From Kribbella antibiotica (GTDB lineage: Bacteria; Actinomycetota; Actinomycetes; Propionibacteriales; Kribbellaceae), in assembly GCF_004349055.1 (NCBI RefSeq), contig NZ_SMKX01000029.1:1-64000 (forward strand): 64,000 nucleotides of DNA, read 5' to 3'. Below the pieces are notes generated by a model that ran no database searches, was not told the origin of the DNA, and saw only the letters and a list, made by a program, of their open reading frames with translations. Numbering within the stretch: the first letter of the stretch is position 1; each line of letters opens with the position of its first letter. The position numbers and the translations under genes were made by a program. Positions 1 through 64,000 of the stretch are shown piece after piece.

Positions 1-737
1 GGGCGGGCTGGCCGGCTTCGGCGATGACCCAGTCGACGCCGGCGTCGCGGGCGGCGGCGATGCGGGCGGCGATGACGGCTGACTGGGCGCCACGATTCCG
101 GTACGTCGGGAGGGTGGCGCCGGCGTTGACGACGCCGGCCGACTGGTGGAGGTAGAGGTTGCCACCGGCCACCAGCTGATCGCCGTCCCAGGCTGCGAAG
201 GGGCGGAATCCGGGGTGGGTCACGCTGGCGGCCAGCATCGCGTCCAGGCCGCCCAGGGGCATCCCGAAGGTGCTGACGATCAGGCGTCCCCACTCGGCCG
301 CGTCTTCCGGCGTGACGGGCCCGACGCGTAGGTCGGTCTTGGCGTCTTCGATCTGGACGTCCGCGATCGGCGCCATCACCTTGACGATCTTGCCGCCCTC
401 GGTCAGGCCGTGCTTGGCGGCGATCTCGGCCCAGTCTCCCGGGAGCAGCTCGGGGGCAAGTTGCAGCGCAGCGATGGGCGCCTGCTCGGCGCGGTAGATG
501 TCGAGGATCTGCCCGATCAATTTGTCCGTGATGGCGGTGAAACCGAGCGCCTTGTTCCAGTAGCCGGTCACGTCGTTGCGCATGACGGTGACCACGCCGT
601 CCCCGAGGCGGTGGGTGCTGATGCCCAGGGCGGTCGCCGCCTCGGCCGGAGCGCCACTCTCGTACTGAAACATGAACTCGGCCTCACTTTGTTCGGCCAG
701 AGCGGTCAGCTGTGCACGGTTCAGGTCAGATGTCATG
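1..737 (-). CDS. GNAT family N-acetyltransferase (3' end beyond window)
   Basis: Read on the minus strand from an ATG at 737, this gives about 245 residues and runs off the window before its stop. The visible C-terminal half has the acetyl-CoA binding core of GNAT enzymes: a beta strand ending in GATLPTYRNRGAQSAVIAAR followed by helix residues, matching the R-x-x-G-x-A/G pyrophosphate loop. The N-terminal half is less conserved and may be a degenerate second GNAT domain, as is common in two-domain actinomycete family members. The substrate cannot be read from sequence. It is divergent from the sigma factor gene, with a 75-base gap that must hold both promoters. The family call is secure; the acceptor is unknown. 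Confidence 0.8.
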
Positions 738-812
738 CCTGCAGGATGCAGCAGGCCGTCGCAGAGTTCGATTCTGCTACCGGATATTTTTGCCAACCGG
801 TAATTTGGAGGG

Positions 813-1769
813 GTGGTAAGCCCTCTCCTGCTCGAATCGGCGCCTGACCAGGCGACCGATGCGGAGCTGGTGCGGGCTGCCCAGCGCGGCGAGGTCGAGG
901 CGCTCGGCCTGCTGCTGACCCGGCATCAGGCGCCGATGCGTGCGGTTGCGCTGGCCTTCCACGGGCACCGGCCGGCGGCTGAGGACGCTGTCCAGGAGGC
1001 GTGTCTGACAGCCCTGCGCCAGATCGGGACGGTCCGCGATCCCGAGGCGATCGGTCCCTGGCTGCGGATGCTGGTCCGCAATATTTGCCGGATGCAACTA
1101 CGCGGCCGGTCCGCGATCCCGGTCGACGACCCCGGCGTCTTCGCTCCCCCGTCGACGGAGGCCGACCCGGCCCAGGTCATCGATGCGCATGCCAGCCGCG
1201 ACTGGATCTGGACCGCCATCGGCCAGCTCTCCCCCACCCTGCAACTGCCCGTCATGCTGCGGTACTTCACCGAGGCCACGACCTACGAGACGATCGCGAA
1301 ACTTTGCGGCGTACCGGTCGGGACCATCCGTAGCCGCCTGAGCCAGGCGCGCACCAAACTCTCCGAAGCGCTCCTGGCCACCGCCACCCAGCCCCACGAC
1401 GACATCGCCGACCTGACCGCCCGGCGCCGTCAGGAAGCGCTCGACATCCTGAAGGCGCCGTACTCCGGTGAGATGGGCTCCGTCCTGGGCGCCTTCTGGC
1501 TACCCACCGTCGAGACGTTCTGGCCGACCGGCCGCCACACCGTCGGCTATCACGACATGATCGCCGCCATGGACCGTGACCTCACCGCGGGCGTCCGGCA
1601 CGAGCTCACCTCGGTTGTTGCCAGCCGCAACCACGTCGTCTGGGAAGCCAATTTGATCAACCCACCCGACGATCCTGAGCACTGCCCGCCCTCGGTTGTC
1701 TGGGTTCTCGGGCTCGAATCCGGGCGCGTCTCCACTCTCCGCCTGCACCACCAACCCCGCCCCAACTGA
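813..1769 (+). CDS. ECF sigma-70 factor with C-terminal SnoaL-like domain
   Basis: A 318-residue ECF sigma factor. Region 2 covers about residues 17-85 (DAELVRAAQRG start, then AEDAVQEACLTALR), and region 4 about 125-180, with the helix-turn-helix TYETIAKLCGVPVGTIRSRL. The remaining C-terminal stretch of about 120 residues looks like the SnoaL/NTF2-like extension of SigJ/ECF41-type factors, where this domain controls sigma activity in place of a classical anti-sigma factor. Consistent with that, no anti-sigma gene is adjacent. The GTG start at 813 sits immediately after GGAGG at 807-811, which is unusually close; a leaderless transcript or a start near 870 is possible. The target regulon cannot be inferred. 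Confidence 0.88.
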   Translation: MVSPLLLESAPDQATDAELVRAAQRGEVEALGLLLTRHQAPMRAVALAFHGHRPAAEDAVQEACLTALRQIGTVRDPEAIGPWLRMLVRNICRMQLRGRSAIPVDDPGVFAPPSTEADPAQVIDAHASRDWIWTAIGQLSPTLQLPVMLRYFTEATTYETIAKLCGVPVGTIRSRLSQARTKLSEALLATATQPHDDIADLTARRRQEALDILKAPYSGEMGSVLGAFWLPTVETFWPTGRHTVGYHDMIAAMDRDLTAGVRHELTSVVASRNHVVWEANLINPPDDPEHCPPSVVWVLGLESGRVSTLRLHHQPRPN

Positions 1770-1835
1770 CTCGCCACAAACCGTTTCGGCGGTGGCTTTT
1801 TGTGGGTAGGTTGACGCGACAGGGGAGGTCTTCGG

Positions 1836-2453
1836 ATGAAGATTATTGCGTTGTCCTGCACGCAAAAACGCTTGCCGTCGATGACGGATGCACTGCTCGA
1901 GGCAGCGATCAATGGGGTTGTCAGAGAGGTCGGCAACGCGGAGGTGCAGCGGATTCGGCTAATCGATCATCGCATCCAGATGTGTGAGGGCGAGGACACG
2001 TGTCTTGACCCTGCGGTCGGGCGGTGCACGATCGAGGACGATTTCGAGCGGGTGGTCGCGATGGCCGATGGCGCCCAGGCGATGCTGCTCGCAATGCCTG
2101 TGTATGCAGGGAATGTGCCTGCGATCCTGAAGATCTTCCAGGAGCGCTTGAAGAGCTTCATGAATGCCAGCCACCGCCCTTTCGGCGATCTCCTCGTGGG
2201 CACGATCGTGCATTCGCGAACGATGCTGACTGAGCCTGCCCTCGGGTCGTTGTTCCCGTGGTACCTCCGGCTGAAGAACAAGAACGTCGCCTCCGCATGC
2301 TTCACCCAAGGCGATCACCCCGATCTCACGCAGACCGCGGCGTACGACATGTGTGTCGCCGTCGGTCGCCAGCTCGGCATGACGCTTGAGGCTCGAGACC
2401 GAGCGCTGCTACCGCTTGCACAATCAGCCGACCGCCCCCGCTGCGGGGCCTGA
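1836..2453 (+). CDS. Flavodoxin-fold NAD(P)H-dependent FMN reductase family protein
   Basis: A 205-residue protein starting at ATG 1836, preceded by GGGGAGG. The N-terminus MKIIALSC is the first strand of a flavodoxin-like fold, and MPVYAGNVPAILKIFQERL near residue 90 is the conserved phosphate/isoalloxazine-contacting loop of NADPH-dependent FMN reductases and iron-sulfur flavoproteins. The cysteines at 49-67 (CEGEDTCLDP...RC) resemble the mini-cluster loop of iron-sulfur flavoproteins but are too few or poorly spaced to be sure. Its 3' end overlaps the last 30 bases of the convergent gene at 2424-2930. The physiological electron acceptor is unknown. Confidence 0.75.
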   Translation: MKIIALSCTQKRLPSMTDALLEAAINGVVREVGNAEVQRIRLIDHRIQMCEGEDTCLDPAVGRCTIEDDFERVVAMADGAQAMLLAMPVYAGNVPAILKIFQERLKSFMNASHRPFGDLLVGTIVHSRTMLTEPALGSLFPWYLRLKNKNVASACFTQGDHPDLTQTAAYDMCVAVGRQLGMTLEARDRALLPLAQSADRPRCGA

Positions 2454-2930
2454 AGACTCCGCACGCCAAGTGCACCCGTCGCCCGACTGCTCGCAGGACA
2501 CCGTCACTTCGGGTTCTACATAGCGGTCGGCGATGGCGGTGTTGAGTTCCTGGCAATAAGGACATGGCGAAGAGAACGTCAATACGACGCCCGCCCGCGC
2601 AGCGCGTTTGCGATACCGCAGGATCCCGCAGTCGGCGTTGCGCAGAACCGTTCCGGTCGGCTCTGGCTCGCTCGTCACGGCCGAGTCGTACAGCAACAAT
2701 TGTCGTTGCAGCCGGCCCATAAAGTGATCGGTGGCGGACTCCCCCGCCGGCCGTTGCGCCTGCAGTAGCTGCGCCGTGATGCGCGAGTTCGCGTCGATCC
2801 AGCCGGTCAGGCCTTCCTCGCCGTGCTCCCCCAGGATGAATTCCTCGGCCGCAGCCTGCGCTTCGAAGTACCGCTGCCGCCACAGGTCGACCTTCTCCGC
2901 CGGGTCGAGTGGCGCCGGTTCAGTCGTCAT
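2424..2930 (-). CDS. Hypothetical cysteine-rich protein of the Rieske operon
   Basis: About 168 residues from ATG at 2930, which lies 11 bases inside the end of the preceding carboxymuconolactone decarboxylase-like gene, so translation is probably coupled. I do not recognise the family. The first 100 residues are predicted to be helical and charged. The C-terminal third has CPYC plus two further cysteines (SCEQSGDGCTW), suggesting one zinc site or a redox pair; it recalls the C-terminal part of L-2-amino-thiazoline-4-carboxylate hydrolase-like proteins, but I would not assign that activity. As the last member of the glycosyltransferase/dioxygenase operon it may process the same substrate. Its tail overlaps the convergent FMN reductase gene. 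Confidence 0.65.
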   Translation of the reverse strand: MTTEPAPLDPAEKVDLWRQRYFEAQAAAEEFILGEHGEEGLTGWIDANSRITAQLLQAQRPAGESATDHFMGRLQRQLLLYDSAVTSEPEPTGTVLRNADCGILRYRKRAARAGVVLTFSSPCPYCQELNTAIADRYVEPEVTVSCEQSGDGCTWRAESSGPAAGAVG

Positions 2931-3282
2931 GTTCGGCATCCAGTTCGGCGAAGACCTCTTGGGCGACCCGCAGTCCGTTGTTGGCGACCGGCCAACCGCC
3001 GTAGTAGGCGAGCTGAATGATGACCTCGACAACCTTCTCGCGTGACATCCCCATATGCAGCGCGGCGCCGATGTGACCGCGCAACTCCCAGTCGGTACGT
3101 GCCAGCGTGACCGCGGTCAGCGCGACCAGTTCGCGCTCCTCGACGCTCAGGTGCGGGCGGGTCCAGATCTCGCCGAACAGGTGGTCGACGGTGATGTCCA
3201 GGAAGTCCGGGTAGTTGCCCGGGCGTGGCTCGCGGCCGAAGACCTGCTGGAACATGGCCTTGCCCTGCTCGTGCCGATTCAT
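2920..3282 (-). CDS. Carboxymuconolactone decarboxylase (CMD/AhpD-like) family protein
   Basis: A 120-residue single-domain protein of the CMD fold. The stretch ELVALTAVTLARTDWELRGH carries the conserved histidine, followed by GMSREKVVEVIIQLAYYGGW, the typical second half of gamma-carboxymuconolactone decarboxylases. The CxxC pair that gives AhpD its peroxidase activity is absent, so a decarboxylase/lyase-type role on a ring-cleavage product is more likely than peroxide reduction. The start overlaps the stop of the MFS gene by 4 bases (ATGA). Context points to a step after dioxygenation of an aromatic compound, but the exact substrate is not visible. Confidence 0.85.
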   Translation of the reverse strand: MNRHEQGKAMFQQVFGREPRPGNYPDFLDITVDHLFGEIWTRPHLSVEERELVALTAVTLARTDWELRGHIGAALHMGMSREKVVEVIIQLAYYGGWPVANNGLRVAQEVFAELDAEHDD

Positions 3283-4466
3283 CGTTCACTCCCTCGTGAT
3301 GGGCGGATTCTTGCCAACGTCAACGACGCCACGAAGGCGCCGATCAGCAGTACGGCGCCGCTGCCGAAGGCGGCCGCGATACTCGCGCGCTCGGCGATGA
3401 GTCCGACCACGACCGGTCCGACGACAGCGCCGATGTCGGTGCACATCGAGAAGACAGCGACGCCGCTCCCGGCCCGGCCGGCCACGACATCACCGATCAG
3501 CGCAGCCGGTGCGGCATTCAGCAGCGCCGACCCGGCGGCGTACAGGCTGAGCAGTACGACGAGCCAGGCGTAACTGTCGATGACCACCAACCCCGTGATC
3601 GCGGCGGCAGCGATCCCGGTGCCGGCGATCATCGCGGGACGACGGCCGGCCCGATCGACGATCCGCCCAGCCGGCAGGATCAGCGCCGCCTGGACAAGAG
3701 CAGAGATCGTGAACGCCCAGCCGACCAACGTCACATCGTGGGACCACGCGACCACCACTGTCGGGACCAACGCACTGCGCAGCCCGAACAGCACCCAGCC
3801 TTGCGACAACGCCGCGAAGCAGGCCACCACATAGCGCCGGTCCTGGAACAGCACCGGCAGACCGACCACCTCTCGGCCTGCCTCCGCACCAGCAGTCCGA
3901 CTCGTGCGTAGTACAGCCAGCGTCAGTACGGCGGCCGCCAGCAACAGGACGGCGTACACGAGGAAGGGCGTGGACAAGGCGACGAGCGCCAGGAGCCCGC
4001 CCAGCGCCGGCCCGCAGACTCCACCGAGCAGGAAGCCCGCCTCGAAGACAGCACTGGCGCGGCCGCGCTGATCGGCCGGGGCGATCGCCAGGAGCATCGC
4101 CAGTGCGGACACCGAGAAGAGCACCGAGCCGATGCCACCGAGACTGCGGAAGAGCAGCAACTGCTCGTAGGAACCGGCAAAGGCCATCAGCGCAGACGAA
4201 ACTGCGCACAGCAGCAGGCCGACGACCAGGACCCGCCGCTCGCCGAAGCGACGCCCGAGCTGACCACAGAACGGACTCGTTGCCAATCGCATCAAAGCGA
4301 ACAGCGCAACAAGCACTCCGATCTGGGTAGGCCCGGCGCCGAACGTCGCGGCGTACACCGGAAGCACTGGGAGCACGAGCCCCAGCCCGAGCATGACGCA
4401 GCCGCCGACAACGCTGAGAACATAGATCTCGCGCGGAAGCCGGGAGACCTCGGCAGAGACGCTCAC
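3279..4466 (-). CDS. MFS transporter
   Basis: A 395-residue, about 12-helix major facilitator superfamily protein of the DHA1 type. The loop between helices 2 and 3 reads GQLGRRFGERRVL, the family's G-x-x-x-D/E-R-x-G-R/K-R signature in variant form, and the second half repeats it as GRIVDRAGRRP. It overlaps the dioxygenase beta gene upstream and the CMD gene downstream by 4 bases each, so it is co-translated with the enzymes. A drug/metabolite exporter or an aromatic acid importer would both fit; the glycosyltransferase in the same operon favours export of a modified product. Confidence 0.88.
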   Translation of the reverse strand: MSVSAEVSRLPREIYVLSVVGGCVMLGLGLVLPVLPVYAATFGAGPTQIGVLVALFALMRLATSPFCGQLGRRFGERRVLVVGLLLCAVSSALMAFAGSYEQLLLFRSLGGIGSVLFSVSALAMLLAIAPADQRGRASAVFEAGFLLGGVCGPALGGLLALVALSTPFLVYAVLLLAAAVLTLAVLRTSRTAGAEAGREVVGLPVLFQDRRYVVACFAALSQGWVLFGLRSALVPTVVVAWSHDVTLVGWAFTISALVQAALILPAGRIVDRAGRRPAMIAGTGIAAAAITGLVVIDSYAWLVVLLSLYAAGSALLNAAPAALIGDVVAGRAGSGVAVFSMCTDIGAVVGPVVVGLIAERASIAAAFGSGAVLLIGAFVASLTLARIRPSRGSER

Positions 4467-4963
4467 AGGATGATGCTGAGCTTCCCGTGCTCGTACAAAG
4501 TCTCATGATCCAGTACGACGACCCGTTGCCGAATCCGGAACGAGTTGCCGTCGGCAACGAGCTCGAACCGGCATTTCCCGACGTACGCATCGGAGCGGCC
4601 ATGCCCGAACCGGTGCACGATCAGGTTCGCCGCCACGTCGAGATGCGTGCCGCGATCGGTCAGGATCTCCACATTGCTGAGCATCCGATTCGTCCGCGAC
4701 CGCGGATTCTCACACCACACCTCGTCGTTGAGGAGCTGCTCGATCCGCTGCCGCAACCGGGCCGCGTCGTCCTCGATGAGTCCGAGCGCACCGGCGACCT
4801 CACCGCGTACATCGGTAGCCGGCACCGCGTAGCGAATGTCCTCGGTCAGCATCTCGTCGTACCACTCGAGTAAGCGCCACTCGTCGAGCAGCCGCGCCTC
4901 TCGGAACAGAAACTGACTCACCTGATCCCACAACCGCACGTCGATCGTCAGCTCGGTCGTCAT
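4463..4963 (-). CDS. Aromatic-ring-hydroxylating dioxygenase beta subunit
   Basis: A 166-residue small subunit of a Rieske non-haem iron oxygenase, with the SnoaL/NTF2-like cone fold. Diagnostic features are the early FLFREARLLDEWRLLEWYDE segment and the C-terminal RFELVADGNSFRIRQRVV strands, both typical of beta subunits. It follows the alpha subunit with a 4-base overlap, as in most two-subunit dioxygenases, and would form the alpha3beta3 hexamer. No ferredoxin or reductase gene is present in the operon, so electrons must come from proteins encoded elsewhere. Confidence 0.9.
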   Translation of the reverse strand: MTTELTIDVRLWDQVSQFLFREARLLDEWRLLEWYDEMLTEDIRYAVPATDVRGEVAGALGLIEDDAARLRQRIEQLLNDEVWCENPRSRTNRMLSNVEILTDRGTHLDVAANLIVHRFGHGRSDAYVGKCRFELVADGNSFRIRQRVVVLDHETLYEHGKLSIIL

Positions 4964-6234
4964 CGTGACTCCTCATCGCGCATCAACCGATCCCATTGCC
5001 GCCAGAACTCGCGGGCGGGCAGCTCGTCGGTCGTCTCCGGCACCTCTTTGTTCATGCCGCGGGACAGATCCGAGTAGCGAACCGTGCGGTTGAGATAGCC
5101 GCGCTGGCACGACTCGACGATCTCGATGTCATCGGGCGTCGCGAAGCCGGCCGGGCCGAGGAACGTCAGGTAGTGACTCTTGCGGAGCTCCCGGATGTCC
5201 GGGTCCTCGTCCTTCGGCGCCAGCGCCACCGAAGTGATCGCCATCTGGCCCGCGCCGACCGGATCGATCTTGCGGATGGTGATTGCGATCGCGTCGATGA
5301 TCATCAGGTTGGGAAAGATCAGTACGGCGCGGTTGGTGCCGGTGATCCGTTCGGCGCGCTCGGCGCCGAAGCGCTCGACGAACCGGGCGGCCGTCGCCTC
5401 GATCCGCGGCCGGACCTCCTCCCCGAACATCGGCGTCCAGTAGGCCAGCGGCCGGGCCGCCGCCGGTGGCAGCTCGTTGGCGCCGTGCCCCAGACCGAGT
5501 GCGCTGCCGAAGCCACCGCGTCGTCGGGGCGGGGTCGATCCCAGCGACTCCATATAGCTGACATAGCGCTTGTGCAGCGCCCGGAAGTGGTAGATGTCGA
5601 CGCTGTTCTCCATCATCAGCTTCCAGTTGGCGCGGGCGCCGTGTAGCTGCGCGCCTTGGATCACCTCCATCCCGACCTCGGACTGGTCATCGATCAGGTC
5701 GAGGTAGTCCGTCGCGCCCGCCAGGTACTCCGGCAGCGTGCGCTGCTGCTCCGGATCGAAGGTGACGAAGACGAAACCGCGGTAGGTTTCGCTCTGGTGC
5801 TGCGCGAGGCCGAAGTCCGCCTTCCGGAAGCTCGGCCCGTACCCGTCCGGGATCGGTACGCCGACAAGGTCGCCCTGATTGGAGAACGTCCAGTCGTGGT
5901 ACGGGCAGCGGAACGACTTGGCCTGCCCCGACGGCTGTGAACAGATCAGCGCGCCGCGGTGTGTGCAGCTGTTCGCGAATACCCGGATCTTCCCGTCGGA
6001 TCCGCGCGACATCACGACCGGCCGGCTGCCGACATCGCGGGACACGTAGGAGCCCAACTCGGGCACCTCCGACTCATGGCCGACGTACAGCCAGCAGCGG
6101 TCGAAGATCTTGGTCATCTCCGCGGCGGCCACCGCGTCGTCGGTGTAGGCGCGGCGATCCACCCGGAACGAAAGCTGCTCGAGGTCCTCGACCACGATCC
6201 GGTCGTCCACCGGCCGCTGCAATTCGATCGTCAC
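4960..6234 (-). CDS. Rieske aromatic-ring-hydroxylating dioxygenase alpha subunit
   Basis: A 424-residue catalytic subunit. The Rieske [2Fe-2S] ligands are C90-T-H92 and C110-P-Y-H113. The mononuclear iron site is D213-I-Y-H216-F-R-A-L-H221, the usual D/E-x-x-H-x4-H pattern that couples the two metal centres. I take the GTG at 6234 because it overlaps the preceding stop as GTGA and begins at the conserved N-terminus; a longer reading to 6294 would add arginine-rich shadow sequence. Together with the beta subunit it should add O2 to an aromatic ring. The substrate is unknown; closest in layout to benzoate/anthranilate/salicylate-type oxygenases, but pairing with a glycosyltransferase is atypical for degradation operons. 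Confidence 0.93.
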   Translation of the reverse strand: MTIELQRPVDDRIVVEDLEQLSFRVDRRAYTDDAVAAAEMTKIFDRCWLYVGHESEVPELGSYVSRDVGSRPVVMSRGSDGKIRVFANSCTHRGALICSQPSGQAKSFRCPYHDWTFSNQGDLVGVPIPDGYGPSFRKADFGLAQHQSETYRGFVFVTFDPEQQRTLPEYLAGATDYLDLIDDQSEVGMEVIQGAQLHGARANWKLMMENSVDIYHFRALHKRYVSYMESLGSTPPRRRGGFGSALGLGHGANELPPAAARPLAYWTPMFGEEVRPRIEATAARFVERFGAERAERITGTNRAVLIFPNLMIIDAIAITIRKIDPVGAGQMAITSVALAPKDEDPDIRELRKSHYLTFLGPAGFATPDDIEIVESCQRGYLNRTVRYSDLSRGMNKEVPETTDELPAREFWRQWDRLMRDEESR

Positions 6235-7376
6235 TGCTCCCCCTTGACCGTGGCGAGAACCAGCTCGGCAATCCGTACGGCGGAGTCGCCGCACTCCGGC
6301 TGAGCAGCCTGCAACCGCTCCCCGTACGCCGGATCCAGCAGGCCGGTGACCGCAGCGGCGACTGCCACCTCGGTCACCTCGGCCGGATCGAGCGCCGTAC
6401 CGAAGCCTGCGCTGGTCACGAAGGTCGCCTGGATCGGCTGGTCAACAGCCAACGGAATCACCAGCATCGGCGTCGCGGCCCGAATCGACTCCGCGACCGA
6501 GTTGTAGCCGCCATGGGTGATGAAGACATCGGCGCGCTCAAGCACCTCACGCTGCGGCACGTACGGCGCGGTGATCACCTCGTCAGGCAGTTTCAGCTCC
6601 GCGGCGAGATCGCCCACCGCCGCGATCACCTGGGCACCGGTCGCCACCGCCCCGAGAATCACCGAACGCAACAGCTCCGGCCGCCGGTAGAAGATCGTGC
6701 CGAAGGAGACGAACACGACCGGCCGATCGGGGTCGAGCTCGGCCAGCCCCGCGAAGGCGACCTCGTCGCCGCGGGTCCCCGGCGCGCCCGGCAGCCCGAC
6801 CAGCTGAACGCCGTCGTCGGTCACCCCGGCATCCCCGACGAGCGCGGGAATCGTCGGCATCAGGTTGAGAAGCGGCGATCGCGCTGAATGCGTCTTGGTC
6901 GACCACAACACCCCGTGCTCGGTCAGATAACTGCCGACCTGTTCGTCGTACGCCCAACGACCGCGCCGATGCTCAGCCGGGCAAACTCCCCCGAGGTTGG
7001 CCCAGATCATCCCGTACGGCGTGCCTGACGCCTCCACACCGGCCATTGCCGCGGCGGTGACCGGCAACGAGTCGACGAGCACGAAGTCCAGGGCAAGCTC
7101 GCGCAGAACCTCAGCTGTCCGGCCGGCCACTGGCGACTTCCGGAGCATCGGGCCGATCGCAGCCGGCTCACCGCTCCACGGCGCCATCGCGACCTCGCCG
7201 ATTGCATGCACTTCCGCTTTGCCCAAGGCCTCGCGGCGTTGGTCGTCAAGCGCGCCGCCGTCAGCCGAGAGCAACAGCAGCGCCACCTCGCTCCCGGCTG
7301 CCTGCAGTGCATTGATCACCGGAATATAGGGATTCAGATGACCATGCTGGGTCGTGGTCAGGAGGGCAACGCGCAT
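6231..7376 (-). CDS. Macrolide-type (GT1) glycosyltransferase
   Basis: A 381-residue GT-B enzyme. The N-terminus has TTTQHGHLNPYIPVINALQ, the acceptor-domain histidine loop of MGT-family enzymes. The C-terminal donor-binding domain has VFVSFGTIFYRRPELL and the family hallmark FITHGGYNSVAESIRAATPMLVIP, which binds a nucleotide sugar. It is the first gene of the six-gene operon and overlaps the dioxygenase alpha start by 4 bases. In actinomycetes such enzymes glycosylate macrolides, polyketides or phenolics, often as self-resistance. The acceptor here may be the aromatic substrate of the downstream dioxygenase. Confidence 0.9.
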   Translation of the reverse strand: MRVALLTTTQHGHLNPYIPVINALQAAGSEVALLLLSADGGALDDQRREALGKAEVHAIGEVAMAPWSGEPAAIGPMLRKSPVAGRTAEVLRELALDFVLVDSLPVTAAAMAGVEASGTPYGMIWANLGGVCPAEHRRGRWAYDEQVGSYLTEHGVLWSTKTHSARSPLLNLMPTIPALVGDAGVTDDGVQLVGLPGAPGTRGDEVAFAGLAELDPDRPVVFVSFGTIFYRRPELLRSVILGAVATGAQVIAAVGDLAAELKLPDEVITAPYVPQREVLERADVFITHGGYNSVAESIRAATPMLVIPLAVDQPIQATFVTSAGFGTALDPAEVTEVAVAAAVTGLLDPAYGERLQAAQPECGDSAVRIAELVLATVKGEQ

Positions 7377-7690
7377 CAGATCTCCGATCCATCACAAGCA
7401 GAAGGACCAGGCATGCAGGCGAAAGCAGCCGACGACGCCCGGCACCAGGACATGGCTCCAGACATCCCCCACCCACCAAAGGGGGAACACAACGATCGAC
7501 GTAGCCGATCGGGTTCACCACCTGTCCCCAGACAGGTTTGGCAAAGCCTGCCGGGATGTTCCATCGTTGTCAACGTTTCGCCGGGTACCGGTCATCGCCG
7601 TAATCCCTGCCAAACAGCGACTTCAAACGGTAATGACAGCTAAGCATTGAGTAACCAACCTCTTGTCAGGCGGCCGCTCCGGCGTCACAG
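7377..7690. promoter_or_regulatory. Divergent intergenic region of glycosyltransferase operon and M4 protease
   Basis: This 314-base stretch must hold the promoters of the six-gene minus-strand operon and of the plus-strand protease. Visible structure: a 7-bp inverted repeat ACCTGTC-CCCA-GACAGGT at 7520-7537, and two CGATCG hexamers at 7493-7498 and 7506-7511 forming a partial palindrome. Either could be an operator for an unlinked regulator, since no regulator gene lies in the cluster. I see no convincing small gene here. Confidence 0.4.
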
Positions 7691-7726
7691 TGCTCCTCAC
7701 GATTCCCGTCCCAATCGTGAGGAGCA
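7691..7726 (+). promoter_or_regulatory. Perfect hairpin enclosing the protease ribosome binding site
   Basis: The arms TGCTCCTCACGATT (7691-7704) and AATCGTGAGGAGCA (7713-7726) are perfectly complementary over 14 bp around an 8-base loop. The right arm contains the Shine-Dalgarno GAGGAG (7719-7724), which sits 7 bases before the GTG start at 7732. In mRNA the hairpin would bury the ribosome binding site; in DNA it would be an operator palindrome. What opens it (protein, temperature, antisense RNA) cannot be told from sequence. Confidence 0.65.
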
Positions 7727-7731
7727 GTGCT

Positions 7732-9159
7732 GTGAAAAGACGTCTGATGGCTGTGGGTGCAGTCGGGGGGCTACTGGTGTCTGGGCTGGCCGTCGTACCG
7801 GCGGCTGGAGTGGCCGCGGCGGGTGAGGCGCGGCAGGTGCGTGATGTCGTGCGCGACGCCGACGGCGGCGAGTTCGTCCGGTACGAGCGCACGTTCGATG
7901 GACTGCGGGTCGTCGGTGGTGACCTGATTGTCCAGCGGGGTAAGGCGAAAGCGGAGCTGACCACCTACAACCGCGGGGTGAGTTCAGTTGCGGTGGAGTC
8001 GACGAAGCCGAAGCTCAAGTCGGCGAACGGCGAGCTGATCGTCTACGTGACGGCGACCAAACCAGTGCTCGCGTACGACGTGGTGACCCGCAGCGTGAAG
8101 CCCGACCAGACCCCGTCCGTGCTGCACACATACACCGACGCGAACACAGGCGCCGTACTGGGCAGCGATGACGAGATCAAGGCAGGCGAAGGCAATTCGA
8201 CGTACGCCGGGATCGTGTCGCTCGGAACGTCGTACGTCGCCCCCAACTATCTGCTGAAGGACCCGAGCCGGGGCAACGGCTACACCGTCCACGCGGCGAC
8301 GAACGCGATCTTCACCGACGCCGACGACATCTGGGGTAACAGCCTGCCGACCAACGTGCAGACGGCCGCGGTCGACGCGCACTTCGGCGCCCAGGTCACC
8401 TGGGACTACTACAAGTTCGTGCACGGCCGGCTCGGCATCTTCAACAACGGCGTCGGCGCCAAGTCGCGCGTCCACTACGGCAGCAACTACGCCAACGCCT
8501 TCTGGGACGGCACCCAGATGACGTACGGCGACGGCGCGGGCAACGTCCATCCGCTGACCTCGCTCGACGTCGCCGGTCACGAGATGAGCCACGGCGTCAC
8601 GCAGGCCACGGCGAACCTGAACTACTCGAACGAGGCCGGCGGCCTGAACGAGTCGACCTCGGACATCTTCGGCACGATGGTCGAGTGGTACGCCAACAAC
8701 GCCACCGACCTCGGCGACTATCTGATCGGCGAGAAGGTCGACATCTTCGGCACCGGCGCTCCGCTACGCCGTATGGACAAGCCGTCGTCCGACGGCTCCA
8801 GCGCCGACTGCTGGAGCACAAGCGTCGGCGGCCTCGACCCGCACTACTCGTCCGGACCGCTGAACCACTGGTTCTACCTGGCCGCCGAAGGCACCGGCGC
8901 CAAGTCGATCAACGGCGTTGCCTACAACAGCACCTCCTGCAACGGTACGACGTTCGCCGGCATCGGCCGCAATGTCGCCGCGAAGGTCTGGTACCGCACC
9001 TTGACCACCAAACTGACGTCGTCGAGCAACTACCTCGCCGCCCGCAACGGCGCAATCCTCAGCGCCAAGGAACTGTACGGCGCCGGGTCGGCGCAATGCC
9101 TCGGCATCCAGCGCGCGTTCGCCGGCATCAACGTTCCTGCCGGCGCCCAGGTCTGCTAG
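7732..9159 (+). CDS. Secreted M4 (thermolysin-like) neutral metalloprotease
   Basis: A 475-residue pre-pro-protease. Residues 1-32 are a Sec signal peptide (KRR then a hydrophobic stretch ending AAGVAAAGEA). The propeptide of FTP/PepSY type follows to about residue 155. The catalytic domain has H283-E-M-S-H287 as zinc ligands and general base, and the third ligand E307 in GGLNESTSD, the exact M4 arrangement. The C-terminal domain carries the conserved histidine region (DPHYSSGPLNHWFYL). The GTG start at 7732 is chosen for its good ribosome binding site and signal peptide. It would be exported, autoprocessed and degrade protein outside the cell. The hairpin over its start suggests translational or repressor control. 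Confidence 0.95.
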   Translation: MKRRLMAVGAVGGLLVSGLAVVPAAGVAAAGEARQVRDVVRDADGGEFVRYERTFDGLRVVGGDLIVQRGKAKAELTTYNRGVSSVAVESTKPKLKSANGELIVYVTATKPVLAYDVVTRSVKPDQTPSVLHTYTDANTGAVLGSDDEIKAGEGNSTYAGIVSLGTSYVAPNYLLKDPSRGNGYTVHAATNAIFTDADDIWGNSLPTNVQTAAVDAHFGAQVTWDYYKFVHGRLGIFNNGVGAKSRVHYGSNYANAFWDGTQMTYGDGAGNVHPLTSLDVAGHEMSHGVTQATANLNYSNEAGGLNESTSDIFGTMVEWYANNATDLGDYLIGEKVDIFGTGAPLRRMDKPSSDGSSADCWSTSVGGLDPHYSSGPLNHWFYLAAEGTGAKSINGVAYNSTSCNGTTFAGIGRNVAAKVWYRTLTTKLTSSSNYLAARNGAILSAKELYGAGSAQCLGIQRAFAGINVPAGAQVC

Positions 9160-9165
9160 CCCCGC

Positions 9166-9213
9166 TAACGTCCGAACGATCGGAGGGCACGGTCTCCGGT
9201 TCTTCGGACGTTA
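9166..9213 (+). repeat. 48-bp dispersed hairpin repeat, copy 1
   Basis: The copy begins TAACGTCCGAACGATCGGAG and ends TTCTTCGGACGTTA, so the 11-base ends are inverted repeats and an inner GGAG/CTCC pair extends the stem. It starts 6 bases after the stop of the M4 protease, where it could act as a terminator. Three further copies lie at 9228, 15796 and 25419. Confidence 0.85.
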
Positions 9214-9227
9214 AATCACTGCCGCGC

Positions 9228-9275
9228 TAACGTCCGAACGATCGGAGGGCACGGTCTCCGGTTCTTCGGACGTTA
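9228..9275 (+). repeat. 48-bp dispersed hairpin repeat, copy 2
   Basis: It is base-for-base the same as copy 1 through the 48 bp and lies 14 bases after it in the same orientation. This tandem pair implies recent duplication or repeated insertion. Confidence 0.85.
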
Positions 9276-9390
9276 GCTGCGGCGGTGGGGCTGGGGTGGA
9301 TGGCGAGGTCGGCGACCGGGCTCGTTGAGGTTCTGAGCTTCGGCGGGGTCAGTGCAAGGGCCCGGATTGGTGACCGTTTACCGGAGGGTC

Positions 9391-9580
9391 GGGGAGTATT
9401 ACCTGTCGATTCCGGTACGTAGCGCTCCCCAGCCCCCCGCCAGACAGCAGCGCACAGCACTCCTAGGGGATAACCCCTCACATAGGGGGTTGCCCACTCA
9501 GATTCTCAGTGGGCAACCCCCCATCTCAGGGGGCAACCACAGCCCAGCAACCCCCAGCAACGAGCCACGCGACCGCAGAC
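9391..9580 (-). repeat. Composite intergenic repeat, copy A
   Basis: Read on the minus strand, this stretch matches 15530-15710 in two blocks: about 9533-9580 (GTTGCTGGGCTGTGGTTG common to both) and 9391-9465, where GGGGAGCGCTACGTACCGGA and the following ATCGACAGG are nearly identical to 15671-15699. Between the blocks this copy carries extra hairpins. Together with the 48-bp hairpins beside it, it fills most of the gap between the protease and the sugar-binding protein gene; I see no gene in 9276-9856. Confidence 0.65.
9485..9521. repeat. 14-bp-arm inverted repeat
   Basis: GGGGGTTGCCCACT (9485-9498) and AGTGGGCAACCCCC (9508-9521) are exact reverse complements around a 9-base loop, and a third half-copy (GGGGGCAACCAC) follows at 9529. 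No T-run follows on either strand, so this looks like part of the composite repeat instead of a terminator. Confidence 0.7.
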
Positions 9581-9856
9581 CTCGCCAAGCAGCCCAACCA
9601 CCGCGACGACCAGCCACGCCGCCGTTAATCGGCCGCAGCGGCGACCCGCCATCCCCAGACGCCACCGGCCGAGCCGCTCGCCAACCCACCGCTGACCGCA
9701 ACATTCCCCGCCGACCGCAACCCACGGACTACCGACCAACCGCGAACCACCCGGAGACAATCCGCCGTACCGGCACCAACTCGGGACCGAAGACACCTCA
9801 CCACATGTCCACGGTCCCCAGGTGTACACAGTCGCCGCAAATGTCCCGGCACAAGA

Positions 9857-9890
9857 AAGCGCCCGTCCTGGAGATCCAGGACGGGCGCTT
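9857..9890 (-). terminator. Strong intrinsic terminator of the sugar ABC operon
   Basis: AAGCGCCCGTCCTGG and CCAGGACGGGCGCTT form a perfect 15-bp stem with a 4-base loop, located 30 bases after the stop codon of the substrate-binding protein gene on the minus strand. The following bases read TTCTTG on that strand, so the U-tract is short, as is usual in high-GC actinomycetes. Confidence 0.85.
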
Positions 9891-9920
9891 CACCAGAAGA
9901 GTGTTACTGCTTGCCCCGTG

Positions 9921-11033
9921 TTACTTGGTGAGGGCCGACAGCTTCGGGTCGTTCGCGTAGGCCTCGGCCGCGTTGGCCTTGGTCACGATGACCGGCGGCA
10001 GCAGGAACGACGGGACGACCTTGGAACCGTTGTTGTACGACTTGGTGTCGTTGACGGTCGGGGTCCCACCGGTCTGCAGCGCCTTGACCATGTTGATGGT
10101 CTCGGACACCAGCTTGCGGGTGTCCTTGTTGATGGTGGAGTACTGCTCGCCGGCCATGATCGACTTGACCGACTCGACCTCGGAGTCCTGACCGGTGACG
10201 ACCGGGAGCGGCTTGCCGGCGCCCTTGACCGAGGTCAGGATCGCGCGGGCCAGGGTGTCGTTCGGGGACAGCACGCCGTCGAGGGTCTTGCCACTGGTGT
10301 AGGTCGAGGTCAGCAGGGAGTCCATCCGCTGCTGGGCGCCCTCGGCCTTCCAGCCCTGGATGGCGGTCTGCTTGACGTCGGTCTGCTTCGAGCCGACGAT
10401 GACGTCACCCTTGTCGATGAGGGGCTTGAGGACCTCCATCGCACCGTTGAAGAAGACCCCGGCGTTGTTGTCGTCCGGCGAGCCGGAGAACAGCTCGATG
10501 GTCCACGGGCCGGTCGCCTTCTTGGCCTTCATGCCGTCCAGCAGGGCCTGGCCCTGGAGCTGGCCGACCTTGAAGTTGTCGAACGCGATGTAGTAGTCCA
10601 GGTCCGGCGTGTTGGTGATCAGGCGGTCGTAGGCGATGACGGTGACGCCCGCCTCCTTGGCCTGCTTGACCTGGGTGGACAGCTGCGCCGCGTCGGTCGC
10701 ACCGATGACGATGACCTTCGCGCCCTTGGTGACCATGGACGAGATCTGGCCCTGCTGGTCGGCGACGGTCGTCGACGCACCGGCGTACTGGACGTCGCCC
10801 TTGAAGCCGGCTTCCTTGAGGCCGTTGGTGAACAGGTCGCCCGCGAGCACCCAGTTCTCCGAGGTCTTCGACGGCAGTGCGACGCCGATCAGGGAGTCGG
10901 CCGCGAAGCCCTTGGCCGCCGGCGCGTCGCCGGGCTTGTTCTCGCCCTCGCGGGAGTTCCCGCAGGAGGCTGCGCCGAGTGCGAGTACGGCGACGGCACC
11001 GACCGCGACCGCCTTGGTGATGATCTTGTACAT
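9921..11033 (-). CDS. chvE: Sugar ABC transporter substrate-binding lipoprotein (ChvE-type)
   Basis: A 370-residue periplasmic-binding-protein-like lipoprotein. The signal peptide ends in the lipobox ALGAASC, so the mature protein would be tethered to the membrane. The body is a type I sugar-binding fold: VIVIGATDAAQLSTQVKQAK, VIAYDRLI and the C-terminal PSFLLPPVIVTKAN match multiple-monosaccharide binding proteins of the ChvE/XylF group. ATG 11033 is preceded by AAAGG; upstream in-frame sequence is not coding. It is the last gene of the three-gene transporter and is followed by a strong terminator. Likely ligands are xylose, glucose or arabinose. Confidence 0.9.
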   Translation of the reverse strand: MYKIITKAVAVGAVAVLALGAASCGNSREGENKPGDAPAAKGFAADSLIGVALPSKTSENWVLAGDLFTNGLKEAGFKGDVQYAGASTTVADQQGQISSMVTKGAKVIVIGATDAAQLSTQVKQAKEAGVTVIAYDRLITNTPDLDYYIAFDNFKVGQLQGQALLDGMKAKKATGPWTIELFSGSPDDNNAGVFFNGAMEVLKPLIDKGDVIVGSKQTDVKQTAIQGWKAEGAQQRMDSLLTSTYTSGKTLDGVLSPNDTLARAILTSVKGAGKPLPVVTGQDSEVESVKSIMAGEQYSTINKDTRKLVSETINMVKALQTGGTPTVNDTKSYNNGSKVVPSFLLPPVIVTKANAAEAYANDPKLSALTK

Positions 11034-11106
11034 CGTGGATACCTTTCGTGGGTTCCCACCGGACGAAGTCCGGCAGGAGTGTCCGCTTTCGCGGGCGTTG
11101 GAAACC

Positions 11107-12408
11107 TCAGCTGGCGGCCGGGGTCTTGTCGTTCTGCCGGGGCGCGTCTGCCGCAGGCACCGCAGCCGGTACCTCCGCACGACGGAACGGACGAGTGAGC
11201 GAGTCGATGATCGAGAACCGGCCCTGACTCTTGTTGTAGACGTCGATCGCGACGGCGAGCAGCAGTACCAGGCCCTTGATCATCTGGACCAGGTCGACAC
11301 CGACACCCATCAGCTGCAGACCGTTGTTGAGCAGCGCCATCACCAGACCACCGACGATCGAGCCGCTGACGGTACCGAGACCACCCGAGACCGCGGCGCC
11401 ACCGATGAAGACGGCGGCGATCGCGTCGAGCTCCCAGCTCAGGCCGTCCTGCGGACCGGAGGCCGCGGATCGAGCCACGAAGATCATTCCGGCCAGGGCG
11501 GCCAGGATCCCCATGTTGCACATGACGAAGAAGTTGACCCGCTGCAGCTTCACCCCGGACAGCTCGGCGGCGCGGGCGTTGCCGCCGACCGCGTAGATGC
11601 GCCGGCCGGAGACCGTGTTGCGGGTGTAGAAGGAGTAGATCAGCACCAGGCCGATCAGGATGATGCCCGAGACCGGCAGGCTGGTGCCGACCCGGCCACC
11701 GGCGAACCGCAGGGTGGCGAAGACGATGACGCCGACCATCACGGCCAGCCGCAGACCCGAGATCCACAGCGGAGCGGGCGCGGCGCCCATCTCCTGCCGG
11801 GTCTTCCGGGACTGCCACTCACGCCACGCCACTGCGAGACAACCGATCAGGCCGAGCAGCAGCGTCAGGTTGTTGTAGCCGGTGGCGGGCCCGACCTCAG
11901 GCAGGTAGCCCGCGCCGATCGTGCGGAAGCCCTCCGGGACCGGAACGGTGTCGGCGTTGCCGATGAACTGGTTGCCACCACGGAACAGCAGCATGCCGGC
12001 CAGCGTCACGATGAACGCCGGGACGCCGACATAGGCGACCCAGAAACCCTGCCAGGCACCGATGAGCGCGCCGACCACCAGGCCCAGCACGATCCCGAGC
12101 GGCCACGGGATGCCGAAGTGCGCGATCGACTTGGCGACCACGATCCCGACGAACGCGGCCACCGAGCCCACCGACAGATCGATGTGTCCGGCAACGATCA
12201 CCATCAGCATCCCGATCGCCAGGATGAGGATGTAGGAGTATTGGCTGACGACCGCGATCAGGTTGCCCGATGTCAGCGTGAGGCCGTCGGTCAGGACCTC
12301 GAACAGCAGGACGATCGCCACCAGGGTGAAGATCATGCCGAACTGGCGGCCGACAGTGGTGGTACCTCCGAAGAGGTTCTTCTTGAGGTCTTGGAGTCCG
12401 CTCATCAC
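11107..12408 (-). CDS. mmsB: Multiple-monosaccharide ABC transporter permease (GguB-type)
   Basis: A 433-residue membrane protein of the BPD_transp_2 family with about 10 hydrophobic segments. The conserved motifs [17 protein letters not shown] and [27 protein letters not shown]-like sequence (the family EAA-like region) are present, as is the late [20 protein letters not shown] block. The 3' tail of about 25 residues is alanine/proline-rich and not conserved. The start overlaps the ATPase stop by 4 bases (ATGA). It forms the channel through which the captured sugar enters. Confidence 0.92.
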
Positions 12409-13955
12409 GCCGTCTTCTTCGTAGTGGTCATCTGCTTCATCAGACGTTCGGGGTCGGCCTCCGCGCGCACGACCTCACCGGTGATTGTGCCCTCGAACAC
12501 GGTGTAGATCCGGTCACACAGGCCGATCAGCTCCGGCAGTTCCGAGGAGATCACCACGACACCCTTACCTTCCTCGGCAAGCTTGTGGATGATCCCGTAG
12601 ATCTCGAACTTCGCCCCGACATCGATCCCGCGGGTCGGCTCGTCGAGGATCAGCAGGTCCGGGTCGCTGAACATCCACTTGGCCAGCACCACCTTCTGCT
12701 GATTGCCGCCGGACAGCTTCGAGACACCCTCGTCGACCGACGGCGTCTTGATCCGGAGCTCCTGGCGGTACGACTCGGCAGCCTGGTGCTCGGCCACCTC
12801 GTCGATGACACCGTGATGTGCGACCTTGGCCGGCTTGGCTGCCACGATCGAGGTCTTGATGTCGTCGAGCAGGTTCAGGCCGATCGCCTTGCGGTCCTCG
12901 CTGACGTAGGCCAGGCCGTGCTCGATGGCCTCCGACACCGTCCGCAGCCGGATCTCCCGGCCGTCCTTGAAGACCTGGCCACCCAGCCAGGTGCCGTAGG
13001 AGCGGCCGAACAGGCTCATCGCCAGCTCGGTCCGCCCGGCGCCCATCAGGCCGGCGAATCCGACGACCTCACCCCGCCGTACGGAGAAGTTGGCGTGCTT
13101 GGTGACGAGGCGGTCGGTGATCGGGTGCCGCACGGTCCAGTCGCGGACCTCGAAGAAGACCTCGCCGATATTCGGCGTGTAGTCGGGGAAGCGGCTGCTC
13201 ATGTCGCGGCCGACCATCCCGCGGACGATCCGGTCCTCGTTCACACCGTCGGCCAAGACATCGAGGGTCTCGATCGTCTTGCCGTCGCGCAGGATCGTGA
13301 TCTGGTCGGCGACCGCCTCGATCTCGTTCAGCTTGTGCGAGATGATGATCGAGGTGATGCCCTGGGTCCGGAAGTCGCGCAGCAGGTCGAGCAGCTGCCG
13401 GGAGTCGGACTCGTTCAGCGCGGCGGTCGGCTCGTCGAGGATGAGCAGCTTGACGTCCTTCGCGAACGCCTTGGCGATCTCGATCAGCTGCTGCTTGCCG
13501 ACGCCGATGTCCTTGATGAGCGTGTCCGGGTCCTCCTTGAGGCCGACCAGCTTCATCAGCTCCAGCGCGCGGCGCTGAGCGGTCTTCCAGTCGATGGCCA
13601 GACCCGTCCGCGGCTCGTTGCCGAGGAAGATGTTCTCGGTGATCGACATCCCCGGGATCAGTGCCAGCTCCTGGTGGATGATCACGATCCCGGCGTTCTC
13701 ACTGGCCCGGATGTCGGCGAACCGCGCCTCAACACCTCGGTAACGGATCTCACCGCTGTAGTCACCGTACGGATAGACGCCGCTGAGCACCTTCATCAGC
13801 GTTGATTTTCCAGCACCGTTCTCCCCGCAGATCGCGTGGATCTCGCCCTCGTTCACCACCAGGTTGACGTCGGCGAGCGCCTTCACACCAGGAAACGTCT
13901 TGGTGATATCGCGCATTTCGAGCAGAACCGGAGCGTCCCGGTCTGGCATTGGCAT
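12405..13955 (-). CDS. mmsA: Multiple-monosaccharide ABC transporter ATPase (GguA-type, two NBDs)
   Basis: A 516-residue protein with two fused nucleotide-binding domains. The first has Walker [10 protein letters not shown] and Walker [12 protein letters not shown]. The second has a degenerate Walker A (GLMGAGRTE) but an intact signature LSGGNQQKV and Walker [12 protein letters not shown]; this asymmetry is normal for sugar (CUT2) importers. I start at ATG 13955, since GGGG lies at good spacing; a TTG at 13970 is possible. First gene of the operon, reading away from the ROK regulator across a shared 120-base promoter region. Confidence 0.93.
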
Positions 13956-14001
13956 CACTGATCCCCGCAAGTCCTGTCGATCACTGCCTGTGGCGAGGAC
14001 T

Positions 14002-14020
14002 GTAAATCCAATTGATTTAC
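14002..14020. promoter_or_regulatory. Probable ROK-regulator operator
   Basis: GTAAATC-CAATT-GATTTAC is a perfect 7-bp inverted repeat with a 5-base spacer. It is AT-rich in a GC-rich background and lies between the divergent sugar transporter and ROK genes. This is the sort of site NagC/XylR-type regulators bind, so autoregulation and sugar-dependent control of the transporter are likely. Confidence 0.75.
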
Positions 14021-14075
14021 TTAGTCAACGGTCTGAGGGAGACTGGCGTCGATCAGTGATCTGGAGGGTCAACGG

Positions 14076-15314
14076 GTGCGTCAAGCAGGAACGAATCTCC
14101 CCAAGGTCGGCCGCTACAACCAAGCGGTCGTGCTGGAGCGGATCCAGCGTGCCGACGGCGTCACCCGACAGGAGATCGCCCAGCACACCGGCCTAACCCC
14201 GCAAGCGGTTTCCGGCATCGTCAGGCGTTTGATTGACGAAGGCATCGTGCGCGAGGACGGGGCCAGCCGGGAGTACAGCGCGGGCAAGCCGCGGACCATT
14301 CTGCGGGTCAACGCCGACGCCGGCCGGGCCATCGGGCTGCACTTCGATCCGGCCGAGCTGACCTGTGTCGTGGTGGATCTGCTCGGTCAACCCTTGGTTA
14401 CTCAGCGTATGCTGATCGCGCCGGGGACAGCTCCGAATCAGGTCATCGCAGCGATGGCGAAGCTGGTCGAGGAGGTCCTCAGGCTCGCCGAGGTCTCCCC
14501 CGACAGCGTCCTCGGTCTCGGTCTGGCGACCCCAGGTCCACTCGACCGCAAAGAGGGCGTCGTGGTCTCGCCGGCTCAGCTGCAGCACTGGGGCCGGGTC
14601 CCGATGGCCCGGCTGCTGAGCGAGGCCACCGGTCTGGCGGTGACGCTGGACAACGACGCGTCGGCCGCCGCGGTCGGCGAGCGCTGGGCCGGATCGGGTC
14701 GCGGCGTCGCCAACTTCGCCTACTTCTTCTTCGGTACCGGCATCGGTGGCGGCCTGATCCTCAACCAGCAGGTCTACCGGGGTGGCTCGGGCAACAGCGG
14801 CGAGTTCGGCCACATGTCCGTCGTACAGGACGGTCTGCCGTGCACCTGCGGCAACCGGGGCTGCCTGGAGACGGTCGCCCGGCCCGCCGCGATCGTCTCC
14901 GAGACCCATCGCCGGCTGCAGGCAGGCAGCGCGAGTTCACTGGACCGGCGGTTCCGCGCGGTCCCCGAGTCGGTCGACCTGCGGGCGATCGACTCCGCCG
15001 CGATTGCCGGCGACCCACTGGCGGCCAGTGTGCTGGCCCAAGCCGCCGACTACGTCGCAACCGCGGTCGTCAACGTCGTCAACATCACCGACGTCGATCT
15101 CGTCATCCTCGGCGGCCCCAGCATCCGCGAGCTCGGGCAGCGCTACACCGACGCCGCTGCCCGGGCCGTCGCCGCGCGCGTGATGTCGAGAACCATCCGC
15201 CCGGTCGAGGTCATCCTGTCGCCGCTCGGTGCCGACGCCGCCGCGGTCGGCGGCGCGGCCCTCGTCCTGCACCGCGCCTACTCCCCCCAGCTGTCCGAGC
15301 TCCTCTCAGACTGA
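14076..15314 (+). CDS. ROK family transcriptional regulator
   Basis: A 412-residue repressor. Residues 10-65 are a winged helix-turn-helix (VTRQEIAQHTGLTPQAVSGI). The rest is a sugar-kinase-like ROK domain with GTGIGGGLILNQQVYRGG and the zinc-binding CTCGNRGCLE motif that defines the family. It starts with GTG at 14076. It is divergent from the monosaccharide transporter and the operator at 14002-14020 lies between them, so it probably represses transport until a sugar binds. The kinase activity is usually lost in regulators of this type. Confidence 0.93.
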   Translation: MRQAGTNLPKVGRYNQAVVLERIQRADGVTRQEIAQHTGLTPQAVSGIVRRLIDEGIVREDGASREYSAGKPRTILRVNADAGRAIGLHFDPAELTCVVVDLLGQPLVTQRMLIAPGTAPNQVIAAMAKLVEEVLRLAEVSPDSVLGLGLATPGPLDRKEGVVVSPAQLQHWGRVPMARLLSEATGLAVTLDNDASAAAVGERWAGSGRGVANFAYFFFGTGIGGGLILNQQVYRGGSGNSGEFGHMSVVQDGLPCTCGNRGCLETVARPAAIVSETHRRLQAGSASSLDRRFRAVPESVDLRAIDSAAIAGDPLAASVLAQAADYVATAVVNVVNITDVDLVILGGPSIRELGQRYTDAAARAVAARVMSRTIRPVEVILSPLGADAAAVGGAALVLHRAYSPQLSELLSD

Positions 15315-15320
15315 GCGGGG

Positions 15321-15515
15321 TTAATCGAGCGCTCGGCACACGTGCGAGCCGGCTGGGCGGGACCCGCGCGAGAGGCTCAGATCCCGTACGGCGAAGGAAC
15401 GGCGCAGCCAACGGTCGTTGCCGTCGTACCGGGGTACGAACGAGGTGCGTCCGTGGACGGCCTTGCGGTTGTCGACGACCATCAGGTCACCGGCCACGAG
15501 GACCATCCCGACCAT
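15321..15515 (-). pseudogene. Remnant of TauD/TfdA (AsnO-like) Fe(II) dioxygenase C-terminus
   Basis: The minus-strand frame ends at a stop at 15321 and gives about 64 residues that match the C-terminal end of clavaminate-synthase-like oxygenases: GDLMVVDNRKAVHGRTSFVP then RYDGNDRWLRRSF. This holds the distal iron-ligand histidine (AVHGR) and the arginine that binds 2-oxoglutarate. Nothing upstream of about 15510 resembles the rest of the enzyme; the sequence changes into the composite repeat. It therefore looks like a gene destroyed from its 5' side by repeat insertion or deletion. Confidence 0.75.
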
Positions 15516-15529
15516 GACCGAGAGTCGGC

Positions 15530-15710
15530 GATCGCGTGCAGCGTTGCCTGGGGTTGCTGGGCTGTGGTTGCGGCCGGAGATGAGGAGGCCTGAAAACTGA
15601 CCCGCCGCGGTGGCTTTCAACGACAGGTCAGCTTGTTCCGGGGTGCTGCGCGCTGTTGTCCGGCGGGGGCGGGGAGCGCTACGCACCGGAATCGACAGGC
15701 AGAACTCCCC
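15530..15710 (+). repeat. Composite intergenic repeat, copy B
   Basis: This is the plus-strand partner of 9391-9580. Shared blocks are GGTTGCTGGGCTGTGGTTG near 15553 and GGGGAGCGCTACGCACCGGA plus ATCGACAGG at 15671-15699. It abuts the truncated dioxygenase remnant on one side and is followed 85 bases later by a 48-bp hairpin in the matching orientation, the same arrangement as copy A with copy 2. No gene is visible in 15516-15926. Confidence 0.65.
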
Positions 15711-15795
15711 AACTCCCGAACAATCAGCGAGAACCTACTGCCCCACAGCGGCAGCAGAAACTCGCAAAGGCGGCCCCGCCCACCGTCACCCCAGC

Positions 15796-15842
15796 TAACG
15801 TCCGAAGAACCGGAGCCGGGCCCTCCGATCGTTCGGACGTTG
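15796..15842 (-). repeat. 48-bp dispersed hairpin repeat, copy 3 (inverted)
   Basis: TAACGTCCGAAGAACCGGAG at the left and CGATCGTTCGGACGTT at the right are the reverse complement of copies 1 and 2, with a few changes in the loop. It lies 85 bases beyond the stop of the fucosidase gene, a position compatible with a terminator. Confidence 0.8.
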
Positions 15843-15926
15843 GCGTGAGGGCCGTGCGGTCGGACCCGACCTCTTAGGTGAGCGGCATTGGACTCCACCC
15901 ACCCGGACTGACTCGCGGCCGAGACG

Positions 15927-17822
15927 TCAGGACTGTTTGTAGACGCCCACCTCGGCAATCGAAAGCGGTCCACTCTGATTTTCGAGCTGAACGCGGACAT
16001 AGCGGCCGGCGGCGCCACCAAAATTGAGAGTGGTGGGCGAGCCGGCGGGACCGGCCTGGCGTTTGGCGGTGACCCCGGGTGCGGTGCGGGCGGTAGCCAG
16101 GTCCGGCGCGGTAATGGGTGCGGCGGAGACGAGCACCCAGAAGTTGCTCAGGCGGGAGCCGAAATCACCGTCGGTACGGTTGTAGATCTCGACGTCACCG
16201 ATCGCGGCCGAAGCGCCGAGATCGACCTGCCACCAGGCTTCCTTGGCATCGACGGTGGTGTGCGTGACGGAGTTGTTGAAGTAGCTGCCGTCGGTGTTGC
16301 CGTCGACGGCTCGGCCTGCGTCGCCGTTGTAGTCGGTGGAGATCTGGGTGGCCTGCTTGTTCAGCGCCAGGTTGCCCGGGCGGACGGGGTCGGCGATCAG
16401 CTCGGCGCCGAGGTACTCGTGCGACAGCGGGTCGCGGTACTTCACGTGCAGCAACTCGACCGGCCCGGCGACGAGATCGAGACCGGCCAGGTTGAGGTCG
16501 ACCCGGCCGTCACCCCTGACCGTGAACGGAACGGACTTACCCTTGGGCGTCTTCACCCCGACGACCTGGTTGTTCAGGTTGGGCACGGTCAGGAGGTTCG
16601 GCTCTCTGGCCGGACGCCGGAAGAGGAACACGTTCATCGTCGAGTCCTGGAACGTGGTCGCCGCGATCGGGCTGGGGCGGATCGGGCCGCCGCGGGTGCC
16701 GTAGATCGCCGTACCGTAGGACTTCATCCACTGGCCGACCTCGGCCAGCCGGTCACGCTGCGGTTTGTCCACTTCACCGGACGGCTTGGGACCCACGTTG
16801 AACAAGAGGTTCCCGTCACCGGTCGCCGTCGAGATGATCGTCTTGACGATGGTCGCGAGCGACTTCACCTTCTCATTGGGCCGCCAGGACCACTGGTCTC
16901 CGATCGTGATGCACGACTCCCAAGCGCGCGCCACGTCGAAGGCCCCGACACGCTGCTCTGGCGTCGAATAGTCACCGGCCAGTGTCGGCTGCGGATCCGC
17001 CCAGCCCATCGCGTAGCCGCGGTTGTTGATCAGGATCCCGGGCTGCAGGTTGCGCGGAACCGAGTGGAACGTCGGCGGGCGGTAGTCGCTCAGTTCGGTC
17101 GGCGCGATGCCGTCGTACCAGAGGAAGGAGATGTCGCCGTAGTCGCTCATCAGCTGCCGCAGATGGTTCATCATGTAGCCGTAGTACTCGTCGTTCTTGC
17201 CCGCGACGATCAGGGGATGCGTCCAGTCCCAGCCGGAGTAGTAGAGGCCGAACTCGATCCCGCGGCGGCGGCAGGCGATCGCGACCTCGTCGACCAGATC
17301 CCGCTTCGACTTGCCTAGCGGGGTGGACGCGAGGTCTGGGTAGAACGAGTCCGCAGCGTTCCTGGCCCGGAACATCGGGAAGCCGTCGTGGTGCTTGCTG
17401 GTCAGGACCAGATACTTCATCCCGGCCGACACGGCGACGTCGGCCAGTTGCTCGGCCCATCCCTTGGCCGGGAGGAACGACTTGTAGGCCACGTCGTACA
17501 CGGGGTCGAACAGCTTGGTCGGATCGTTGTACGGCGATGACGTCTCGTCCTTCTTGCCGGCTCGATAGGCCTCTCGCCCCCAGCCGGTTTCGCGGCCGGT
17601 CAGGCTGGCCGGGCCGAAATGGACGAACAGGCCGAACCGCAGCCGGGCCAGTGCCTCCTGGGCGTCGACCCGTTGGCCGGTCGCGATCGGCCGGCGCATG
17701 GCCGGGGCGGCTTCGGCCTGCGTAGTGCCGCCAAATACGGCGGCGGCCGCGCCGGCCGCGGGCACGCTCAGCAGGATCGACCGGCGGCGGACGCCCTCGG
17801 CGGGAGAATCGGATTGCGGCAT
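15927..17822 (-). CDS. Secreted alpha-L-fucosidase (GH29) with F5/8-type C domain
   Basis: A 631-residue exported glycosidase. The N-terminus has a Tat-type signal (RRRSILLSVPAAG then an alanine-rich segment). The GH29 catalytic domain spans about residues 50-350, with FGLFVHFGPAS, the substrate-binding LTSKHHDGFPMF, and SFLWYDG holding the nucleophile aspartate. A beta domain follows, and residues from about 490 form an F5/8 type C (CBM32) carbohydrate-binding module (WWQVDLG...IYNRTD, RYVRVQL). ATG 17822 is chosen for the GAAAGG eight bases upstream and the signal peptide. It would release fucose from extracellular glycans. Divergent from the GntR gene, which probably controls it. Confidence 0.93.
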   Translation of the reverse strand: MPQSDSPAEGVRRRSILLSVPAAGAAAAVFGGTTQAEAAPAMRRPIATGQRVDAQEALARLRFGLFVHFGPASLTGRETGWGREAYRAGKKDETSSPYNDPTKLFDPVYDVAYKSFLPAKGWAEQLADVAVSAGMKYLVLTSKHHDGFPMFRARNAADSFYPDLASTPLGKSKRDLVDEVAIACRRRGIEFGLYYSGWDWTHPLIVAGKNDEYYGYMMNHLRQLMSDYGDISFLWYDGIAPTELSDYRPPTFHSVPRNLQPGILINNRGYAMGWADPQPTLAGDYSTPEQRVGAFDVARAWESCITIGDQWSWRPNEKVKSLATIVKTIISTATGDGNLLFNVGPKPSGEVDKPQRDRLAEVGQWMKSYGTAIYGTRGGPIRPSPIAATTFQDSTMNVFLFRRPAREPNLLTVPNLNNQVVGVKTPKGKSVPFTVRGDGRVDLNLAGLDLVAGPVELLHVKYRDPLSHEYLGAELIADPVRPGNLALNKQATQISTDYNGDAGRAVDGNTDGSYFNNSVTHTTVDAKEAWWQVDLGASAAIGDVEIYNRTDGDFGSRLSNFWVLVSAAPITAPDLATARTAPGVTAKRQAGPAGSPTTLNFGGAAGRYVRVQLENQSGPLSIAEVGVYKQS

Positions 17823-17931
17823 CGGAATGGCCTTTCGGAGCGCTGGGCGGCGAGGCAACCGAAAATCGGATACGATATTGGAAATTAGAAGCTGCGCAGG
17901 CTGCTGTCAATGGCCAGGCGGAGAGGCGACC

Positions 17932-18618
17932 GTGGATCAAACTCAGGCACCGAGGCTGCAGCCCGCTGCCCGGCTGATGCTGCGCGAGAGCGTCTACGAG
18001 TCACTCAAACGGCTCCTCATGGACAACGCGCTGGAGCCCGGCTCACGCCTGTCGATCGACGGCCTCGCCCGCGAACTGGAGGTCTCCCAGACCCCGGTCC
18101 GCGAAGCCCTCTTCCGCTGCGAAGCCGAAGGTTTGGTGGTCCGCCGCCCGAACGCCGGCTACCTCGTTGCGCCGCTGATCACCCGCGACGCCCTGCTGGA
18201 TCTCTACGATCTCCGGCTGCTCCTCGAGCCAACGGCCGCGGCCCGCGCCGCCACCAACGCGACCGACCGCGATCGCCGAGACATCAAGGACGCCGTACGG
18301 GCGATGGGCCCTGCCGTCCACGGCGACAGCTACCAGGCGTATCGCGAGTTCGCCGAAGAAGACGCCAAGCTCCACACCACCATCGCCACCGCCGCCGGCA
18401 ACCCGCTGATCGCGGAGACGCTCGACCGTCTCCGCGCTCACGTCCACTCCTACCGCCTCTACTTCCGCCACGGCATCGCCGAAGTCACCACCACCGAACA
18501 CCAAGCCATCAGCGACCGCATCCAGGCGCACGACCCGCCCGGCGCCGAACAGGCCATGCGCGCCCACCTGGAAAACTCCCGGACCCGCCTGCTCGCCGCG
18601 TACGACGAGACCTTCTAG
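17932..18618 (+). CDS. GntR family regulator (FadR/FCD subfamily)
   Basis: A 228-residue regulator. Residues 15-80 are the winged helix (LSIDGLARELEVSQTPVREA, the GntR recognition region). The C-terminal FCD domain is all-helical, with DLYDLRLLLEPTAAARAA and the metal-ligand histidines in KLHTTIA and later H-containing helices. GTG 17932 follows GGAGAGG. It is divergent from the fucosidase gene, with 109 bases between, and probably senses a sugar acid or fucose catabolite. Its TAG stop shares bases with the stop of the convergent ABC permease gene at CTAG 18615-18618. Confidence 0.92.
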   Translation: MDQTQAPRLQPAARLMLRESVYESLKRLLMDNALEPGSRLSIDGLARELEVSQTPVREALFRCEAEGLVVRRPNAGYLVAPLITRDALLDLYDLRLLLEPTAAARAATNATDRDRRDIKDAVRAMGPAVHGDSYQAYREFAEEDAKLHTTIATAAGNPLIAETLDRLRAHVHSYRLYFRHGIAEVTTTEHQAISDRIQAHDPPGAEQAMRAHLENSRTRLLAAYDETF

Positions 18619-19442
18619 ACGTCTCGGCGGTGGATGGCGACGACCGCGCCAGCCATCAAGGCGACGACCCAGCCGATGAGGACCGCGGCGCCCGCTCCAG
18701 CACTAAGGGTGCTGCCACCTGCCATGCCCACCTCGGTGAACGAGGCAGCTGCCGAGCTGGGCAGGAGCTGCAGAACCTTGTCCCAGCTGTCGGGGAGCAG
18801 GGCCGAAGCAAGCGCCGGAACGATCAGGAGTCCGCCGACCACCGTGCCGATGCTGCCTGCGACACTGCGCAGCAAGCTGCCGAGGCAAAGCCCCAGTACG
18901 GCGACCGCCACGAGGTAGCCGACCATGCCGAGCAGCGAGGACAGTACGCCGTCATCGGTGAGGGCGACGGTCGCATTGCCGTTGGCGCCCAGGATGCCCA
19001 TGGCAACTCCGTAGGCCCCCATGACCGCGATCACGGCGGTCGGGATCATCACCGCTGCCAGCGCCGCGGACTTCGCGACGATGACCTGCCAGCGCCGCGG
19101 CATCGTCGTGACCGTGGCGGTGATCATGCGGGAGCCGTATTCCCGGGCGCCGGCCAAGCTGCCGAGCACTCCGACCAGCAGGACCGCGAGGTTCGCGCCC
19201 GACAGCGCGGTCCCCAGCGGGCCGGCGCCGGCGAACGGCGGGCCGCCGTCACCGCCCGGGTCGGTCACCGAACCAGTGGCCATCGCCGCCGCGAGGGCGC
19301 CGAAGCCGATCATGATGACCACGACTGTCGCCAGGCCGATCCAGGTACTGCGGAGCGTGCGGACCTTGATCCACTCCGAATGGATGCCTCGGGCGAGGCT
19401 CTGGGCGTGGGTGCTGACTGGACGTTCGAGTGCGATGGTCAT
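18615..19442 (-). CDS. ABC-2 type transporter permease
   Basis: A 275-residue membrane protein with about six hydrophobic segments: one near residue 40, then GANLAVLLVGVLGSLAG and REYGSRMITATVTTMPRRW, the cytoplasmic loop typical of bacitracin/lantibiotic-type ABC-2 permeases. Its ATG shares one base with the ATPase stop (TGATG), so the two are coupled. It probably exports an antibiotic, lipid or peptide, or serves in envelope-stress resistance. The neighbouring two-component system, read divergently, may control it. Confidence 0.88.
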   Translation of the reverse strand: MTIALERPVSTHAQSLARGIHSEWIKVRTLRSTWIGLATVVVIMIGFGALAAAMATGSVTDPGGDGGPPFAGAGPLGTALSGANLAVLLVGVLGSLAGAREYGSRMITATVTTMPRRWQVIVAKSAALAAVMIPTAVIAVMGAYGVAMGILGANGNATVALTDDGVLSSLLGMVGYLVAVAVLGLCLGSLLRSVAGSIGTVVGGLLIVPALASALLPDSWDKVLQLLPSSAAASFTEVGMAGGSTLSAGAGAAVLIGWVVALMAGAVVAIHRRDV

Positions 19443-20362
19443 CAGGCGGCCTTCCGCGTCGTACCGGCGTACTCGACGCTGTCCTGGGTGAGTTGGAGAT
19501 AGGCAGTTTCGAGCGACGCCTGGGTCGGGGTCAGTTCGTGGATGCGGAGGCTGTGCCCGCTGGCGATGTCGCCGATCTCCGGGGCGGTGCGGCCGCGAAC
19601 CTCGAAGCGGCCCGGCTCGCGGGTGGTCAGCGTGACGCCGTCGCCGGCCAGCAGCGGCGCCAGCAGGCCGGCGTCGGGAGAAACGACAACGACTGCGCTC
19701 CCGCCGCCCGACTCCTCGATGAAGTCCTGGATCGACGAGTCGGCGAGGATCCGGCCCTGGCCGATGACGATCAGGTGATCGGCGACGAGCTGCATCTCGG
19801 TCATCAGGTGCGACGACAGCAGCACAGTGCGGCCGTCGGCAGCGAGCTCGCCGAGCAGTTCGCGAATCCATTGGATGCCGTCGATGTCGAGACCGTTGAC
19901 GGGCTCGTCGAGCAGCAGGACGTCGGGCTCGGCCAGCAGCGCGGCGGCGATGCCGAGGCGCTGTCCCATGCCGAGCGAGAACGACTTCGCCGGGCGGTGG
20001 GCTACGTCGGTCAGTCCAACCGAGGCGAGGACGTCCTCAACGCGGCGTTTGCCGATACCGACGGTGGCGCCGAGGGCCAGGAGATGATTGCGCGCGCTGC
20101 GGCCGCCGTCGACCGCCTTGGCATCGAGCAACGCGCCGACCTCGGCCAGCGGTGCGCGAGTGGCGGCGTACCGGTTGCCGTTGACGAGTGCGGTGCCAGA
20201 GGTGGGGCGGTCCAGGCCGACGATCATGCGCATCGTGGTGGACTTGCCGGCGCCGTTCGGCCCGAGGAACCCGGTGATGATGCCGGGCTTGATGGTGGCG
20301 GAGATTCCGTCCACGGCCGTCTTGGCGCCGTACTTCTTGGTGAGTCGTTCCAGCTCGATCAT
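19442..20362 (-). CDS. ABC transporter ATP-binding protein
   Basis: A 306-residue ATPase of the drug/lantibiotic exporter family. Walker A is GPNGAGKST, the signature is the variant FSLGMGQRLG, and Walker B is LLLDEPVNGLD. The C-terminal 90 residues are the extension seen in BcrA-type ATPases. ATG 20362 begins the conserved MIELERLTKKYG strand. In-frame open sequence further upstream, to about 21658, lies antisense to the histidine kinase and is not real. Confidence 0.93.
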   Translation of the reverse strand: MIELERLTKKYGAKTAVDGISATIKPGIITGFLGPNGAGKSTTMRMIVGLDRPTSGTALVNGNRYAATRAPLAEVGALLDAKAVDGGRSARNHLLALGATVGIGKRRVEDVLASVGLTDVAHRPAKSFSLGMGQRLGIAAALLAEPDVLLLDEPVNGLDIDGIQWIRELLGELAADGRTVLLSSHLMTEMQLVADHLIVIGQGRILADSSIQDFIEESGGGSAVVVVSPDAGLLAPLLAGDGVTLTTREPGRFEVRGRTAPEIGDIASGHSLRIHELTPTQASLETAYLQLTQDSVEYAGTTRKAA

Positions 20363-20515
20363 GTTTCCAACCTTGCTGGAGACCTGGGGCGGTTCGCGTC
20401 CTCCAGTTGCGGACACTTCGGCAGCCCGGGCTACCACATCCGCGGTAGGACGCCGTAACCAAGTACTACGGCCGGTCGACGACTCGGGCTGCGGTGAGCG
20501 TCTACCGTGGCGGGT

Positions 20516-21697
20516 ATGGAACGGTCGGGGATCGGACGGTGGTTTGCGCAGCACCAGATGATCGTGGATGTCGTGCTGGGGCTGTTTGTCGGGACCGCCG
20601 CAATCATGGCCGAGCTCCACGGGATGCACGGCAAGAGCGACGGAGTCATCGGATTCAGTGACGTCGCAGCGGTCGTGATCGCGTTCGCTGCCCTGCTGGT
20701 CCGTCACAGGTGGCCGCGGCACACGCTGGTGGCGGTGGCCGTTGCCGAGTCGGTGCTGCTGGCAACGACCGGTACCACGCAGCCTGCACTGTTCGTGGCC
20801 ACCGTGCTGGTCACCCTCACGATGGCGACTCACACTGAGCGCCGCGCCGCGATCCTGCTGGCCGCTCCGGTCGCGATCGGCCTGTACTTCGTCATTGCGT
20901 TCTCGACTACCGGTTCTGCGTGGTCGCCGCCGAGCGTCGGGTTGTTGGCGTGGATGGGGATGGCCACTGCCGCCGGTGACGCCATCAGTAGCCGCCGCGC
21001 TTACGTCCTCGCAGTAGAGGAGCGGGCCCGGCGCGCTGAGCAGACCCGCGAGGAGGAGGCGGCACGCCGCGTCGTCCAGGAGCGGGTGCGGATCGCGCGG
21101 GAGCTGCATGATGTGGTTGCCCACCACATCGCAGTCATCAACGTGCAGGCCGGTGCCGCCAGTCATGTCCTGCACCGCAACCCCCAACAGGCCGACCAGG
21201 CGCTCGGCCACATCCGCGCCGCCTGCGAGACCGTGCTCACCGAACTCGCCTCGATCGTCGGCGTCCTCCGGGCGAGCGACGAGTCCGATTCGGCTGCCGA
21301 ACCCGTGCGGGGGCTGGCCCGGCTCACCGACATGCTGGACGCATTGGCGGCGGCAGGGCTCACCGTCGAGCGCACCCAGGTCGGCGAAGCCCGCGAACTC
21401 CCCGCCGTGGCCGACCTCGCGGCGTACCGGATTCTGCAAGAGGCGCTCACCAACGCCCATAAATACGGCACCGGTACGGCGCGCGTGACCATCACCTACT
21501 CCCCCGACACCATCGCCCTCGACGTGGTCAACCCGGTCACCACCGAGTCCGTCCCGCCCCGGTCCGGCTACGGGATCCTCGGTATGAAGGAACGCGCCAC
21601 CAGCGCCGGCGGGACCATCGACGTCCAGCGCCGGCCCGACGGAAGGTTCACCGTGCACGCCGAGCTCCCTGCGCCCACACTGAAAGCAACGGTATGA
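20516..21697 (+). CDS. Sensor histidine kinase (HisKA_3)
   Basis: About 393 residues. Residues 15-160 hold several membrane segments without a large extracellular loop, so it probably senses a membrane signal. The dimerisation/phosphoacceptor helix is RIARELHDVVAHHIAVINVQ, with the autophosphorylated histidine in ELHD. The ATPase domain has YRILQEALTNAHKYG (N box) and GYGILGMKERA (G box). A GTG at 20507 is an alternative start. The response regulator overlaps its stop by 4 bases, and the divergent ABC exporter is a likely target. Confidence 0.93.
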   Translation: MERSGIGRWFAQHQMIVDVVLGLFVGTAAIMAELHGMHGKSDGVIGFSDVAAVVIAFAALLVRHRWPRHTLVAVAVAESVLLATTGTTQPALFVATVLVTLTMATHTERRAAILLAAPVAIGLYFVIAFSTTGSAWSPPSVGLLAWMGMATAAGDAISSRRAYVLAVEERARRAEQTREEEAARRVVQERVRIARELHDVVAHHIAVINVQAGAASHVLHRNPQQADQALGHIRAACETVLTELASIVGVLRASDESDSAAEPVRGLARLTDMLDALAAAGLTVERTQVGEARELPAVADLAAYRILQEALTNAHKYGTGTARVTITYSPDTIALDVVNPVTTESVPPRSGYGILGMKERATSAGGTIDVQRRPDGRFTVHAELPAPTLKATV

Positions 21698-22368
21698 CGA
21701 TCCGCGTGCTGCTGGCCGACGACCAGGCCCTGATCCGGGCCGGGTACAAGATGATCCTCGACAGCGAGGCCGATCTCGAGGTTGTCGGCGAAGCGGTCAA
21801 CGGGCGTGAAGCAGTCCTGATGGCGCGCGCCACCCGCGCCGATCTCGTGCTGATGGACATCCGGATGCCGGAAGTCGACGGTATCGAGGCGACCCGGCGC
21901 ATCGTGGCCGACGAGGATCTGGCCGGCGTACGGATCCTGGTGCTGACCACCTTTGAGAACGACGAGAACGTGCTGCACGCCGTCCGGGCTGGTGCTAGTG
22001 GGTTCCTCGGCAAGAACGTCGGTCCGGACGAACTTCTGAACGCCGTACGGGTTGTTGCTTCGGGCGACACCCTGCTGTCGGCCAAAGCCACGCGATCGCT
22101 TGTCCAGCATGTGCTTGCCCAGCCGGAACCTGTGCGCGAGGCGAGCACCACGCTCGACCAGCTCACCGACCGCGAACGCGAGGTCGTTGTGCTGGTCGCG
22201 CATGGTCTCTCCAACGAGGGCATTGCCGAGCGGCTGCATCTGTCGCCCTCCACCGCCAAGACCCACGTCAATCGTGCAATGACCAAGCTGGGTGTCCGCG
22301 ATCGGGCCCAGCTGGTCGTGATCGTCTACCAAAACGGCCTGATCCAGCCAGGCCGTCCGCTGTTATAG
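21694..22368 (+). CDS. LuxR/NarL-family response regulator
   Basis: A 224-residue regulator. The receiver domain has the acidic pair in LLADDQALIRAG and the phosphorylated aspartate in LVLMDIRMPEVDG. The C-terminal helix-turn-helix is LTDREREVVVLVAHGLSNEG then IAERLHLSPSTAKTHVNRAM, typical NarL/LuxR. ATGA overlap with the kinase gene shows they are expressed together. It should bind promoters of the adjacent exporter or its own operon; no clear binding site is visible. Confidence 0.95.
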   Translation: MTIRVLLADDQALIRAGYKMILDSEADLEVVGEAVNGREAVLMARATRADLVLMDIRMPEVDGIEATRRIVADEDLAGVRILVLTTFENDENVLHAVRAGASGFLGKNVGPDELLNAVRVVASGDTLLSAKATRSLVQHVLAQPEPVREASTTLDQLTDREREVVVLVAHGLSNEGIAERLHLSPSTAKTHVNRAMTKLGVRDRAQLVVIVYQNGLIQPGRPLL

Positions 22369-22391
22369 CTGGTGCTCTAAGGCAACAGCGC

Positions 22392-23174
22392 TCAGGTGAG
22401 CGGCCGGCCCGCCCGAAGGCGACGACGTAGGTCCCAGAGACAGGCGTTGAACGGGAATCGTCGTACCGGGCCTGGAAGACGCCGTACGACGAAGCCGATG
22501 GCGCGGAGGGTGGCGTCGAAACGGCGCTGATCTTTTGGTGCCCAGGGCAACTGCATTTCGGTGCGGAGGTGGTCGGGCAGGAAGCCGGTGGTCATGAAGC
22601 GGTGGAAGCGGCGGCCGATCAACGCGAGCCAGGAGGGCAGGAACTCCAGGTCGACGAGGGAGGTCAGGTAACGGCGGATGTCTTGGTCGATGCGAATCTC
22701 TTGGAGGGTGGTACTCCAGTAGGCCTCGAAGGCCTGTCGGTCTGGCGGCCACATGTCCGGGCGGACTTGGAGCATCGTGCCGAAGACGGCGGCTTCTTGG
22801 TAGTGGGGTGCGGCGTCCACCCCGAGGAAGGCGTGCTGGGTGTCCTCGAAACCCTTGTAGAGACAGGCCGCAACCCATAGTTGGAGCTCGGGGTCGAAGG
22901 CGTTATAGGCGACCGGGCTTGTTGCGGTAGAGCGGACCTGGGCGTGTGATTTGTTGACGGCATGGCGATACGCGGCGCGTTCGGCATCGGTGCCCATGGT
23001 GGCGACGGCGAGGTAGGTGAGCGTGGTGCGCGTTCGTTTCACCGGGTGACGGAAAAGGTTGCCGCTATCAACCTTGCTCTCCAGTACGCCGTACCCGACC
23101 GGCGCAAAGGAGAGTTGCATGATCACGTTCGCGGTGCCGGCCAGCAGCGAAACCCCCAGTGCTGTGTTATTCAA
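22392..23174 (-). CDS. MpaB-family (DUF2236) oxygenase-like protein
   Basis: About 260 residues. Diagnostic motifs of the latex-clearing/MpaB family are an early LLAGTANVIMQLSFAPVGYG segment, then RHPVKRTRTTLTYL, then a mid-protein KSHAQVRST and WVAACLYKGFED, where histidine and acidic residues would bind haem. I start at TTG 23174, inside the last codons of the Lrp gene, since the conserved N-terminal segment begins there; no ATG or GTG precedes it without running into the other gene. It may be translated by coupling to Lrp. The substrate is unknown. In-frame open sequence upstream to 23384 is a shadow of the Lrp gene. Confidence 0.8.
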   Translation of the reverse strand: MNNTALGVSLLAGTANVIMQLSFAPVGYGVLESKVDSGNLFRHPVKRTRTTLTYLAVATMGTDAERAAYRHAVNKSHAQVRSTATSPVAYNAFDPELQLWVAACLYKGFEDTQHAFLGVDAAPHYQEAAVFGTMLQVRPDMWPPDRQAFEAYWSTTLQEIRIDQDIRRYLTSLVDLEFLPSWLALIGRRFHRFMTTGFLPDHLRTEMQLPWAPKDQRRFDATLRAIGFVVRRLPGPVRRFPFNACLWDLRRRLRAGRPLT

Positions 23175-23685
23175 AGGTGGCCGCGACGACGTTGCGGTGG
23201 TACTCGAAGATGACGCTGGTGCGGGTGGAGGCCACGCTGCGCTCGCCGGAGAGGTGGTCGACGACGAAGCGTCGCAGCTCCGACGAGTCGGGGACGGCGA
23301 CGTGGAGGAGGAAGTCGTCGGTGCCGCCGACGAAGAACAGCTGGACCACCTGCGGCAGGCCGCGAACGCCGCGCGTGAACTCACTGATGCTCTCCTGCCG
23401 GAGGCCGGCCCGGAGCGTGACTCCGATCATTGCCTGCAGCCCATTGCCGATCGCGGACTGATCCACCGCGGCATGGAAACCGGCGATCACGCCATGGTCC
23501 AGCAGCGAGCGCACTCGTCCGTGCGCTGTCGACGCGGCGATGCCCGCGGCCTGCGACAACTCGCTGTTGGTCGCTCGCCCGTCGACGGCCAGCCGCGCCA
23601 GTAGTTGCTCGTCCACCGAATCAAGCGCTGGAGTCGGAAGATTCTTCGGCCGGGAGGCCGAGTGTGCGCCGGTCGTCGAACGCAT
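23167..23685 (-). CDS. Lrp/AsnC-family regulator (probable AldR)
   Basis: A 172-residue regulator. The N-terminal helix-turn-helix is ATNSELSQAAGIAASTAHGR. The C-terminal RAM domain includes VVQLFFVGGTDDFLLHVAVP, the effector-binding sheet. It is divergent from alanine dehydrogenase with 106 bases between, the same arrangement as AldR-ald in mycobacteria, where alanine-bound AldR activates ald. An AT-rich partial palindrome, TTTCGATCGGAAA at 23700-23712, lies in the shared region and is a candidate binding site. ATG 23685 is used. Confidence 0.9.
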   Translation of the reverse strand: MRSTTGAHSASRPKNLPTPALDSVDEQLLARLAVDGRATNSELSQAAGIAASTAHGRVRSLLDHGVIAGFHAAVDQSAIGNGLQAMIGVTLRAGLRQESISEFTRGVRGLPQVVQLFFVGGTDDFLLHVAVPDSSELRRFVVDHLSGERSVASTRTSVIFEYHRNVVAATFE

Positions 23686-23791
23686 GAGCAGATATCTCCG
23701 TTTCGATCGGAAAATATTCAGCATCAGGCTAACAAGCCCGAACCTCATGCGACAGTTTCGGGGAATCCGCGAACGGCAAAGGAGAGCAACG

Positions 23792-24892
23792 ATGCGCGTC
23801 GGCATCCCTACCGAGATCAAGAACAACGAGAACCGGGTGGCAATCACCCCCGCCGGGGTCGACGCCCTGGTGGCCCGGGGCCACCAAGTGCGCGTTCAGC
23901 AAGGAGCCGGTCTCGGCTCCCGGATCTCGGATGCCACGTACGCCGAGGCCGGTGCCCTCATCGTCGACACGGCCGAGGAGGTCTGGGGCGAGTCCGAGCT
24001 GGTGACCAAGGTCAAGGAGCCGATCGCCAGCGAGTACGGCTTCCTCCGCCCCGACCAGGTGGTGTTCACCTACCTGCACCTCGCCGCCGACCGCCGGCTG
24101 ACCGACGCACTGGTTTCTGCCGGTACGACGTCGATCGCCTACGAGACGGTCCAGCTTCCGGACCGGTCGCTGCCGCTGCTCTCCCCCATGAGCGAGGTCG
24201 CCGGACGCCTGTCCGTCTCGGCGGGCTCCTACTTTCTCCTGAGCGCATCGGGCGGGCGCGGAACGCTGCTTGGCGGTGTCGCCGGCACGCAGCGAGCCAA
24301 GGTTGTCGTGATCGGCGGCGGTGTCGCCGGTGAGCACGCGGCGGCGAACGCCATCGGCCTCGGAGCCGACGTCACCGTCATCGACCTGTCCCTGGCCAGG
24401 TTGCGCGAGCTCGAGCACCGCTACTCCGGCCGTATCCGGACCGCTGCCTCCAGCCGCTGGGAGATTGCCGAGCAGGTCGAGACGGCAGACCTGGTCATCG
24501 GTTCGGTCCTGATTCCGGGCGCCGCGGCACCCAAGCTCGTCACCGACGAGATGGTCTCCACCATGAAGCCTGGCTCGGTTCTCGTCGACATTGCCATCGA
24601 CCAGGGCGGCTGCTTCGAAGGCTCCAAGCCGACCACGCACGACGCCCCCACCTTCCCGGTGCACCAGTCGCTGTATTACTGCGTCGCGAACATGCCAGGC
24701 GCCGTACCGGAGACCTCAACACGAGCCCTCACCAACGCGACCCTCCCCTACCTCACGACGCTGGCCGACCAGGGCTGGGAAGCAGCAACTCAGCAAGACC
24801 CGGCCCTGGCGAAAGGCCTGAACACCGTCGCCGGCCGCATCACCAACGCCGGAGTCGCCGAGGCCTTCGGCCTGGAGTTGGCCACCGTCTAG
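23792..24892 (+). CDS. ald: Alanine dehydrogenase
   Basis: A 366-residue NAD-dependent enzyme interconverting L-alanine with pyruvate and ammonia. The N-terminus MRVGIPTEIKNNENRVAITP is the family signature, with the substrate lysine in VTKVKEP. The Rossmann motif is VVVIGGGVAGEHAAANAIGL, followed by the acidic residue at the end of strand two in VTVIDLS. DIAIDQGGCFEGSKPT is the second signature. AAAGGAG lies 7 bases before ATG 23792. It lets cells use alanine as nitrogen source or recycle NADH, and is probably controlled by the divergent Lrp-type regulator. Confidence 0.97.
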   Translation: MRVGIPTEIKNNENRVAITPAGVDALVARGHQVRVQQGAGLGSRISDATYAEAGALIVDTAEEVWGESELVTKVKEPIASEYGFLRPDQVVFTYLHLAADRRLTDALVSAGTTSIAYETVQLPDRSLPLLSPMSEVAGRLSVSAGSYFLLSASGGRGTLLGGVAGTQRAKVVVIGGGVAGEHAAANAIGLGADVTVIDLSLARLRELEHRYSGRIRTAASSRWEIAEQVETADLVIGSVLIPGAAAPKLVTDEMVSTMKPGSVLVDIAIDQGGCFEGSKPTTHDAPTFPVHQSLYYCVANMPGAVPETSTRALTNATLPYLTTLADQGWEAATQQDPALAKGLNTVAGRITNAGVAEAFGLELATV

Positions 24893-24953
24893 TTGCGGTA
24901 GAGGCCGCTGCTGGGTGGGGAAAGCTTCGCCGTGCGTGAGCGCCGGGCGCCGG

Positions 24954-25341
24954 GAACCTGTAGTCGTTCGTGCCGCGAAGCGGACGCCGTACGAGATGTC
25001 GGTCAGCTGCACGAGGGACTGCGGGTGCTGGCCGAAATCCCGGGCTGGTGGGCCGGGGTGAGCCCCATCCAGGCGTGCGCGGGCGCGGTGGTGCTGACCA
25101 CCTGCAGTTGTTCGTGCCGCGAAGCGGGCGCCGTACTGGGTGTTGGTCAGCTGCGCGTAGGACTGCAGGTGGTGGTCGAATGCCCGGGCGGGTGAGGGCC
25201 GGGTGAGCCCGTCCAGGCGTGCGCGGGCGCGATGGCGTTGACCACCTGCAGTTGTTCGTGCCGCAAGCCCGACCCCGACCAAGGCGCCGACGAGCGACAC
25301 GAAGGACCACAGGTAGTAGCCGAGATCTCAGGGGAGATCCC
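24954..25341. repeat. 144-bp tandem repeat (2 full copies plus a decayed third)
   Basis: GTTCGTGCCGCGAAGCGG recurs at 24966 and 25110 and GTTCGTGCCGC again at 25254, exactly 144 bases apart. Copies A (24954-25097) and B (25098-25241) are similar over their length, including GGTCAGCTGC and CCAGGCGTGCGCGGGCGC; copy C decays after about 30 bases. The period is 48 codons, and a minus-strand frame stays open with a repeated AARTTAGGQ core, but there is no plausible start and the composition does not look like a protein. The rest of the gap between ald and the LacI gene holds other repeats and no gene I can support. Confidence 0.75.
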
Positions 25342-25418
25342 CTCAACTCGCCAAACCTCCCGCGATGAGTCTCAGCGGACGGACATTCGCCGTGACTGCG
25401 TCCGCCCCTTGTCCCGCG

Positions 25419-25466
25419 TAACGTCCGAAGGGTCGGAGGGCGTGGTCTCCGATTTTTCGGACGTTA
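25419..25466 (+). repeat. 48-bp dispersed hairpin repeat, copy 4 (diverged)
   Basis: TAACGTCCGAAGGGTCGGAG at the left and TTTTTCGGACGTTA at the right keep the 11-base inverted ends of copies 1-3, with changes inside. It has the orientation of copies 1 and 2. Confidence 0.8.
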
Positions 25467-25515
25467 TGAGGTTTTGTTCGCGCGGAGCGGGGTTGGTGGT
25501 GCGGGCGGCTGGTTT

Positions 25516-25628
25516 GGGGAGCGTAATGCACCGGAAGTGGTCGGTTCGGCTCCCCGAAGCGGTTTAGGGAGTAGCCGTGCTGACCCGGCGTCCTTCCCTC
25601 AACCGGTTCGGGGAGCGCTACGCACCCT
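25516..25628 (+). repeat. Degenerate composite-repeat cores
   Basis: GGGGAGCGTAATGCACCGGA at 25516 and GGGGAGCGCTACGCACC at 25612 match the core of the composite repeat at 15671 and 9430. Between them are several GGTTC/GGGGAG inverted pairs. This suggests the composite element has been active in three intergenic regions of this window. Confidence 0.6.
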
Positions 25629-25783
25629 CCGCCGCTCCGGCACGCCCAAGCACCGCCAAACGCTCAACGGCTCCTCCGCCAGGTGCTCCTCCCCATCGAA
25701 AACCCCGCACCTGAGATCGACCGCGGCTGGCCTCCGGCCGACTCGGGTGGATTACCGTGTGTGGTCATGACCGGAGGTGAGCG

Positions 25784-26788
25784 GTGGCAGTGACGATGCG
25801 GGATGTCGCGCGGCATGCGGGCGTTTCGCCGAAGACCGTCTCCAACGTGATGAACGGGTATCCGTACATCCGTGAGGAGACTCGGGTGCGAGTGCTCGCG
25901 GCGATCGATTCGCTCGGGTACCGGGTCAACATCTCCGCCCGGACTCTCAAGTCCGGCCGGACCGGTGTGATCGCGCTGGTGCTGCCCGAGTTGAGCAACC
26001 CGTACTTCGCCGAACTCGCCGACGCGGCCATAGCCGCTGCGGGTGAGCACGGCCTGACGGTGATGATCGAGACCACCAACGCCGACCGCGAACGGGAGCT
26101 GACCGCGCTCGCGCGGCCCGGCGGCCACCTCGTCGACGGTCTGCTCTACAGCCCGCTCGGGCTGGGCCAGGAGGATGTGGGCGCGCTGCCGACGCGTAGC
26201 CCCATGGTGCTGCTCGGCGAGCGAATCTTTCACGGGCCGGTCGACCACGTGATGATCGACAACGTCGAAGGAACCAAGGCCGTGGTCCGGCATCTGCTCG
26301 AGCAGGGCCGGCGGCGGATCGCGGTGATCGGCAGCAAGCCCACCGAGCAGATCGGCACCGCCGCCATTCGGCACCGCGCCTACATCGACGCCCACCAGGA
26401 GTACGGCGTACCGGTCCCGAAGGATCTGGCCGTTTCGGGCGGGCAGTGGCACCGGTCGAGTGGGGTCGAGGCTGTAAACACCCTGCTCTCCCAAACCCGT
26501 GATTTCGACGCGGTTCTGGCGTTGAACGACACCCTTGCGCTCGGAGCGATCCGCGCGCTCACCGCCCACGGCTTCCGGATTCCGGACGACATCGCCGTGG
26601 CCGGCTTCGACAACATCGACGAGGCCGAGTACAGCACTCCGACGCTCACGACGGTCGATCCCAACCGGGTGCACATCGCGCGCACCGCGGTCGACCTGCT
26701 GGTCCGGCGGATGGGCGGTGACGAGTCCGAGCACGAGGAGCTCGTCGCGCCGTTCCAGCTGCACGTTCGGGAATCGACCTCCGACTGA
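25784..26788 (+). CDS. LacI family transcriptional regulator (arabinan cluster)
   Basis: A 334-residue repressor. The helix-turn-helix is TMRDVARHAGVSPKTVSNVM with the hinge helix soon after (SARTLKSGRTGVIALVLPEL). The ligand domain is a type I periplasmic-binding fold with VMIDNVEGTKAVVRHLLEQG and the C-terminal VAGFDNIDEAEYSTPTLTTV. GTG 25784 follows GGAGG. It sits before the arabinose-polymer uptake and hydrolysis genes, and the duplicated operator at 26825-26855 between them makes it their probable repressor, released by arabinose or an arabino-oligosaccharide. Confidence 0.95.
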   Translation: MAVTMRDVARHAGVSPKTVSNVMNGYPYIREETRVRVLAAIDSLGYRVNISARTLKSGRTGVIALVLPELSNPYFAELADAAIAAAGEHGLTVMIETTNADRERELTALARPGGHLVDGLLYSPLGLGQEDVGALPTRSPMVLLGERIFHGPVDHVMIDNVEGTKAVVRHLLEQGRRRIAVIGSKPTEQIGTAAIRHRAYIDAHQEYGVPVPKDLAVSGGQWHRSSGVEAVNTLLSQTRDFDAVLALNDTLALGAIRALTAHGFRIPDDIAVAGFDNIDEAEYSTPTLTTVDPNRVHIARTAVDLLVRRMGGDESEHEELVAPFQLHVRESTSD

Positions 26789-26824
26789 GGTCTTGACCGG
26801 TCCGGGGATGGCAGGCATCCTCTC

Positions 26825-26855
26825 TTCTACACCGATGTAGTACACCGATGTAGAA
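26825..26855. promoter_or_regulatory. Duplicated LacI-type operator before arabinan transporter
   Basis: TACACCGATGTAG occurs twice head to tail (26828-26840, 26841-26853). Each copy contains the inverted pair TACA-CCGA-TGTA, and the whole 31-base block is bounded by TTCTACA and TGTAGAA, an outer palindrome. It lies 18 bases before the ATG of the substrate-binding protein gene, so a repressor bound here would overlap the transcription or translation start. Confidence 0.85.
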
Positions 26856-26872
26856 GCCCGGAGGAACCCGCC

Positions 26873-28168
26873 ATGACCGACGGCTCCGCCCCCTCGCGCC
26901 CGCGCCGCCGAGCAGTTCTTGGCGGGCTGCTCGGCACCGGCGCTCTCGCCCTCACCGGCTGCAGTACCGGACGGCAGAAGGCCCGGATCCGGGAATGGAA
27001 CCTCTTCGGCGGCGGTGACGGCGCCCGCCTGCAACAGATTCACCAGCAGTACGTCGAACAGCACCCGGACGTGCGATTCGAGGCCCACACGCTCGCCTGG
27101 GGACCGCCGTTCTACACCAAGCTCGCGATGTCGGCGGCCGGTGGGCGTGCACCGGAGGTGGCGACCCTGCACCTGTCCCGGCTGAAGGGCTTCAGCCCGA
27201 CGACCATGCTCGATCCGATCCCCCTCGACCTGCTGAACGAGGCCGGCGTCAGCGAGTCGGACTTCCTCCCGGAGATCTGGAAGCGATGCCACGTCGACGG
27301 CGTCCTGTACGCCGTTCCGCTCGACCAGCACCCGTTCGTTCTGTACTACAACACCGAGATCTGCGCGAAGGCCGGACTGCTCGCGGCCGATGGCCGGCTG
27401 AAACCGGTGACCGGCGTACCCGCATTCCTGGACATGCTCAAGGCGGTCAAGGAGACGACGGGCAAGTTCGCGGCCTCGGTGGAGACCACCAACCCCTGGC
27501 GGATGTGGTGGACGCTCTACGGGCAGCTCGAAGGCAAGTTCTTCGACGAGTCTGGTCAGCGCCTGATCCTCGATGACGACAAGGCGCTCGAAGCCCTGTC
27601 CCTGATGGCGAAACTCTCCGCCGACGGGCTGACGCCGCGCTCGGCCAACTACGCCGCGCTCGTGGCTCAGTTCAGCAACGGCGAGGCCGGCTTGAGCTTC
27701 AACGGCGAGTGGGAGGTGACGACGTACCAGACGGCGAAACTGCCGTTCAGTATGGCGCCGTTCCCCGTCCTGTACGACGTCCCGCAGTTCGCCGGTGATG
27801 CGCACACGTTCGTCCTTCCGCACCAGGCGAACCGCAACCGCGCCGACACGAAGGCGACGGTGGAGTACATCGCCTGGATGCTCAAGAACAGCACGGAATG
27901 GGCGGTCGGCGGCCACATCCCGGCGTACCAGCCAGTGATCAAGAGCAAGGAGTATCTGAGCCTCAAGCCGCAGGCTGAGTACCGCAGCGTCGCTCCGAAC
28001 GTCCTGTTCGACCCCGACGCCTGGTTCAGCGGCTCAGGGGCGCAACTGCAGAACGAGGCCGGTGCGGCCTTCAGCGGCGTCTTCTCCGGTCAGACGACGC
28101 CCAAGGCTGCGCTCGCGCAGTTCAAGGCCGCAACCCAGAAGCTCCTCGACACTCCGTCCCCGGTCTAG
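26873..28168 (+). CDS. Sugar ABC transporter substrate-binding lipoprotein
   Basis: A 431-residue family 1 extracellular solute-binding protein. The N-terminus combines a twin-arginine run (RPRRRAVLGG) with the lipobox ALTGC, so it is a Tat-exported lipoprotein. The body has the usual REWNLFGGGDGARL first strand, ALAFNGEWE-like sequence (AGLSFNGEWEV) and an aromatic-rich second lobe. Ribosome binding site GGAGGA precedes ATG 26873. It is the first gene of the operon with two permeases; the ATPase is missing, as usual for CUT1 systems that share MsiK. The probable ligand is arabino-oligosaccharide, from the neighbouring hydrolases. Confidence 0.94.
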   Translation: MTDGSAPSRPRRRAVLGGLLGTGALALTGCSTGRQKARIREWNLFGGGDGARLQQIHQQYVEQHPDVRFEAHTLAWGPPFYTKLAMSAAGGRAPEVATLHLSRLKGFSPTTMLDPIPLDLLNEAGVSESDFLPEIWKRCHVDGVLYAVPLDQHPFVLYYNTEICAKAGLLAADGRLKPVTGVPAFLDMLKAVKETTGKFAASVETTNPWRMWWTLYGQLEGKFFDESGQRLILDDDKALEALSLMAKLSADGLTPRSANYAALVAQFSNGEAGLSFNGEWEVTTYQTAKLPFSMAPFPVLYDVPQFAGDAHTFVLPHQANRNRADTKATVEYIAWMLKNSTEWAVGGHIPAYQPVIKSKEYLSLKPQAEYRSVAPNVLFDPDAWFSGSGAQLQNEAGAAFSGVFSGQTTPKAALAQFKAATQKLLDTPSPV

Positions 28169-28178
28169 GAGGCCAGCC

Positions 28179-29078
28179 ATGTCTGTACAGATGCCTTCCC
28201 GGCAGTCTTGGCGTGAACGGTGGGCCGGCCTGTTCTTCGTCGGTCCGTTCCTGCTGTTGTTCGCTGTGTTCCTGCTGTGGCCGACGGTCTCCGGGCTGTG
28301 GAACAGTTTCTTCAACACGAGCCTGGCCGGTGTCGATCAGGAGTTCCTCGGCCTGCAGAACTGGCGTGAGATGTTCGCCGACTCCGCGGTCTGGTCGTCG
28401 CTGAAGAACACGCTGATCTTCACCGCGATGAGCACCCCACCGCTGGTCGTCATCGCGCTCGTGATGGCCTTGCTCGCCAACCGCACCGGTGTCCTCGGCT
28501 GGCTGTTGCGGTTCGCGTACTTCGCTCCGTTCGTCCTGCCGGCCACCGTCGTCACCCTGATCTGGGTCTGGATCTATGAACCCGGGTTCGGCCTCGTGAA
28601 CGGCCTGCTGACGGCCGGCGGGTTCGCCGAGATCGACTGGTTGAACACCGAGAACCGGGCAATGCTCGCGGTGGTGATCACGACCGTCTGGTGGACGGTC
28701 GGGTTCAACTTCCTGCTCTATCTGGCTGCCCTGCAAGGGATTCCGGAACAGGTCTACGAGGCGGCCGACATCGACGGTGCGAGTGAGCGGCAGAAGCTGT
28801 TCCGGATCACGCTGCCGCTGCTGCGCCGGACGACCGCGCTGATCGCCGTACTGCAACTGGTGGCGTCGTTGAAGATCTTCGACCAGATCTATCTGATGAC
28901 CAACGGCGGGCCGAACTACGCGACCCGGCCGATCATCCAGTACATCTACCAGAACGGTTTCACGAACTACCGGATCGGTTACGCCTCGGCGATCTCGTAC
29001 ATGTTCTTCGCGATCATCGTGGTCGTCGCCGTCCTGCAGTTCAAGCTGTTCTCCGGCTCGAAGGAGGACAGCGCATGA
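28179..29078 (+). CDS. Sugar ABC transporter permease (MalF-type)
   Basis: A 299-residue membrane protein with six helices. The EAA loop reads EQVYEAADIDGASERQKLF with the following RITLPLLRR, where the ATPase docks. A strong AGGAGG precedes ATG 28179, 10 bases after the substrate-binding protein stop. It pairs with the next permease. Confidence 0.95.
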   Translation: MSVQMPSRQSWRERWAGLFFVGPFLLLFAVFLLWPTVSGLWNSFFNTSLAGVDQEFLGLQNWREMFADSAVWSSLKNTLIFTAMSTPPLVVIALVMALLANRTGVLGWLLRFAYFAPFVLPATVVTLIWVWIYEPGFGLVNGLLTAGGFAEIDWLNTENRAMLAVVITTVWWTVGFNFLLYLAALQGIPEQVYEAADIDGASERQKLFRITLPLLRRTTALIAVLQLVASLKIFDQIYLMTNGGPNYATRPIIQYIYQNGFTNYRIGYASAISYMFFAIIVVVAVLQFKLFSGSKEDSA

Positions 29079-29902
29079 GGTCGACTTGGACGTTCCCGAA
29101 GGTCGCGACCGCCGTCGGCGCAGCGATCCTGGGCGTGATCTGGCTGATCCCGTTGCTCTGGGCGCTGTCCACCTCGCTCAAGCCGGAGCCGGAGACCACC
29201 CGGTCGCCGATCACCTGGTTGCCTGAGGCACCGACCGCGGACGCGTACCGCAGCATCCTCGAGCAGGGCGACCTGATCCGCTGGTTCGTCAACAGCAGCG
29301 TGGTTTCGGTGCTCGTCACCGTCCTGACACTGCTCGTCTCCGTCCTCGCCGCGTTCGGATTTTCCCGCACCGAGTTCCCCGGTCGCCGGTTGATCTTCGG
29401 CCTGGTCGTGGCCGGCATCCTGGTTCCCCCACAGGTTCTGATCGTGCCGCTGTTCCAGGAGATGACCGGCCTTGGCCTGGTCGACACCTACTGGGGCATT
29501 ATGCTCCCCCAGGTCGTCGCGCCGGTGATGGTCTTCGTGCTGAAGAAGTTCTTCGACGGCATCTCCCGCGACTACGAAGACGCGGCCCGGGTCGACGGCG
29601 CCTCCCGTTGGCGGATCGTCTGGAGCGTGATGGTGCCGATGTCGCGGCCGATCCTCGTTGCCGTCGGCATCTTCACCTTCATCGGTGCCTGGAACAACTT
29701 TCTGTGGCCCTTCATCGTGACCACCGACCCGTCGATGATGACGATCCCGGTCGGACTCGCCAACGTCCAAGGTTCCTACGGCCTGCGTTACGCCCAGATC
29801 ATGGCCTCGGCCTTGCTGGGTGGCCTGCCCTTGCTGATCGTCTACGCGCTGTTCCAGCGCCAGGTGGTCCGCGGGGTCGGCGACGCCGGCATCAAGGGAT
29901 GA
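29075..29902 (+). CDS. Sugar ABC transporter permease (MalG-type)
   Basis: A 275-residue, six-helix permease. The EAA loop is DYEDAARVDGASRWRIVWSV, followed by VPMSRP. The start overlaps the previous stop by 4 bases (ATGA), so the two subunits are made in equal amounts. Its stop also overlaps an ATG that could serve the next gene. Confidence 0.95.
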   Translation: MRSTWTFPKVATAVGAAILGVIWLIPLLWALSTSLKPEPETTRSPITWLPEAPTADAYRSILEQGDLIRWFVNSSVVSVLVTVLTLLVSVLAAFGFSRTEFPGRRLIFGLVVAGILVPPQVLIVPLFQEMTGLGLVDTYWGIMLPQVVAPVMVFVLKKFFDGISRDYEDAARVDGASRWRIVWSVMVPMSRPILVAVGIFTFIGAWNNFLWPFIVTTDPSMMTIPVGLANVQGSYGLRYAQIMASALLGGLPLLIVYALFQRQVVRGVGDAGIKG

Positions 29903-29934
29903 CACAAAACCTCCACCATGACAGGAGCATTCTG

Positions 29935-31434
29935 GTGCCCACTGCCCACCTGACCATCGATCCCGCCTTCCCGATCGCCCCGGTGAACCGCCGGACGTTC
30001 GGCACGTTCGTCGAACACATGGGTCGCTGCGTCTACACCGGCATCTACGAACCCGACCACGCCACCGCCGACGAGGACGGCTTCCGCAAGGACGTCCTCG
30101 AACTGACGCGCGAGCTGGGTGTCTCGGTCGTTCGCTACCCCGGTGGCAACTTCGTCTCCGGCTACCGCTGGGAGGACGGCGTCGGCCCGCGTGAGGATCG
30201 GCCGCGGCGCCTCGACCTCGCCTGGCACAGCGTGGAGACTAACGAGTTCGGCCTCGACGAATTCATGCGCTGGTGTGCCAAGGCCGGGGTGGAGCCGATG
30301 ATGGCGCTCAACCTGGGGACCCGTGGGGTTCAGGAGGCACTCGACCTGCTCGAGTACAGCAACCACCCCGGCGGTACGGCGCTCTCCGACCTGCGCGCTG
30401 AGCACGGAGCCTCGCCGTACGGGGTGAAGTTGTGGTGCCTCGGCAACGAACTCGACGGGCCGTGGCAAGTCGGGCACAAGACGCCGACGGAGTACGGACG
30501 GATCGCGGCCGAGACGGCCCGGGCGATGCGGATGGTCGAACCGGACCTGCAGCTCGTCGCGTGCGGCTCATCCTCGTCGAAGATGCCGCTGTTCGGAACC
30601 TGGGAGCGGGAGGTGCTGCGGGAGACCTACGAGTTCGTCGACTACATCTCCTGCCACGCCTACTACGGCAACGACGACGGCGACACCGCGTCGTTCCTGG
30701 CCTCTGCCGTCGACATGGACCACTTCGTCGACTCCGTCACCGCGACCGCCGACCATGTCGGCGCCGAGCTCAAGAGCCGCAAGCGGATCGACATCTCCTT
30801 CGACGAGTGGAACGTCTGGTACGGCGATCGCTCCACCCGTACCGACGGTCCGGGCGATCAGTGGGAGGTGGCGCCGCGGCGGATCGAGGACGAGTACAAC
30901 GTCACCGATGCTGTTGTCCTCGGCAACCTGTTGATCTCACTGCTCCGGCACAGCGACCGAGTCGCGGTCGCCTGTCTCGCGCAGCTGGCCAACGTGATCG
31001 CCCCGATCATGACCGAGCCGGGTGGCGCAGCCTGGCGGCAACCGACCTTCCACCCGTTTGCCATCACCTCGCGGCTCGCGTCCGGCCAGGTGCTTCGGGT
31101 CGAGACCGACTCCCCCACAGTGACGACGGCCAAGCACGGTGAGGTGACCGCCATCGACGCGGTCGCGACGTACGACGATGGTCGGCTGGCACTGTTCGCC
31201 GTCAACCGCTCCACCGAGGGGCCGATCGAAATCACCGTCGATCTCGGCCGGGCCGGCGTGACCTCGATCGACGAGGCAGTCATCGTCCACGACATCGACC
31301 CGCTCGCCACCAACTCCGCGACCGCACCCGACCGCGTCTCCGCGCAGCACTTCGATTCAGCCCAGCTGAAGGACGGCAAGCTGACCCTCACCTTGCCCGC
31401 GATCAGCTGGTGCGCACTGAGCTTGTCTGCCTGA
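29935..31434 (+). CDS. abfA: Alpha-L-arabinofuranosidase (GH51)
   Basis: A 499-residue intracellular enzyme without a signal peptide. The acid/base glutamate is in VKLWCLGNELDGPW and the nucleophile glutamate in RIDISFDEWNVWY, both diagnostic for GH51. The end of the protein forms the usual beta-sandwich domain. I use GTG 29935, 7 bases after ACAGGAG; ATG 29899, which overlaps the permease stop, would add 12 residues. It removes arabinose from oligosaccharides brought in by the transporter encoded upstream. Confidence 0.95.
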   Translation: MPTAHLTIDPAFPIAPVNRRTFGTFVEHMGRCVYTGIYEPDHATADEDGFRKDVLELTRELGVSVVRYPGGNFVSGYRWEDGVGPREDRPRRLDLAWHSVETNEFGLDEFMRWCAKAGVEPMMALNLGTRGVQEALDLLEYSNHPGGTALSDLRAEHGASPYGVKLWCLGNELDGPWQVGHKTPTEYGRIAAETARAMRMVEPDLQLVACGSSSSKMPLFGTWEREVLRETYEFVDYISCHAYYGNDDGDTASFLASAVDMDHFVDSVTATADHVGAELKSRKRIDISFDEWNVWYGDRSTRTDGPGDQWEVAPRRIEDEYNVTDAVVLGNLLISLLRHSDRVAVACLAQLANVIAPIMTEPGGAAWRQPTFHPFAITSRLASGQVLRVETDSPTVTTAKHGEVTAIDAVATYDDGRLALFAVNRSTEGPIEITVDLGRAGVTSIDEAVIVHDIDPLATNSATAPDRVSAQHFDSAQLKDGKLTLTLPAISWCALSLSA

Positions 31435-31488
31435 CCCTCTTCAACACCCACCGTTGCCCGCCCGCACCACCAACGGAAAGAGATCACC

Positions 31489-32451
31489 ATGCGTCGCTTG
31501 ACGAAACAGCTAGCACTCCTGCTCGCCGGAGCCCTTGCGGTGACCACCGCATTGGCTCCGAATGCCTGGGCCGCTTATCCAGGGCCAGGCCGTGTCACCG
31601 GGGACATCGGCGTCCACGATCCAAGCTTCGTCAAGCGACCCGGCGGTGGGTACCTGGTGGCGCACACCGGCGACAACACGCTGAAGACCTCCACCGACCG
31701 GACCGCCTTCCGCAACGCCGGATCCGCCTTCCCCAACGGCGCATCCTGGACGACCGCCTACACCAACGGCGAGAAGAACCTGTGGGCGCCGGACATCTCC
31801 TACCGCAACGGCCAGTACTACATGTACTACTCCGCTTCGTCGTTCGGATCCAACCACTCGGCGATCTTCCTGGCGACCAGCCCGAGCGGTAACTCCGGCA
31901 CCTGGACGCACCGCGGGCTGGTCATCGAATCCCGTACCTCCGACGACTTCAACGCCATCGACCCTGACCTCGTCGTCGACGACCAGGGCCGCTGGTGGCT
32001 CTCGTTCGGATCGTTCTGGTCGGGCATCAAGATGATCGCCCTCTCGTCGTCCACCGGACTGCGATCGGACTCGACCCTGCGCTCACTGGCCGGTCGCAAT
32101 GGCGGCCCGATCGAAGCACCGAACATCGTCAAGCGCGGCAGCTACTACTACCTGTACGTCTCCTTCGACTACTGCTGCCGCGGCGCCCAGAGCACCTACC
32201 GCGTCATGGTCGGCCGCTCCACCTCGGTCACCGGTCCCTACCGCGACCGCAACGGCACTGCCATGACCTCCGGCGGAGGCACCGAGATCCTCGCCTCGCA
32301 CGGCTCCATCCACGGGCCCGGTCACCAGGACGTCTTCAGTGACACCGACAGCGACATCCTCGTCTACCACTACTACGCAGACGACGGTACGTCGTTGCTC
32401 GGCATCAACTGGCTCACCTGGGACTCCGCCAACTGGCCCGTCGTCAGCTGA
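31489..32451 (+). CDS. Secreted endo-alpha-1,5-L-arabinanase (GH43)
   Basis: A 320-residue exported enzyme. Residues 1-28 are a Sec signal peptide ending NAWA. The five-bladed propeller carries the GH43 triad: base aspartate in GVHDPSF, pKa-modulating aspartate in NAIDPDLV, and acid glutamate in PIEAPNIV. The C-terminal HGPGHQDVFS provides the metal-binding histidine of arabinanases. It would cut arabinan outside the cell into pieces for the ABC transporter and GH51, completing the pathway. GGAAAGAGA precedes ATG 31489. Confidence 0.95.
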   Translation: MRRLTKQLALLLAGALAVTTALAPNAWAAYPGPGRVTGDIGVHDPSFVKRPGGGYLVAHTGDNTLKTSTDRTAFRNAGSAFPNGASWTTAYTNGEKNLWAPDISYRNGQYYMYYSASSFGSNHSAIFLATSPSGNSGTWTHRGLVIESRTSDDFNAIDPDLVVDDQGRWWLSFGSFWSGIKMIALSSSTGLRSDSTLRSLAGRNGGPIEAPNIVKRGSYYYLYVSFDYCCRGAQSTYRVMVGRSTSVTGPYRDRNGTAMTSGGGTEILASHGSIHGPGHQDVFSDTDSDILVYHYYADDGTSLLGINWLTWDSANWPVVS

Positions 32452-32461
32452 CGCACACGCG

Positions 32462-33619
32462 TCAGTGGGCCTCAACCGGCTGGGTCCGGGAATCTGCAGT
32501 GCGGATCTGGGTGGTGCAAGCCGTGACCAGGAAGGCGAAGACGGCCACGGCGGCCATCCCCCACCGCAGGTCGGTGGCGTTGGTGAGGGCGCCGATGGCC
32601 GGTGGGCCGGCCAGTAGGCCCAGGGTGCCCATGGTCGAGACGAGGGTGAGGGCGTTCGAGCCTTCTTTGGCGGCGGCAGCGTAGAGACAGGGCGTGACAG
32701 CGGCCATGCCCAGTCCTACACAGGCGAAGCCGACGAGGGTCGGGACGAGGCCGCCGACCAGCAGGGCGGCGGTTAGGCCGGCGCCGGCAACGGTCGCTCC
32801 GGTGAGTACGACGAACCGGTCGCCCCAGGCAGCTCGGCGCGCATCGGCGAAGAGCCGGGTGATGAGCATGGTGGCGGAAACGACCGCGATGCCCAGCGGG
32901 AGGGCTGCAGTCGGAGCGCCGACGATGTCGCGCAGGTAGAGGGCGGACCAGTCGTTCATCGCGCCTTCGACCACGGTGCCGAAGACCATCGCCAGAGCGA
33001 GCCAGGCGATCACGAGGGAGGGCAGCGTCAGCTTGCCCTTGACCTTCACCGTCTCGGTAGCAGGCAGGTCGCTCCGCAGCATGCCTCTCGATGCGAACAC
33101 GGTGAGGCTCACCAGGACCGCGGCGCCGATCACGAAATGGGTCAGCAGGTTCGTGCTGAACGCAGTGATGCCAGAGGCAAGCAGTGCGGCGGTGAAGATG
33201 CCACCGCTGAAGGTCGCATGCAGTTTGGCCATCGTGTTGCGCTCGGCCTGCACCTCCAGCGCCGTGCCCTGAGCATTCATCGCGACGTTGAGACAAGCAA
33301 CCAGTACGCCGTCCACTAGCAGCACCGCGAATGCCACCGGCAGGTTCGGCACGACGGCCAGCGACAGCAGTACGGCGGTCAGTCCAGCGCAGGACACCAG
33401 CGCGAGCCCGCGGGAGCCGAGCCGTTTCATCCCGAACGTGACGACCGGGAACGCGAGCGCGGCACCGATACCAGCGGCCAGCAGGAGCAGACCCACTTCG
33501 GCGTCGGACAGGTCGAGCTTGCTCTTGAGCATCGGGATCCGGGCGGCCCAGGTGGAGTACTGGAAACCAAGAAACCCGAACAGTGCTGCGATCGACAGCT
33601 GTGAACGGCGGAAGGACAT
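32462..33619 (-). CDS. MFS transporter
   Basis: A 385-residue, 12-helix protein of the fucose permease/YbjJ-like group: early FLGFQYSTWAARIPMLKSKL with W-A-R-I-P, and MAKLHATFSGGIFTAALLAS at the centre. It is the last gene of a four-gene minus-strand operon, 14 bases after the GNAT stop. In that setting it may export the product, or import a sugar-like precursor. It converges on the arabinanase gene with only 10 bases between. Confidence 0.88.
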   Translation of the reverse strand: MSFRRSQLSIAALFGFLGFQYSTWAARIPMLKSKLDLSDAEVGLLLLAAGIGAALAFPVVTFGMKRLGSRGLALVSCAGLTAVLLSLAVVPNLPVAFAVLLVDGVLVACLNVAMNAQGTALEVQAERNTMAKLHATFSGGIFTAALLASGITAFSTNLLTHFVIGAAVLVSLTVFASRGMLRSDLPATETVKVKGKLTLPSLVIAWLALAMVFGTVVEGAMNDWSALYLRDIVGAPTAALPLGIAVVSATMLITRLFADARRAAWGDRFVVLTGATVAGAGLTAALLVGGLVPTLVGFACVGLGMAAVTPCLYAAAAKEGSNALTLVSTMGTLGLLAGPPAIGALTNATDLRWGMAAVAVFAFLVTACTTQIRTADSRTQPVEAH

Positions 33620-33633
33620 GGAGGGAGCCTTTT

Positions 33634-34101
33634 CTAGAGGACCTTGGTCAGGTAGCGAGCGTCATCGCCGTAGCCGACGGGGACTGCTGGGGCGGGGCCG
33701 AAACCCTGAGCGGACCAGAACGAGGAGGTGCCGGAGAGCGCAATCAAGGAGATCCGCCGGTACCCGGTCGCGACCGCGGTCAGGTGGCCGACCAACTGCT
33801 GCCCCAGACCAGTACGGCGAGACTCGGGCGCGACACAGAGATCGTGCAGGTGCAGGTTGTCCGAGCTCGCCGCCGATGGCTGCCCTAGGGCTGGATACTC
33901 GCCGTACGGGAAGGGCATCGCGAGCACATAAGCCTGGACAGGAAGGCCGACGACGAAGCACGTCTGGGGCGAGAGCGCTCCCCAGGCCTCCAAGGCGCTC
34001 CGGCCCTCCGCCAACCCGAGCGGCTCGTACGCCGCCTTCTCGAGCTCGGCGATGCGCTCCCAATCGTCGGCGGTGATCGGCCGCACAGTTGCTTCAGGCA
34101 T
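33634..34101 (-). CDS. GNAT family N-acetyltransferase
   Basis: A 155-residue single-domain GNAT. The acetyl-CoA loop is LCVAPESRRTGLGQQLVGHL (R/Q-x-x-G-x-G/A), followed by ISLIALSGTSSFWSAQGFGP, the typical last strands with the substrate-side phenylalanine. Its start lies within the end of the decarboxylase gene (8-base overlap), so it acts with that enzyme: an amine made by decarboxylation could be its acceptor. Confidence 0.88.
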   Translation of the reverse strand: MPEATVRPITADDWERIAELEKAAYEPLGLAEGRSALEAWGALSPQTCFVVGLPVQAYVLAMPFPYGEYPALGQPSAASSDNLHLHDLCVAPESRRTGLGQQLVGHLTAVATGYRRISLIALSGTSSFWSAQGFGPAPAVPVGYGDDARYLTKVL

Positions 34102-35278
34102 GGATTCCGACCGGCAGCACGTTCACCGGGAGGGGATCGAAACCGTTGAAGCGCGTCGTGTAGCTGGTGGAGTAGGCGCCACAGGACAAGATCCAGACCG
34201 GGTCTCCAGAAACGATCGCCTCCGGCACCAGGGCCGGCTCCGGCTCCTGACCGAAGACATCGTCGCTGTCACACGTCGGTCCCGCGATCACAGCGGCCAC
34301 CTGCCGACCACTCGGATGCGTCGGGAACACCATCCGGTACCGAACCTGGTCGACCTCGTACAGCCCGTTGAACTTCCCGCAGCTGAGGTACAACCAGCTC
34401 TCCCGCTCACCGTCGGGCTGTTGCCGCGTCGACAGCCGTACGACGTGCGCGCGGATCGCACCGTGATCGGCGACCAGGTGCCGCCCGGGCTCCATCACGA
34501 ACTCGATCGGCCTACCGGCAATCTCCTGCAGCCGCCGCATCCCGGCCCGGATCGTCGCGAAAATCTCGGCCAGGACTGGATTGAGCGCCGTACCGGTCCG
34601 GTCGAGGTAGCCCAGGGCGGGCAGACCGCCACCCAGGTTGATCCGGTCGAGGTGGATGCCGACATCGGCCAGCTCCGTCATCGCGAAGGCCAGTTCGTCG
34701 AAGGCGTTCTGCCAAGCGGCCGTCGTCATCTGCTGCGAGCCGACATGCACGGACAGGCCCGACGGGACGAGTCCTTGCGCGCGAGCGATCGACAGCACGA
34801 CGATCGCGTCCCGCACCGAACAGCCCGCCTTGCGATTGAGCCCCCACAACGCGCCCTCGCCCGTGGTCCCCAGCCGGCAGAACACCCGCGACCCCGGCGC
34901 GTTCGCAGCGATCGCGACCACATCGGGGACGCTGTCGGTGGCGAAATCGCGAATGCCGAGCTGGTAGGCGTCGGCGATGTTCCGGTCCGACTTCACCGTG
35001 TTCCCGTAGTGCACCAGCTCCGGCGCCACCCCGGTCGCCAGCGCCTGCGCGATCTCCTGCGGGCCGGCCGCATCGAAGCCCGAACCCCGCGCGGTCAGCG
35101 TCTCCAGTACGCCGTCCACCGGGCACGACTTGATGGCGAACCGGATCGCGATCCCGGGCAGCTCCGCAAGCAGAGCGCCGTACGCGTCCTCGATCCCACC
35201 CAGATCGAAGATGATCTGGTCCTCGGCCGCGTTCTCGAGCGCGGTTCGCAGCCGGTCGCTCACCAGGTGACCCGTCAC
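34094..35278 (-). CDS. PLP-dependent ornithine/diaminopimelate decarboxylase-like enzyme (fold III)
   Basis: A 394-residue enzyme of the alanine-racemase-fold decarboxylases. The PLP lysine is in IRFAIKSCPV near residue 49, the phosphate-binding glycines in INLGGGLPA, and the catalytic cysteine/substrate aspartate in AGPTCDSDD, the C-D-x-x-D motif that favours ornithine or lysine over diaminopimelate. It overlaps the GT-A-like gene by 4 bases and the GNAT gene by 8. It probably decarboxylates a basic amino acid or amino-acid conjugate inside a specialised pathway; polyamine synthesis for growth is less likely in this context. Confidence 0.88.
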   Translation of the reverse strand: MTGHLVSDRLRTALENAAEDQIIFDLGGIEDAYGALLAELPGIAIRFAIKSCPVDGVLETLTARGSGFDAAGPQEIAQALATGVAPELVHYGNTVKSDRNIADAYQLGIRDFATDSVPDVVAIAANAPGSRVFCRLGTTGEGALWGLNRKAGCSVRDAIVVLSIARAQGLVPSGLSVHVGSQQMTTAAWQNAFDELAFAMTELADVGIHLDRINLGGGLPALGYLDRTGTALNPVLAEIFATIRAGMRRLQEIAGRPIEFVMEPGRHLVADHGAIRAHVVRLSTRQQPDGERESWLYLSCGKFNGLYEVDQVRYRMVFPTHPSGRQVAAVIAGPTCDSDDVFGQEPEPALVPEAIVSGDPVWILSCGAYSTSYTTRFNGFDPLPVNVLPVGIHA

Positions 35279-36564
35279 ATCAGACCAACGCTCGACGCGA
35301 CCAGCGACTGCCAGACATCGATCAGTACGGCGAAGTCGTCCATGTCCTGGCGGGCTTCACGCAACAGCGTTTCCCGCTGACCGACGAGACCGTCCGCGAA
35401 CTCCGCATGCCGGCCGCCCAGCTTCTGGTACGCCGCTCCAAGCCGATCGAGCCGATCGACGTTCTCGTCCACCGGCAGCTCGATGCTCCCCCGGACGAGC
35501 CCGGCGATCGCCGCGGCGGAAACGTTGCCCTCGGCATCGCGCACCGAGGGGCCCGCCAGTGCCAGCTGCTCGTAGACATGGTGCAGGTAGAGCATCGAGA
35601 GGAAGAACTTCGTCAGCGCCAGCTGGTACGACGCGAAACCGGCATCGGTCTTGCGGTGGCCGGTGTGCAGGTTCACGATGTGCCGGTTGTGCAGCACACC
35701 GGGCAGCCCCGCGTCGTGCACCACATGGAACAAGAAGTAGTCCGTGCCGATCGTGTCCGTGGCCGGAGGCAACGGAATCTGTTCCTGGATCCGGTGGAAC
35801 GCGATGTTCGACATGTCCACCCGCATCGGATCGACGACGGTCAGCGTCGACCGGTCCGCCCGGAACGGTTCCGACCCGGCGCCGACGAAGGACTCCGCGA
35901 CCAGCTCGCGCTTCTCGGCCTCGGTCGCGTCACCGCGCGCCCACAGGCTCACCACGTCGTAGTAGATCTCCGGATCACGCTGCCGGATGTCGTCGAGGTC
36001 GACAGTGGGATCACCGACGATCGACGCTCCCACCATGACCACCGGCAGGACGTCGCTCGCCGGGTCGAGATCGGAGTCCGACACTCGGCCCCGAGCGACA
36101 CCGGCCGTCGTACCGATGGTCAGCTCGTGGTGGATCGGGAAGACCTTCACCCCGTCCAGCTCTTGGTAGGTGCAGTCCGAGTCGCGGCGGTGCACCGAGT
36201 CGCACCCCAGCGCGGCCGCGATCAGGAACGCGCGGTTCGTACAGGCGCCGTACGACCGGATGCCCGGAAGCATCAATCGGAGCACCCGCTCGGGATCGGC
36301 GACACCGGCCTTGTCGATCGTCTGCTCGAGGAACACCCGCTGCGCGTCCTCGTCGACATGGACGACGTCGACGCCCGGCGCCAGGACCAGCTCGGCGAGG
36401 ACGCGAACGTGGTCGGCGTGATCGGCCGGCGCGCTGGAGTCCAGGATCAGCAGCGTCACCTCGACCTCGAAGTGCGAGACCGCGTACGCCGCCTCCTCCG
36501 CAAGCTCACGCAGCATCGGAGCGCAGGCCCGGTCGGTGGGCAGAGCCAGGCAGATTCGGCGCAT
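35275..36564 (-). CDS. GT-A-like protein of unknown function
   Basis: A 429-residue protein I recognise only as an actinomycete uncharacterised family. The N-terminal third looks like a nucleotide-sugar (GT-A/Rossmann) fold: RRICLALPTDRACAP strand, VTLLILDSSAP, then CDSVHRRDSDCTYQELDGVK, which holds a D-S-D (DxD) motif suited to metal-nucleotide binding. The rest is helical with many acidic residues. No membrane segment. It is the first gene of the operon with a decarboxylase, acetyltransferase and exporter, so it may build or load the scaffold they modify. GAAGGAGTGAG precedes ATG 36564. Confidence 0.7.
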   Translation of the reverse strand: MRRICLALPTDRACAPMLRELAEEAAYAVSHFEVEVTLLILDSSAPADHADHVRVLAELVLAPGVDVVHVDEDAQRVFLEQTIDKAGVADPERVLRLMLPGIRSYGACTNRAFLIAAALGCDSVHRRDSDCTYQELDGVKVFPIHHELTIGTTAGVARGRVSDSDLDPASDVLPVVMVGASIVGDPTVDLDDIRQRDPEIYYDVVSLWARGDATEAEKRELVAESFVGAGSEPFRADRSTLTVVDPMRVDMSNIAFHRIQEQIPLPPATDTIGTDYFLFHVVHDAGLPGVLHNRHIVNLHTGHRKTDAGFASYQLALTKFFLSMLYLHHVYEQLALAGPSVRDAEGNVSAAAIAGLVRGSIELPVDENVDRLDRLGAAYQKLGGRHAEFADGLVGQRETLLREARQDMDDFAVLIDVWQSLVASSVGLM

Positions 36565-37084
36565 ATCAACTCACTCCTTCTCGGCCGGTCGCCCGAGGAG
36601 CAGGACAACGCGAGCCGAACCGGTTCAGTTCGGGCGGGTAAATCCGGTGACTTCGATTGCGGAGGGTTTTTTACTGAATTGCTCTCACTACACGACGGCC
36701 AGGAATAGCGGCGGAAACGGAGTGGCCACTCATCCAACCAGGCCGTGCAATACAACGCGGCCAGACCGTATCACGGGCCGCAGCGGCGGGAAATACATGA
36801 TTCACCTGATGGAATCTGTCAATACTTTTTCGGGCCGAACGGCGCTTTTGCGCAATTGACAACGGTTCCGGAACTAATCCGGCGGTGTGCAACATCCGAC
36901 TCAGCGGCAGGCCGAGGGTGGGCACAGGAGTTATGTCCACCATCACAGGGGCTCCAGTACCCGTGTCTGTCGTTGGTCTGATCGGGAGGCTGGACGGGTC
37001 GGAAGGGTGCGAGGCGAACAGGCCTTGTGGATGCGGTCGCGCCCTACCCGATCGACCCGTGTCTCACGTCCAGAAGGACTCCTC
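36565..37084. other. Divergent intergenic region, no gene seen
   Basis: A 520-base gap between the GT-A-like gene and the serine hydrolase. It is more AT-rich than its surroundings between 36640 and 36880 and contains TTGACA at 36857, a good -35 hexamer, but no matching -10 at the usual distance. In-frame stretches here have no ribosome binding site or recognisable product. It probably holds the two divergent promoters and regulator sites. Confidence 0.5.
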
Positions 37085-38389
37085 ATGCCGCGAAATCCGC
37101 TCCTCCCGATCCGTGCTCGACACCTGTACCCTGCGCTGGCTCTGGCTGTCGCACTGACAGGTTCGCTGGCTGTCGCCGCGGGAGCGCAGGGCGCTCCGCA
37201 CTCCCCCAGCGGGCTGCCCCGCCTGGTGACTGGCCAGGAAGCCACCTTGGCAAGGCTGGCCCAGGAGGTCGTGGACGCCAATGTTCCTGGCGTTGCCGTG
37301 CGGATCGACAAGGGCGGCGCGCGAGTGATCGAGATCGCCCGGCAGGCGCGCTGGACCAAGACCGACCACCGGCTCACGCCGGGGGACGAGGTCCGGATGG
37401 GCTCGAATACCAAGACCATGGTCGCCACCGTGGTACTTCAGTTGGTCGCCGAGCATCGGCTCGAACTGACCGACCCGGTCGGCAAATGGCTGCCTGGCCT
37501 CATCCCCAACGGTTCCGCGATCACCTTGCGGATGCTGCTCAATCACACCAGCGGCCTGTTCAACTACACCTACGACCCCGTCGTTCTGAAGGCATTCACC
37601 GGCCAAGATCGCCGGCAATGGACGCCGAAGCAACTGATTGCCGCTGCGGTGGCGTACGACCCGCTGTTCGCGCCCGGTACCGCGTACTCCTACAGCAACA
37701 CCAACTACGTCGCACTCGGCCTGGTCGCCGAGAAGGCGACCGGCCGCCACTTGAACGAGCTGATCCAGAAGCGGATCGCCGCGCCGTTGCACTTGAAGAA
37801 CACCTACTTGGTCACCAGTTCCGAAGCAACGCAAAACCGCCGTCTCGCTCACGGCTACGAACCCGACGCAGTCCACCTGGCCCCCGTCCTGCCCCCAGGG
37901 CTACCCGCCGATACCGCGTTCGCCGGCCCCACCCGGCCCGCCGGGTACGTCGACACCACTCAGATCAATATGAGCACAGAATGGGCCGCCGGCGGCATGG
38001 TCTCCACCCTGCAGGACTGGGCCCGGTTCGACACCGCACTGATGTCCGGCAAACTTCTGCCACCCACCCAGCTCAAGGAGATGAAAACCACTGTGGCCGA
38101 GGAGAGCGGCAACCCGAACCGCTACGGGCTCGGCCTGGAGAAGAAGGTCACCCCCTGTGGCACCGTCTGGGGTCACGACGGCCAGGTACCCGGCTACTCC
38201 AGTCGGGCCTACACAGATGACACCGGCAGGCGCACCGTCTCGGTCGTGACCACGACCATCTTCGGCATCGCGAACCCCAGAGCCGCAGCCGCCAACCAGG
38301 CCCTGCTGGATGCCGCGATCTGCACCATGCTCGACAAGGCGCCCCCATCCCTGTCGGCTGCTCAGGCCATCATCGCGCCGACCGCCTGA
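37085..38389 (+). CDS. Secreted serine hydrolase (class C beta-lactamase/DD-peptidase family)
   Basis: A 434-residue protein with a Sec signal peptide (residues 1-35, ending AAGAQGA). The S-x-x-K catalytic pair is GSNTKTM, the Y-x-N motif is YSNTNY and the third motif H-x-G is in WGHDGQVPGY. The N-terminal RLVTGQEATLARLAQEVVDA and LLNHTSGLFNYTYD are typical of Streptomyces R61-type D-alanyl-D-alanine carboxypeptidases, so a peptidoglycan or esterase role is more likely than drug resistance. ATG 37085 starts the signal peptide; longer open sequence upstream to 36887 is not coding. Confidence 0.93.
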   Translation: MPRNPLLPIRARHLYPALALAVALTGSLAVAAGAQGAPHSPSGLPRLVTGQEATLARLAQEVVDANVPGVAVRIDKGGARVIEIARQARWTKTDHRLTPGDEVRMGSNTKTMVATVVLQLVAEHRLELTDPVGKWLPGLIPNGSAITLRMLLNHTSGLFNYTYDPVVLKAFTGQDRRQWTPKQLIAAAVAYDPLFAPGTAYSYSNTNYVALGLVAEKATGRHLNELIQKRIAAPLHLKNTYLVTSSEATQNRRLAHGYEPDAVHLAPVLPPGLPADTAFAGPTRPAGYVDTTQINMSTEWAAGGMVSTLQDWARFDTALMSGKLLPPTQLKEMKTTVAEESGNPNRYGLGLEKKVTPCGTVWGHDGQVPGYSSRAYTDDTGRRTVSVVTTTIFGIANPRAAAANQALLDAAICTMLDKAPPSLSAAQAIIAPTA

Positions 38390-38446
38390 ACCTGAGCACC
38401 AGGCGGCGATCCAGCTCCCGGTTGGCAGTCGCGTACGGCGTCGGTG

Positions 38447-39538
38447 TCAGTGGTTGTACATGGCTTCAAGTTTGGTGCGGCGGGTGGTGACGTCGTCATG
38501 ATCGTCGCCGAAGACGATCAGATGCAGCGTGGTCTGGTTGATCGTGTTGTCGGTGCGGCGGGTGTCGTGGCCGCCGGTGACGATGAGCCCGCCGCGCTGC
38601 AGCGCGGGCCGCAGCTCGGCCAGCAGTGCGCCGATGGGCGCGGAGGTGATGAGTTTCGTCGACTCCGACGGACAGTCCAGGGCGTCGGGGCGGATGGTGT
38701 TCAGCGCCAGCAGCGGGATGGACCCGCCGGTGATGCGGAAGTTGAGGTCGAACATGAGGAGTCTGCCGTCGTTCGTCTGGGCGCAGTCGAGGCTGCACAT
38801 GCCGCGGTAGCCGACGTCGGCGGCGCGCTGGGTGACCGCCAGGCATTCGGTGAGCAGGTCTGCGGGCAGGGGGACGAGCCCGAAGCGGCCGCCGGTGTAG
38901 ACGCCGTCAGCGTCGATAAGCTGATCGGTCACGGCGAGCAGGCGGGCCTGGCCGTCGGCGGCGACGTAGAGCTGGACGCCCCAGTTGCGGTGGATGTTCA
39001 GGTATTCCTCGACGACCACCGCGGTGACGATGTCGGCGAACGCGGGCAGGATCACCGGGTCCCCTGCTCGGTGCAGGTAGACGGAGAGGCTGGCTCCGTG
39101 AGCGTCGTTGGTGGCGGCCTTGAGCACCCAGGACTTCTCGGCGGGGGTGGCTTCGGCGAGCTCGTCGACGGTGACGATCTGGCGGCGGGCCTGGAAGCGG
39201 GGGGCGACGAAGGTGCCGATGCTGGCTTTGTTGTTGAGGTAGCCGACAAGCTCGGCGCTTTTCACGGAGCGTTCGGCGGGATACAGGGCGGCGGGCTGCG
39301 GGTACTCCATGGACATGAGCAGGCCGTCGCTGAGGGCTTCGGTGACGCGGGCGGCGAACTCGGCCTCGGTGCGGAACTCGCGTGGATCGGTGCCGACGGG
39401 CAGGCCGCCGTCGCGGAGCGCGGCGAGGAGGTTGGGTTCGGTGCCGCCCGCGCTGGTGATGACGGGGGTGTCGGCGGCGATGGCGAGGGGGCGGGCGGAA
39501 ATCCAGTCGCGGGTATTGCGGTCCCTGCTCCACAGCAC
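38447..39538 (-). CDS. ATP-grasp family ligase (start uncertain)
   Basis: At least 363 residues. The ATP-grasp fold is seen in KSWVLKAATNDAHGASLSVY (ATP-binding lysine and glycine loop), VVVEEYLNIHRNWGVQLYV, and GYRGMCSLDCAQTNDGRLLM with FDLNFRITGG, giving the Mg-binding D/E-x-N pair. Such enzymes join a carboxylate to an amine, as in small peptides and RiPP maturation. The GTG at 39538 is the first usual start, but the frame stays open upstream with protein-like sequence (LADPRTLTDIYGPGIAVCAR) to an ATT at 39643 that lies 7 bases after GGGAG. The true start may be that rare ATT. No precursor peptide or partner enzyme is adjacent. It converges on the serine hydrolase. Confidence 0.78.
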   Translation of the reverse strand: MLWSRDRNTRDWISARPLAIAADTPVITSAGGTEPNLLAALRDGGLPVGTDPREFRTEAEFAARVTEALSDGLLMSMEYPQPAALYPAERSVKSAELVGYLNNKASIGTFVAPRFQARRQIVTVDELAEATPAEKSWVLKAATNDAHGASLSVYLHRAGDPVILPAFADIVTAVVVEEYLNIHRNWGVQLYVAADGQARLLAVTDQLIDADGVYTGGRFGLVPLPADLLTECLAVTQRAADVGYRGMCSLDCAQTNDGRLLMFDLNFRITGGSIPLLALNTIRPDALDCPSESTKLITSAPIGALLAELRPALQRGGLIVTGGHDTRRTDNTINQTTLHLIVFGDDHDDVTTRRTKLEAMYNH

Positions 39539-39923
39539 GGTCGGTTCCTGGGCGGGGCGTGCGCAGACGGCGATACCGGGGCCGTAAATGTCGGTGAGGG
39601 TGCGAGGATCGGCCAGGATCGGCGTGAGCGCAGATGCTGTAATAGGAGATCTCCCTTGTGGGGGTGGTTCTTGTACCCGGTCCTGGGCGTGGAGTGTTGC
39701 GAAATGACCAGGAGTGGTGAAACGCGCCTGGATGAGGTTGCGTCCGCTCCGGGTGCAGGCGCGCCCGCAGGTGTGAACCCGGGGCGCGCGTATACCTCAA
39801 CTGTCTCACGCGAGCGCAAGGCTCGGAGCTGTCTCCTCGGCCCCAAGCGCGACTCGCTCGGAGGTTACCCAGAGTCATCGACATCGAATCCTCGTTGCGC
39901 TGCGGCACGAGCCGGCTAGAGCG

Positions 39924-41075
39924 TCACCCTAGTGATGCCGCGGGCGATTCGGAGGTAGTCGTTGGCGTTCCCGGGGTCTGCGTGGGCTCCGGGCTCGGTG
40001 TGGGGGTCGGCTCTGGCGTGGGAGTTGGCTCTGGTGTGGGCGTGACCGGCGGCCTGACGGGCGTGACGGGAGGCTGGTACGGCGGTTTGGGCTGCTTCGG
40101 CGGTTCGGGCGTCTGCACCGGCGGCCGTACGACGATCGGCGGGGTGGCGGGCCGCGGCGGAATCGGCGTCGTCGGCGTCACCGGGACCGGCTGGGTCGGG
40201 GTATCGACCGGGTCGACGTTGCCCTGGTCGTCGGCCGGCGGCGTGATGACACCAACCCCGTCCGGAACCTGGACTGTCTGCTGACTGTAGGACTGCATCC
40301 AACGCAGCACCGTGGACACATACTCCATCGAGTGGTTGTAGCGCAGCACCGACTGCACCAGCCCCTGCGGATCACCCAGATTCGCACCGCCCCAGCACAG
40401 GTAGTTCCCGGCTGCGCGTGCCGCGTCGTACACGTTGTGCGGGTCCTTCAAGCCATCACCGTTGCCGTCGGCACCGAAACTCTTCCAGGTCCCGGGGATG
40501 AACTGCATCGGCCCGACAGCCCGGTCCCACTGCGCATTCCCGTCGTACCGGCCCTGATCGGTGTCGGCGATCGCCGCCATCCCTGGCCCGCCGTCCAGCA
40601 CCGGCCCAAGAATCCGACCGCGAGTGTTGCCCTGAGCATCAACCCGGCCGGCGCCCGCGTGGTCCGACTCGACTTTCCCGATCCCGGCCAGCAGCGGCCA
40701 GGTCAGATGGCAGCCAGGCATCGACACACTCAGATCCTGCGCAACCCGCTGGTACGCCGCCAGCACGGTCCCCGGGATCCCGGACGTGTCCCCCACGTTC
40801 CCCGGAATCGGCTGCACTTTCCCATCGGTCGTCCCAGTCTCCGGTACGACGGTCTCGGGCAGCTGCTGCACCGGAAGCTGCCCATCCACCCCGGGCCCCG
40901 CCGGCAACTCGGCCGGCTGGTCGATGAACCCGCTCAACGCGGTCGAGTCCACCACCAGCTGGCTCGCCGTACTGCCTCCACCCGACGCCACGACCAGCGC
41001 CATCACGCCAAGCGGCGCAGCGCATGCCCAGCCCGCGATCAGCTTGATCCGCCAACTGTCACTCCGGCTGATCAC
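39924..41075 (-). CDS. Membrane-anchored lytic murein transglycosylase
   Basis: A 383-residue protein. One N-terminal membrane segment ([18 protein letters not shown]) follows a short basic stretch. The SLT_2/MltB-like domain spans about residues 100-255: [16 protein letters not shown] carries the catalytic glutamate, and [20 protein letters not shown] is the family hallmark. The last 110 residues are a proline/threonine-rich wall-spanning tail with repeated P-x-P-x-P-T units. GTG 41075 overlaps the pstB stop as GTGA and follows AAGGACGG. It would cut peptidoglycan, perhaps to make room for the bulky anchored PstS proteins of this operon. Confidence 0.88.
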
Positions 41076-41917
41076 CCGAACCGTCCTTCCACGTAGTCCG
41101 CCGTTCGTGGGTCCTCGGGGGTGGAGAAGATTTTCTTCGTCTCGCCGGCCTCGACGATGACGCCGGGAGTCCCCTGCTCGGCCAGGAAGAACGCACAGGT
41201 CTGCGACACCCGCGCCGCCTGCTGCATGTTGTGCGTGACGATCACGATCGTCACCTCGCGCCGCAGTTCGTGGATGGTCTCCTCGATCCGCCGGGTGGAG
41301 GTCGGGTCGAGGGCCGAGCACGGCTCGTCCATCAGCAGTACATCGGGCCGTACGGCGAGCGACCGCGCGATGCACAGCCGCTGCTGCTGGCCGCCGGACA
41401 ACGCGCCGCCCGGCGAGTTCAGCCGGTCCTTGACCTCTTTCCACAACCCGGCCTTGGTCAGGCATTCCTCGATCAGCGCGGTCCGCTCACCGCCGCGGAC
41501 CCGGGTGCCGGTGAGCTTGAGCCCAGCGGTGACGTTCTCCGCGATACTCATCGCCGGGAAGGGGTTCGGCTTCTGGAACACCATGCCGATCCGCTTGCGG
41601 GTGTCGGTGATCCGCCGTACGGGCTCGTAGATGTCGTCGTCGTCGAGCAGCACCCGCCCAGCCAGCGACGCACTCGGCACCAGTTCGTGCATCCGGTTGA
41701 GGATCCGCAGAAACGTCGACTTGCCACAGCCGGACGGACCGATCAACGCCGTCACCTGCCCGGCCTCCATCTTCAGCGAGATCCCGGCCAGGACCTTGTG
41801 GCTGCCGAACCACGCCGACACCTCGTCGCTCTCCAGCACGCTTCCGCCGATGATCGCCGGCAGTTCGGCGGTCTCCGCATCCGGGGCGGTCGGCACCACA
41901 GGCAATACGGACGTCAT
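41072..41917 (-). CDS. pstB: Phosphate ABC transporter ATPase PstB
   Basis: A 281-residue ATPase. Walker A is GPSGCGKST, followed by the PstB hallmark [11 protein letters not shown]; the signature is LSGGQQQRL and Walker [29 protein letters not shown] is also PstB-specific. An N-terminal extension of about 25 residues precedes the usual start of the family. I use ATG 41917, 5 bases after AAGGATGC-type sequence. It is separated from pstC and pstA by seven kilobases, while in most bacteria the genes are contiguous as pstSCAB. Confidence 0.95.
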
Positions 41918-41944
41918 GCGCATCCTTCCGATCGGATCAGGAGC

Positions 41945-44560
41945 TCAGCCACGGCGACGGCCCCGGCGGAGCAGTCCGGCGAGCCCACGCCGTACGGGGT
42001 GACCGGGCTGGGCGATCAGGCGGATCCCCGGCGAGGCAACCCCAGCGGCGAGGCCCGCGACCAGCAGGGCGGGGAGGCCCCAGGCCAACCAGCCAAGGGA
42101 ATCGCCTTGGGTGGTGGCCGCGACCGGCTTGATGCTGCCCTGCGCCTGCGGCTTGTTCGACGGGCCGCCACTCGGCGTTGGAGCGCCAGGCGTCGTCGGG
42201 GTCGCGGTCGGCTTGTTGCCGTTGTCGCCACCACCGTCCTGTCCCGGACCGTTGGTGTTGCCGGTCGGAGTTCCGGTGGGCTTCGGCGTCGGCTTCACCT
42301 CGGGCAGCGGACCGCCCGGCGGGATCGGCGGAGTGGCCGTCTGGTTCGCGACGGCGTCGGCCACCTTGTTCGCCTGGTCCCGCATCGGCTGGGTCAGCGC
42401 GAGATAGCCGTCCGGCAACTGGCCGGCCTCCTGCCCGTACTCCTGACCCTCATGCGTGAGCCAGCGCAGGTTGTCGGCGTACTGCCTGGCCAGACCCGAC
42501 GGCAGCGACGAGGTCGGGACGGCCGCGTAGCTGATCATCGTGCCCGGGTAGCCGCGCTTGTCCATCGACTTGTAGTTGAGCGTCCAGACGCCGGACTTCT
42601 GGTCGGGGGTAGCACCGTCCAGCGCGTACCCCATCGACTCTGCGGTCGGAGCGATGTACTCGCCCTCGCTGTTGCGCAGGTTGGCGATCGGTACGCCGGT
42701 CTTCTGCAGCTCGGAAGTCGCGGACAACGTGAACATGTTGCGCGTGCCGAACTCCTGCGCAACCTCACGCTTCGGCACGATCGGAGCGTTCGGGTCGCTG
42801 GTGTTCGCGCTCTGCGGCGACTGGGTCAGCGGCCAGGCGGCCATCGTCACGTCCGCGCCGTTCGCCCACGAGTTGGTGTTCTGCGCCCACAGCGACTGCG
42901 GGGCGAAGCCGCTCCAGACACCGTTGTTCGTCGGTGCCTGCCAGCCGTCGCGCAGAGTGTAGTCGTCGGTCGGCAACTGCCAGCCGCGGTACGCCTTGTT
43001 CACCGTCATGCCCCACGGGTCGCGCTGGCCTTGCAGGAAGGCCCGCGCGGTCGGGTCCGCCCAGATCCAGCGGGTCACCGCAAGCAGGACGTCGGTACGG
43101 AACACCGGCATCGCCAGCTGGGTCCCCGGAGCGGCGTCGGCACCGGCGAAGCCCTGCGCGCCCGGATTGAGCTGCCGGAATTCCGGGTCCCGGAAGATGT
43201 TCGCCGGGTTGGTGCCGGTGTTCGGGTTCACCGCGAATCCGTTGAGCCCCTTGAACAGGCCGCCGTACGACTGCGTGAGCAGCTTGGCCACGAGCCGCTG
43301 GTTCAGGTTCAGGTCGGTGACCGTGCCCGCGACGTTGTCGACCTGCTTGTCGATCGTGTAACCGATCGCGAAGCCAGACACGGCAATCGGCGCGTACGCC
43401 GTCTTCCGATCGGTCGCTACCGGGTCATCCGCAGCGGCCGGCTCAGTGACGATCGCGCCGTCCGCGGCGTACTTCGACGGCGAGGCCGGGTCGCGCTGGC
43501 CGAGCTGACGCAGCGCGTCCGGCTCCCAAGCGCGGGTGAAGTCGAGTGCCGCCGAGCTGGACTTCTGGCAGCGGGCCGGAACCCAGCGCCGCATGACCTC
43601 GGCGGAAAGCTCGGAACCGAGGAACTTGGCCTCGTCGTTGCGGCCGGCGCAGTTCGGCAGGCTCGGGCTGAACGACAGCTTGAAGACATACCGCTCATAC
43701 CAGTTGGCCAGCAATTGCCAGTTCGCGATACCGGCCTTACCCACCTGCGCCTTGCACGCGTTGACCGTCGCCGCCGGTACGCCGTCCTCGGCAGTCAGGC
43801 ATGGCCGATCCTTGACCGGTACGACGACCAGCGAGCAATCCTTCGTCTCGGAGCAACCCAGCGACGGGTTCTCCGCGGCAGTGTTCACCCACGTCTGTAC
43901 GGCGCCAGTGCCATCCGACTGCGTCAGCCCACGCCGGAAGTTTCGCGTGCCCGGCGTGAAGTCGTCGATCGGCACGATCAGACCGCCCGAGTCCGCAGCC
44001 GCCGCCATCGGCAAGGTTGCCCAGGTCCCGTTGGCATTGTGGATGGCGTGCGGATTGCCATCGGCCTTCTTGAACGGAATCCCCAGGAACCGGCCGGTCG
44101 GGTTGGCCGGGTTCTGCCACCACTCCGACGTCTCGGTCGGCGCGTAGTGCGTGGCCCGGGCTTGCAGCTTACTGAGGCCGGACGCGTCACCGTTGGCGTT
44201 CAGCGAACCCATCCAGCAGTCCTCACGCGACGGGTTGGCACCACGGCACTGCATCACCAGCACGGGTTTGGTCACTCCGGCGCCCGGATCCGTGGCCGAC
44301 GGGTCGAGTCCCTTCCAGGACACCGTGATCGCCTGCCGGCTCAGGTCGTCGGTCCGGCTGACCGTGACATCACCGCCACCCCGGCTCAACGTCACCGGCG
44401 ACTGCGACGGGTCGGCGAACAACGCCGTGTCCGTCGGCTGCGGCGATACTGCTGCCGCATCGCGCTCGTCGACGTTCCGGGCCACCGCAGTGACCGGCGC
44501 GATCGCCAGCAGTGCCAGCACAAAGGCACCGGCAAGCAGCGTGAGTTTCCTCAGCCTCAC
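41945..44560 (-). CDS. Large PstS-like surface protein with C-terminal membrane anchor
   Basis: An 871-residue exported protein. A Sec signal peptide (KLTLLAGAFVLALLAIAPVTA) starts at GTG 44560, preceded by GGGAGGGA. The central 650 residues contain periplasmic-binding-protein-like blocks: VSGFAIGYTIDKQVDNV, LNLNQRLVAKLLTQSYGG and FRTDVLLAVTRWIWADP resemble PstS segments, with long insertions and at least ten cysteines in the first half. A proline/threonine/glycine-rich linker (about 765-830) leads to one membrane helix (LAWGLPALLVAGLAAGV) and a basic tail. No LPxTG motif is present. It is likely a membrane-tethered phosphate- or phosphoester-binding protein; the exact ligand is uncertain. 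PstB follows after 27 bases. Confidence 0.75.
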   Translation of the reverse strand: MRLRKLTLLAGAFVLALLAIAPVTAVARNVDERDAAAVSPQPTDTALFADPSQSPVTLSRGGGDVTVSRTDDLSRQAITVSWKGLDPSATDPGAGVTKPVLVMQCRGANPSREDCWMGSLNANGDASGLSKLQARATHYAPTETSEWWQNPANPTGRFLGIPFKKADGNPHAIHNANGTWATLPMAAAADSGGLIVPIDDFTPGTRNFRRGLTQSDGTGAVQTWVNTAAENPSLGCSETKDCSLVVVPVKDRPCLTAEDGVPAATVNACKAQVGKAGIANWQLLANWYERYVFKLSFSPSLPNCAGRNDEAKFLGSELSAEVMRRWVPARCQKSSSAALDFTRAWEPDALRQLGQRDPASPSKYAADGAIVTEPAAADDPVATDRKTAYAPIAVSGFAIGYTIDKQVDNVAGTVTDLNLNQRLVAKLLTQSYGGLFKGLNGFAVNPNTGTNPANIFRDPEFRQLNPGAQGFAGADAAPGTQLAMPVFRTDVLLAVTRWIWADPTARAFLQGQRDPWGMTVNKAYRGWQLPTDDYTLRDGWQAPTNNGVWSGFAPQSLWAQNTNSWANGADVTMAAWPLTQSPQSANTSDPNAPIVPKREVAQEFGTRNMFTLSATSELQKTGVPIANLRNSEGEYIAPTAESMGYALDGATPDQKSGVWTLNYKSMDKRGYPGTMISYAAVPTSSLPSGLARQYADNLRWLTHEGQEYGQEAGQLPDGYLALTQPMRDQANKVADAVANQTATPPIPPGGPLPEVKPTPKPTGTPTGNTNGPGQDGGGDNGNKPTATPTTPGAPTPSGGPSNKPQAQGSIKPVAATTQGDSLGWLAWGLPALLVAGLAAGVASPGIRLIAQPGHPVRRGLAGLLRRGRRRG

Positions 44561-44682
44561 AGGAAAATCCCTCCCCAGGATTCGGACACGACGCGATTGG
44601 CGGCACGTGCGTGTCGACGGTGTCAGCGTGTCCAGGCGGCGGGTCGCGGTGGCAGCCGCAAGGTGAACTGGACATGAAACGA

Positions 44683-44717
44683 CCCCGGTGGGCACGGAAT
44701 GTCCGTGCCCACCGGGG
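44683..44717 (-). terminator. Intrinsic terminator/attenuator inside the pst island
   Basis: CCCCGGTGGGCACGGA and TCCGTGCCCACCGGGG form a 16-bp perfect stem with a 3-base loop, 22 bases after the stop of the second PstS-like gene on the minus strand. Only a short T-rich stretch (TCGTTTC) follows. It may end transcripts carrying the small PstS, or set a ratio between it and the genes downstream. Confidence 0.8.
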
Positions 44718-44739
44718 CTTTGGTGCGCTAAGGCAGATG

Positions 44740-45750
44740 TCAGAGCACGCCGCAGGTGCCACCGTTGGCGGCGTCGCCCAGCGGCAGGAAGCCGTTGGCC
44801 TTGACGACGTCACCGGCGGTGGTGGTGGCCGGGTCGGTGTCGGCGTCCTCGCAGATGTACGGGGTGCCGCCGAGCGAGGAGAAGCCGAAGCCGTCGCCGA
44901 AGACGTCGGCCAGGTTGGCCGGAACCGAGCCGCCCACGGTCTTCACGACGTTGTAGAGGTTACGGTCGTAGCTGCTGGCGCCGGCGCCGATCGCGCCGAG
45001 GAACGTGCCGCTCTTGTCGGTCGCGGAGAGCAGGTTGTAGCGGCCGACGGAGAACGGCGCGATCGCACCGGCGTTGTTCTTGACCGGGGTCGGGCTGTGC
45101 TCCTGGACCGGGCTGCCGCCGACGTTGTCCTTGACGCAGGCCGGGAGGGTGGTGGCCGAGATGCCGACCTGGGTGGCCCAGAAGGTCCGGGTGCCCGATC
45201 CGGCCTGCGGGATCAGCGGCAGGATGGCCAGGTTCGGGCCACCGACCTGGTTCCAGTTGGTGATGGTGCACTTGTAGATGCCCTCGAGCTGCGCGTCGGT
45301 CAGCGTCGCGACACCGGTGACACCGGAGTGCGCGGCCCAGCGGACGCTGTCCTTGGCGAACGGCAGGAAGGCAAGGTTGGCGCAGTCGCCGGTCGCCGGG
45401 CCACGCGAGGAGCGGGCCGCGGAGATCGACGCGTTGCCGCACAGGGCGGTGATGCCCGCGCCCGAGCCGTTCGGCCGGGTGATGGCGGTCTGGCCCGAGC
45501 GAGTGACGATGGTCGACGAACCGGTCGCGTCGAAGGTCTGGAGCTTCGCCGACGGGGTCGGCGTCCGGCCGTTGTAGACGGCAGCGAGGTCGTTGAGCAC
45601 GTTCTCGCTGGTGTCCGAGCCGACCAGGACGAGGTCGTTGCTGTCGGCGGTGAACGGCTGGTCCGCGTTGGCGGTCAGGGCGGAGGTGGCGACGAGGGCG
45701 ACCGCGGCAGCGGCGATCGCGGTGACACGGGCGGTACGGGTGAAACGCAT
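44740..45750 (-). CDS. PstS-like phosphate-binding protein (short form)
   Basis: A 336-residue secreted protein. The signal peptide (ARVTAIAAAAVALVATSALT) starts at ATG 45750, preceded by GAAGGGA. The mature part has the PstS fold: DLVLVGSDTSENVLNDLAAV first strand, LAFLPFAKDSVRWAA, LTDAQLEGIYKCTITNWNQV and IPQAGSGTRTFW, the phosphate-contacting loop (S-G-T-R). No lipobox and no membrane anchor are visible, so it is free or held by another protein. Two to three cysteine pairs may form disulfides. It is followed by a strong hairpin. Confidence 0.88.
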   Translation of the reverse strand: MRFTRTARVTAIAAAAVALVATSALTANADQPFTADSNDLVLVGSDTSENVLNDLAAVYNGRTPTPSAKLQTFDATGSSTIVTRSGQTAITRPNGSGAGITALCGNASISAARSSRGPATGDCANLAFLPFAKDSVRWAAHSGVTGVATLTDAQLEGIYKCTITNWNQVGGPNLAILPLIPQAGSGTRTFWATQVGISATTLPACVKDNVGGSPVQEHSPTPVKNNAGAIAPFSVGRYNLLSATDKSGTFLGAIGAGASSYDRNLYNVVKTVGGSVPANLADVFGDGFGFSSLGGTPYICEDADTDPATTTAGDVVKANGFLPLGDAANGGTCGVL

Positions 45751-45923
45751 CAGGGGAATTCCCTTCCTCACAAGCGCTTTCGCGAGCCGGGTGGGGTCGC
45801 GGTGCCGGTTTGCGGTCACACCCCTAATTCATCCTGCCCGGATCACCAGCAGGTCGCTGTTCGGTTAACCGGACATGACCCGCTGGCTAGCCGGAAACGT
45901 TAACTACTCAGCAAGGACGGTGT

Positions 45924-47594
45924 TCAACAGGGATAGGAGATCCCCCACGAAATGGCATTCAGGGCGTTCTGGCTACCGGTCAGACCGGCTGCCGGGTTGA
46001 AGGTGTCGGTGCCGAAGTCGGTGTCCACGTCGTCCGCCGTACCGCCGAAGCCGTCCGGACCCACGCCGTACAGGCCGGGGAAGTTGCCGTCGGCATCGAG
46101 CAGGGTGGCGGTTGTGCTGGCCGGGTCGGCCGGGAAAGCGCCGTACAGGGCACCGAGTTCGCGGCTGGCGAGGTTGCCCAGCGCGCGGCCGATGAAGGTG
46201 ATGCGGTCGGAGTTGGTGGTCAGGTAGGTGTTCAGGCTGAGCGGCCCGGCGGCTGCGCTGATCCGGTCGAGCTGGACCAGTGCGGTCTCCTCGTGGGCAA
46301 AGTTGCCCGGGTCGATCGACTGCGCGGTGCCGACCCGGCCGATGCCGGATTCGGAGGTCTTGCCACCGATCACTACACGGGTCACGTTCGGGGTGCCGAA
46401 CGTGTCGGTGCTGTCGGCGCTGGTCTTGATGCGGAGGTTGACGTCGTACCCGGCGCGGACGGCGTCGGTCCGCAGGTTCTCGCGAACGGTCGCCGTCGCC
46501 TTGGCGATCACGGCCGCTTCATCAGTTGCGGTCAAACCCCAGTTGGGCAGGTACGACGCCAGTCCGGACAGCTGCCGGACTCCGGAGCCACCGAGCGGGG
46601 CGAGGTCGATCGCGCCACCGTCGAAGTCCAGGAACACGGTCTGCGGAGCGTTGTCCACGGCCGGACGGGCGATCCCCAGGTTCAGTTGGTACGGGCCGAA
46701 GCCGTCGGTGACCGAGACGGCGTACCAGCCGGCCTGATCGGCGACGACCGCCAGATCGACGGCACCCCGCGGGAGCGTGGACGCGGCCGGCAGCTTGCCG
46801 AGACTGTGCAGATCGGTGCCCACAGCAACCGATCCGTTCGGGCGGAGCACGGTGAGACGATCACCGGAGTTGGTCAGGGCAGCACCCAGGACGTCACCGG
46901 CGGCGAGCTTGACGGCGTAGAAGTCCTTGTCGATCGGGGCTGCGGCGATCAGCAGTTCGTACTCGCCGGTGTCGGCGCCACCGAGGCCGCTGCCGGAGTT
47001 CTGCGGGTCGGCCGGGAAATCGCCGACCGCACTCTTGCCCGCGACAACGACGTAGTAGGTGCCGCTTGCGGTCAACGGGTACTGGAGTTTGCTCAGCGCA
47101 CCGGCGCCGCTGTCATCATCCGATGCCAGCAATTGCCCGGCAGCGTCGTACAGGCCGACGACGGTGTTGGTCGAGGCCGGCGAACCGTCAGTGCTGACGG
47201 TCAGGGTCTCACCGGCTTGGCCGGTCACCTGGTAGAAGTCGAAGTCGTTGGTCTTGTCGCCGAGCGGGCCATGCGGACCGTCGCCGAGGGTGCCGCTGGT
47301 CGTGACGGCTCCGCGCCCGCTGATACCGGTGGCTGTGGCCAGCGCGATCGAGCCGTTGTCCTCGCTACCGGCCGCGATCTCGGCCGGAGCCGGTGACAGC
47401 GTGCCGTTGACGGTGGTAGCGCCGTACAGGCGTTCTGCGGCGGTCCGGCTGTCGTTCTCCCCCGCTGCCGTGACCGCCTCTCGCTCTTGATGGTTGGTGG
47501 TGGTGACTTGCGCGGACGAGACCCCCGGGGTGGTGGCAAGCAGTGCGGCGACCAGCGCGGCACCTACCGCCATCCGGTGGATTCGTGCGTTCAT
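45924..47594 (-). CDS. Secreted PPC-domain protein with inactivated metzincin-like domain
   Basis: A 556-residue exported protein with a Sec signal peptide (residues 1-29). Two bacterial pre-peptidase C-terminal (PPC) domains follow: one near 115-215 (DFDFYQVTGQAGETLTVSTD, SGTYYVVVAG) and one near 220-300 (DKDFYAVKLAAGDVL). From about 315 (QTVFLDFDGGAID) it resembles zinc metallopeptidases of the metzincin type, including the late DGFGGTADDVDTDFG segment. At the place of the H-E-x-x-H-x-x-G zinc motif it reads R478-E-L-G-A-L-Y-G, so both zinc histidines are gone and it is probably a pseudoprotease. It would bind wall or protein partners outside the cell. Confidence 0.78.
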   Translation of the reverse strand: MNARIHRMAVGAALVAALLATTPGVSSAQVTTTNHQEREAVTAAGENDSRTAAERLYGATTVNGTLSPAPAEIAAGSEDNGSIALATATGISGRGAVTTSGTLGDGPHGPLGDKTNDFDFYQVTGQAGETLTVSTDGSPASTNTVVGLYDAAGQLLASDDDSGAGALSKLQYPLTASGTYYVVVAGKSAVGDFPADPQNSGSGLGGADTGEYELLIAAAPIDKDFYAVKLAAGDVLGAALTNSGDRLTVLRPNGSVAVGTDLHSLGKLPAASTLPRGAVDLAVVADQAGWYAVSVTDGFGPYQLNLGIARPAVDNAPQTVFLDFDGGAIDLAPLGGSGVRQLSGLASYLPNWGLTATDEAAVIAKATATVRENLRTDAVRAGYDVNLRIKTSADSTDTFGTPNVTRVVIGGKTSESGIGRVGTAQSIDPGNFAHEETALVQLDRISAAAGPLSLNTYLTTNSDRITFIGRALGNLASRELGALYGAFPADPASTTATLLDADGNFPGLYGVGPDGFGGTADDVDTDFGTDTFNPAAGLTGSQNALNAISWGISYPC

Positions 47595-47622
47595 CAGCTT
47601 TCCCCTCCAGGAACTGATCTGC

Positions 47623-48498
47623 TCAGATCAGATTCGGAAGCATGGCGGCGATCTGTTCGAACACCCGCCATGCGAGCGCGACGACAACCGGCGCGCCGAT
47701 CAGGTAGGACTCCCAGCGGCCGATCCGGGACCGGAACCAGACGAAACCGGCGGCGACCGCGATCAGTGCCTCCAGCCACAGCACCAGCGTCAGTACGCCG
47801 GACAGGTCGGTCCCGAAGGCCTGCTGGGAGTCGGAGACCCGGGACAGTCGCCCGCCCGGGTCAGGTAGTGCCGTGCCTTCGGCCAGTTCGGCGTCGATGT
47901 ACACGGTCGATGACGGCACCGGGCTGCCCTCGGCGGTGACCAGAGTCAGCCGAGATGCTCCGGCTGCCAAGACCGCGGGCAACGGGTCCCCTGCCCGACG
48001 CACGGCTTTCACGTCGTAGTTGAATCGGCCTTCGCCGGTGACGACCTCGAACCGGGTGCCAGGCACCAGCTTCGGCAAACTACGGAACGGCGCCCCAAAG
48101 GTCAGCCCGCGGCCATAGATCACCGAGACACCGGCCTGGCCGGGCAGCGGGGTGTCGGAGCGATGCCCCGGCCCGTCCCGCAGGACCGAGCCACTGGTTC
48201 CTTCGTTGATCACCTGACGCAGTTGCAACCCTGGGATGTCGAGGACCGCGACCGGCGCCCCGACGACCACGTCCGGACCCACCGGAGCGACAGCCTCGGC
48301 GAGCTGACCACGAATCTTGTCGTAGGCAACGTCCTGCGCCCGGTTGAACTGCAGTGCGCCGAGCAGCAGCACGTAGACCATGAAGGCGATGATTCCGAGC
48401 GCGAACAGCCGCGTCGCATCGGCCGCCAGCTGTGGCCGCAGGTCGAGCTCGGCCTGGACGCGGGCCTTCAACCGGGTGCTCGCGACCGCCACGCTCAC
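47623..48498 (-). CDS. Sortase-like membrane protein lacking catalytic residues
   Basis: A 291-residue protein with an N-terminal membrane helix (about 31-49), a sortase-like beta-barrel (about 75-210) and two C-terminal helices (about 230-255, 267-288). The barrel matches class E/F-type sortases: VAVLDIPGLQLRQVINEG, LRDGPGHRSDTPLPG, then GVSVIYGRGLTFGAPFRSLP and RLTLVTAEG. Aligned on G-A-P-F and L-T-L-V-T, the catalytic histidine is R130 and the catalytic cysteine is A189, and the arginine strand reads STVYIDAEL. All three catalytic positions are therefore substituted. It overlaps the PstS-TM gene by 4 bases, so it probably binds or positions that protein. Confidence 0.78.
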   Translation of the reverse strand: MSVAVASTRLKARVQAELDLRPQLAADATRLFALGIIAFMVYVLLLGALQFNRAQDVAYDKIRGQLAEAVAPVGPDVVVGAPVAVLDIPGLQLRQVINEGTSGSVLRDGPGHRSDTPLPGQAGVSVIYGRGLTFGAPFRSLPKLVPGTRFEVVTGEGRFNYDVKAVRRAGDPLPAVLAAGASRLTLVTAEGSPVPSSTVYIDAELAEGTALPDPGGRLSRVSDSQQAFGTDLSGVLTLVLWLEALIAVAAGFVWFRSRIGRWESYLIGAPVVVALAWRVFEQIAAMLPNLI

Positions 48499-50168
48499 TG
48501 ACTGGCCCGCTTCTTCTGCAGATACCGCGAGACGAGCGTCGGCACCAGCAGGACGAGCAGGATCTCCACAGCGGTCAGTACGCCGAGGTTGCGCAACATG
48601 CCGTTGCCGCCCCGATCGCCGTTCAGCTCGGTGACATTGCCGGTCGGCTGGTAAGCACCGTTGGTGTTCCCGCCGGCGTTGATCACCTGGCCGGTCTCGG
48701 GATCGATCGCCGTACTGGGGCCGGTCGTCGGTTGCCCGGTCGTCGGCTGGTTCCCGTTCTGGTTCGGCTGACCGTTGTTGTCGCCGTTGCCGTTGCCGGT
48801 CCCGTTCCCCGTGTTGTTCCCGTTGTTGTCGCCGTTACCGTTGCCGTTGTTGTTCCCGTTGTTGTTGCCGTTGTTGTTGCCTGGGCTGTTCGGCTTGCCG
48901 CTGACGCACTTGCCGCCGACCGCCGGGCCCGCGCCGTCGCGATCACAGGCCAGCGGCTGCGGGGCGATATCGGCCAGCACGTTCCGGTTCAGGTTCTTCC
49001 CGTCGAACGTCGGGTTCCCGCATTTCTTGATGTCGGTCGCCGTCGACGGGCTGCCCGGCACTTTGGCCACCTGCTGGAACGCCGAGCGGACGAGGTTGAG
49101 CGGTAGCGGCGAATACCCGAGCGGCGCCGCCTTTTGTTGCCCTTGGCACAGGAAGTACGACGCGAAGTCCGCGAGCGTCTGGCCCTTCGACGGGCTGAGG
49201 TTCGACGTCGGCAGGATCATGTAGGAGTACGACGACAGCGGGTACGTCCGCGGGTCCGGGTTGTTGTAGACCCCGGGCAGTTTCTGCGTGAGGTAGTTCG
49301 GGCCGGGCGTGGTCTCGATCTGCGCCTTCGTGAGCGCCACGGCGGTGTTGTAGGCCGTCGGCGACGTGTAGTAGCCGGCGTTGTTGCGGACCTTGGCCAC
49401 CGGGTACGACTTACCCAGCGCGTACGAGTACTCGACGTACCCGATCGCACCGTCGGCGTAGCTCGCGGAGATGTAGCCGGCCATCTGGCTCGACCCGCCC
49501 TGCGCCTTCACCCCGGCGAAGTTCTTGGTCGGGAAGTACGACGTCTGCCCACACGACCGGCCCTGCGTCGAGCGGCAGAACGCGTCCCACAACGGCTTGT
49601 GCTGAGTGTTCATCCAGATCGTGAACTGTGCCGTCGTACCGGAGCCGTCCGAGCGCACCACCGGGATGATCTTCTTACTGGGCAGGGCCTTCCCGTTGTT
49701 GTCCCGGGTGACCTGTGGGTCGCTCCAGTTGGTGATCTTGCCGGTGAAGATCTTCGTGATCGTGTCACCGGACAGCCGCAGGTCCTGGTACAGCTGACCC
49801 CGGATCCGGATCTGATACATGAACGCGGTGCCACCGGCAACGATCGGCATGTAGGCGAAGTCCCGGCCGGCGGAGGTGTCGGAGGCGCCGGTGAGCGGGT
49901 CGACACCCTGGTACGGGATCTCGCTGACCGCGAAGTCGACCAGCTTGTTGGCGAAGTCGAGCCGGCCCCGGGACGAGCCGCCCCCGCCGTACTCGACCCG
50001 CATCCCGCGCGGCTCGACGTCGCGGATCCACTGGTCCAGCGCGTTCTGCGACCAGGTCGACCCGGTGCCGTAGATCGGCGCGTACGCCGTACTGCCGGCG
50101 GCCGCGGGCAGGGCCGCGAACGCGATCGTCAGCAGCAGGGCGACCACGAAGGCGCTGAGCCGTCGCAT
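48495..50168 (-). CDS. pstS: Phosphate-binding protein PstS with Asn/Gly linker and C-terminal anchor
   Basis: A 557-residue protein. Signal peptide MRRLSAFVVALLLTIAFAAL starts at ATG 50168, after AAAGGA. The PstS domain covers about residues 28-400, with YGTGSTWSQNALDQW, DFAVSEIPYQGVD, KIFTGKITNWSDP, PVVRSDGSGTTAQF (phosphate loop) and GAIGYVEYSYAL. A linker of asparagine-glycine repeats (about 425-490) leads to a membrane helix (LGVLTAVEILLVLLVPTLV) and a KK tail. The anchor replaces the usual lipid. It lies directly after pstA and overlaps the dead sortase gene by 4 bases. Confidence 0.92.
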   Translation of the reverse strand: MRRLSAFVVALLLTIAFAALPAAAGSTAYAPIYGTGSTWSQNALDQWIRDVEPRGMRVEYGGGGSSRGRLDFANKLVDFAVSEIPYQGVDPLTGASDTSAGRDFAYMPIVAGGTAFMYQIRIRGQLYQDLRLSGDTITKIFTGKITNWSDPQVTRDNNGKALPSKKIIPVVRSDGSGTTAQFTIWMNTQHKPLWDAFCRSTQGRSCGQTSYFPTKNFAGVKAQGGSSQMAGYISASYADGAIGYVEYSYALGKSYPVAKVRNNAGYYTSPTAYNTAVALTKAQIETTPGPNYLTQKLPGVYNNPDPRTYPLSSYSYMILPTSNLSPSKGQTLADFASYFLCQGQQKAAPLGYSPLPLNLVRSAFQQVAKVPGSPSTATDIKKCGNPTFDGKNLNRNVLADIAPQPLACDRDGAGPAVGGKCVSGKPNSPGNNNGNNNGNNNGNGNGDNNGNNTGNGTGNGNGDNNGQPNQNGNQPTTGQPTTGPSTAIDPETGQVINAGGNTNGAYQPTGNVTELNGDRGGNGMLRNLGVLTAVEILLVLLVPTLVSRYLQKKRASQ

Positions 50169-50196
50169 CGACTGTCCTTTCATCGGTGCAGGCCTT

Positions 50197-51402
50197 TCAT
50201 CGGGCGCCGGACCGGCCACGACCGGCCAACCAGCGGGAGAACGCGAACAGCAGCAGGACCAGCACCAGCAGCAGCGCGGCAGCGCCGAACGCCCGGCTGA
50301 TGTAGTTGTTCTCCGGCGACTGCGACATCTTGAAGGTGAACAACGGCAGCGAGGTCATCGGGCCGGAGAACGGGTTGAGATTCAGGTACGTCGTATAGCC
50401 GGCGGTCAGCAGCACCGGCGAGGTTTCGCCGATCCCACGAGCCGTGCCGAGCACCAACGCGGTCGCGAGACCTGGCCGGGCGGTCGGCAGCACCACAGAC
50501 CAGACCGTGCGCCACTGGGTCGCACCGAGCGCCAGCGACGCCTCCCGCAGTCCGCTCGGAACCAGCCGCAGGACGACCTCGGAGGAGCGCGCGATGATCG
50601 GCAGCATCATCACCGAGATCGCCATCGCGGCGACGAAGCCGGACAGCCGCATCCCGAAGCTGATCAGCAGGACGACGTACGCGAACAAGCCCGCCACGAT
50701 CGACGGGAGCGCGGTCATCGCCTCGACCACCGACCGCACCAGCCGGGACGCGCGGCCACCGACCTCGGTGAGGTAGACCGCGCACAGGACGCCGAGCGGC
50801 AGCGTGACGGCGATCGCCATCGTGATCTGGATCAGGGTCCCGGCGAGCGCGTGCAGTGCACCACCGGTACTGAGCGGCTCGAGCGGGCCCGCCGTACGGA
50901 GATCTTGGGAGAAGAAGTTCCAGTGCATCAACGCGGGGGCGCCGCGGATCAGCGTGTAGCCGATCACGGTGGCGAGCGCGATGCCCACCAAAGCGGCTCC
51001 GCTGTGGGCCAGCAGGACGGCGAATCGGTCTGCAAGCACCACGCGTCCGCGCCGCAGGCCGGTCAGGAGCAGGTAGAACGCGGTGAAGCTCAGCCACCAG
51101 CAGACGATGAAACCGAGGGTGCCTTCGGTAGGCAGGATGCGGCTGTACAACACCCACGTCAGCGACAGCCCGGCCAGGGCCGCACCTCCGAGGCTCGCAC
51201 GATCCTGTACGTCGACTACGCGGAGCTTGCGGCGTTCCGGCTCCGGCGGGGGCTCGACCTCGATCGGCTCCACCGGCTCGATCGGGTCCGGCGGGTCGAT
51301 CGGCGTCCGGCTGGAGGGCAGGGGCGGCAGGAACGGACTTGCACCGTTGCTGCCGGGCCGCGGTGGTTCGTAGCGGGGACCCGTCGAGGGCAGTGTCCTC
51401 AT
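50197..51402 (-). CDS. pstA: Phosphate ABC transporter permease PstA
   Basis: About 401 residues. The first 80 are a proline-rich cytoplasmic extension, which is unusual for PstA. After two or three extra N-terminal helices the core has six, with MTALPSIVAGLFAYVVLLIS, the EAA loop SGLREASLALGATQWRTVW and LGTARGIGETSPVLLTAGYT, both PstA marks. ATG 51402 lies 8 bases after the pstC stop. It forms the channel with PstC. Confidence 0.93.
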   Translation of the reverse strand: MRTLPSTGPRYEPPRPGSNGASPFLPPLPSSRTPIDPPDPIEPVEPIEVEPPPEPERRKLRVVDVQDRASLGGAALAGLSLTWVLYSRILPTEGTLGFIVCWWLSFTAFYLLLTGLRRGRVVLADRFAVLLAHSGAALVGIALATVIGYTLIRGAPALMHWNFFSQDLRTAGPLEPLSTGGALHALAGTLIQITMAIAVTLPLGVLCAVYLTEVGGRASRLVRSVVEAMTALPSIVAGLFAYVVLLISFGMRLSGFVAAMAISVMMLPIIARSSEVVLRLVPSGLREASLALGATQWRTVWSVVLPTARPGLATALVLGTARGIGETSPVLLTAGYTTYLNLNPFSGPMTSLPLFTFKMSQSPENNYISRAFGAAALLLVLVLLLFAFSRWLAGRGRSGAR

Positions 51403-51409
51403 GGTGGGT

Positions 51410-52402
51410 TCAGATCTCCGTTCCGGCGCCACTGCGGCTGCGGGCGACGACGAAGCCCGCGATCAGGTTGACGATGAGCGTGATGACGAACAGAACCAGC
51501 CCGGCCGCCATCAGGGCGTTCAGCTGGGATCCCTGGGCCTCGCCGTACCGGAGCGCGATCATCGACGAGATCGTGATCGAGCCGGACTGCAGGACGTGCC
51601 AGTTGATCTCGAACAACGGCGACACGATCATCACCACCGCGATTGTTTCGCCGAGCGCACGGCCGAGGCCGAGCATCGTGCCGCCGATGATGCCGCCGCG
51701 ACCGAACGGCAGCACGACGGCCCGGACGACACCCCAACTGGTCGAGCCGAGGGCCAGCGCCGCCTCACGCTCGCCGCGCGGAGTCTGTTCGAAGACCTCC
51801 CGCATCACCGCGCAGGCGATCGGCATCACCATCATCGCGACCACGATTCCGGCGATGAACGCCGACGACGCGTACGTCGCACCGTCGAACACGGCCGCGT
51901 CCGGGTCAGTGTCGACCTTGAAGATCGGAATCCAGCCGAAGAAGTCGGTGATCCAGCGCGAGACGTGGATGATCCACGGCTGCAGCAGGAAGAACCCCCA
52001 CAGGCCGTAGACGATCGAGGGCACCGCGACCATCAGGTCGATCACCGCTACCAAGCTCTTCTTCAACCCGCGCGGCGCCCATTCGGTGATGTAGAGCGAC
52101 GTTGCGACCGCCAGCGGGAACGAGATGGCGATCGCGATCGTGGCGATCACCACCGTCCCGAACAGAATCGCCGCGACACCGATCTGGTTCGCCTCGGGCT
52201 GCCAGGACTGCTCGGTGAAGAACTTCCAGCCATACGTCTGCAGCGTCGGTTTTGCCTGGTATGCCAGGAAAATCCCGATCCCGCCGGTGATCAGCAGCAC
52301 CAGCCCGCCACCTCCGCGGGCGATCAGCCGGAAGATCGTGTCGGACGGCGCGAGCGACGACCGCAGTTTGCGCGGTGGTGGCTCGACGGTCGAATCGCTC
52401 AC
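51410..52402 (-). CDS. pstC: Phosphate ABC transporter permease PstC
   Basis: A 330-residue permease with six core helices. VAVPSIVYGLWGFFLLQPWI, the EAA loop RGEREAALALGSTSWGVVRA and LGRALGETIAVVMIVSP are PstC signatures, and IGVAAILFGTVVIATIAIAI starts the core. It overlaps the small DUF1508-like gene by 4 bases (ATGA). With a PHO box upstream it is expected to be induced by phosphate limitation. Confidence 0.95.
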   Translation of the reverse strand: MSDSTVEPPPRKLRSSLAPSDTIFRLIARGGGGLVLLITGGIGIFLAYQAKPTLQTYGWKFFTEQSWQPEANQIGVAAILFGTVVIATIAIAISFPLAVATSLYITEWAPRGLKKSLVAVIDLMVAVPSIVYGLWGFFLLQPWIIHVSRWITDFFGWIPIFKVDTDPDAAVFDGATYASSAFIAGIVVAMMVMPIACAVMREVFEQTPRGEREAALALGSTSWGVVRAVVLPFGRGGIIGGTMLGLGRALGETIAVVMIVSPLFEINWHVLQSGSITISSMIALRYGEAQGSQLNALMAAGLVLFVITLIVNLIAGFVVARSRSGAGTEI

Positions 52403-52740
52403 CGCTGCTCCCGTTGCGTTCCCGAGGTGACCTCGGCCAGCTCAACCGCTTGTGTGAATCGATGGAACGCCCGGCGAGCGTCGATCTGCCGCGAGAACAC
52501 CCCCGGACATCGAACATTCGGGCCGTCCTGCGCAGCCAGCTCCCACCGCCAACGCCCCTCCGGATCCCTGCGCAGGGCAGGCTCCGCCTCGCGCGCCAGG
52601 CGCCGTACCGCGGCCAGCTCTTCCTGCGGAGACCGTCGCCCACCGCTCCCCAGCGCGAGTGGGCGATTGTTGCCGGAAAGCAGTCGCCACAGCCGTTCAC
52701 CTCCCCGCGGATCCTCGAGAAACTGCATCCGCACCACCAC
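52399..52740 (-). CDS. Small DUF1508 (YegP)-like protein leading the pst operon
   Basis: A 113-residue soluble protein. It holds a partial YegP-like repeat: LWRLLSGNNRPLALGSGGRR and later GRWRWELAAQDGPNVRCPGV with SRQIDARRAFHRF, matching the two-strand-plus-helix pattern of DUF1508 (normally F-x-L-x-A-x-N-G-x...). Three successive GTG codons follow GGAGGAG; I use the first, at 52740. It is translationally coupled to pstC. The role of such proteins is unknown; position suggests a phosphate-starvation function. Confidence 0.65.
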   Translation of the reverse strand: MVVRMQFLEDPRGGERLWRLLSGNNRPLALGSGGRRSPQEELAAVRRLAREAEPALRRDPEGRWRWELAAQDGPNVRCPGVFSRQIDARRAFHRFTQAVELAEVTSGTQREQR

Positions 52741-52793
52741 CTTGCTCCTCCAACCTCTCCCCCAGAGCAGTCAGTCAGGTGGAGCGTGGCCAG

Positions 52794-52837
52794 TACCGAA
52801 CAACGCGTGGTGAACCGAACCGAAGCGGAGCATGAAC
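52794..52837 (-). promoter_or_regulatory. Probable PHO box (PhoP site) of the pst island
   Basis: On the minus strand the sequence divides into four adjacent 11-base units: GTTCATGCTCC, GCTTCGGTTCG, GTTCACCACGC and GTTGTTCGGTA. Units 1 and 3 match the actinomycete PHO-box direct repeat G-T/G-T-C-A-C/T, and spacing of exactly 11 bases is the family rule. It lies about 55-100 bases before the first gene of the island. Confidence 0.6.
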
Positions 52838-52881
52838 ACGCTTTTCGGTTCCGGCCAGGTCCGAAAGTCAGTCACGCAAAG

Positions 52882-52977
52882 CTATTTCAGTTCGGCGGAG
52901 GTCTTTCCGAGGAGGCGGCGGGCGACGATGAGTTGCTGGATCTGCTGGGTTCCTTCGAAAATGTCGAGAATCTTATG
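52882..52977 (-). pseudogene. C-terminal remnant of an acyl-CoA dehydrogenase
   Basis: From the stop at 52882 the minus strand encodes HKILDIFEGTQQIQQLIVAR followed by RLLGKTSAELK, the exact kind of ending seen in acyl-CoA dehydrogenases (I-F-E-G-T-x-x-I-Q is the flavin-contacting motif). Upstream of 52978 the similarity stops abruptly and no start or earlier domain is present. Only about 31 codons remain. The rest of the 429-base gap 52741-53169 holds the PHO box and nothing else I recognise. Confidence 0.85.
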
Positions 52978-53169
52978 GGTACAGGCGGGGCGGATCGGCC
53001 CAACCCTCTGATTCGCCCTCTGACCTGCGGTTTCCTTGCTCAACGGTTGGCGTCACTGACCACCGCTTGCCAGTGGTTCCCGGAGCAGTGACGGAGCAGG
53101 CGGACACGGTTTGGCCACTCCAAGCACCGTCCTAGATGAAGTACCTGGTGGCCCCGGGGGCCAGCAGCC

Positions 53170-53628
53170 TCAGAGGAGCCGATCGAGGTCTTTCGAGAAG
53201 GCGTCGAGGAGTGCTGCCCGAGCTGCGGCAAGGTCAGCCATGGCACCGACGCGGTCCGGACTTGAGGCTGCCGAACGAGCCAGCGGGCCGGCCAAGCGTT
53301 CAGCAATACCCAGGACATCGTTGAGTTGCACGGCCGCGATCTCCCGCGACTGGAAGGCCACGGGAACAGCTGCTCTGTGGAGACCAGCCAGCGCGGTGAC
53401 GAGCCCACCTGGGCCTTGGGCCTGGTCAACGGCACCCAGGAAGGCATCTAGCTGGAGCACCAGATTCGTGTAGATCTCGCTACGTACGTCGTAGCGACGC
53501 TCGGCCCGTCGCGCGTCCAGCTCCCGCCGCTCTCGCCTGCGCGCTTGAGTTCCGCCGAGGCCGACGCCCGCGATGACAAAAGAGCCGCTGATGATCGCTG
53601 AGGCAAGTGGGAGCCAGGTCGAGTTCAT
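53170..53628 (-). CDS. Hypothetical protein with one N-terminal membrane helix
   Basis: A 152-residue protein. ATG 53628 begins a short hydrophobic segment (WLPLASAIISGSFVIAGVGLGG), followed by a very basic stretch (ARRRERRELDARRAERRYD) and helices that may form a coiled coil. There is no recognisable domain. Small membrane proteins of this kind are common near defence and phage-related genes in actinomycetes, but no function can be assigned. Divergent from the glycosyltransferase-like gene. Confidence 0.6.
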   Translation of the reverse strand: MNSTWLPLASAIISGSFVIAGVGLGGTQARRRERRELDARRAERRYDVRSEIYTNLVLQLDAFLGAVDQAQGPGGLVTALAGLHRAAVPVAFQSREIAAVQLNDVLGIAERLAGPLARSAASSPDRVGAMADLAAARAALLDAFSKDLDRLL

Positions 53629-53738
53629 GGCGATCACCGTACTGGCGCCCGCTCGTTCCGACACGGTAGGCCACGAAGCACCGCGCACGTGTCGTGGCTA
53701 CGATGCTCGTGTACAGCAACTACTTCAGGAGAAGGCAC

Positions 53739-55415
53739 TTGTCGACCGCAGACCGGCTACTCGTCCCAGTCGGCCCGGATTCCGCACCATGGCGAACGAT
53801 CTCGCCGCACCGGACCGTTCTGGTGATCGTTCACACGGTCACTGCGTGGAACAGGTTCGCGGACATTCTCCCGGTCTTCGACTCGGACCGTCGCGTGCAA
53901 CTCGTCTTCACGTTCCCTGACGCGTCGGCGGTGTCTGCTGGTATCGAGGAACACCTCGTTGCCCAAGGCACACGAGTGATCCCCTGGGAACGTGCTCTGG
54001 CGGCCGACTTCGATCTCGCGCTGTCAGCACACCACAGCGGTGACCTGCACAAGGTCCGCGCGCCGCTCGCCGTCCTGTCACACGGTATGGGGTATACTAA
54101 ATACTCGCACCGGGACACCGGGACACCGGGACACCGGGACACCTACGGCCTCAGCGCCAGGTGGCTTCTGCGTGGCGGGGAACTCACGCCGGCCTCGATC
54201 ATCCTCACGCATCACGAGCAACTCGATCGGCTAGCCGCTGTCTCAGCGGAAGCTCTGTCGTCAGCATTCGTCGGCGGTGACCCATGCTTCGACCGCCTGA
54301 TGGTCAGTGCACACCGTCGCGAGCACTATCGACGCGCGCTGGGTGTGCACGACGACCGCACGATTGTCGCAGTGACTTCAACCTGGGGTAGTCGGTCTCT
54401 TTTCGGCACCAACCCCGACCTCATCGCCACCCTGGCCGCCGAGCTCGAGCTCGATTCGTACGTCGTCGCTGTCATCCTCCATCCGAACACCTGGTACGCC
54501 CACAGCCCCGCCCAGATCCGCCTCTGGCTCGGCGATTGCCTCCGCTCGGGCGTCAGGCTGATCCCACCCGCCGAAGGATGGCAGCAAACGATCCTGGCCG
54601 CCGACATCACCATTGGCGACAACGGCTCGGTCAGCGGCTATTCCGCCGCTGCCGGACGACCAACCCTCCTGGCGACCTTTCCGGTCGCAGACGTCGTCCC
54701 CACATCAGCGATCGATGCCCTCGGCCAGTCATCAGCCAGACTGAACCTTCACGCAGCCTTCGAGCCGCAGATCATTGCGGCAGGCCCTCCAGACCCACGG
54801 ATCCGCGCGCTGACCACCTCCGTACCCAGCGAGGCGAGTGCACGTCACCGCGCCGAGTTCTACCGCCTGATGCACCTACCCGAACCGCAGTCGCCCGCGA
54901 TACTCCCCCAGTACGACGCCGATCAGCTGCGTCCGATGACCCAGCCTGTGAGTTCCTGGTGGGCCTCCACGTCGAAAGATGCCGACGGCAACTACACGGT
55001 ACGGCGCTGGCCGGCCTCCGTGGTCGGACGCCCGGACTACTCCCCAGAGGACATGCCGCGACATCTGGTCGCTTCGGCCGATGAACCCCGCCGCGATCTC
55101 TTCGCCAACGCCGCAATCTGCGTCGTTAACGGACCGGCAGCAACGCCCAGCACGGTATTCCGGGAACGCCCTGCGTGCTCGATGGTTGCCGTGCGCACCG
55201 GACCGGCAACCTGCTCGCTAGTACACCGGACTGGCTGGACCGCCGATCTGGCGGTGTTCTCCGCCACCAACCATCCGGTCGATCCGGCAATCCCCACGTC
55301 AGTCATCCACGACCAACTAGCCGCCCAACGCACCCCACCCGAGACCTTCGAGATCCTCCTCGGCTCGACACAGATCACCGCTGCGCTGAGCCAGGTCTCC
55401 TCAAAGGCCGAGTGA
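53739..55415 (+). CDS. CDP-glycerol-transferase/GT-B-like protein with internal octanucleotide repeat
   Basis: About 558 residues. The first 100 have VLVIVHTVTAWNRFADILPV, a Rossmann strand-loop-helix; the centre has ILHPNTWYAHSP and AADITIGDNGSVSGYSAAAG, the layout of CDP-glycerol glycerophosphotransferases and related GT-B enzymes (conserved histidine then D-x-x-x-x-D/G-S-S/V). No signal or membrane segment. TTG 53739 lies 7 bases after AGGAG; GTG 53694 is an alternative. An 8-bp repeat at 54108-54143 lies in the loop after LSHGMGYTKYS and is not a multiple of three, so copy-number changes would switch the frame. The substrate is unknown. It overlaps the convergent STAND gene by 15 bases. 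Confidence 0.65.
   Translation: MSTADRLLVPVGPDSAPWRTISPHRTVLVIVHTVTAWNRFADILPVFDSDRRVQLVFTFPDASAVSAGIEEHLVAQGTRVIPWERALAADFDLALSAHHSGDLHKVRAPLAVLSHGMGYTKYSHRDTGTPGHRDTYGLSARWLLRGGELTPASIILTHHEQLDRLAAVSAEALSSAFVGGDPCFDRLMVSAHRREHYRRALGVHDDRTIVAVTSTWGSRSLFGTNPDLIATLAAELELDSYVVAVILHPNTWYAHSPAQIRLWLGDCLRSGVRLIPPAEGWQQTILAADITIGDNGSVSGYSAAAGRPTLLATFPVADVVPTSAIDALGQSSARLNLHAAFEPQIIAAGPPDPRIRALTTSVPSEASARHRAEFYRLMHLPEPQSPAILPQYDADQLRPMTQPVSSWWASTSKDADGNYTVRRWPASVVGRPDYSPEDMPRHLVASADEPRRDLFANAAICVVNGPAATPSTVFRERPACSMVAVRTGPATCSLVHRTGWTADLAVFSATNHPVDPAIPTSVIHDQLAAQRTPPETFEILLGSTQITAALSQVSSKAE
54108..54143 (+). repeat. Octanucleotide tandem repeat (CACCGGGA) x4.5 inside coding sequence
   Basis: CACCGGGA occurs four times in a row plus CACC, perfectly conserved. 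It encodes HRDTGTPGHRDT, a run without structural logic inside a conserved loop. Perfect short repeats of this kind are prone to slippage; loss or gain of one unit shifts the reading frame by 8 and would stop translation soon after. Confidence 0.9.
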
Positions 55416-57428
55416 CTCGATCGCCCGCAACACCTCATCCGCCTCGGCAGCGCCGAGTTCGGTGTAGAGCTCGTGCGCACGCCGGTAAGCAACCAGCGCC
55501 TCATCGGCTCGACCTCGGCCAGCCAGCGCAATCCCCAAGCCGAAACGCGCGTCCGCCTCTCCTCGCCGCAGTCCATCCTCAGCGAAGAGCTCTGCCGCCT
55601 TCTCGAAACACTCGACTGGGTCCTCACCGACGGATAGGCTCTTCGCCGCAAATCCCAGCACCATCAGGCACTTCGCGCGGTTCTCGACTTCGGTCGAACC
55701 ATCGAAGAAGCTCAGCGCTCCACCGGCCCATCGCGCCGACGCCTCAGGATCCGGCACGATCGCCGCCGTACGGGCCCGCTGAAGGCCCAGCAACGCGATC
55801 ATCCGGGGCGGCTGATCAGCGGGCATCGTCTCGCCAGCAAACTGCACGACCTTCTCGGAGTCGTCGTAGTACCGGAACGCCTCATCAATCTTGGCCGCTG
55901 CGGCCTCGGAGTTCTCCTCCGCCATGGCGAGCTTGGCTTCGGCAGTAGCTACCTTGCCCAGCCACTCCAGGGCACTCTGCTCCCCCATCGCGTGCCCGAT
56001 CTCGCGCGCGCACTTCAACGACTGCAAGAAGCTGGCCCGCGCCGCCTCGAACTCCTCTTTCGCAAGATGAGCAGACCCTCGATGCGAGGCGAGTTGCGTG
56101 ATCGCAGCGGTGTTGTCAGTCAGCTCCGCAGATCTGAGCCCTGCTTGAAGACAGTCGAGCCAGAGATCGAGACGCCCCTGATGATGGGCATACTTGTACA
56201 ACCCGAGACAGAGCCGCACCGCCACCTCATGCTGCCCGTTGCCTGCCGCGGCCGCCACGCAGGCCAACACCGACGCCTGCTCAGCCCTGAACCAGACCAG
56301 TGCCTCACCACGATCGACAGACACCAACGCCGACTCGGACAGCGCTCCGACCCTCCAACGGTTCGCCAAGGCGCCATCCCGCGGGTCCAGCTCGGACAGG
56401 TACCAATCCGTCACCCTAGCCACTACTGCGGCCCGGCCGTCTCGATCCTCGATCCGGCTCACAGCATCGGGCCGCAGGAGCCGGAAGTACGCATACCGTC
56501 CCGGGCTGGCCAGCCTCAGCATGTTGCCGTCCACCAGCTTGTCTATGAGCCCGGCAGCGACCTGCGCTTCGACATCGAGAGCCGCCGCGGCAGCTCGGGC
56601 ACCGAAATCAGGCCCTGGAATGAGCACCAACAGCCGGTAGGCCCGACGCAGCTCGTCGTCCAATGCGGCATAGACCTGGTCCGCAAGCCACTTCGCCTCA
56701 CTCTGCTCAAGCACACCACCACCTGAGTTCTCAGCATCTCCGATGATTCGTTGGGCGAGATCGGGGCGGCTGCCCACCCGCGCGGCGAGCCTCCGGATCA
56801 GCAACGGGTGACCCTCGCACAAGGCGACCAACTTCTGCAGCACGTCGGACTCAACAGTTGTCGCGGCATCACCAAGGCGCTCGACCATCAACTGCCATGC
56901 CGCATCCGGCGGGAGCTCATCCAACGCGACAGCCCGAAAGTCATATGCCGCCTGCAACTCCCACAGGTTCGACCGTGACGTCACAACCACCGTGACGCCT
57001 GGAGATGCCGGGATCAACAGCCGAACCTGCTCCGCCGACATCACATCCCGGATGACCATCAGATACGTCTGCGCCACCGACCGGCGCTGAAGCTCGTGAG
57101 CACGTGCATGGTCGGAAGCCGGCAGCTCGCTCTCCTGCGCACCAAGACCGATCAAAGCCTGCGCCAGCAGATCTCCCACCGCAACAGGCAACCCGTCGGC
57201 CTGGCGCGCCACCACCTCGACGTAGTTCCGCTTGAAGTCCTCCACGTTCTCGTGGAAGAACTGCGACGCCAGACTCCACCGCCCGGACTGCTCAATACCG
57301 TGGATGTAGAACCGACACGGCGCCTGCGTCTCCAGGCTCGCCTTCAAATGCCGCACCATCAACGCACGCTGAGGCACACGATCCACAAAAGACGCCACCC
57401 GCTCAGGCCACGGAGTCGCAGCAACCAT
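55401..57428 (-). CDS. STAND/NB-ARC-like ATPase with TPR repeats, degenerate P-loop
   Basis: About 675 residues. Near residues 35-60 FYIHGIEQSGRWSLASQFF replaces the P-loop: G-x-x-x-x-G-K-S/T has become G-I-E-Q-S-G-R-W-S, lacking the nucleotide-binding lysine. The following VRLLIPASPGVTVVVTSRSN and EGHPLLIRRLAARVG match NB-ARC sensor and GxP regions of SARP/AfsR-like STAND proteins. From about 390 tetratricopeptide repeats follow (ARASFLQSLKCAREIGHAMG; ADEALVAYRRAHELYTELGA). There is no DNA-binding or effector domain. ATG 57428 follows GGGGGA; GTG 57446 is an alternative. It may be a non-catalytic scaffold or sensor in the accessory region. Confidence 0.8.
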   Translation of the reverse strand: MVAATPWPERVASFVDRVPQRALMVRHLKASLETQAPCRFYIHGIEQSGRWSLASQFFHENVEDFKRNYVEVVARQADGLPVAVGDLLAQALIGLGAQESELPASDHARAHELQRRSVAQTYLMVIRDVMSAEQVRLLIPASPGVTVVVTSRSNLWELQAAYDFRAVALDELPPDAAWQLMVERLGDAATTVESDVLQKLVALCEGHPLLIRRLAARVGSRPDLAQRIIGDAENSGGGVLEQSEAKWLADQVYAALDDELRRAYRLLVLIPGPDFGARAAAAALDVEAQVAAGLIDKLVDGNMLRLASPGRYAYFRLLRPDAVSRIEDRDGRAAVVARVTDWYLSELDPRDGALANRWRVGALSESALVSVDRGEALVWFRAEQASVLACVAAAAGNGQHEVAVRLCLGLYKYAHHQGRLDLWLDCLQAGLRSAELTDNTAAITQLASHRGSAHLAKEEFEAARASFLQSLKCAREIGHAMGEQSALEWLGKVATAEAKLAMAEENSEAAAAKIDEAFRYYDDSEKVVQFAGETMPADQPPRMIALLGLQRARTAAIVPDPEASARWAGGALSFFDGSTEVENRAKCLMVLGFAAKSLSVGEDPVECFEKAAELFAEDGLRRGEADARFGLGIALAGRGRADEALVAYRRAHELYTELGAAEADEVLRAIESLGL

Positions 57429-57589
57429 CAGTCCATCCCCCAGCACATGATCAGTAGCGTTGCGTAATCATAGACCGCCTCCCAGGGGCAGATGGGCCCC
57501 GTCTCCAGACCCAACTCAGGCCACGATCTCGACGACCTAATAAGAGTTCATACTTGCATCTGACTCAAGGAGCTAGTAAGACTTCAGGC

Positions 57590-57916
57590 ATGAGGATGAC
57601 ACTTCAGACCCAGCTGATCCTGCAGGCCCTCCTGCGCGAGCCGGCGAAGGAGTCCTGGGGTCGCAAGCTCGCCGACGAAACCGGCCTGATGCCCGGCACC
57701 GCCCAGCCGATCTTGATGCGCCTGGAGGCAGAGGGATGGCTAACCTCCCGCCGAGAGGACGAAGCGACCGCACACGGCGAAGGACGACCCCCTAGGCGCT
57801 ACTTCGCCCTCACTGGAGTCGGCGCGACACTCGCGAGTGAAGCACTGACGACGGCCCGTCGTCCCCGGGGCAGCGCCCTTCGCGACTTGGCCACCGATCG
57901 CGGTGCAGGGTGCTGA
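57590..57916 (+). CDS. PadR-like winged-helix regulator
   Basis: About 108 residues. The winged helix covers residues 3-80: TLQTQLILQALLREPAKESW, GRKLADETGLMPGTAQPILM recognition helix, RLEAEGWLTSRRED, then RRYFALTGVG, the PadR wing. It lacks the long C-terminal dimerisation helix of full PadR proteins. ATG 57590 or 57596 may be the start; both lie far from AAGGAG at 57567. It overlaps the next membrane-protein gene, so it probably regulates its own operon. Confidence 0.82.
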   Translation: MRMTLQTQLILQALLREPAKESWGRKLADETGLMPGTAQPILMRLEAEGWLTSRREDEATAHGEGRPPRRYFALTGVGATLASEALTTARRPRGSALRDLATDRGAGC

Positions 57917-58395
57917 TATTCACCGTCATTACGACTGCGTCAGCACTCGCCGCGCTCACCGTCGCCGTTCTGCAGGCACTTACTGTCTGGCGCGCCCGTC
58001 AGGACATGCACGAGACCATGGTGGTCGTCTTGGACGTGGCGAGCGTCGAGGGTTGGGAGCAGGTCAGTGCTATCGGGTCCCTCGACCGGGAAGAGCTCAA
58101 GCGCCGGTTCAAATCCCTGGGCGTTCTCGCCACCAACTCTCAGGGGCCGCGGAGAAAATCCTCGATCCATCGTCGCCTGATCTCGGCCGCAACATACGCG
58201 ATGCCTCCTGTCATGCGCCGTGAGTGGACCGCCGTCATTGCGGAGGCACTGCACGACTTCCCGCCCGATCAGCACGACCAGGTCTTGAAGAGTCTGCTTT
58301 TCAACGTGCCGACATGGATCGCGACCCACTGGCGCTCACAGCTTCGCCGAAGCTTCTCAACCGGTAGCACCGAACGGGCACGCGATGAGCGGTGA
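57910..58395 (+). CDS. Hypothetical membrane-anchored protein
   Basis: A 161-residue protein starting at GTG 57910, 7 bases inside the PadR gene. An N-terminal hydrophobic helix (LIFTVITTASALAALTVAVL) is followed by a soluble part with WRARQDMHETMVVVLDVASV and a basic C-terminus. It has no known domain that I can name. Coupled to PadR upstream and to the 74-residue membrane protein downstream. Confidence 0.6.
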   Translation: MLIFTVITTASALAALTVAVLQALTVWRARQDMHETMVVVLDVASVEGWEQVSAIGSLDREELKRRFKSLGVLATNSQGPRRKSSIHRRLISAATYAMPPVMRREWTAVIAEALHDFPPDQHDQVLKSLLFNVPTWIATHWRSQLRRSFSTGSTERARDER

Positions 58396-58609
58396 CGATC
58401 CAGGACCCGTGCGACGGCGCTCGCTTCACCGAGCTCTCGGTCTAGGTGGAGCTGGCGGGATCGGCTTGCTTGTCTACCTCCAGCCACAAGTGGCATGGAT
58501 AGCTGTCGCCGCGTTGGCGCTTCCCTCCTACCTGATCGTCTGCACCGCTTTGTTCGGCCGCAAGAAGCGAAGCGATCGGGCATTCCGCCTCCTACAACTG
58601 CTGAAGTGA
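58385..58609 (+). CDS. Small membrane protein
   Basis: A 74-residue protein overlapping the previous gene by 11 bases. It has two hydrophobic stretches (LGLGGAGGIGLLVYLQ and WIAVAALALPSYLIVCTALF) separated by a short turn, and a basic tail (RKKRSDRAF). It is the last gene of the PadR operon. Function unknown. Confidence 0.55.
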   Translation: MSGDDPGPVRRRSLHRALGLGGAGGIGLLVYLQPQVAWIAVAALALPSYLIVCTALFGRKKRSDRAFRLLQLLK

Positions 58610-58625
58610 CCTGACTTTCCCTGCT

Positions 58626-59391
58626 TCATCGCTCGCCCCACTCTTCTGGTCGATGGGCTTGCTCGATGCCGCCGGGACCGCAGACTACTGCGGGTACGCC
58701 GAGTTCACTCACCAGTCCGGCTTCGGTGCCGTAAGCGACGTTGACCGACTCGTTGTGTACCCCAGCGCGTCGAGGAGCTCCTGCGACTGGTCGGTCGCGG
58801 AGCCCGGGGAAGTCTGCCAGTGCGACGCCATCGATGTGCCCGCTCGGGTCCTCGCGACGCATCTAGTGGTCCGTGTCCGAAGTTCCGTGACAGTAGGCGG
58901 TGTTCAGGTGCGTGCATCGTGGTGCCGGAGAAGCTGCCTCGATGCTCTTTATCGTGGCTGTTTCTCCGGTGCCGCGAGGTGCGTGCCTGGGCGCCGCATA
59001 CGTTGCGGAACTTTGGACACGGACCACTAGGTCTCAAGGTTCCCGTAGGAAGGCCTCGAAGCGAGTCTGTACGTCGACATGGTGGCTCCCGGGAATGGCG
59101 CGCATCTCCCATTCGAACTCGCACAGCCCGGGTACGATGTTGGCGGCGAGCCCTCCCAGCACCGCGCCAACGTTGATCGTCGATCCCGGAACCGTCAACG
59201 CGTTCCTCCTTGCCCGAAGGTCGCCGGCCAACCTCCGCAGGACCGCAATGGCTCGCGGCGGCATATTCGATCGCACTGCATCCCTGATTGGTCAGCGACG
59301 AGCGCGAGGCGACACCGTGGAAACTTACTCGTGTCACCGTCCCCGACTTGTGGGCGCGGATCAGGTCCATCGCGGTCGGCTCACCGACAAC
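58626..59391 (-). pseudogene. M20 (ArgE-like) deacetylase pseudogene, split by a MITE
   Basis: Three minus-strand pieces together make the second half of an M20 metallo-deacetylase. Piece 1 (about 59391-59262) has VVGEPTAMDLIRAHKSG and GVASRSSLTNQGCSAIEYAA, the dimerisation domain. A frameshift near 59265 leads to piece 2 (to 59034): TINVGAVLGGLAANIVPG and CEFEWEMRAIPG. Piece 3 (58862-58626) has VAYGTEAGLVSELGVPAVVC then GPGGIEQAHRPEEW, with the final zinc histidine. A 168-bp element sits between pieces 2 and 3. The N-terminal third is missing. The enzyme is dead. Confidence 0.85.
58863..59030. mobile_element. 168-bp MITE-like element with 25-bp terminal inverted repeats
   Basis: Left end CTAGTGGTCCGTGTCCGAAG (continuing TTCCG, 58863-58887) and right end CGGAACTTTGGACACGGACC (continuing ACTAG, 59006-59030) are inverted repeats with one mismatch in 25. 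Both ends carry CTAG, which may be a 4-bp target duplication. An inner inverted pair (GTGCCGGAGAA and TTTCTCCGGTGCC) strengthens the fold. There is no transposase. It interrupts the M20 pseudogene. Confidence 0.8.
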
Positions 59392-59412
59392 ACAGGGGCT
59401 GGAGCGGCCAGG

Positions 59413-59970
59413 AGCGGCGCCGCCGATTCGAATCAGTTGCCATCGCACGGATGCGAGGTGCCGAACTCGAGCCACAGGACCCGTACCCCGTCGCGCAGAA
59501 ACCTTGGCGATGCAGATGTACTCGCTGCGGGCAGATCACGTCTCCGTCGTACGGAAACGTGAGCAGTGGTGACCGTGGCTGCGAGACCTGCCGTCGACGA
59601 GCGCAAGGGAATCCAAGCGGTTCAACAACTCCCTGCAAGCGGAGCAGCAGATCCGCTCGGCGGGCTATCAACCGATCGAGCCATATCCCGGTGCCGAGCA
59701 CCGCTGGGCTTGCCTTTGTCGTTGTGGCGCCAAGACACGAGTACGAGTCGCTAACGTCGTCGCCGGCCAACGTGGATGCCGCGCATGTGCAAAATCGGGC
59801 TTCAACTCCAGCAAGCCTGCGATGGTCTACCTGCTTCATCATCCGGACCTGGCAGCGCTGAAGGTTGGAATTGCCAACGCAGGCTCAGTTCGACTCACTC
59901 GATTCCGCCAGCAGGGATGGAAACCACTCGCGATCGACACCGCCGGTCCAGGACTGGGATCGCTCCAGAA
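59413..59970 (+). pseudogene. Zinc-ribbon repeat plus endonuclease-like protein, frameshifted
   Basis: The first frame gives ARMRGAELEPQDPYPVAQKP, WRCRCTRCGQITSPSYGNVS and GCETC, a treble-clef zinc repeat. Near 59605 the frame shifts by one and a second repeat follows: AGYQPIEPYPGAEHRWACLC, RCGAKTRVRVANVVAGQRGC, RACAK. It runs into AMVYLLHHPDLAALKVGIAN and RLTRFRQQGWKPLAI, a GIY-YIG-like module. Later sequence loses similarity. No start codon with a ribosome site is left. In intact relatives repeats of this type precede a nuclease-like domain; I infer a decayed selfish or defence gene. Confidence 0.7.
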
Positions 59971-60089
59971 CACCTATCCCACGATCGCGGGGCCTGATGC
60001 CTGGGGATTGCGCGCGCCCGAACTCGCCACGCTCGTCGAGAAGGACGAAATTGGTGGACTCGGAGCTGGGGTCTTCAAGCCACTACGTG

Positions 60090-60251
60090 CACAGAAGGGG
60101 TCTGGCGAGCTGCACGATCGAAGGTCGTTCCGCGCGGTCCATGTGCGGCGTCTACTTCGTGCCGATGCAGGTCCATGAGTCACTCCCACCCTGCGAAACC
60201 TGCGCAACACGCTTCGCCGGACTGGCCGAGCAACAAAAGCCCCGGCATTAG
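60090..60251 (+). pseudogene. C-terminal fragment of DUF3039-like zinc protein
   Basis: The frame ending at the stop at 60251 encodes ARSMCGVYFVPMQVHESLPP followed by CETCATRFAGLAEQ. This is the C-x-x-x-x-x-P...C-x-x-C tail of small actinomycete zinc proteins of DUF3039 type. The upstream part is missing. Its end overlaps the convergent jetD gene by 4 bases. Confidence 0.55.
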
Positions 60252-61300
60252 ATGTTGAGGAGGGCGTTCGGGTGGTCTGTGAGGCGTTCGTGGCCTACGG
60301 CCTCTTGGGGGAGGCGTAGGCCGGTGATGAGGAGTTCTCGGGCGGAGCTTGCGAGTGGCCCTAGCCAGCGGGCTGCGTCGGCGGCGGAGTCAGCGGGTAT
60401 TTCAGTGGTCGAGCGCCGGGGTGCGACGTCGAAGAGGAGTTCGTAGAGCGGCCAGGCCGGAGTGACGGGAGGCAGATTAGCTTGTTGTGCCGTGCGGTCT
60501 GCGGAGGCAGGGATCTGCAGTCCTTTGAGGTCTACGTCGCCGAAGTAGACGATGCGTTTCGGCCGAGGCTTGAGCAGTGGCACGGTCAGGACGGCCGAGG
60601 GGAACTGCGAACCCGTTCCGTAGCCGACATGTCTCTGCGGTCCGCCTTGGGCGGCTTGACTGCGGGTGATTTCGAGCAGCGATGTGTACGTGTGATGGTT
60701 CTCCGCGATGAGCAGCGCGACGCCACGGGGGTCAGGCTGGCCCTCGACCCACTGCGAAACGAAGGGAATCGGAACCGGGTGACAGCGCAGCAGGTCGAGT
60801 GTCAGCGCACCGGAAGTGAACAGTCTGGTCCGGGTCAGACTGTCGAGACGCTTCTCGTCACCGAACAACTGCAGCGACCGTTCTCTCGCCGGGACGCTGG
60901 GTCGCTGAGCTCCACCCGATCGCAAGAACGCGGAGACCGCCTCGAGAACATCAAGATCAGAGGTCTGTGTCGCGATCTGGCCGGCCGCCTCCAGGGCAGC
61001 AGGCCAGACACGCATCGACAGCCCTTCCCGGCCAGTCCGCCCGCGCGGTGGTCGTCGTACCCACAGGGGTAGCCGCGGTACCTCTCGTACGTCGAAATGC
61101 GCTGGTGACACCGGGAAGGTAAGCAGGCCGGCTGCGACCAGTTCATCGAGCGCGCCACGGATCTCTGCCCTCGCGGTGGGTGCTGAAGCGAGGCTGCGGT
61201 CGAAGGCGACGGCAGCGTCGTACAGCACGTCGAGGCTTACCTGCTGTGTCGAGGACGCTGCCACGCCGTCAGCGAGGCGTTGGGCGAGTGCGCTCCTCAT
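60248..61300 (-). CDS. jetD: Wadjet anti-plasmid nuclease subunit JetD
   Basis: A 350-residue protein. The C-terminal half is a Toprim-like domain of DUF2220/JetD: VALLIAENHHTYTSLLE gives the catalytic glutamate, RIVYFGDVDLKGLQIP the D-x-D pair that binds metal, and TGLRLPQEAVGHERL the conserved end. The N-terminal half is a winged-helix module of DUF3322 type (ARAEIRGALDELVAAGLLTF). Real start ATG 61300, overlapping jetC by 4 bases; open sequence upstream to 61651 is a shadow of jetC. JetD cuts circular plasmid DNA extruded by the JetABC motor. Confidence 0.9.
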   Translation of the reverse strand: MRSALAQRLADGVAASSTQQVSLDVLYDAAVAFDRSLASAPTARAEIRGALDELVAAGLLTFPVSPAHFDVREVPRLPLWVRRPPRGRTGREGLSMRVWPAALEAAGQIATQTSDLDVLEAVSAFLRSGGAQRPSVPARERSLQLFGDEKRLDSLTRTRLFTSGALTLDLLRCHPVPIPFVSQWVEGQPDPRGVALLIAENHHTYTSLLEITRSQAAQGGPQRHVGYGTGSQFPSAVLTVPLLKPRPKRIVYFGDVDLKGLQIPASADRTAQQANLPPVTPAWPLYELLFDVAPRRSTTEIPADSAADAARWLGPLASSARELLITGLRLPQEAVGHERLTDHPNALLNI

Positions 61301-64000
61301 TGTTCCTTGCCGTCTCCACTGCGATTCACTCGGACGCCGGTGATGCCCTCGTCTGGCTCGCCGATCCTGTCTTCGACGACGACATAGCGTCTGGCCCGCA
61401 GCGCGCCGGGGGAGTTTCGCATCCGCAGCACGTTCGGGAACTGGCCGACGGCGCCGAAGTCTTCCACGCCTGTGGTATAGACCAGCTGCACACCGTGTGC
61501 GGCGGCGACATCGCGTTGAAGCCGAAGCAGTGCGACATGGCTGGCAGTCCCGAGTGGATTGTCCAGAACCAGAGTCCCGCCAAGCACCCCGGATCGGCGA
61601 CCACGATTGACCGCCCGCAATCGGGCCAAGGTGCAGTAGAGCGCGACACACACGGTCAGCTTCTCGCCACCCGAGAACTTACCGAGGTGCGTGACGTCGA
61701 CCGCCTCAGGAACCCGGTCGGTGCTCGGCTTGAGCACCTTGACGGTGAAACCACGCGGCGCCACGGCCTCATGGACACAACGCTTCAGCAGCGCGAGACC
61801 GGCTGGTTTGCTGTTCTCTGCGACGACCCGGTCGACCACGGCATCGATCCGCGCCTGCAGATCGTCTTCGCTGCTGGGGTGGGTGAATTTGATCCGCAGA
61901 AAGTGCTCGTTGGCCCAACCGCCGAGCGTTCCCGGGAGTTTCGAATGCCGATGGGCAGACTCCAGCACCTTCAGCGCTTCGCGCACCAGTGCCGCCAGCT
62001 CGACCACCACCAAGGACTGGTCCCGCGTGATGTCCTGGAGCTGGCCGTCGATCGTCGCCCGTCGCAACCGCAGGTCCTCCGCGCGGCCTGCCGCCCGGTC
62101 GGACAGCACCTCGGCATCGTCGCCGGCGAAACGATCCCGAATGGCATCGGGGATCTTCACGAATCGATTCTCCGCAGCCACTCGACGGACCGTGCCGACC
62201 GCGCGGTCGACCTCGCTCTGCTGCGCCTGCGCAGCCTCGACCGCCGACCTGAGATTCGTCAGCGTCTCCGCCAACTCGGTCTCGGCGGCGGTTCCCTCGT
62301 ACGGCGGAGCGTCGTCCACCGCATCGGCAGGGTTTGCGGCGTCCTGCAGCCGATTGGCCTGCTGCTGGAAGACCGCGGCCTCAGACGCAGCTTCGACACC
62401 CGCTGTGCGGAGCTCCTCGGCCTCCTTCGCCAAGTTGGTAGCTCGCGCGCTCATCTCGGTGGCCTGGGCTGCCTCTCCCTCGGCGAGCTGCCTCGCCTCG
62501 GCCTCATCGGCCGGTTCGACATCAAGCTGAACAGGCCTGGGCCTGCCGCGCGTTGCGCGCTCCTCGACCTCCAGCCGGGCCAGTTCGAGCTCGGACTTCA
62601 TGCTGCTGAGAACCTGCAGGGCGACGTCCGCCGTGTCACGGGCACGAGTCCGGGCGTCGCCACGCCGGGCAATATCCTGTCCGTCACTCGTGGCGAGCAA
62701 CTCTGCGGCACGCTCGCGCACCGGCAGTTCGTACTCGCCAAGTCTCTGGTGCGCGCGTTGAGCACGATCAACCTGGCTGGTCAGACGTTCGGCGAGCACG
62801 GACTGGGCGGCCGTCGTTCGCCACTGCAGGTCGAGGTCTTTGTAGCTGCCCCGTAGCACCGACAGAAGATCCGCCGGGTTCTCCTGTTCGGCGGTGTCCG
62901 CGGCGGAATCGATGAAGGTGATCCCCTCGAGATCCTGCACGTACCGAGCGTGGTTCGCCCCGTGCTGGGCCGCTCGCTTCTCGATCGCAGCGACAGCTTT
63001 CCGGAACTCGGCGGCACGCGCTGCTGCTGCCTTCGCCGCCGCGGTCTCGTCAGCCTGGTCCTTTTCCAGCTGTCCGATCCGGGCCCTCAGCGCCGGCAAC
63101 TCGTGGACCTTCGGAGCAAGCGCCTCCAGGCGCTCGATCCGTCCGGCCAGGACTATTGACCGCTCGGACAGCTCCTGCTCCCGAGAGGCATCAGCCTCTT
63201 CGCGCCGAGCAAGTTCATCGACCTCCGCGACGATCGTCTGTGCGGCGGTCTGGTACTTCACGATCGCCTCGTCCGCGGATTCGATCAGCTTCTCGAGGGT
63301 CTCGAGGTGCCCGGCAGGACAGTCCTGCAGAAGATTCTCGAGTGCCAGCAGCAGTGCCCGATCCGCGACCGCCTGCTCCTTCAAGGCGACGATTCGCTCG
63401 TCCTGCCGCTGCCGCCGCACTTCACGCTCCGTCCGTGCGTTCTCGGCTGCAAGCGGATCGAAGAGCGCGCGATCGCTTGCAAGCACGAGCCACTCGGGAC
63501 CCGCCGAACCCAATACCTCTTGCAGCTGCGTAGCAGTGCTGACGGACACATGAGCGACCGTTGCGAAGTCAAGAGTCGCGAGGCTCGCCCGCGCTGTGGC
63601 GGCGTCGCCGTCGGCGATCACGACGCCGGAGGCAAGTCCGGCGACATGTGGGTTCTTCAGGACCTGGTCCCGGTCGGATTCCGGCACCAGATCGCGCAGC
63701 AGCTTCCATCCGGGCTGAGCCCTGACGCCCTCGGCGGTGAGCCGGTCCACGGCGCGCTGGGCATCACGGGTGCCCGGCAAAAACTCTTCGGTGCGCAGTC
63801 CCTCGAGCGCTCGATCGTCGTCGGCGGCATCAACCCGGGTGTCGATGATCTCGGCTTCCGCCTCGGCCATCGCGTGCGTCAACGCGACGCGAAGATCACC
63901 CACCTCGGACCAGAGGTTCAACCGGCTGTCCGCACCGAGTTCCCTGAGCTCGCCCAGCCGAGCGTTCGTCGCCAACGCGTCGACCCGTCCGATGAGCTTC
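61297..64000 (-). CDS. jetC: Wadjet SMC-like ATPase JetC (5' end beyond window)
   Basis: The visible 900 residues are the C-terminal part of a MukB/SMC-like motor; the frame is open to base 64000, so the N-terminal ATP-binding head lies outside. Most of it is coiled coil rich in alanine and glutamate, with a hinge-like non-helical part near the middle. The C-terminal head has the signature LGKFSGGEKLTVCVALYCTL and Walker B-like GGTLVLDNPLGTASHVALLR, where D-N-P replaces D-E-P, as in MukB/JetC relatives. It extrudes DNA loops and hands the DNA to JetD. jetA and jetB should lie upstream, beyond 64000. Confidence 0.92.
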   Translation of the reverse strand, partial: KLIGRVDALATNARLGELRELGADSRLNLWSEVGDLRVALTHAMAEAEAEIIDTRVDAADDDRALEGLRTEEFLPGTRDAQRAVDRLTAEGVRAQPGWKLLRDLVPESDRDQVLKNPHVAGLASGVVIADGDAATARASLATLDFATVAHVSVSTATQLQEVLGSAGPEWLVLASDRALFDPLAAENARTEREVRRQRQDERIVALKEQAVADRALLLALENLLQDCPAGHLETLEKLIESADEAIVKYQTAAQTIVAEVDELARREEADASREQELSERSIVLAGRIERLEALAPKVHELPALRARIGQLEKDQADETAAAKAAAARAAEFRKAVAAIEKRAAQHGANHARYVQDLEGITFIDSAADTAEQENPADLLSVLRGSYKDLDLQWRTTAAQSVLAERLTSQVDRAQRAHQRLGEYELPVRERAAELLATSDGQDIARRGDARTRARDTADVALQVLSSMKSELELARLEVEERATRGRPRPVQLDVEPADEAEARQLAEGEAAQATEMSARATNLAKEAEELRTAGVEAASEAAVFQQQANRLQDAANPADAVDDAPPYEGTAAETELAETLTNLRSAVEAAQAQQSEVDRAVGTVRRVAAENRFVKIPDAIRDRFAGDDAEVLSDRAAGRAEDLRLRRATIDGQLQDITRDQSLVVVELAALVREALKVLESAHRHSKLPGTLGGWANEHFLRIKFTHPSSEDDLQARIDAVVDRVVAENSKPAGLALLKRCVHEAVAPRGFTVKVLKPSTDRVPEAVDVTHLGKFSGGEKLTVCVALYCTLARLRAVNRGRRSGVLGGTLVLDNPLGTASHVALLRLQRDVAAAHGVQLVYTTGVEDFGAVGQFPNVLRMRNSPGALRARRYVVVEDRIGEPDEGITGVRVNRSGDGKEQ

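Follow-up and report, generated by a model that had tools for sequence, protein, structure and literature searches.

Sortases are enzymes that staple proteins to the cell wall, and the locus studied here raises the question of what a protein with the fold of such an enzyme may do once its catalytic residues are gone and its gene is embedded in an operon for a phosphate-type transporter. The gene, called pSrt (pseudo-sortase) below, lies in the window, i.e. the whole stretch of 64 000 nucleotides of Kribbella antibiotica DNA that was analysed. Its ORF was also called independently by a GC3-based gene caller. A preliminary description had singled it out as a sortase-like gene overlapping an anchored pstS; going beyond that description, we find that it is on the minus strand and is part of a conserved multi-gene module. 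The overlap itself is of 4 nt, between the pSrt start and the pstS stop codon (GTGA junction), and the pstS product does carry a C-terminal TM segment.

Whether the product is a sortase at all was to be decided by structure prediction, which the preliminary description had named as the test that could refute the proposed fold. The AlphaFold2 model, built on a 30-sequence alignment, has a mean pLDDT of 90; in it, a sortase barrel is preceded by one N-terminal helix and followed by two helices at the C-terminus. All of the best 50 Foldseek matches to this model are sortases; the top one by E-value is the class D protein 4d70, and the class E structure 5go6 matches with a TM-score of 0.73 (target length) and an rmsd of 2.9 Å. 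The Pfam Sortase profile PF04203 recognizes the protein (2.5e-12, 47.1 bits for a curated cut-off of 26.6), so that both the profile and the beta-barrel criterion for membership in the sortase superfamily are met. The fold was thus borne out, as were the two C-terminal membrane helices described as absent from usual sortases: helix 235-259 is clearly hydrophobic, and helix 261-285, weaker in the window protein (about 1.5 on the Kyte-Doolittle scale), is conserved in position in the family. Assignment to a sortase class is another matter. The protein scores far below the NCBIfam cut-offs for sortase classes, the nearest being class E (NF033747, 51 bits versus 160); all 30 members of the family alignment match NF033747 at E <= 0.001, the comparison with the cut-off having been made for the window protein only. 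By sequence, class E and related sortases are the closest solved structures.

When pSrt is aligned to class E sortases on the GAPF and LTLVT landmarks, the catalytic His, Cys and Arg fall on R130, A189 and T198. In S. coelicolor SrtE1 the triad is made of His251, Cys320 and Arg329 (PMC5148588). It had been claimed that all three positions are replaced and that the barrel motifs around them are well kept. Both points hold: the LPGQ.G, YGAPF and LTLVT landmarks are retained, and the three positions are non-catalytic across the 113 distinct homologs aligned (Table 1), with a His at 130 in 4/113. An active comparison set of 20 class E-like sortases, the nearest active group, aligned by the same method, keeps H, C and R in 20/20. 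A shifted alignment that would restore Cys and His, the second outcome that could have overturned the claim, was considered and ruled out, since no homolog among the 113 has a Cys in residues 60-235. An Arg is found at position 200, two residues past the lost catalytic Arg, in 46/117 rows. Because the homolog search behind part of the 113 used a pattern that included A189, the residues were recounted on loci retrieved by whole-protein search: these 38 distinct members have R36/K2 at 130 and A30/S6/V1/G1 at 189, and no Cys. The catalytic His-Cys-Arg criterion of a class E enzyme is therefore not met, and pSrt is a pseudoenzyme of the sortase superfamily rather than a class E sortase; the absence of cleavage activity is inferred, without biochemistry.

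The loss of the triad is the property of a clade. In a tree computed after removal of the three catalytic columns, the inactive proteins all fall on one side of a single branch (support 100/100), and their stem measures 1.42 changes per column. A class-wide search gave the same separation by score: full-length members of the pSrt family reach at least about 145 bits (partial genes at contig edges excepted), true sortases at most about 107, and nothing lies between. More than 100 homologs were found, across many families, with no annotated plasmid copy among them. Residues conserved in the inactive clade only include R63, R113, R114, D115, S125, R130, G155-Q156-G157, G170-D171 and D202. Compared with three Kribbella-type relatives, pSrt has a dN/dS of about 0.21-0.26, similar to that of the adjoining pstS and above that of pstC or pstB. 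It is a real gene under purifying selection. The preliminary description had gone one step further and suggested selection for binding; the selection is there, in the dN/dS and in the clade-specific residues, while binding remains an inference, with no ligand or partner shown.

The genes around pSrt are listed in Table 1. Homologs of PstC, PstA, PstB and PstS are present together, which satisfies the criterion for a Pst operon, and the PstB-type ATPases are well preserved (Walker A in 110, LSGG in 112 and DEP in 115 of 115 homologs). The receptor next to pSrt, PstS1, does not meet the equivalog criterion of TIGR00975 (190 bits, 192 in the genome search, for a cut-off of 205), and the same genome carries elsewhere a separate canonical PstS (C320, 289 bits) and PhoU (C190). 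The R-x-D-G-S-G-T oxyanion-site consensus is found in 71/100 PstS1 relatives. The large protein BIG, of a family 800-900 residues long, has no Pfam match; its AlphaFold2 model resembles PstS3 of M. tuberculosis (4lvq, TMt 0.81). BIG seems to represent a PstS-type family that has gone unrecognised and that belongs with the pSrt module. Directly after pstB, at 39924-41465, there is an exported lytic-transglycosylase-like protein, relatives of which occur near the operon in 43 loci.

Table 1. Features of the pSrt gene and of the surrounding operon (positions in the window)
Feature	Position	Strand	Remarks
pstC permease	51410..52402	-	TIGR02138 262 bits, above cut-off
pstA permease	50197..51432	-	TIGR00974 217 bits, above cut-off
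PstS1, PstS-family receptor with long linker and C-terminal TM	48495..50219	-	start possibly 50168; PF12849 8.3e-45
DPETG in low-complexity PstS1 linker	48690..48704	-	64 residues from C-terminus
pSrt, pseudo-sortase	47623..48498	-	291 aa; N-terminal TM, sortase barrel, two C-terminal helices
N-terminal TM segment of pSrt	48349..48408	-	residues about 31-50; hydropathy peak 2.68; helix in model
Sortase barrel	47878..48255	-	residues 82-207; AlphaFold2 strands, pLDDT mostly >90; Foldseek 5go6
R130 (catalytic His position)	48109..48111	-	R104/K5/H4 of 113 homologs; H in 20/20 active
A189 (catalytic Cys position)	47932..47934	-	A94/S14/G3/V2 of 113 homologs; C in 20/20 active
T198 (catalytic Arg position)	47905..47907	-	V/T/A/I/L in homologs; R in 20/20 active
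Two C-terminal membrane helices and conserved LPNL C-terminus of pSrt	47644..47796	-	residues 235-259 and 261-285
Exported PPC-domain protein	45924..47594	-	PF04151 1.3e-10
S2, second PstS-like exported protein	44740..45819	-	PF12849 2.2e-17
BIG, large PstS-fold protein with C-terminal TM	41945..44695	-	start possibly 44560; 872-916 aa; AlphaFold2 and conserved family
pstB ATPase	41072..41923	-	ABC ATPase sequence

Homologs of pSrt had been expected beside pstS, and they are, in a conserved operon. In nearly all loci read, the genes follow the order pstC-pstA-PstS1-BIG-(variable genes)-pSrt-pstB or are rearranged relative to it, with pSrt co-directional with PstS1 and BIG. Among 395 genomes of the class, 54 carry pSrt and 54 BIG, and 50 carry the two together (p = 1e-53); the module-type PstS1 is present in 56 of them, almost the same ones. 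All 51 pSrt copies that share a contig with BIG are on the same strand and within 7.4 kb of it. Genomes with BIG and without pSrt have fragmentary contigs at the expected place: in L214 the contig breaks off within pSrt, leaving only its start visible, and in L213 and L215 it ends near the expected site.

The variable genes differ between taxa. In Kribbella-type loci, the exported PPC-domain protein, found in 8 loci all of this type, stands where other taxa have LAxTG or Ig-like genes. The cluster of these other taxa holds LAxTG or LPxTG, Ig-like, WxL-like and WxLIP-like proteins. A Kribbella-type operon is also present in L066 (NZ_JAAGLV010000002.1), labelled 'Streptomyces sp. SID13031', which may be misnamed.

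Phosphate regulation was approached through PHO-box-like sites, taken as GTTCACC repeats at 11-nt spacing with <= 3 of 14 mismatches, which matches the published repeat (PMC6283541). Such repeats precede pstC in 36/74 loci, as compared to 77/1703 other genes. In Nocardioidaceae-type loci the figures are 23/27 and 15/387, and eight of these 15 other sites belong to S2 of the same operon. Direct repeats of this kind stand about 100 nt upstream of pstC (L113, L079, L145 and other Nocardioidaceae-type loci). In the window, the region ahead of pstC gave no such site, the best candidate having 5 of 14 mismatches, which is the background level. The oxyanion consensus and the PHO-box-like sites are only indirect hints that the operon transports phosphate.

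A DPxTG motif recurs in the tail of PstS1: it is present in 86/100 tails, where 1.2 would be expected from shuffles. At first sight it could pass for an LPXTG-like ligand of the former substrate groove, but this is only a weak idea, given that Cys-flanked versions occur in some members (CEPDTGVC, CDADTGIC), suggesting a beta-hairpin, and that 14/100 tails lack the motif. As far as the sequence allows us to judge, the element is most likely such a hairpin and not a groove-binding peptide. It remains a candidate docking site for an unidentified partner. Since the PstS1 paralogs outside the module (L209-L211) have neither DPxTG nor the TM tail, they cannot separate one from the other.

What, then, is pSrt doing? 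We propose, with a probability of about one half, that it is a structural adaptor which has the sortase fold but no catalysis, and which belongs to a Pst-type ABC import complex with several receptors and under phosphate regulation. The proposal builds on the observed fold, the lost triad, the single clade, the purifying selection, the obligate operon partnership and the PHO-box-like sites of one group of relatives; that pSrt docks a partner, which partner this is and that it serves to capture phosphate are all inferred, there being no interaction, transport or expression data. Three membrane helices would anchor the barrel on the outside of the membrane, where it might dock, via the remodelled ex-substrate groove or nearby clade-specific conserved Arg residues, either the C-terminal stalks of the membrane-anchored PstS-fold receptors or partners anchored in the wall, in the vicinity of the PstCA permease. 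Genetic linkage, however, is silent on which partner pSrt contacts, and the proposal also has against it the lack of a PHO-box-like site ahead of pstC in the window and the DPxTG element, which is absent from part of the PstS1 tails and resembles a hairpin more than a groove ligand. A bolder form, which we put forward tentatively and at somewhat less than even odds, makes pSrt an obligate structural subunit of a Pst system of Actinomycetota that has not been described before, one with multiple receptors and with anchors in both membrane and wall; a fold used for wall anchoring would here have been co-opted to place several receptors of the PstS type above a single permease.

At this point other explanations have to be weighed. 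The one that survives best, though we consider it unlikely, is that pSrt binds or senses a ligand, R113, R114, R130, R167 and R168 forming an anion site that would hold phosphate, a polymer bearing phosphate groups or the headgroup of a lipid, while the membrane anchor of three helices would relay this to the transporter. Conserved Arg and Asp residues specific to the clade, an invariant R167, R or K at position 130 in 109/113 homologs, and the Pst context with its PHO-box-like sites would all fit; but clustering of the Arg residues in space has not been shown, and four members have a His at 130. Another possibility is that pSrt binds the LAxTG or LPxTG proteins of the operon, leaves them uncut, and either passes them on to an active sortase or withholds them from it. 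Such a protein is indeed encoded immediately upstream of pSrt in many members, and 17 loci have a second sortase-like gene, most of them with GH..C kept. We nevertheless find this improbable, as pSrt occurs without any LPxTG-type gene in the operon in large groups, among them the Kribbella window and the majority of Nocardioides loci, and the residues around the former active site are changed. That the barrel is still an enzyme, working through residues other than those of sortases, has little in its favour beyond the well-kept barrel, the invariant R167 and the conservation of T188 and H112: position 189 offers no conserved nucleophile (A/S/G/V/T), and H112 and T188 are conserved in active class E sortases too, where they lie outside the triad. 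Finally, the loss of all three catalytic residues could suggest a decaying, functionless relic of a class E sortase, a reading that is hardly tenable because selection (dN/dS) and distribution (>100 homologs in many families, obligate operon position) contradict it. The idea of a non-catalytic adaptor remains the one that we prefer. In many soil actinobacteria, it seems, the sortase fold now serves a transport or surface complex as a component without enzymatic activity.

Among known systems, class E sortases (SrtE1, 5cuw; S. avermitilis SrtE, 5go5/5go6) are the closest by sequence and a good structural match, with the barrel, the N-terminal TM and the LPGQ.G, YGAPF and LTLVT motifs in common. 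In contrast to them, pSrt has all triad residues replaced, two extra C-terminal helices and a fixed place in a Pst operon. The barrel is likewise present in sortases of classes C and D (e.g. 4d70), and class C sortases also carry a C-terminal membrane helix, but pSrt lacks their catalytic triad and matches them less well in sequence. With the PstSCAB phosphate ABC transporter the operon has in common the PstC, PstA, PstB and PstS homologs, the oxyanion consensus of PstS1 and, in some members, the PHO-box-like sites; it differs in having the pseudo-sortase and three proteins that are PstS-like or have the PstS fold, two of which carry a C-terminal TM.

Sortases are studied as enzymes. The clade described here has given up catalysis as a whole while retaining the fold, and its genes have become firmly bound to an operon for a phosphate-type transporter. 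Sortases go unmentioned in a review of how actinobacteria transport phosphate (PMC7866108), and in Actinoplanes missouriensis all five sortase candidates were studied functionally and assigned to classes E and F (PMC13251363). The term pseudosortase, or similar ones, was not found in the papers searched; these were open-licence papers only, so this absence is no proof. If our interpretation is true, the label 'sortase' on these genes is functionally misleading, the family provides a natural non-catalytic sortase for studies of the groove, and it hints at an unstudied uptake or surface system in common soil bacteria.

Two observations concern the neighbourhood of the module. The second sortase-like gene (L082, L161, L124 and 14 other loci) lies downstream of pstB, and its carriers are Streptomyces and Jiangella-type genomes. 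Gene sets resembling the WxL, WxL-interacting protein and small LPxTG clusters of Firmicutes (PMC1534035) occur in many relatives of the operon; here, they are found in Actinomycetota and linked to a Pst operon, their Pfam matches are weak and below cut-off, and they do not occur in the window. In L075, L158, L174, L160 and others, the WxL-like and WxL-interacting-protein-like genes, and in some loci LPxTG genes, cluster together.
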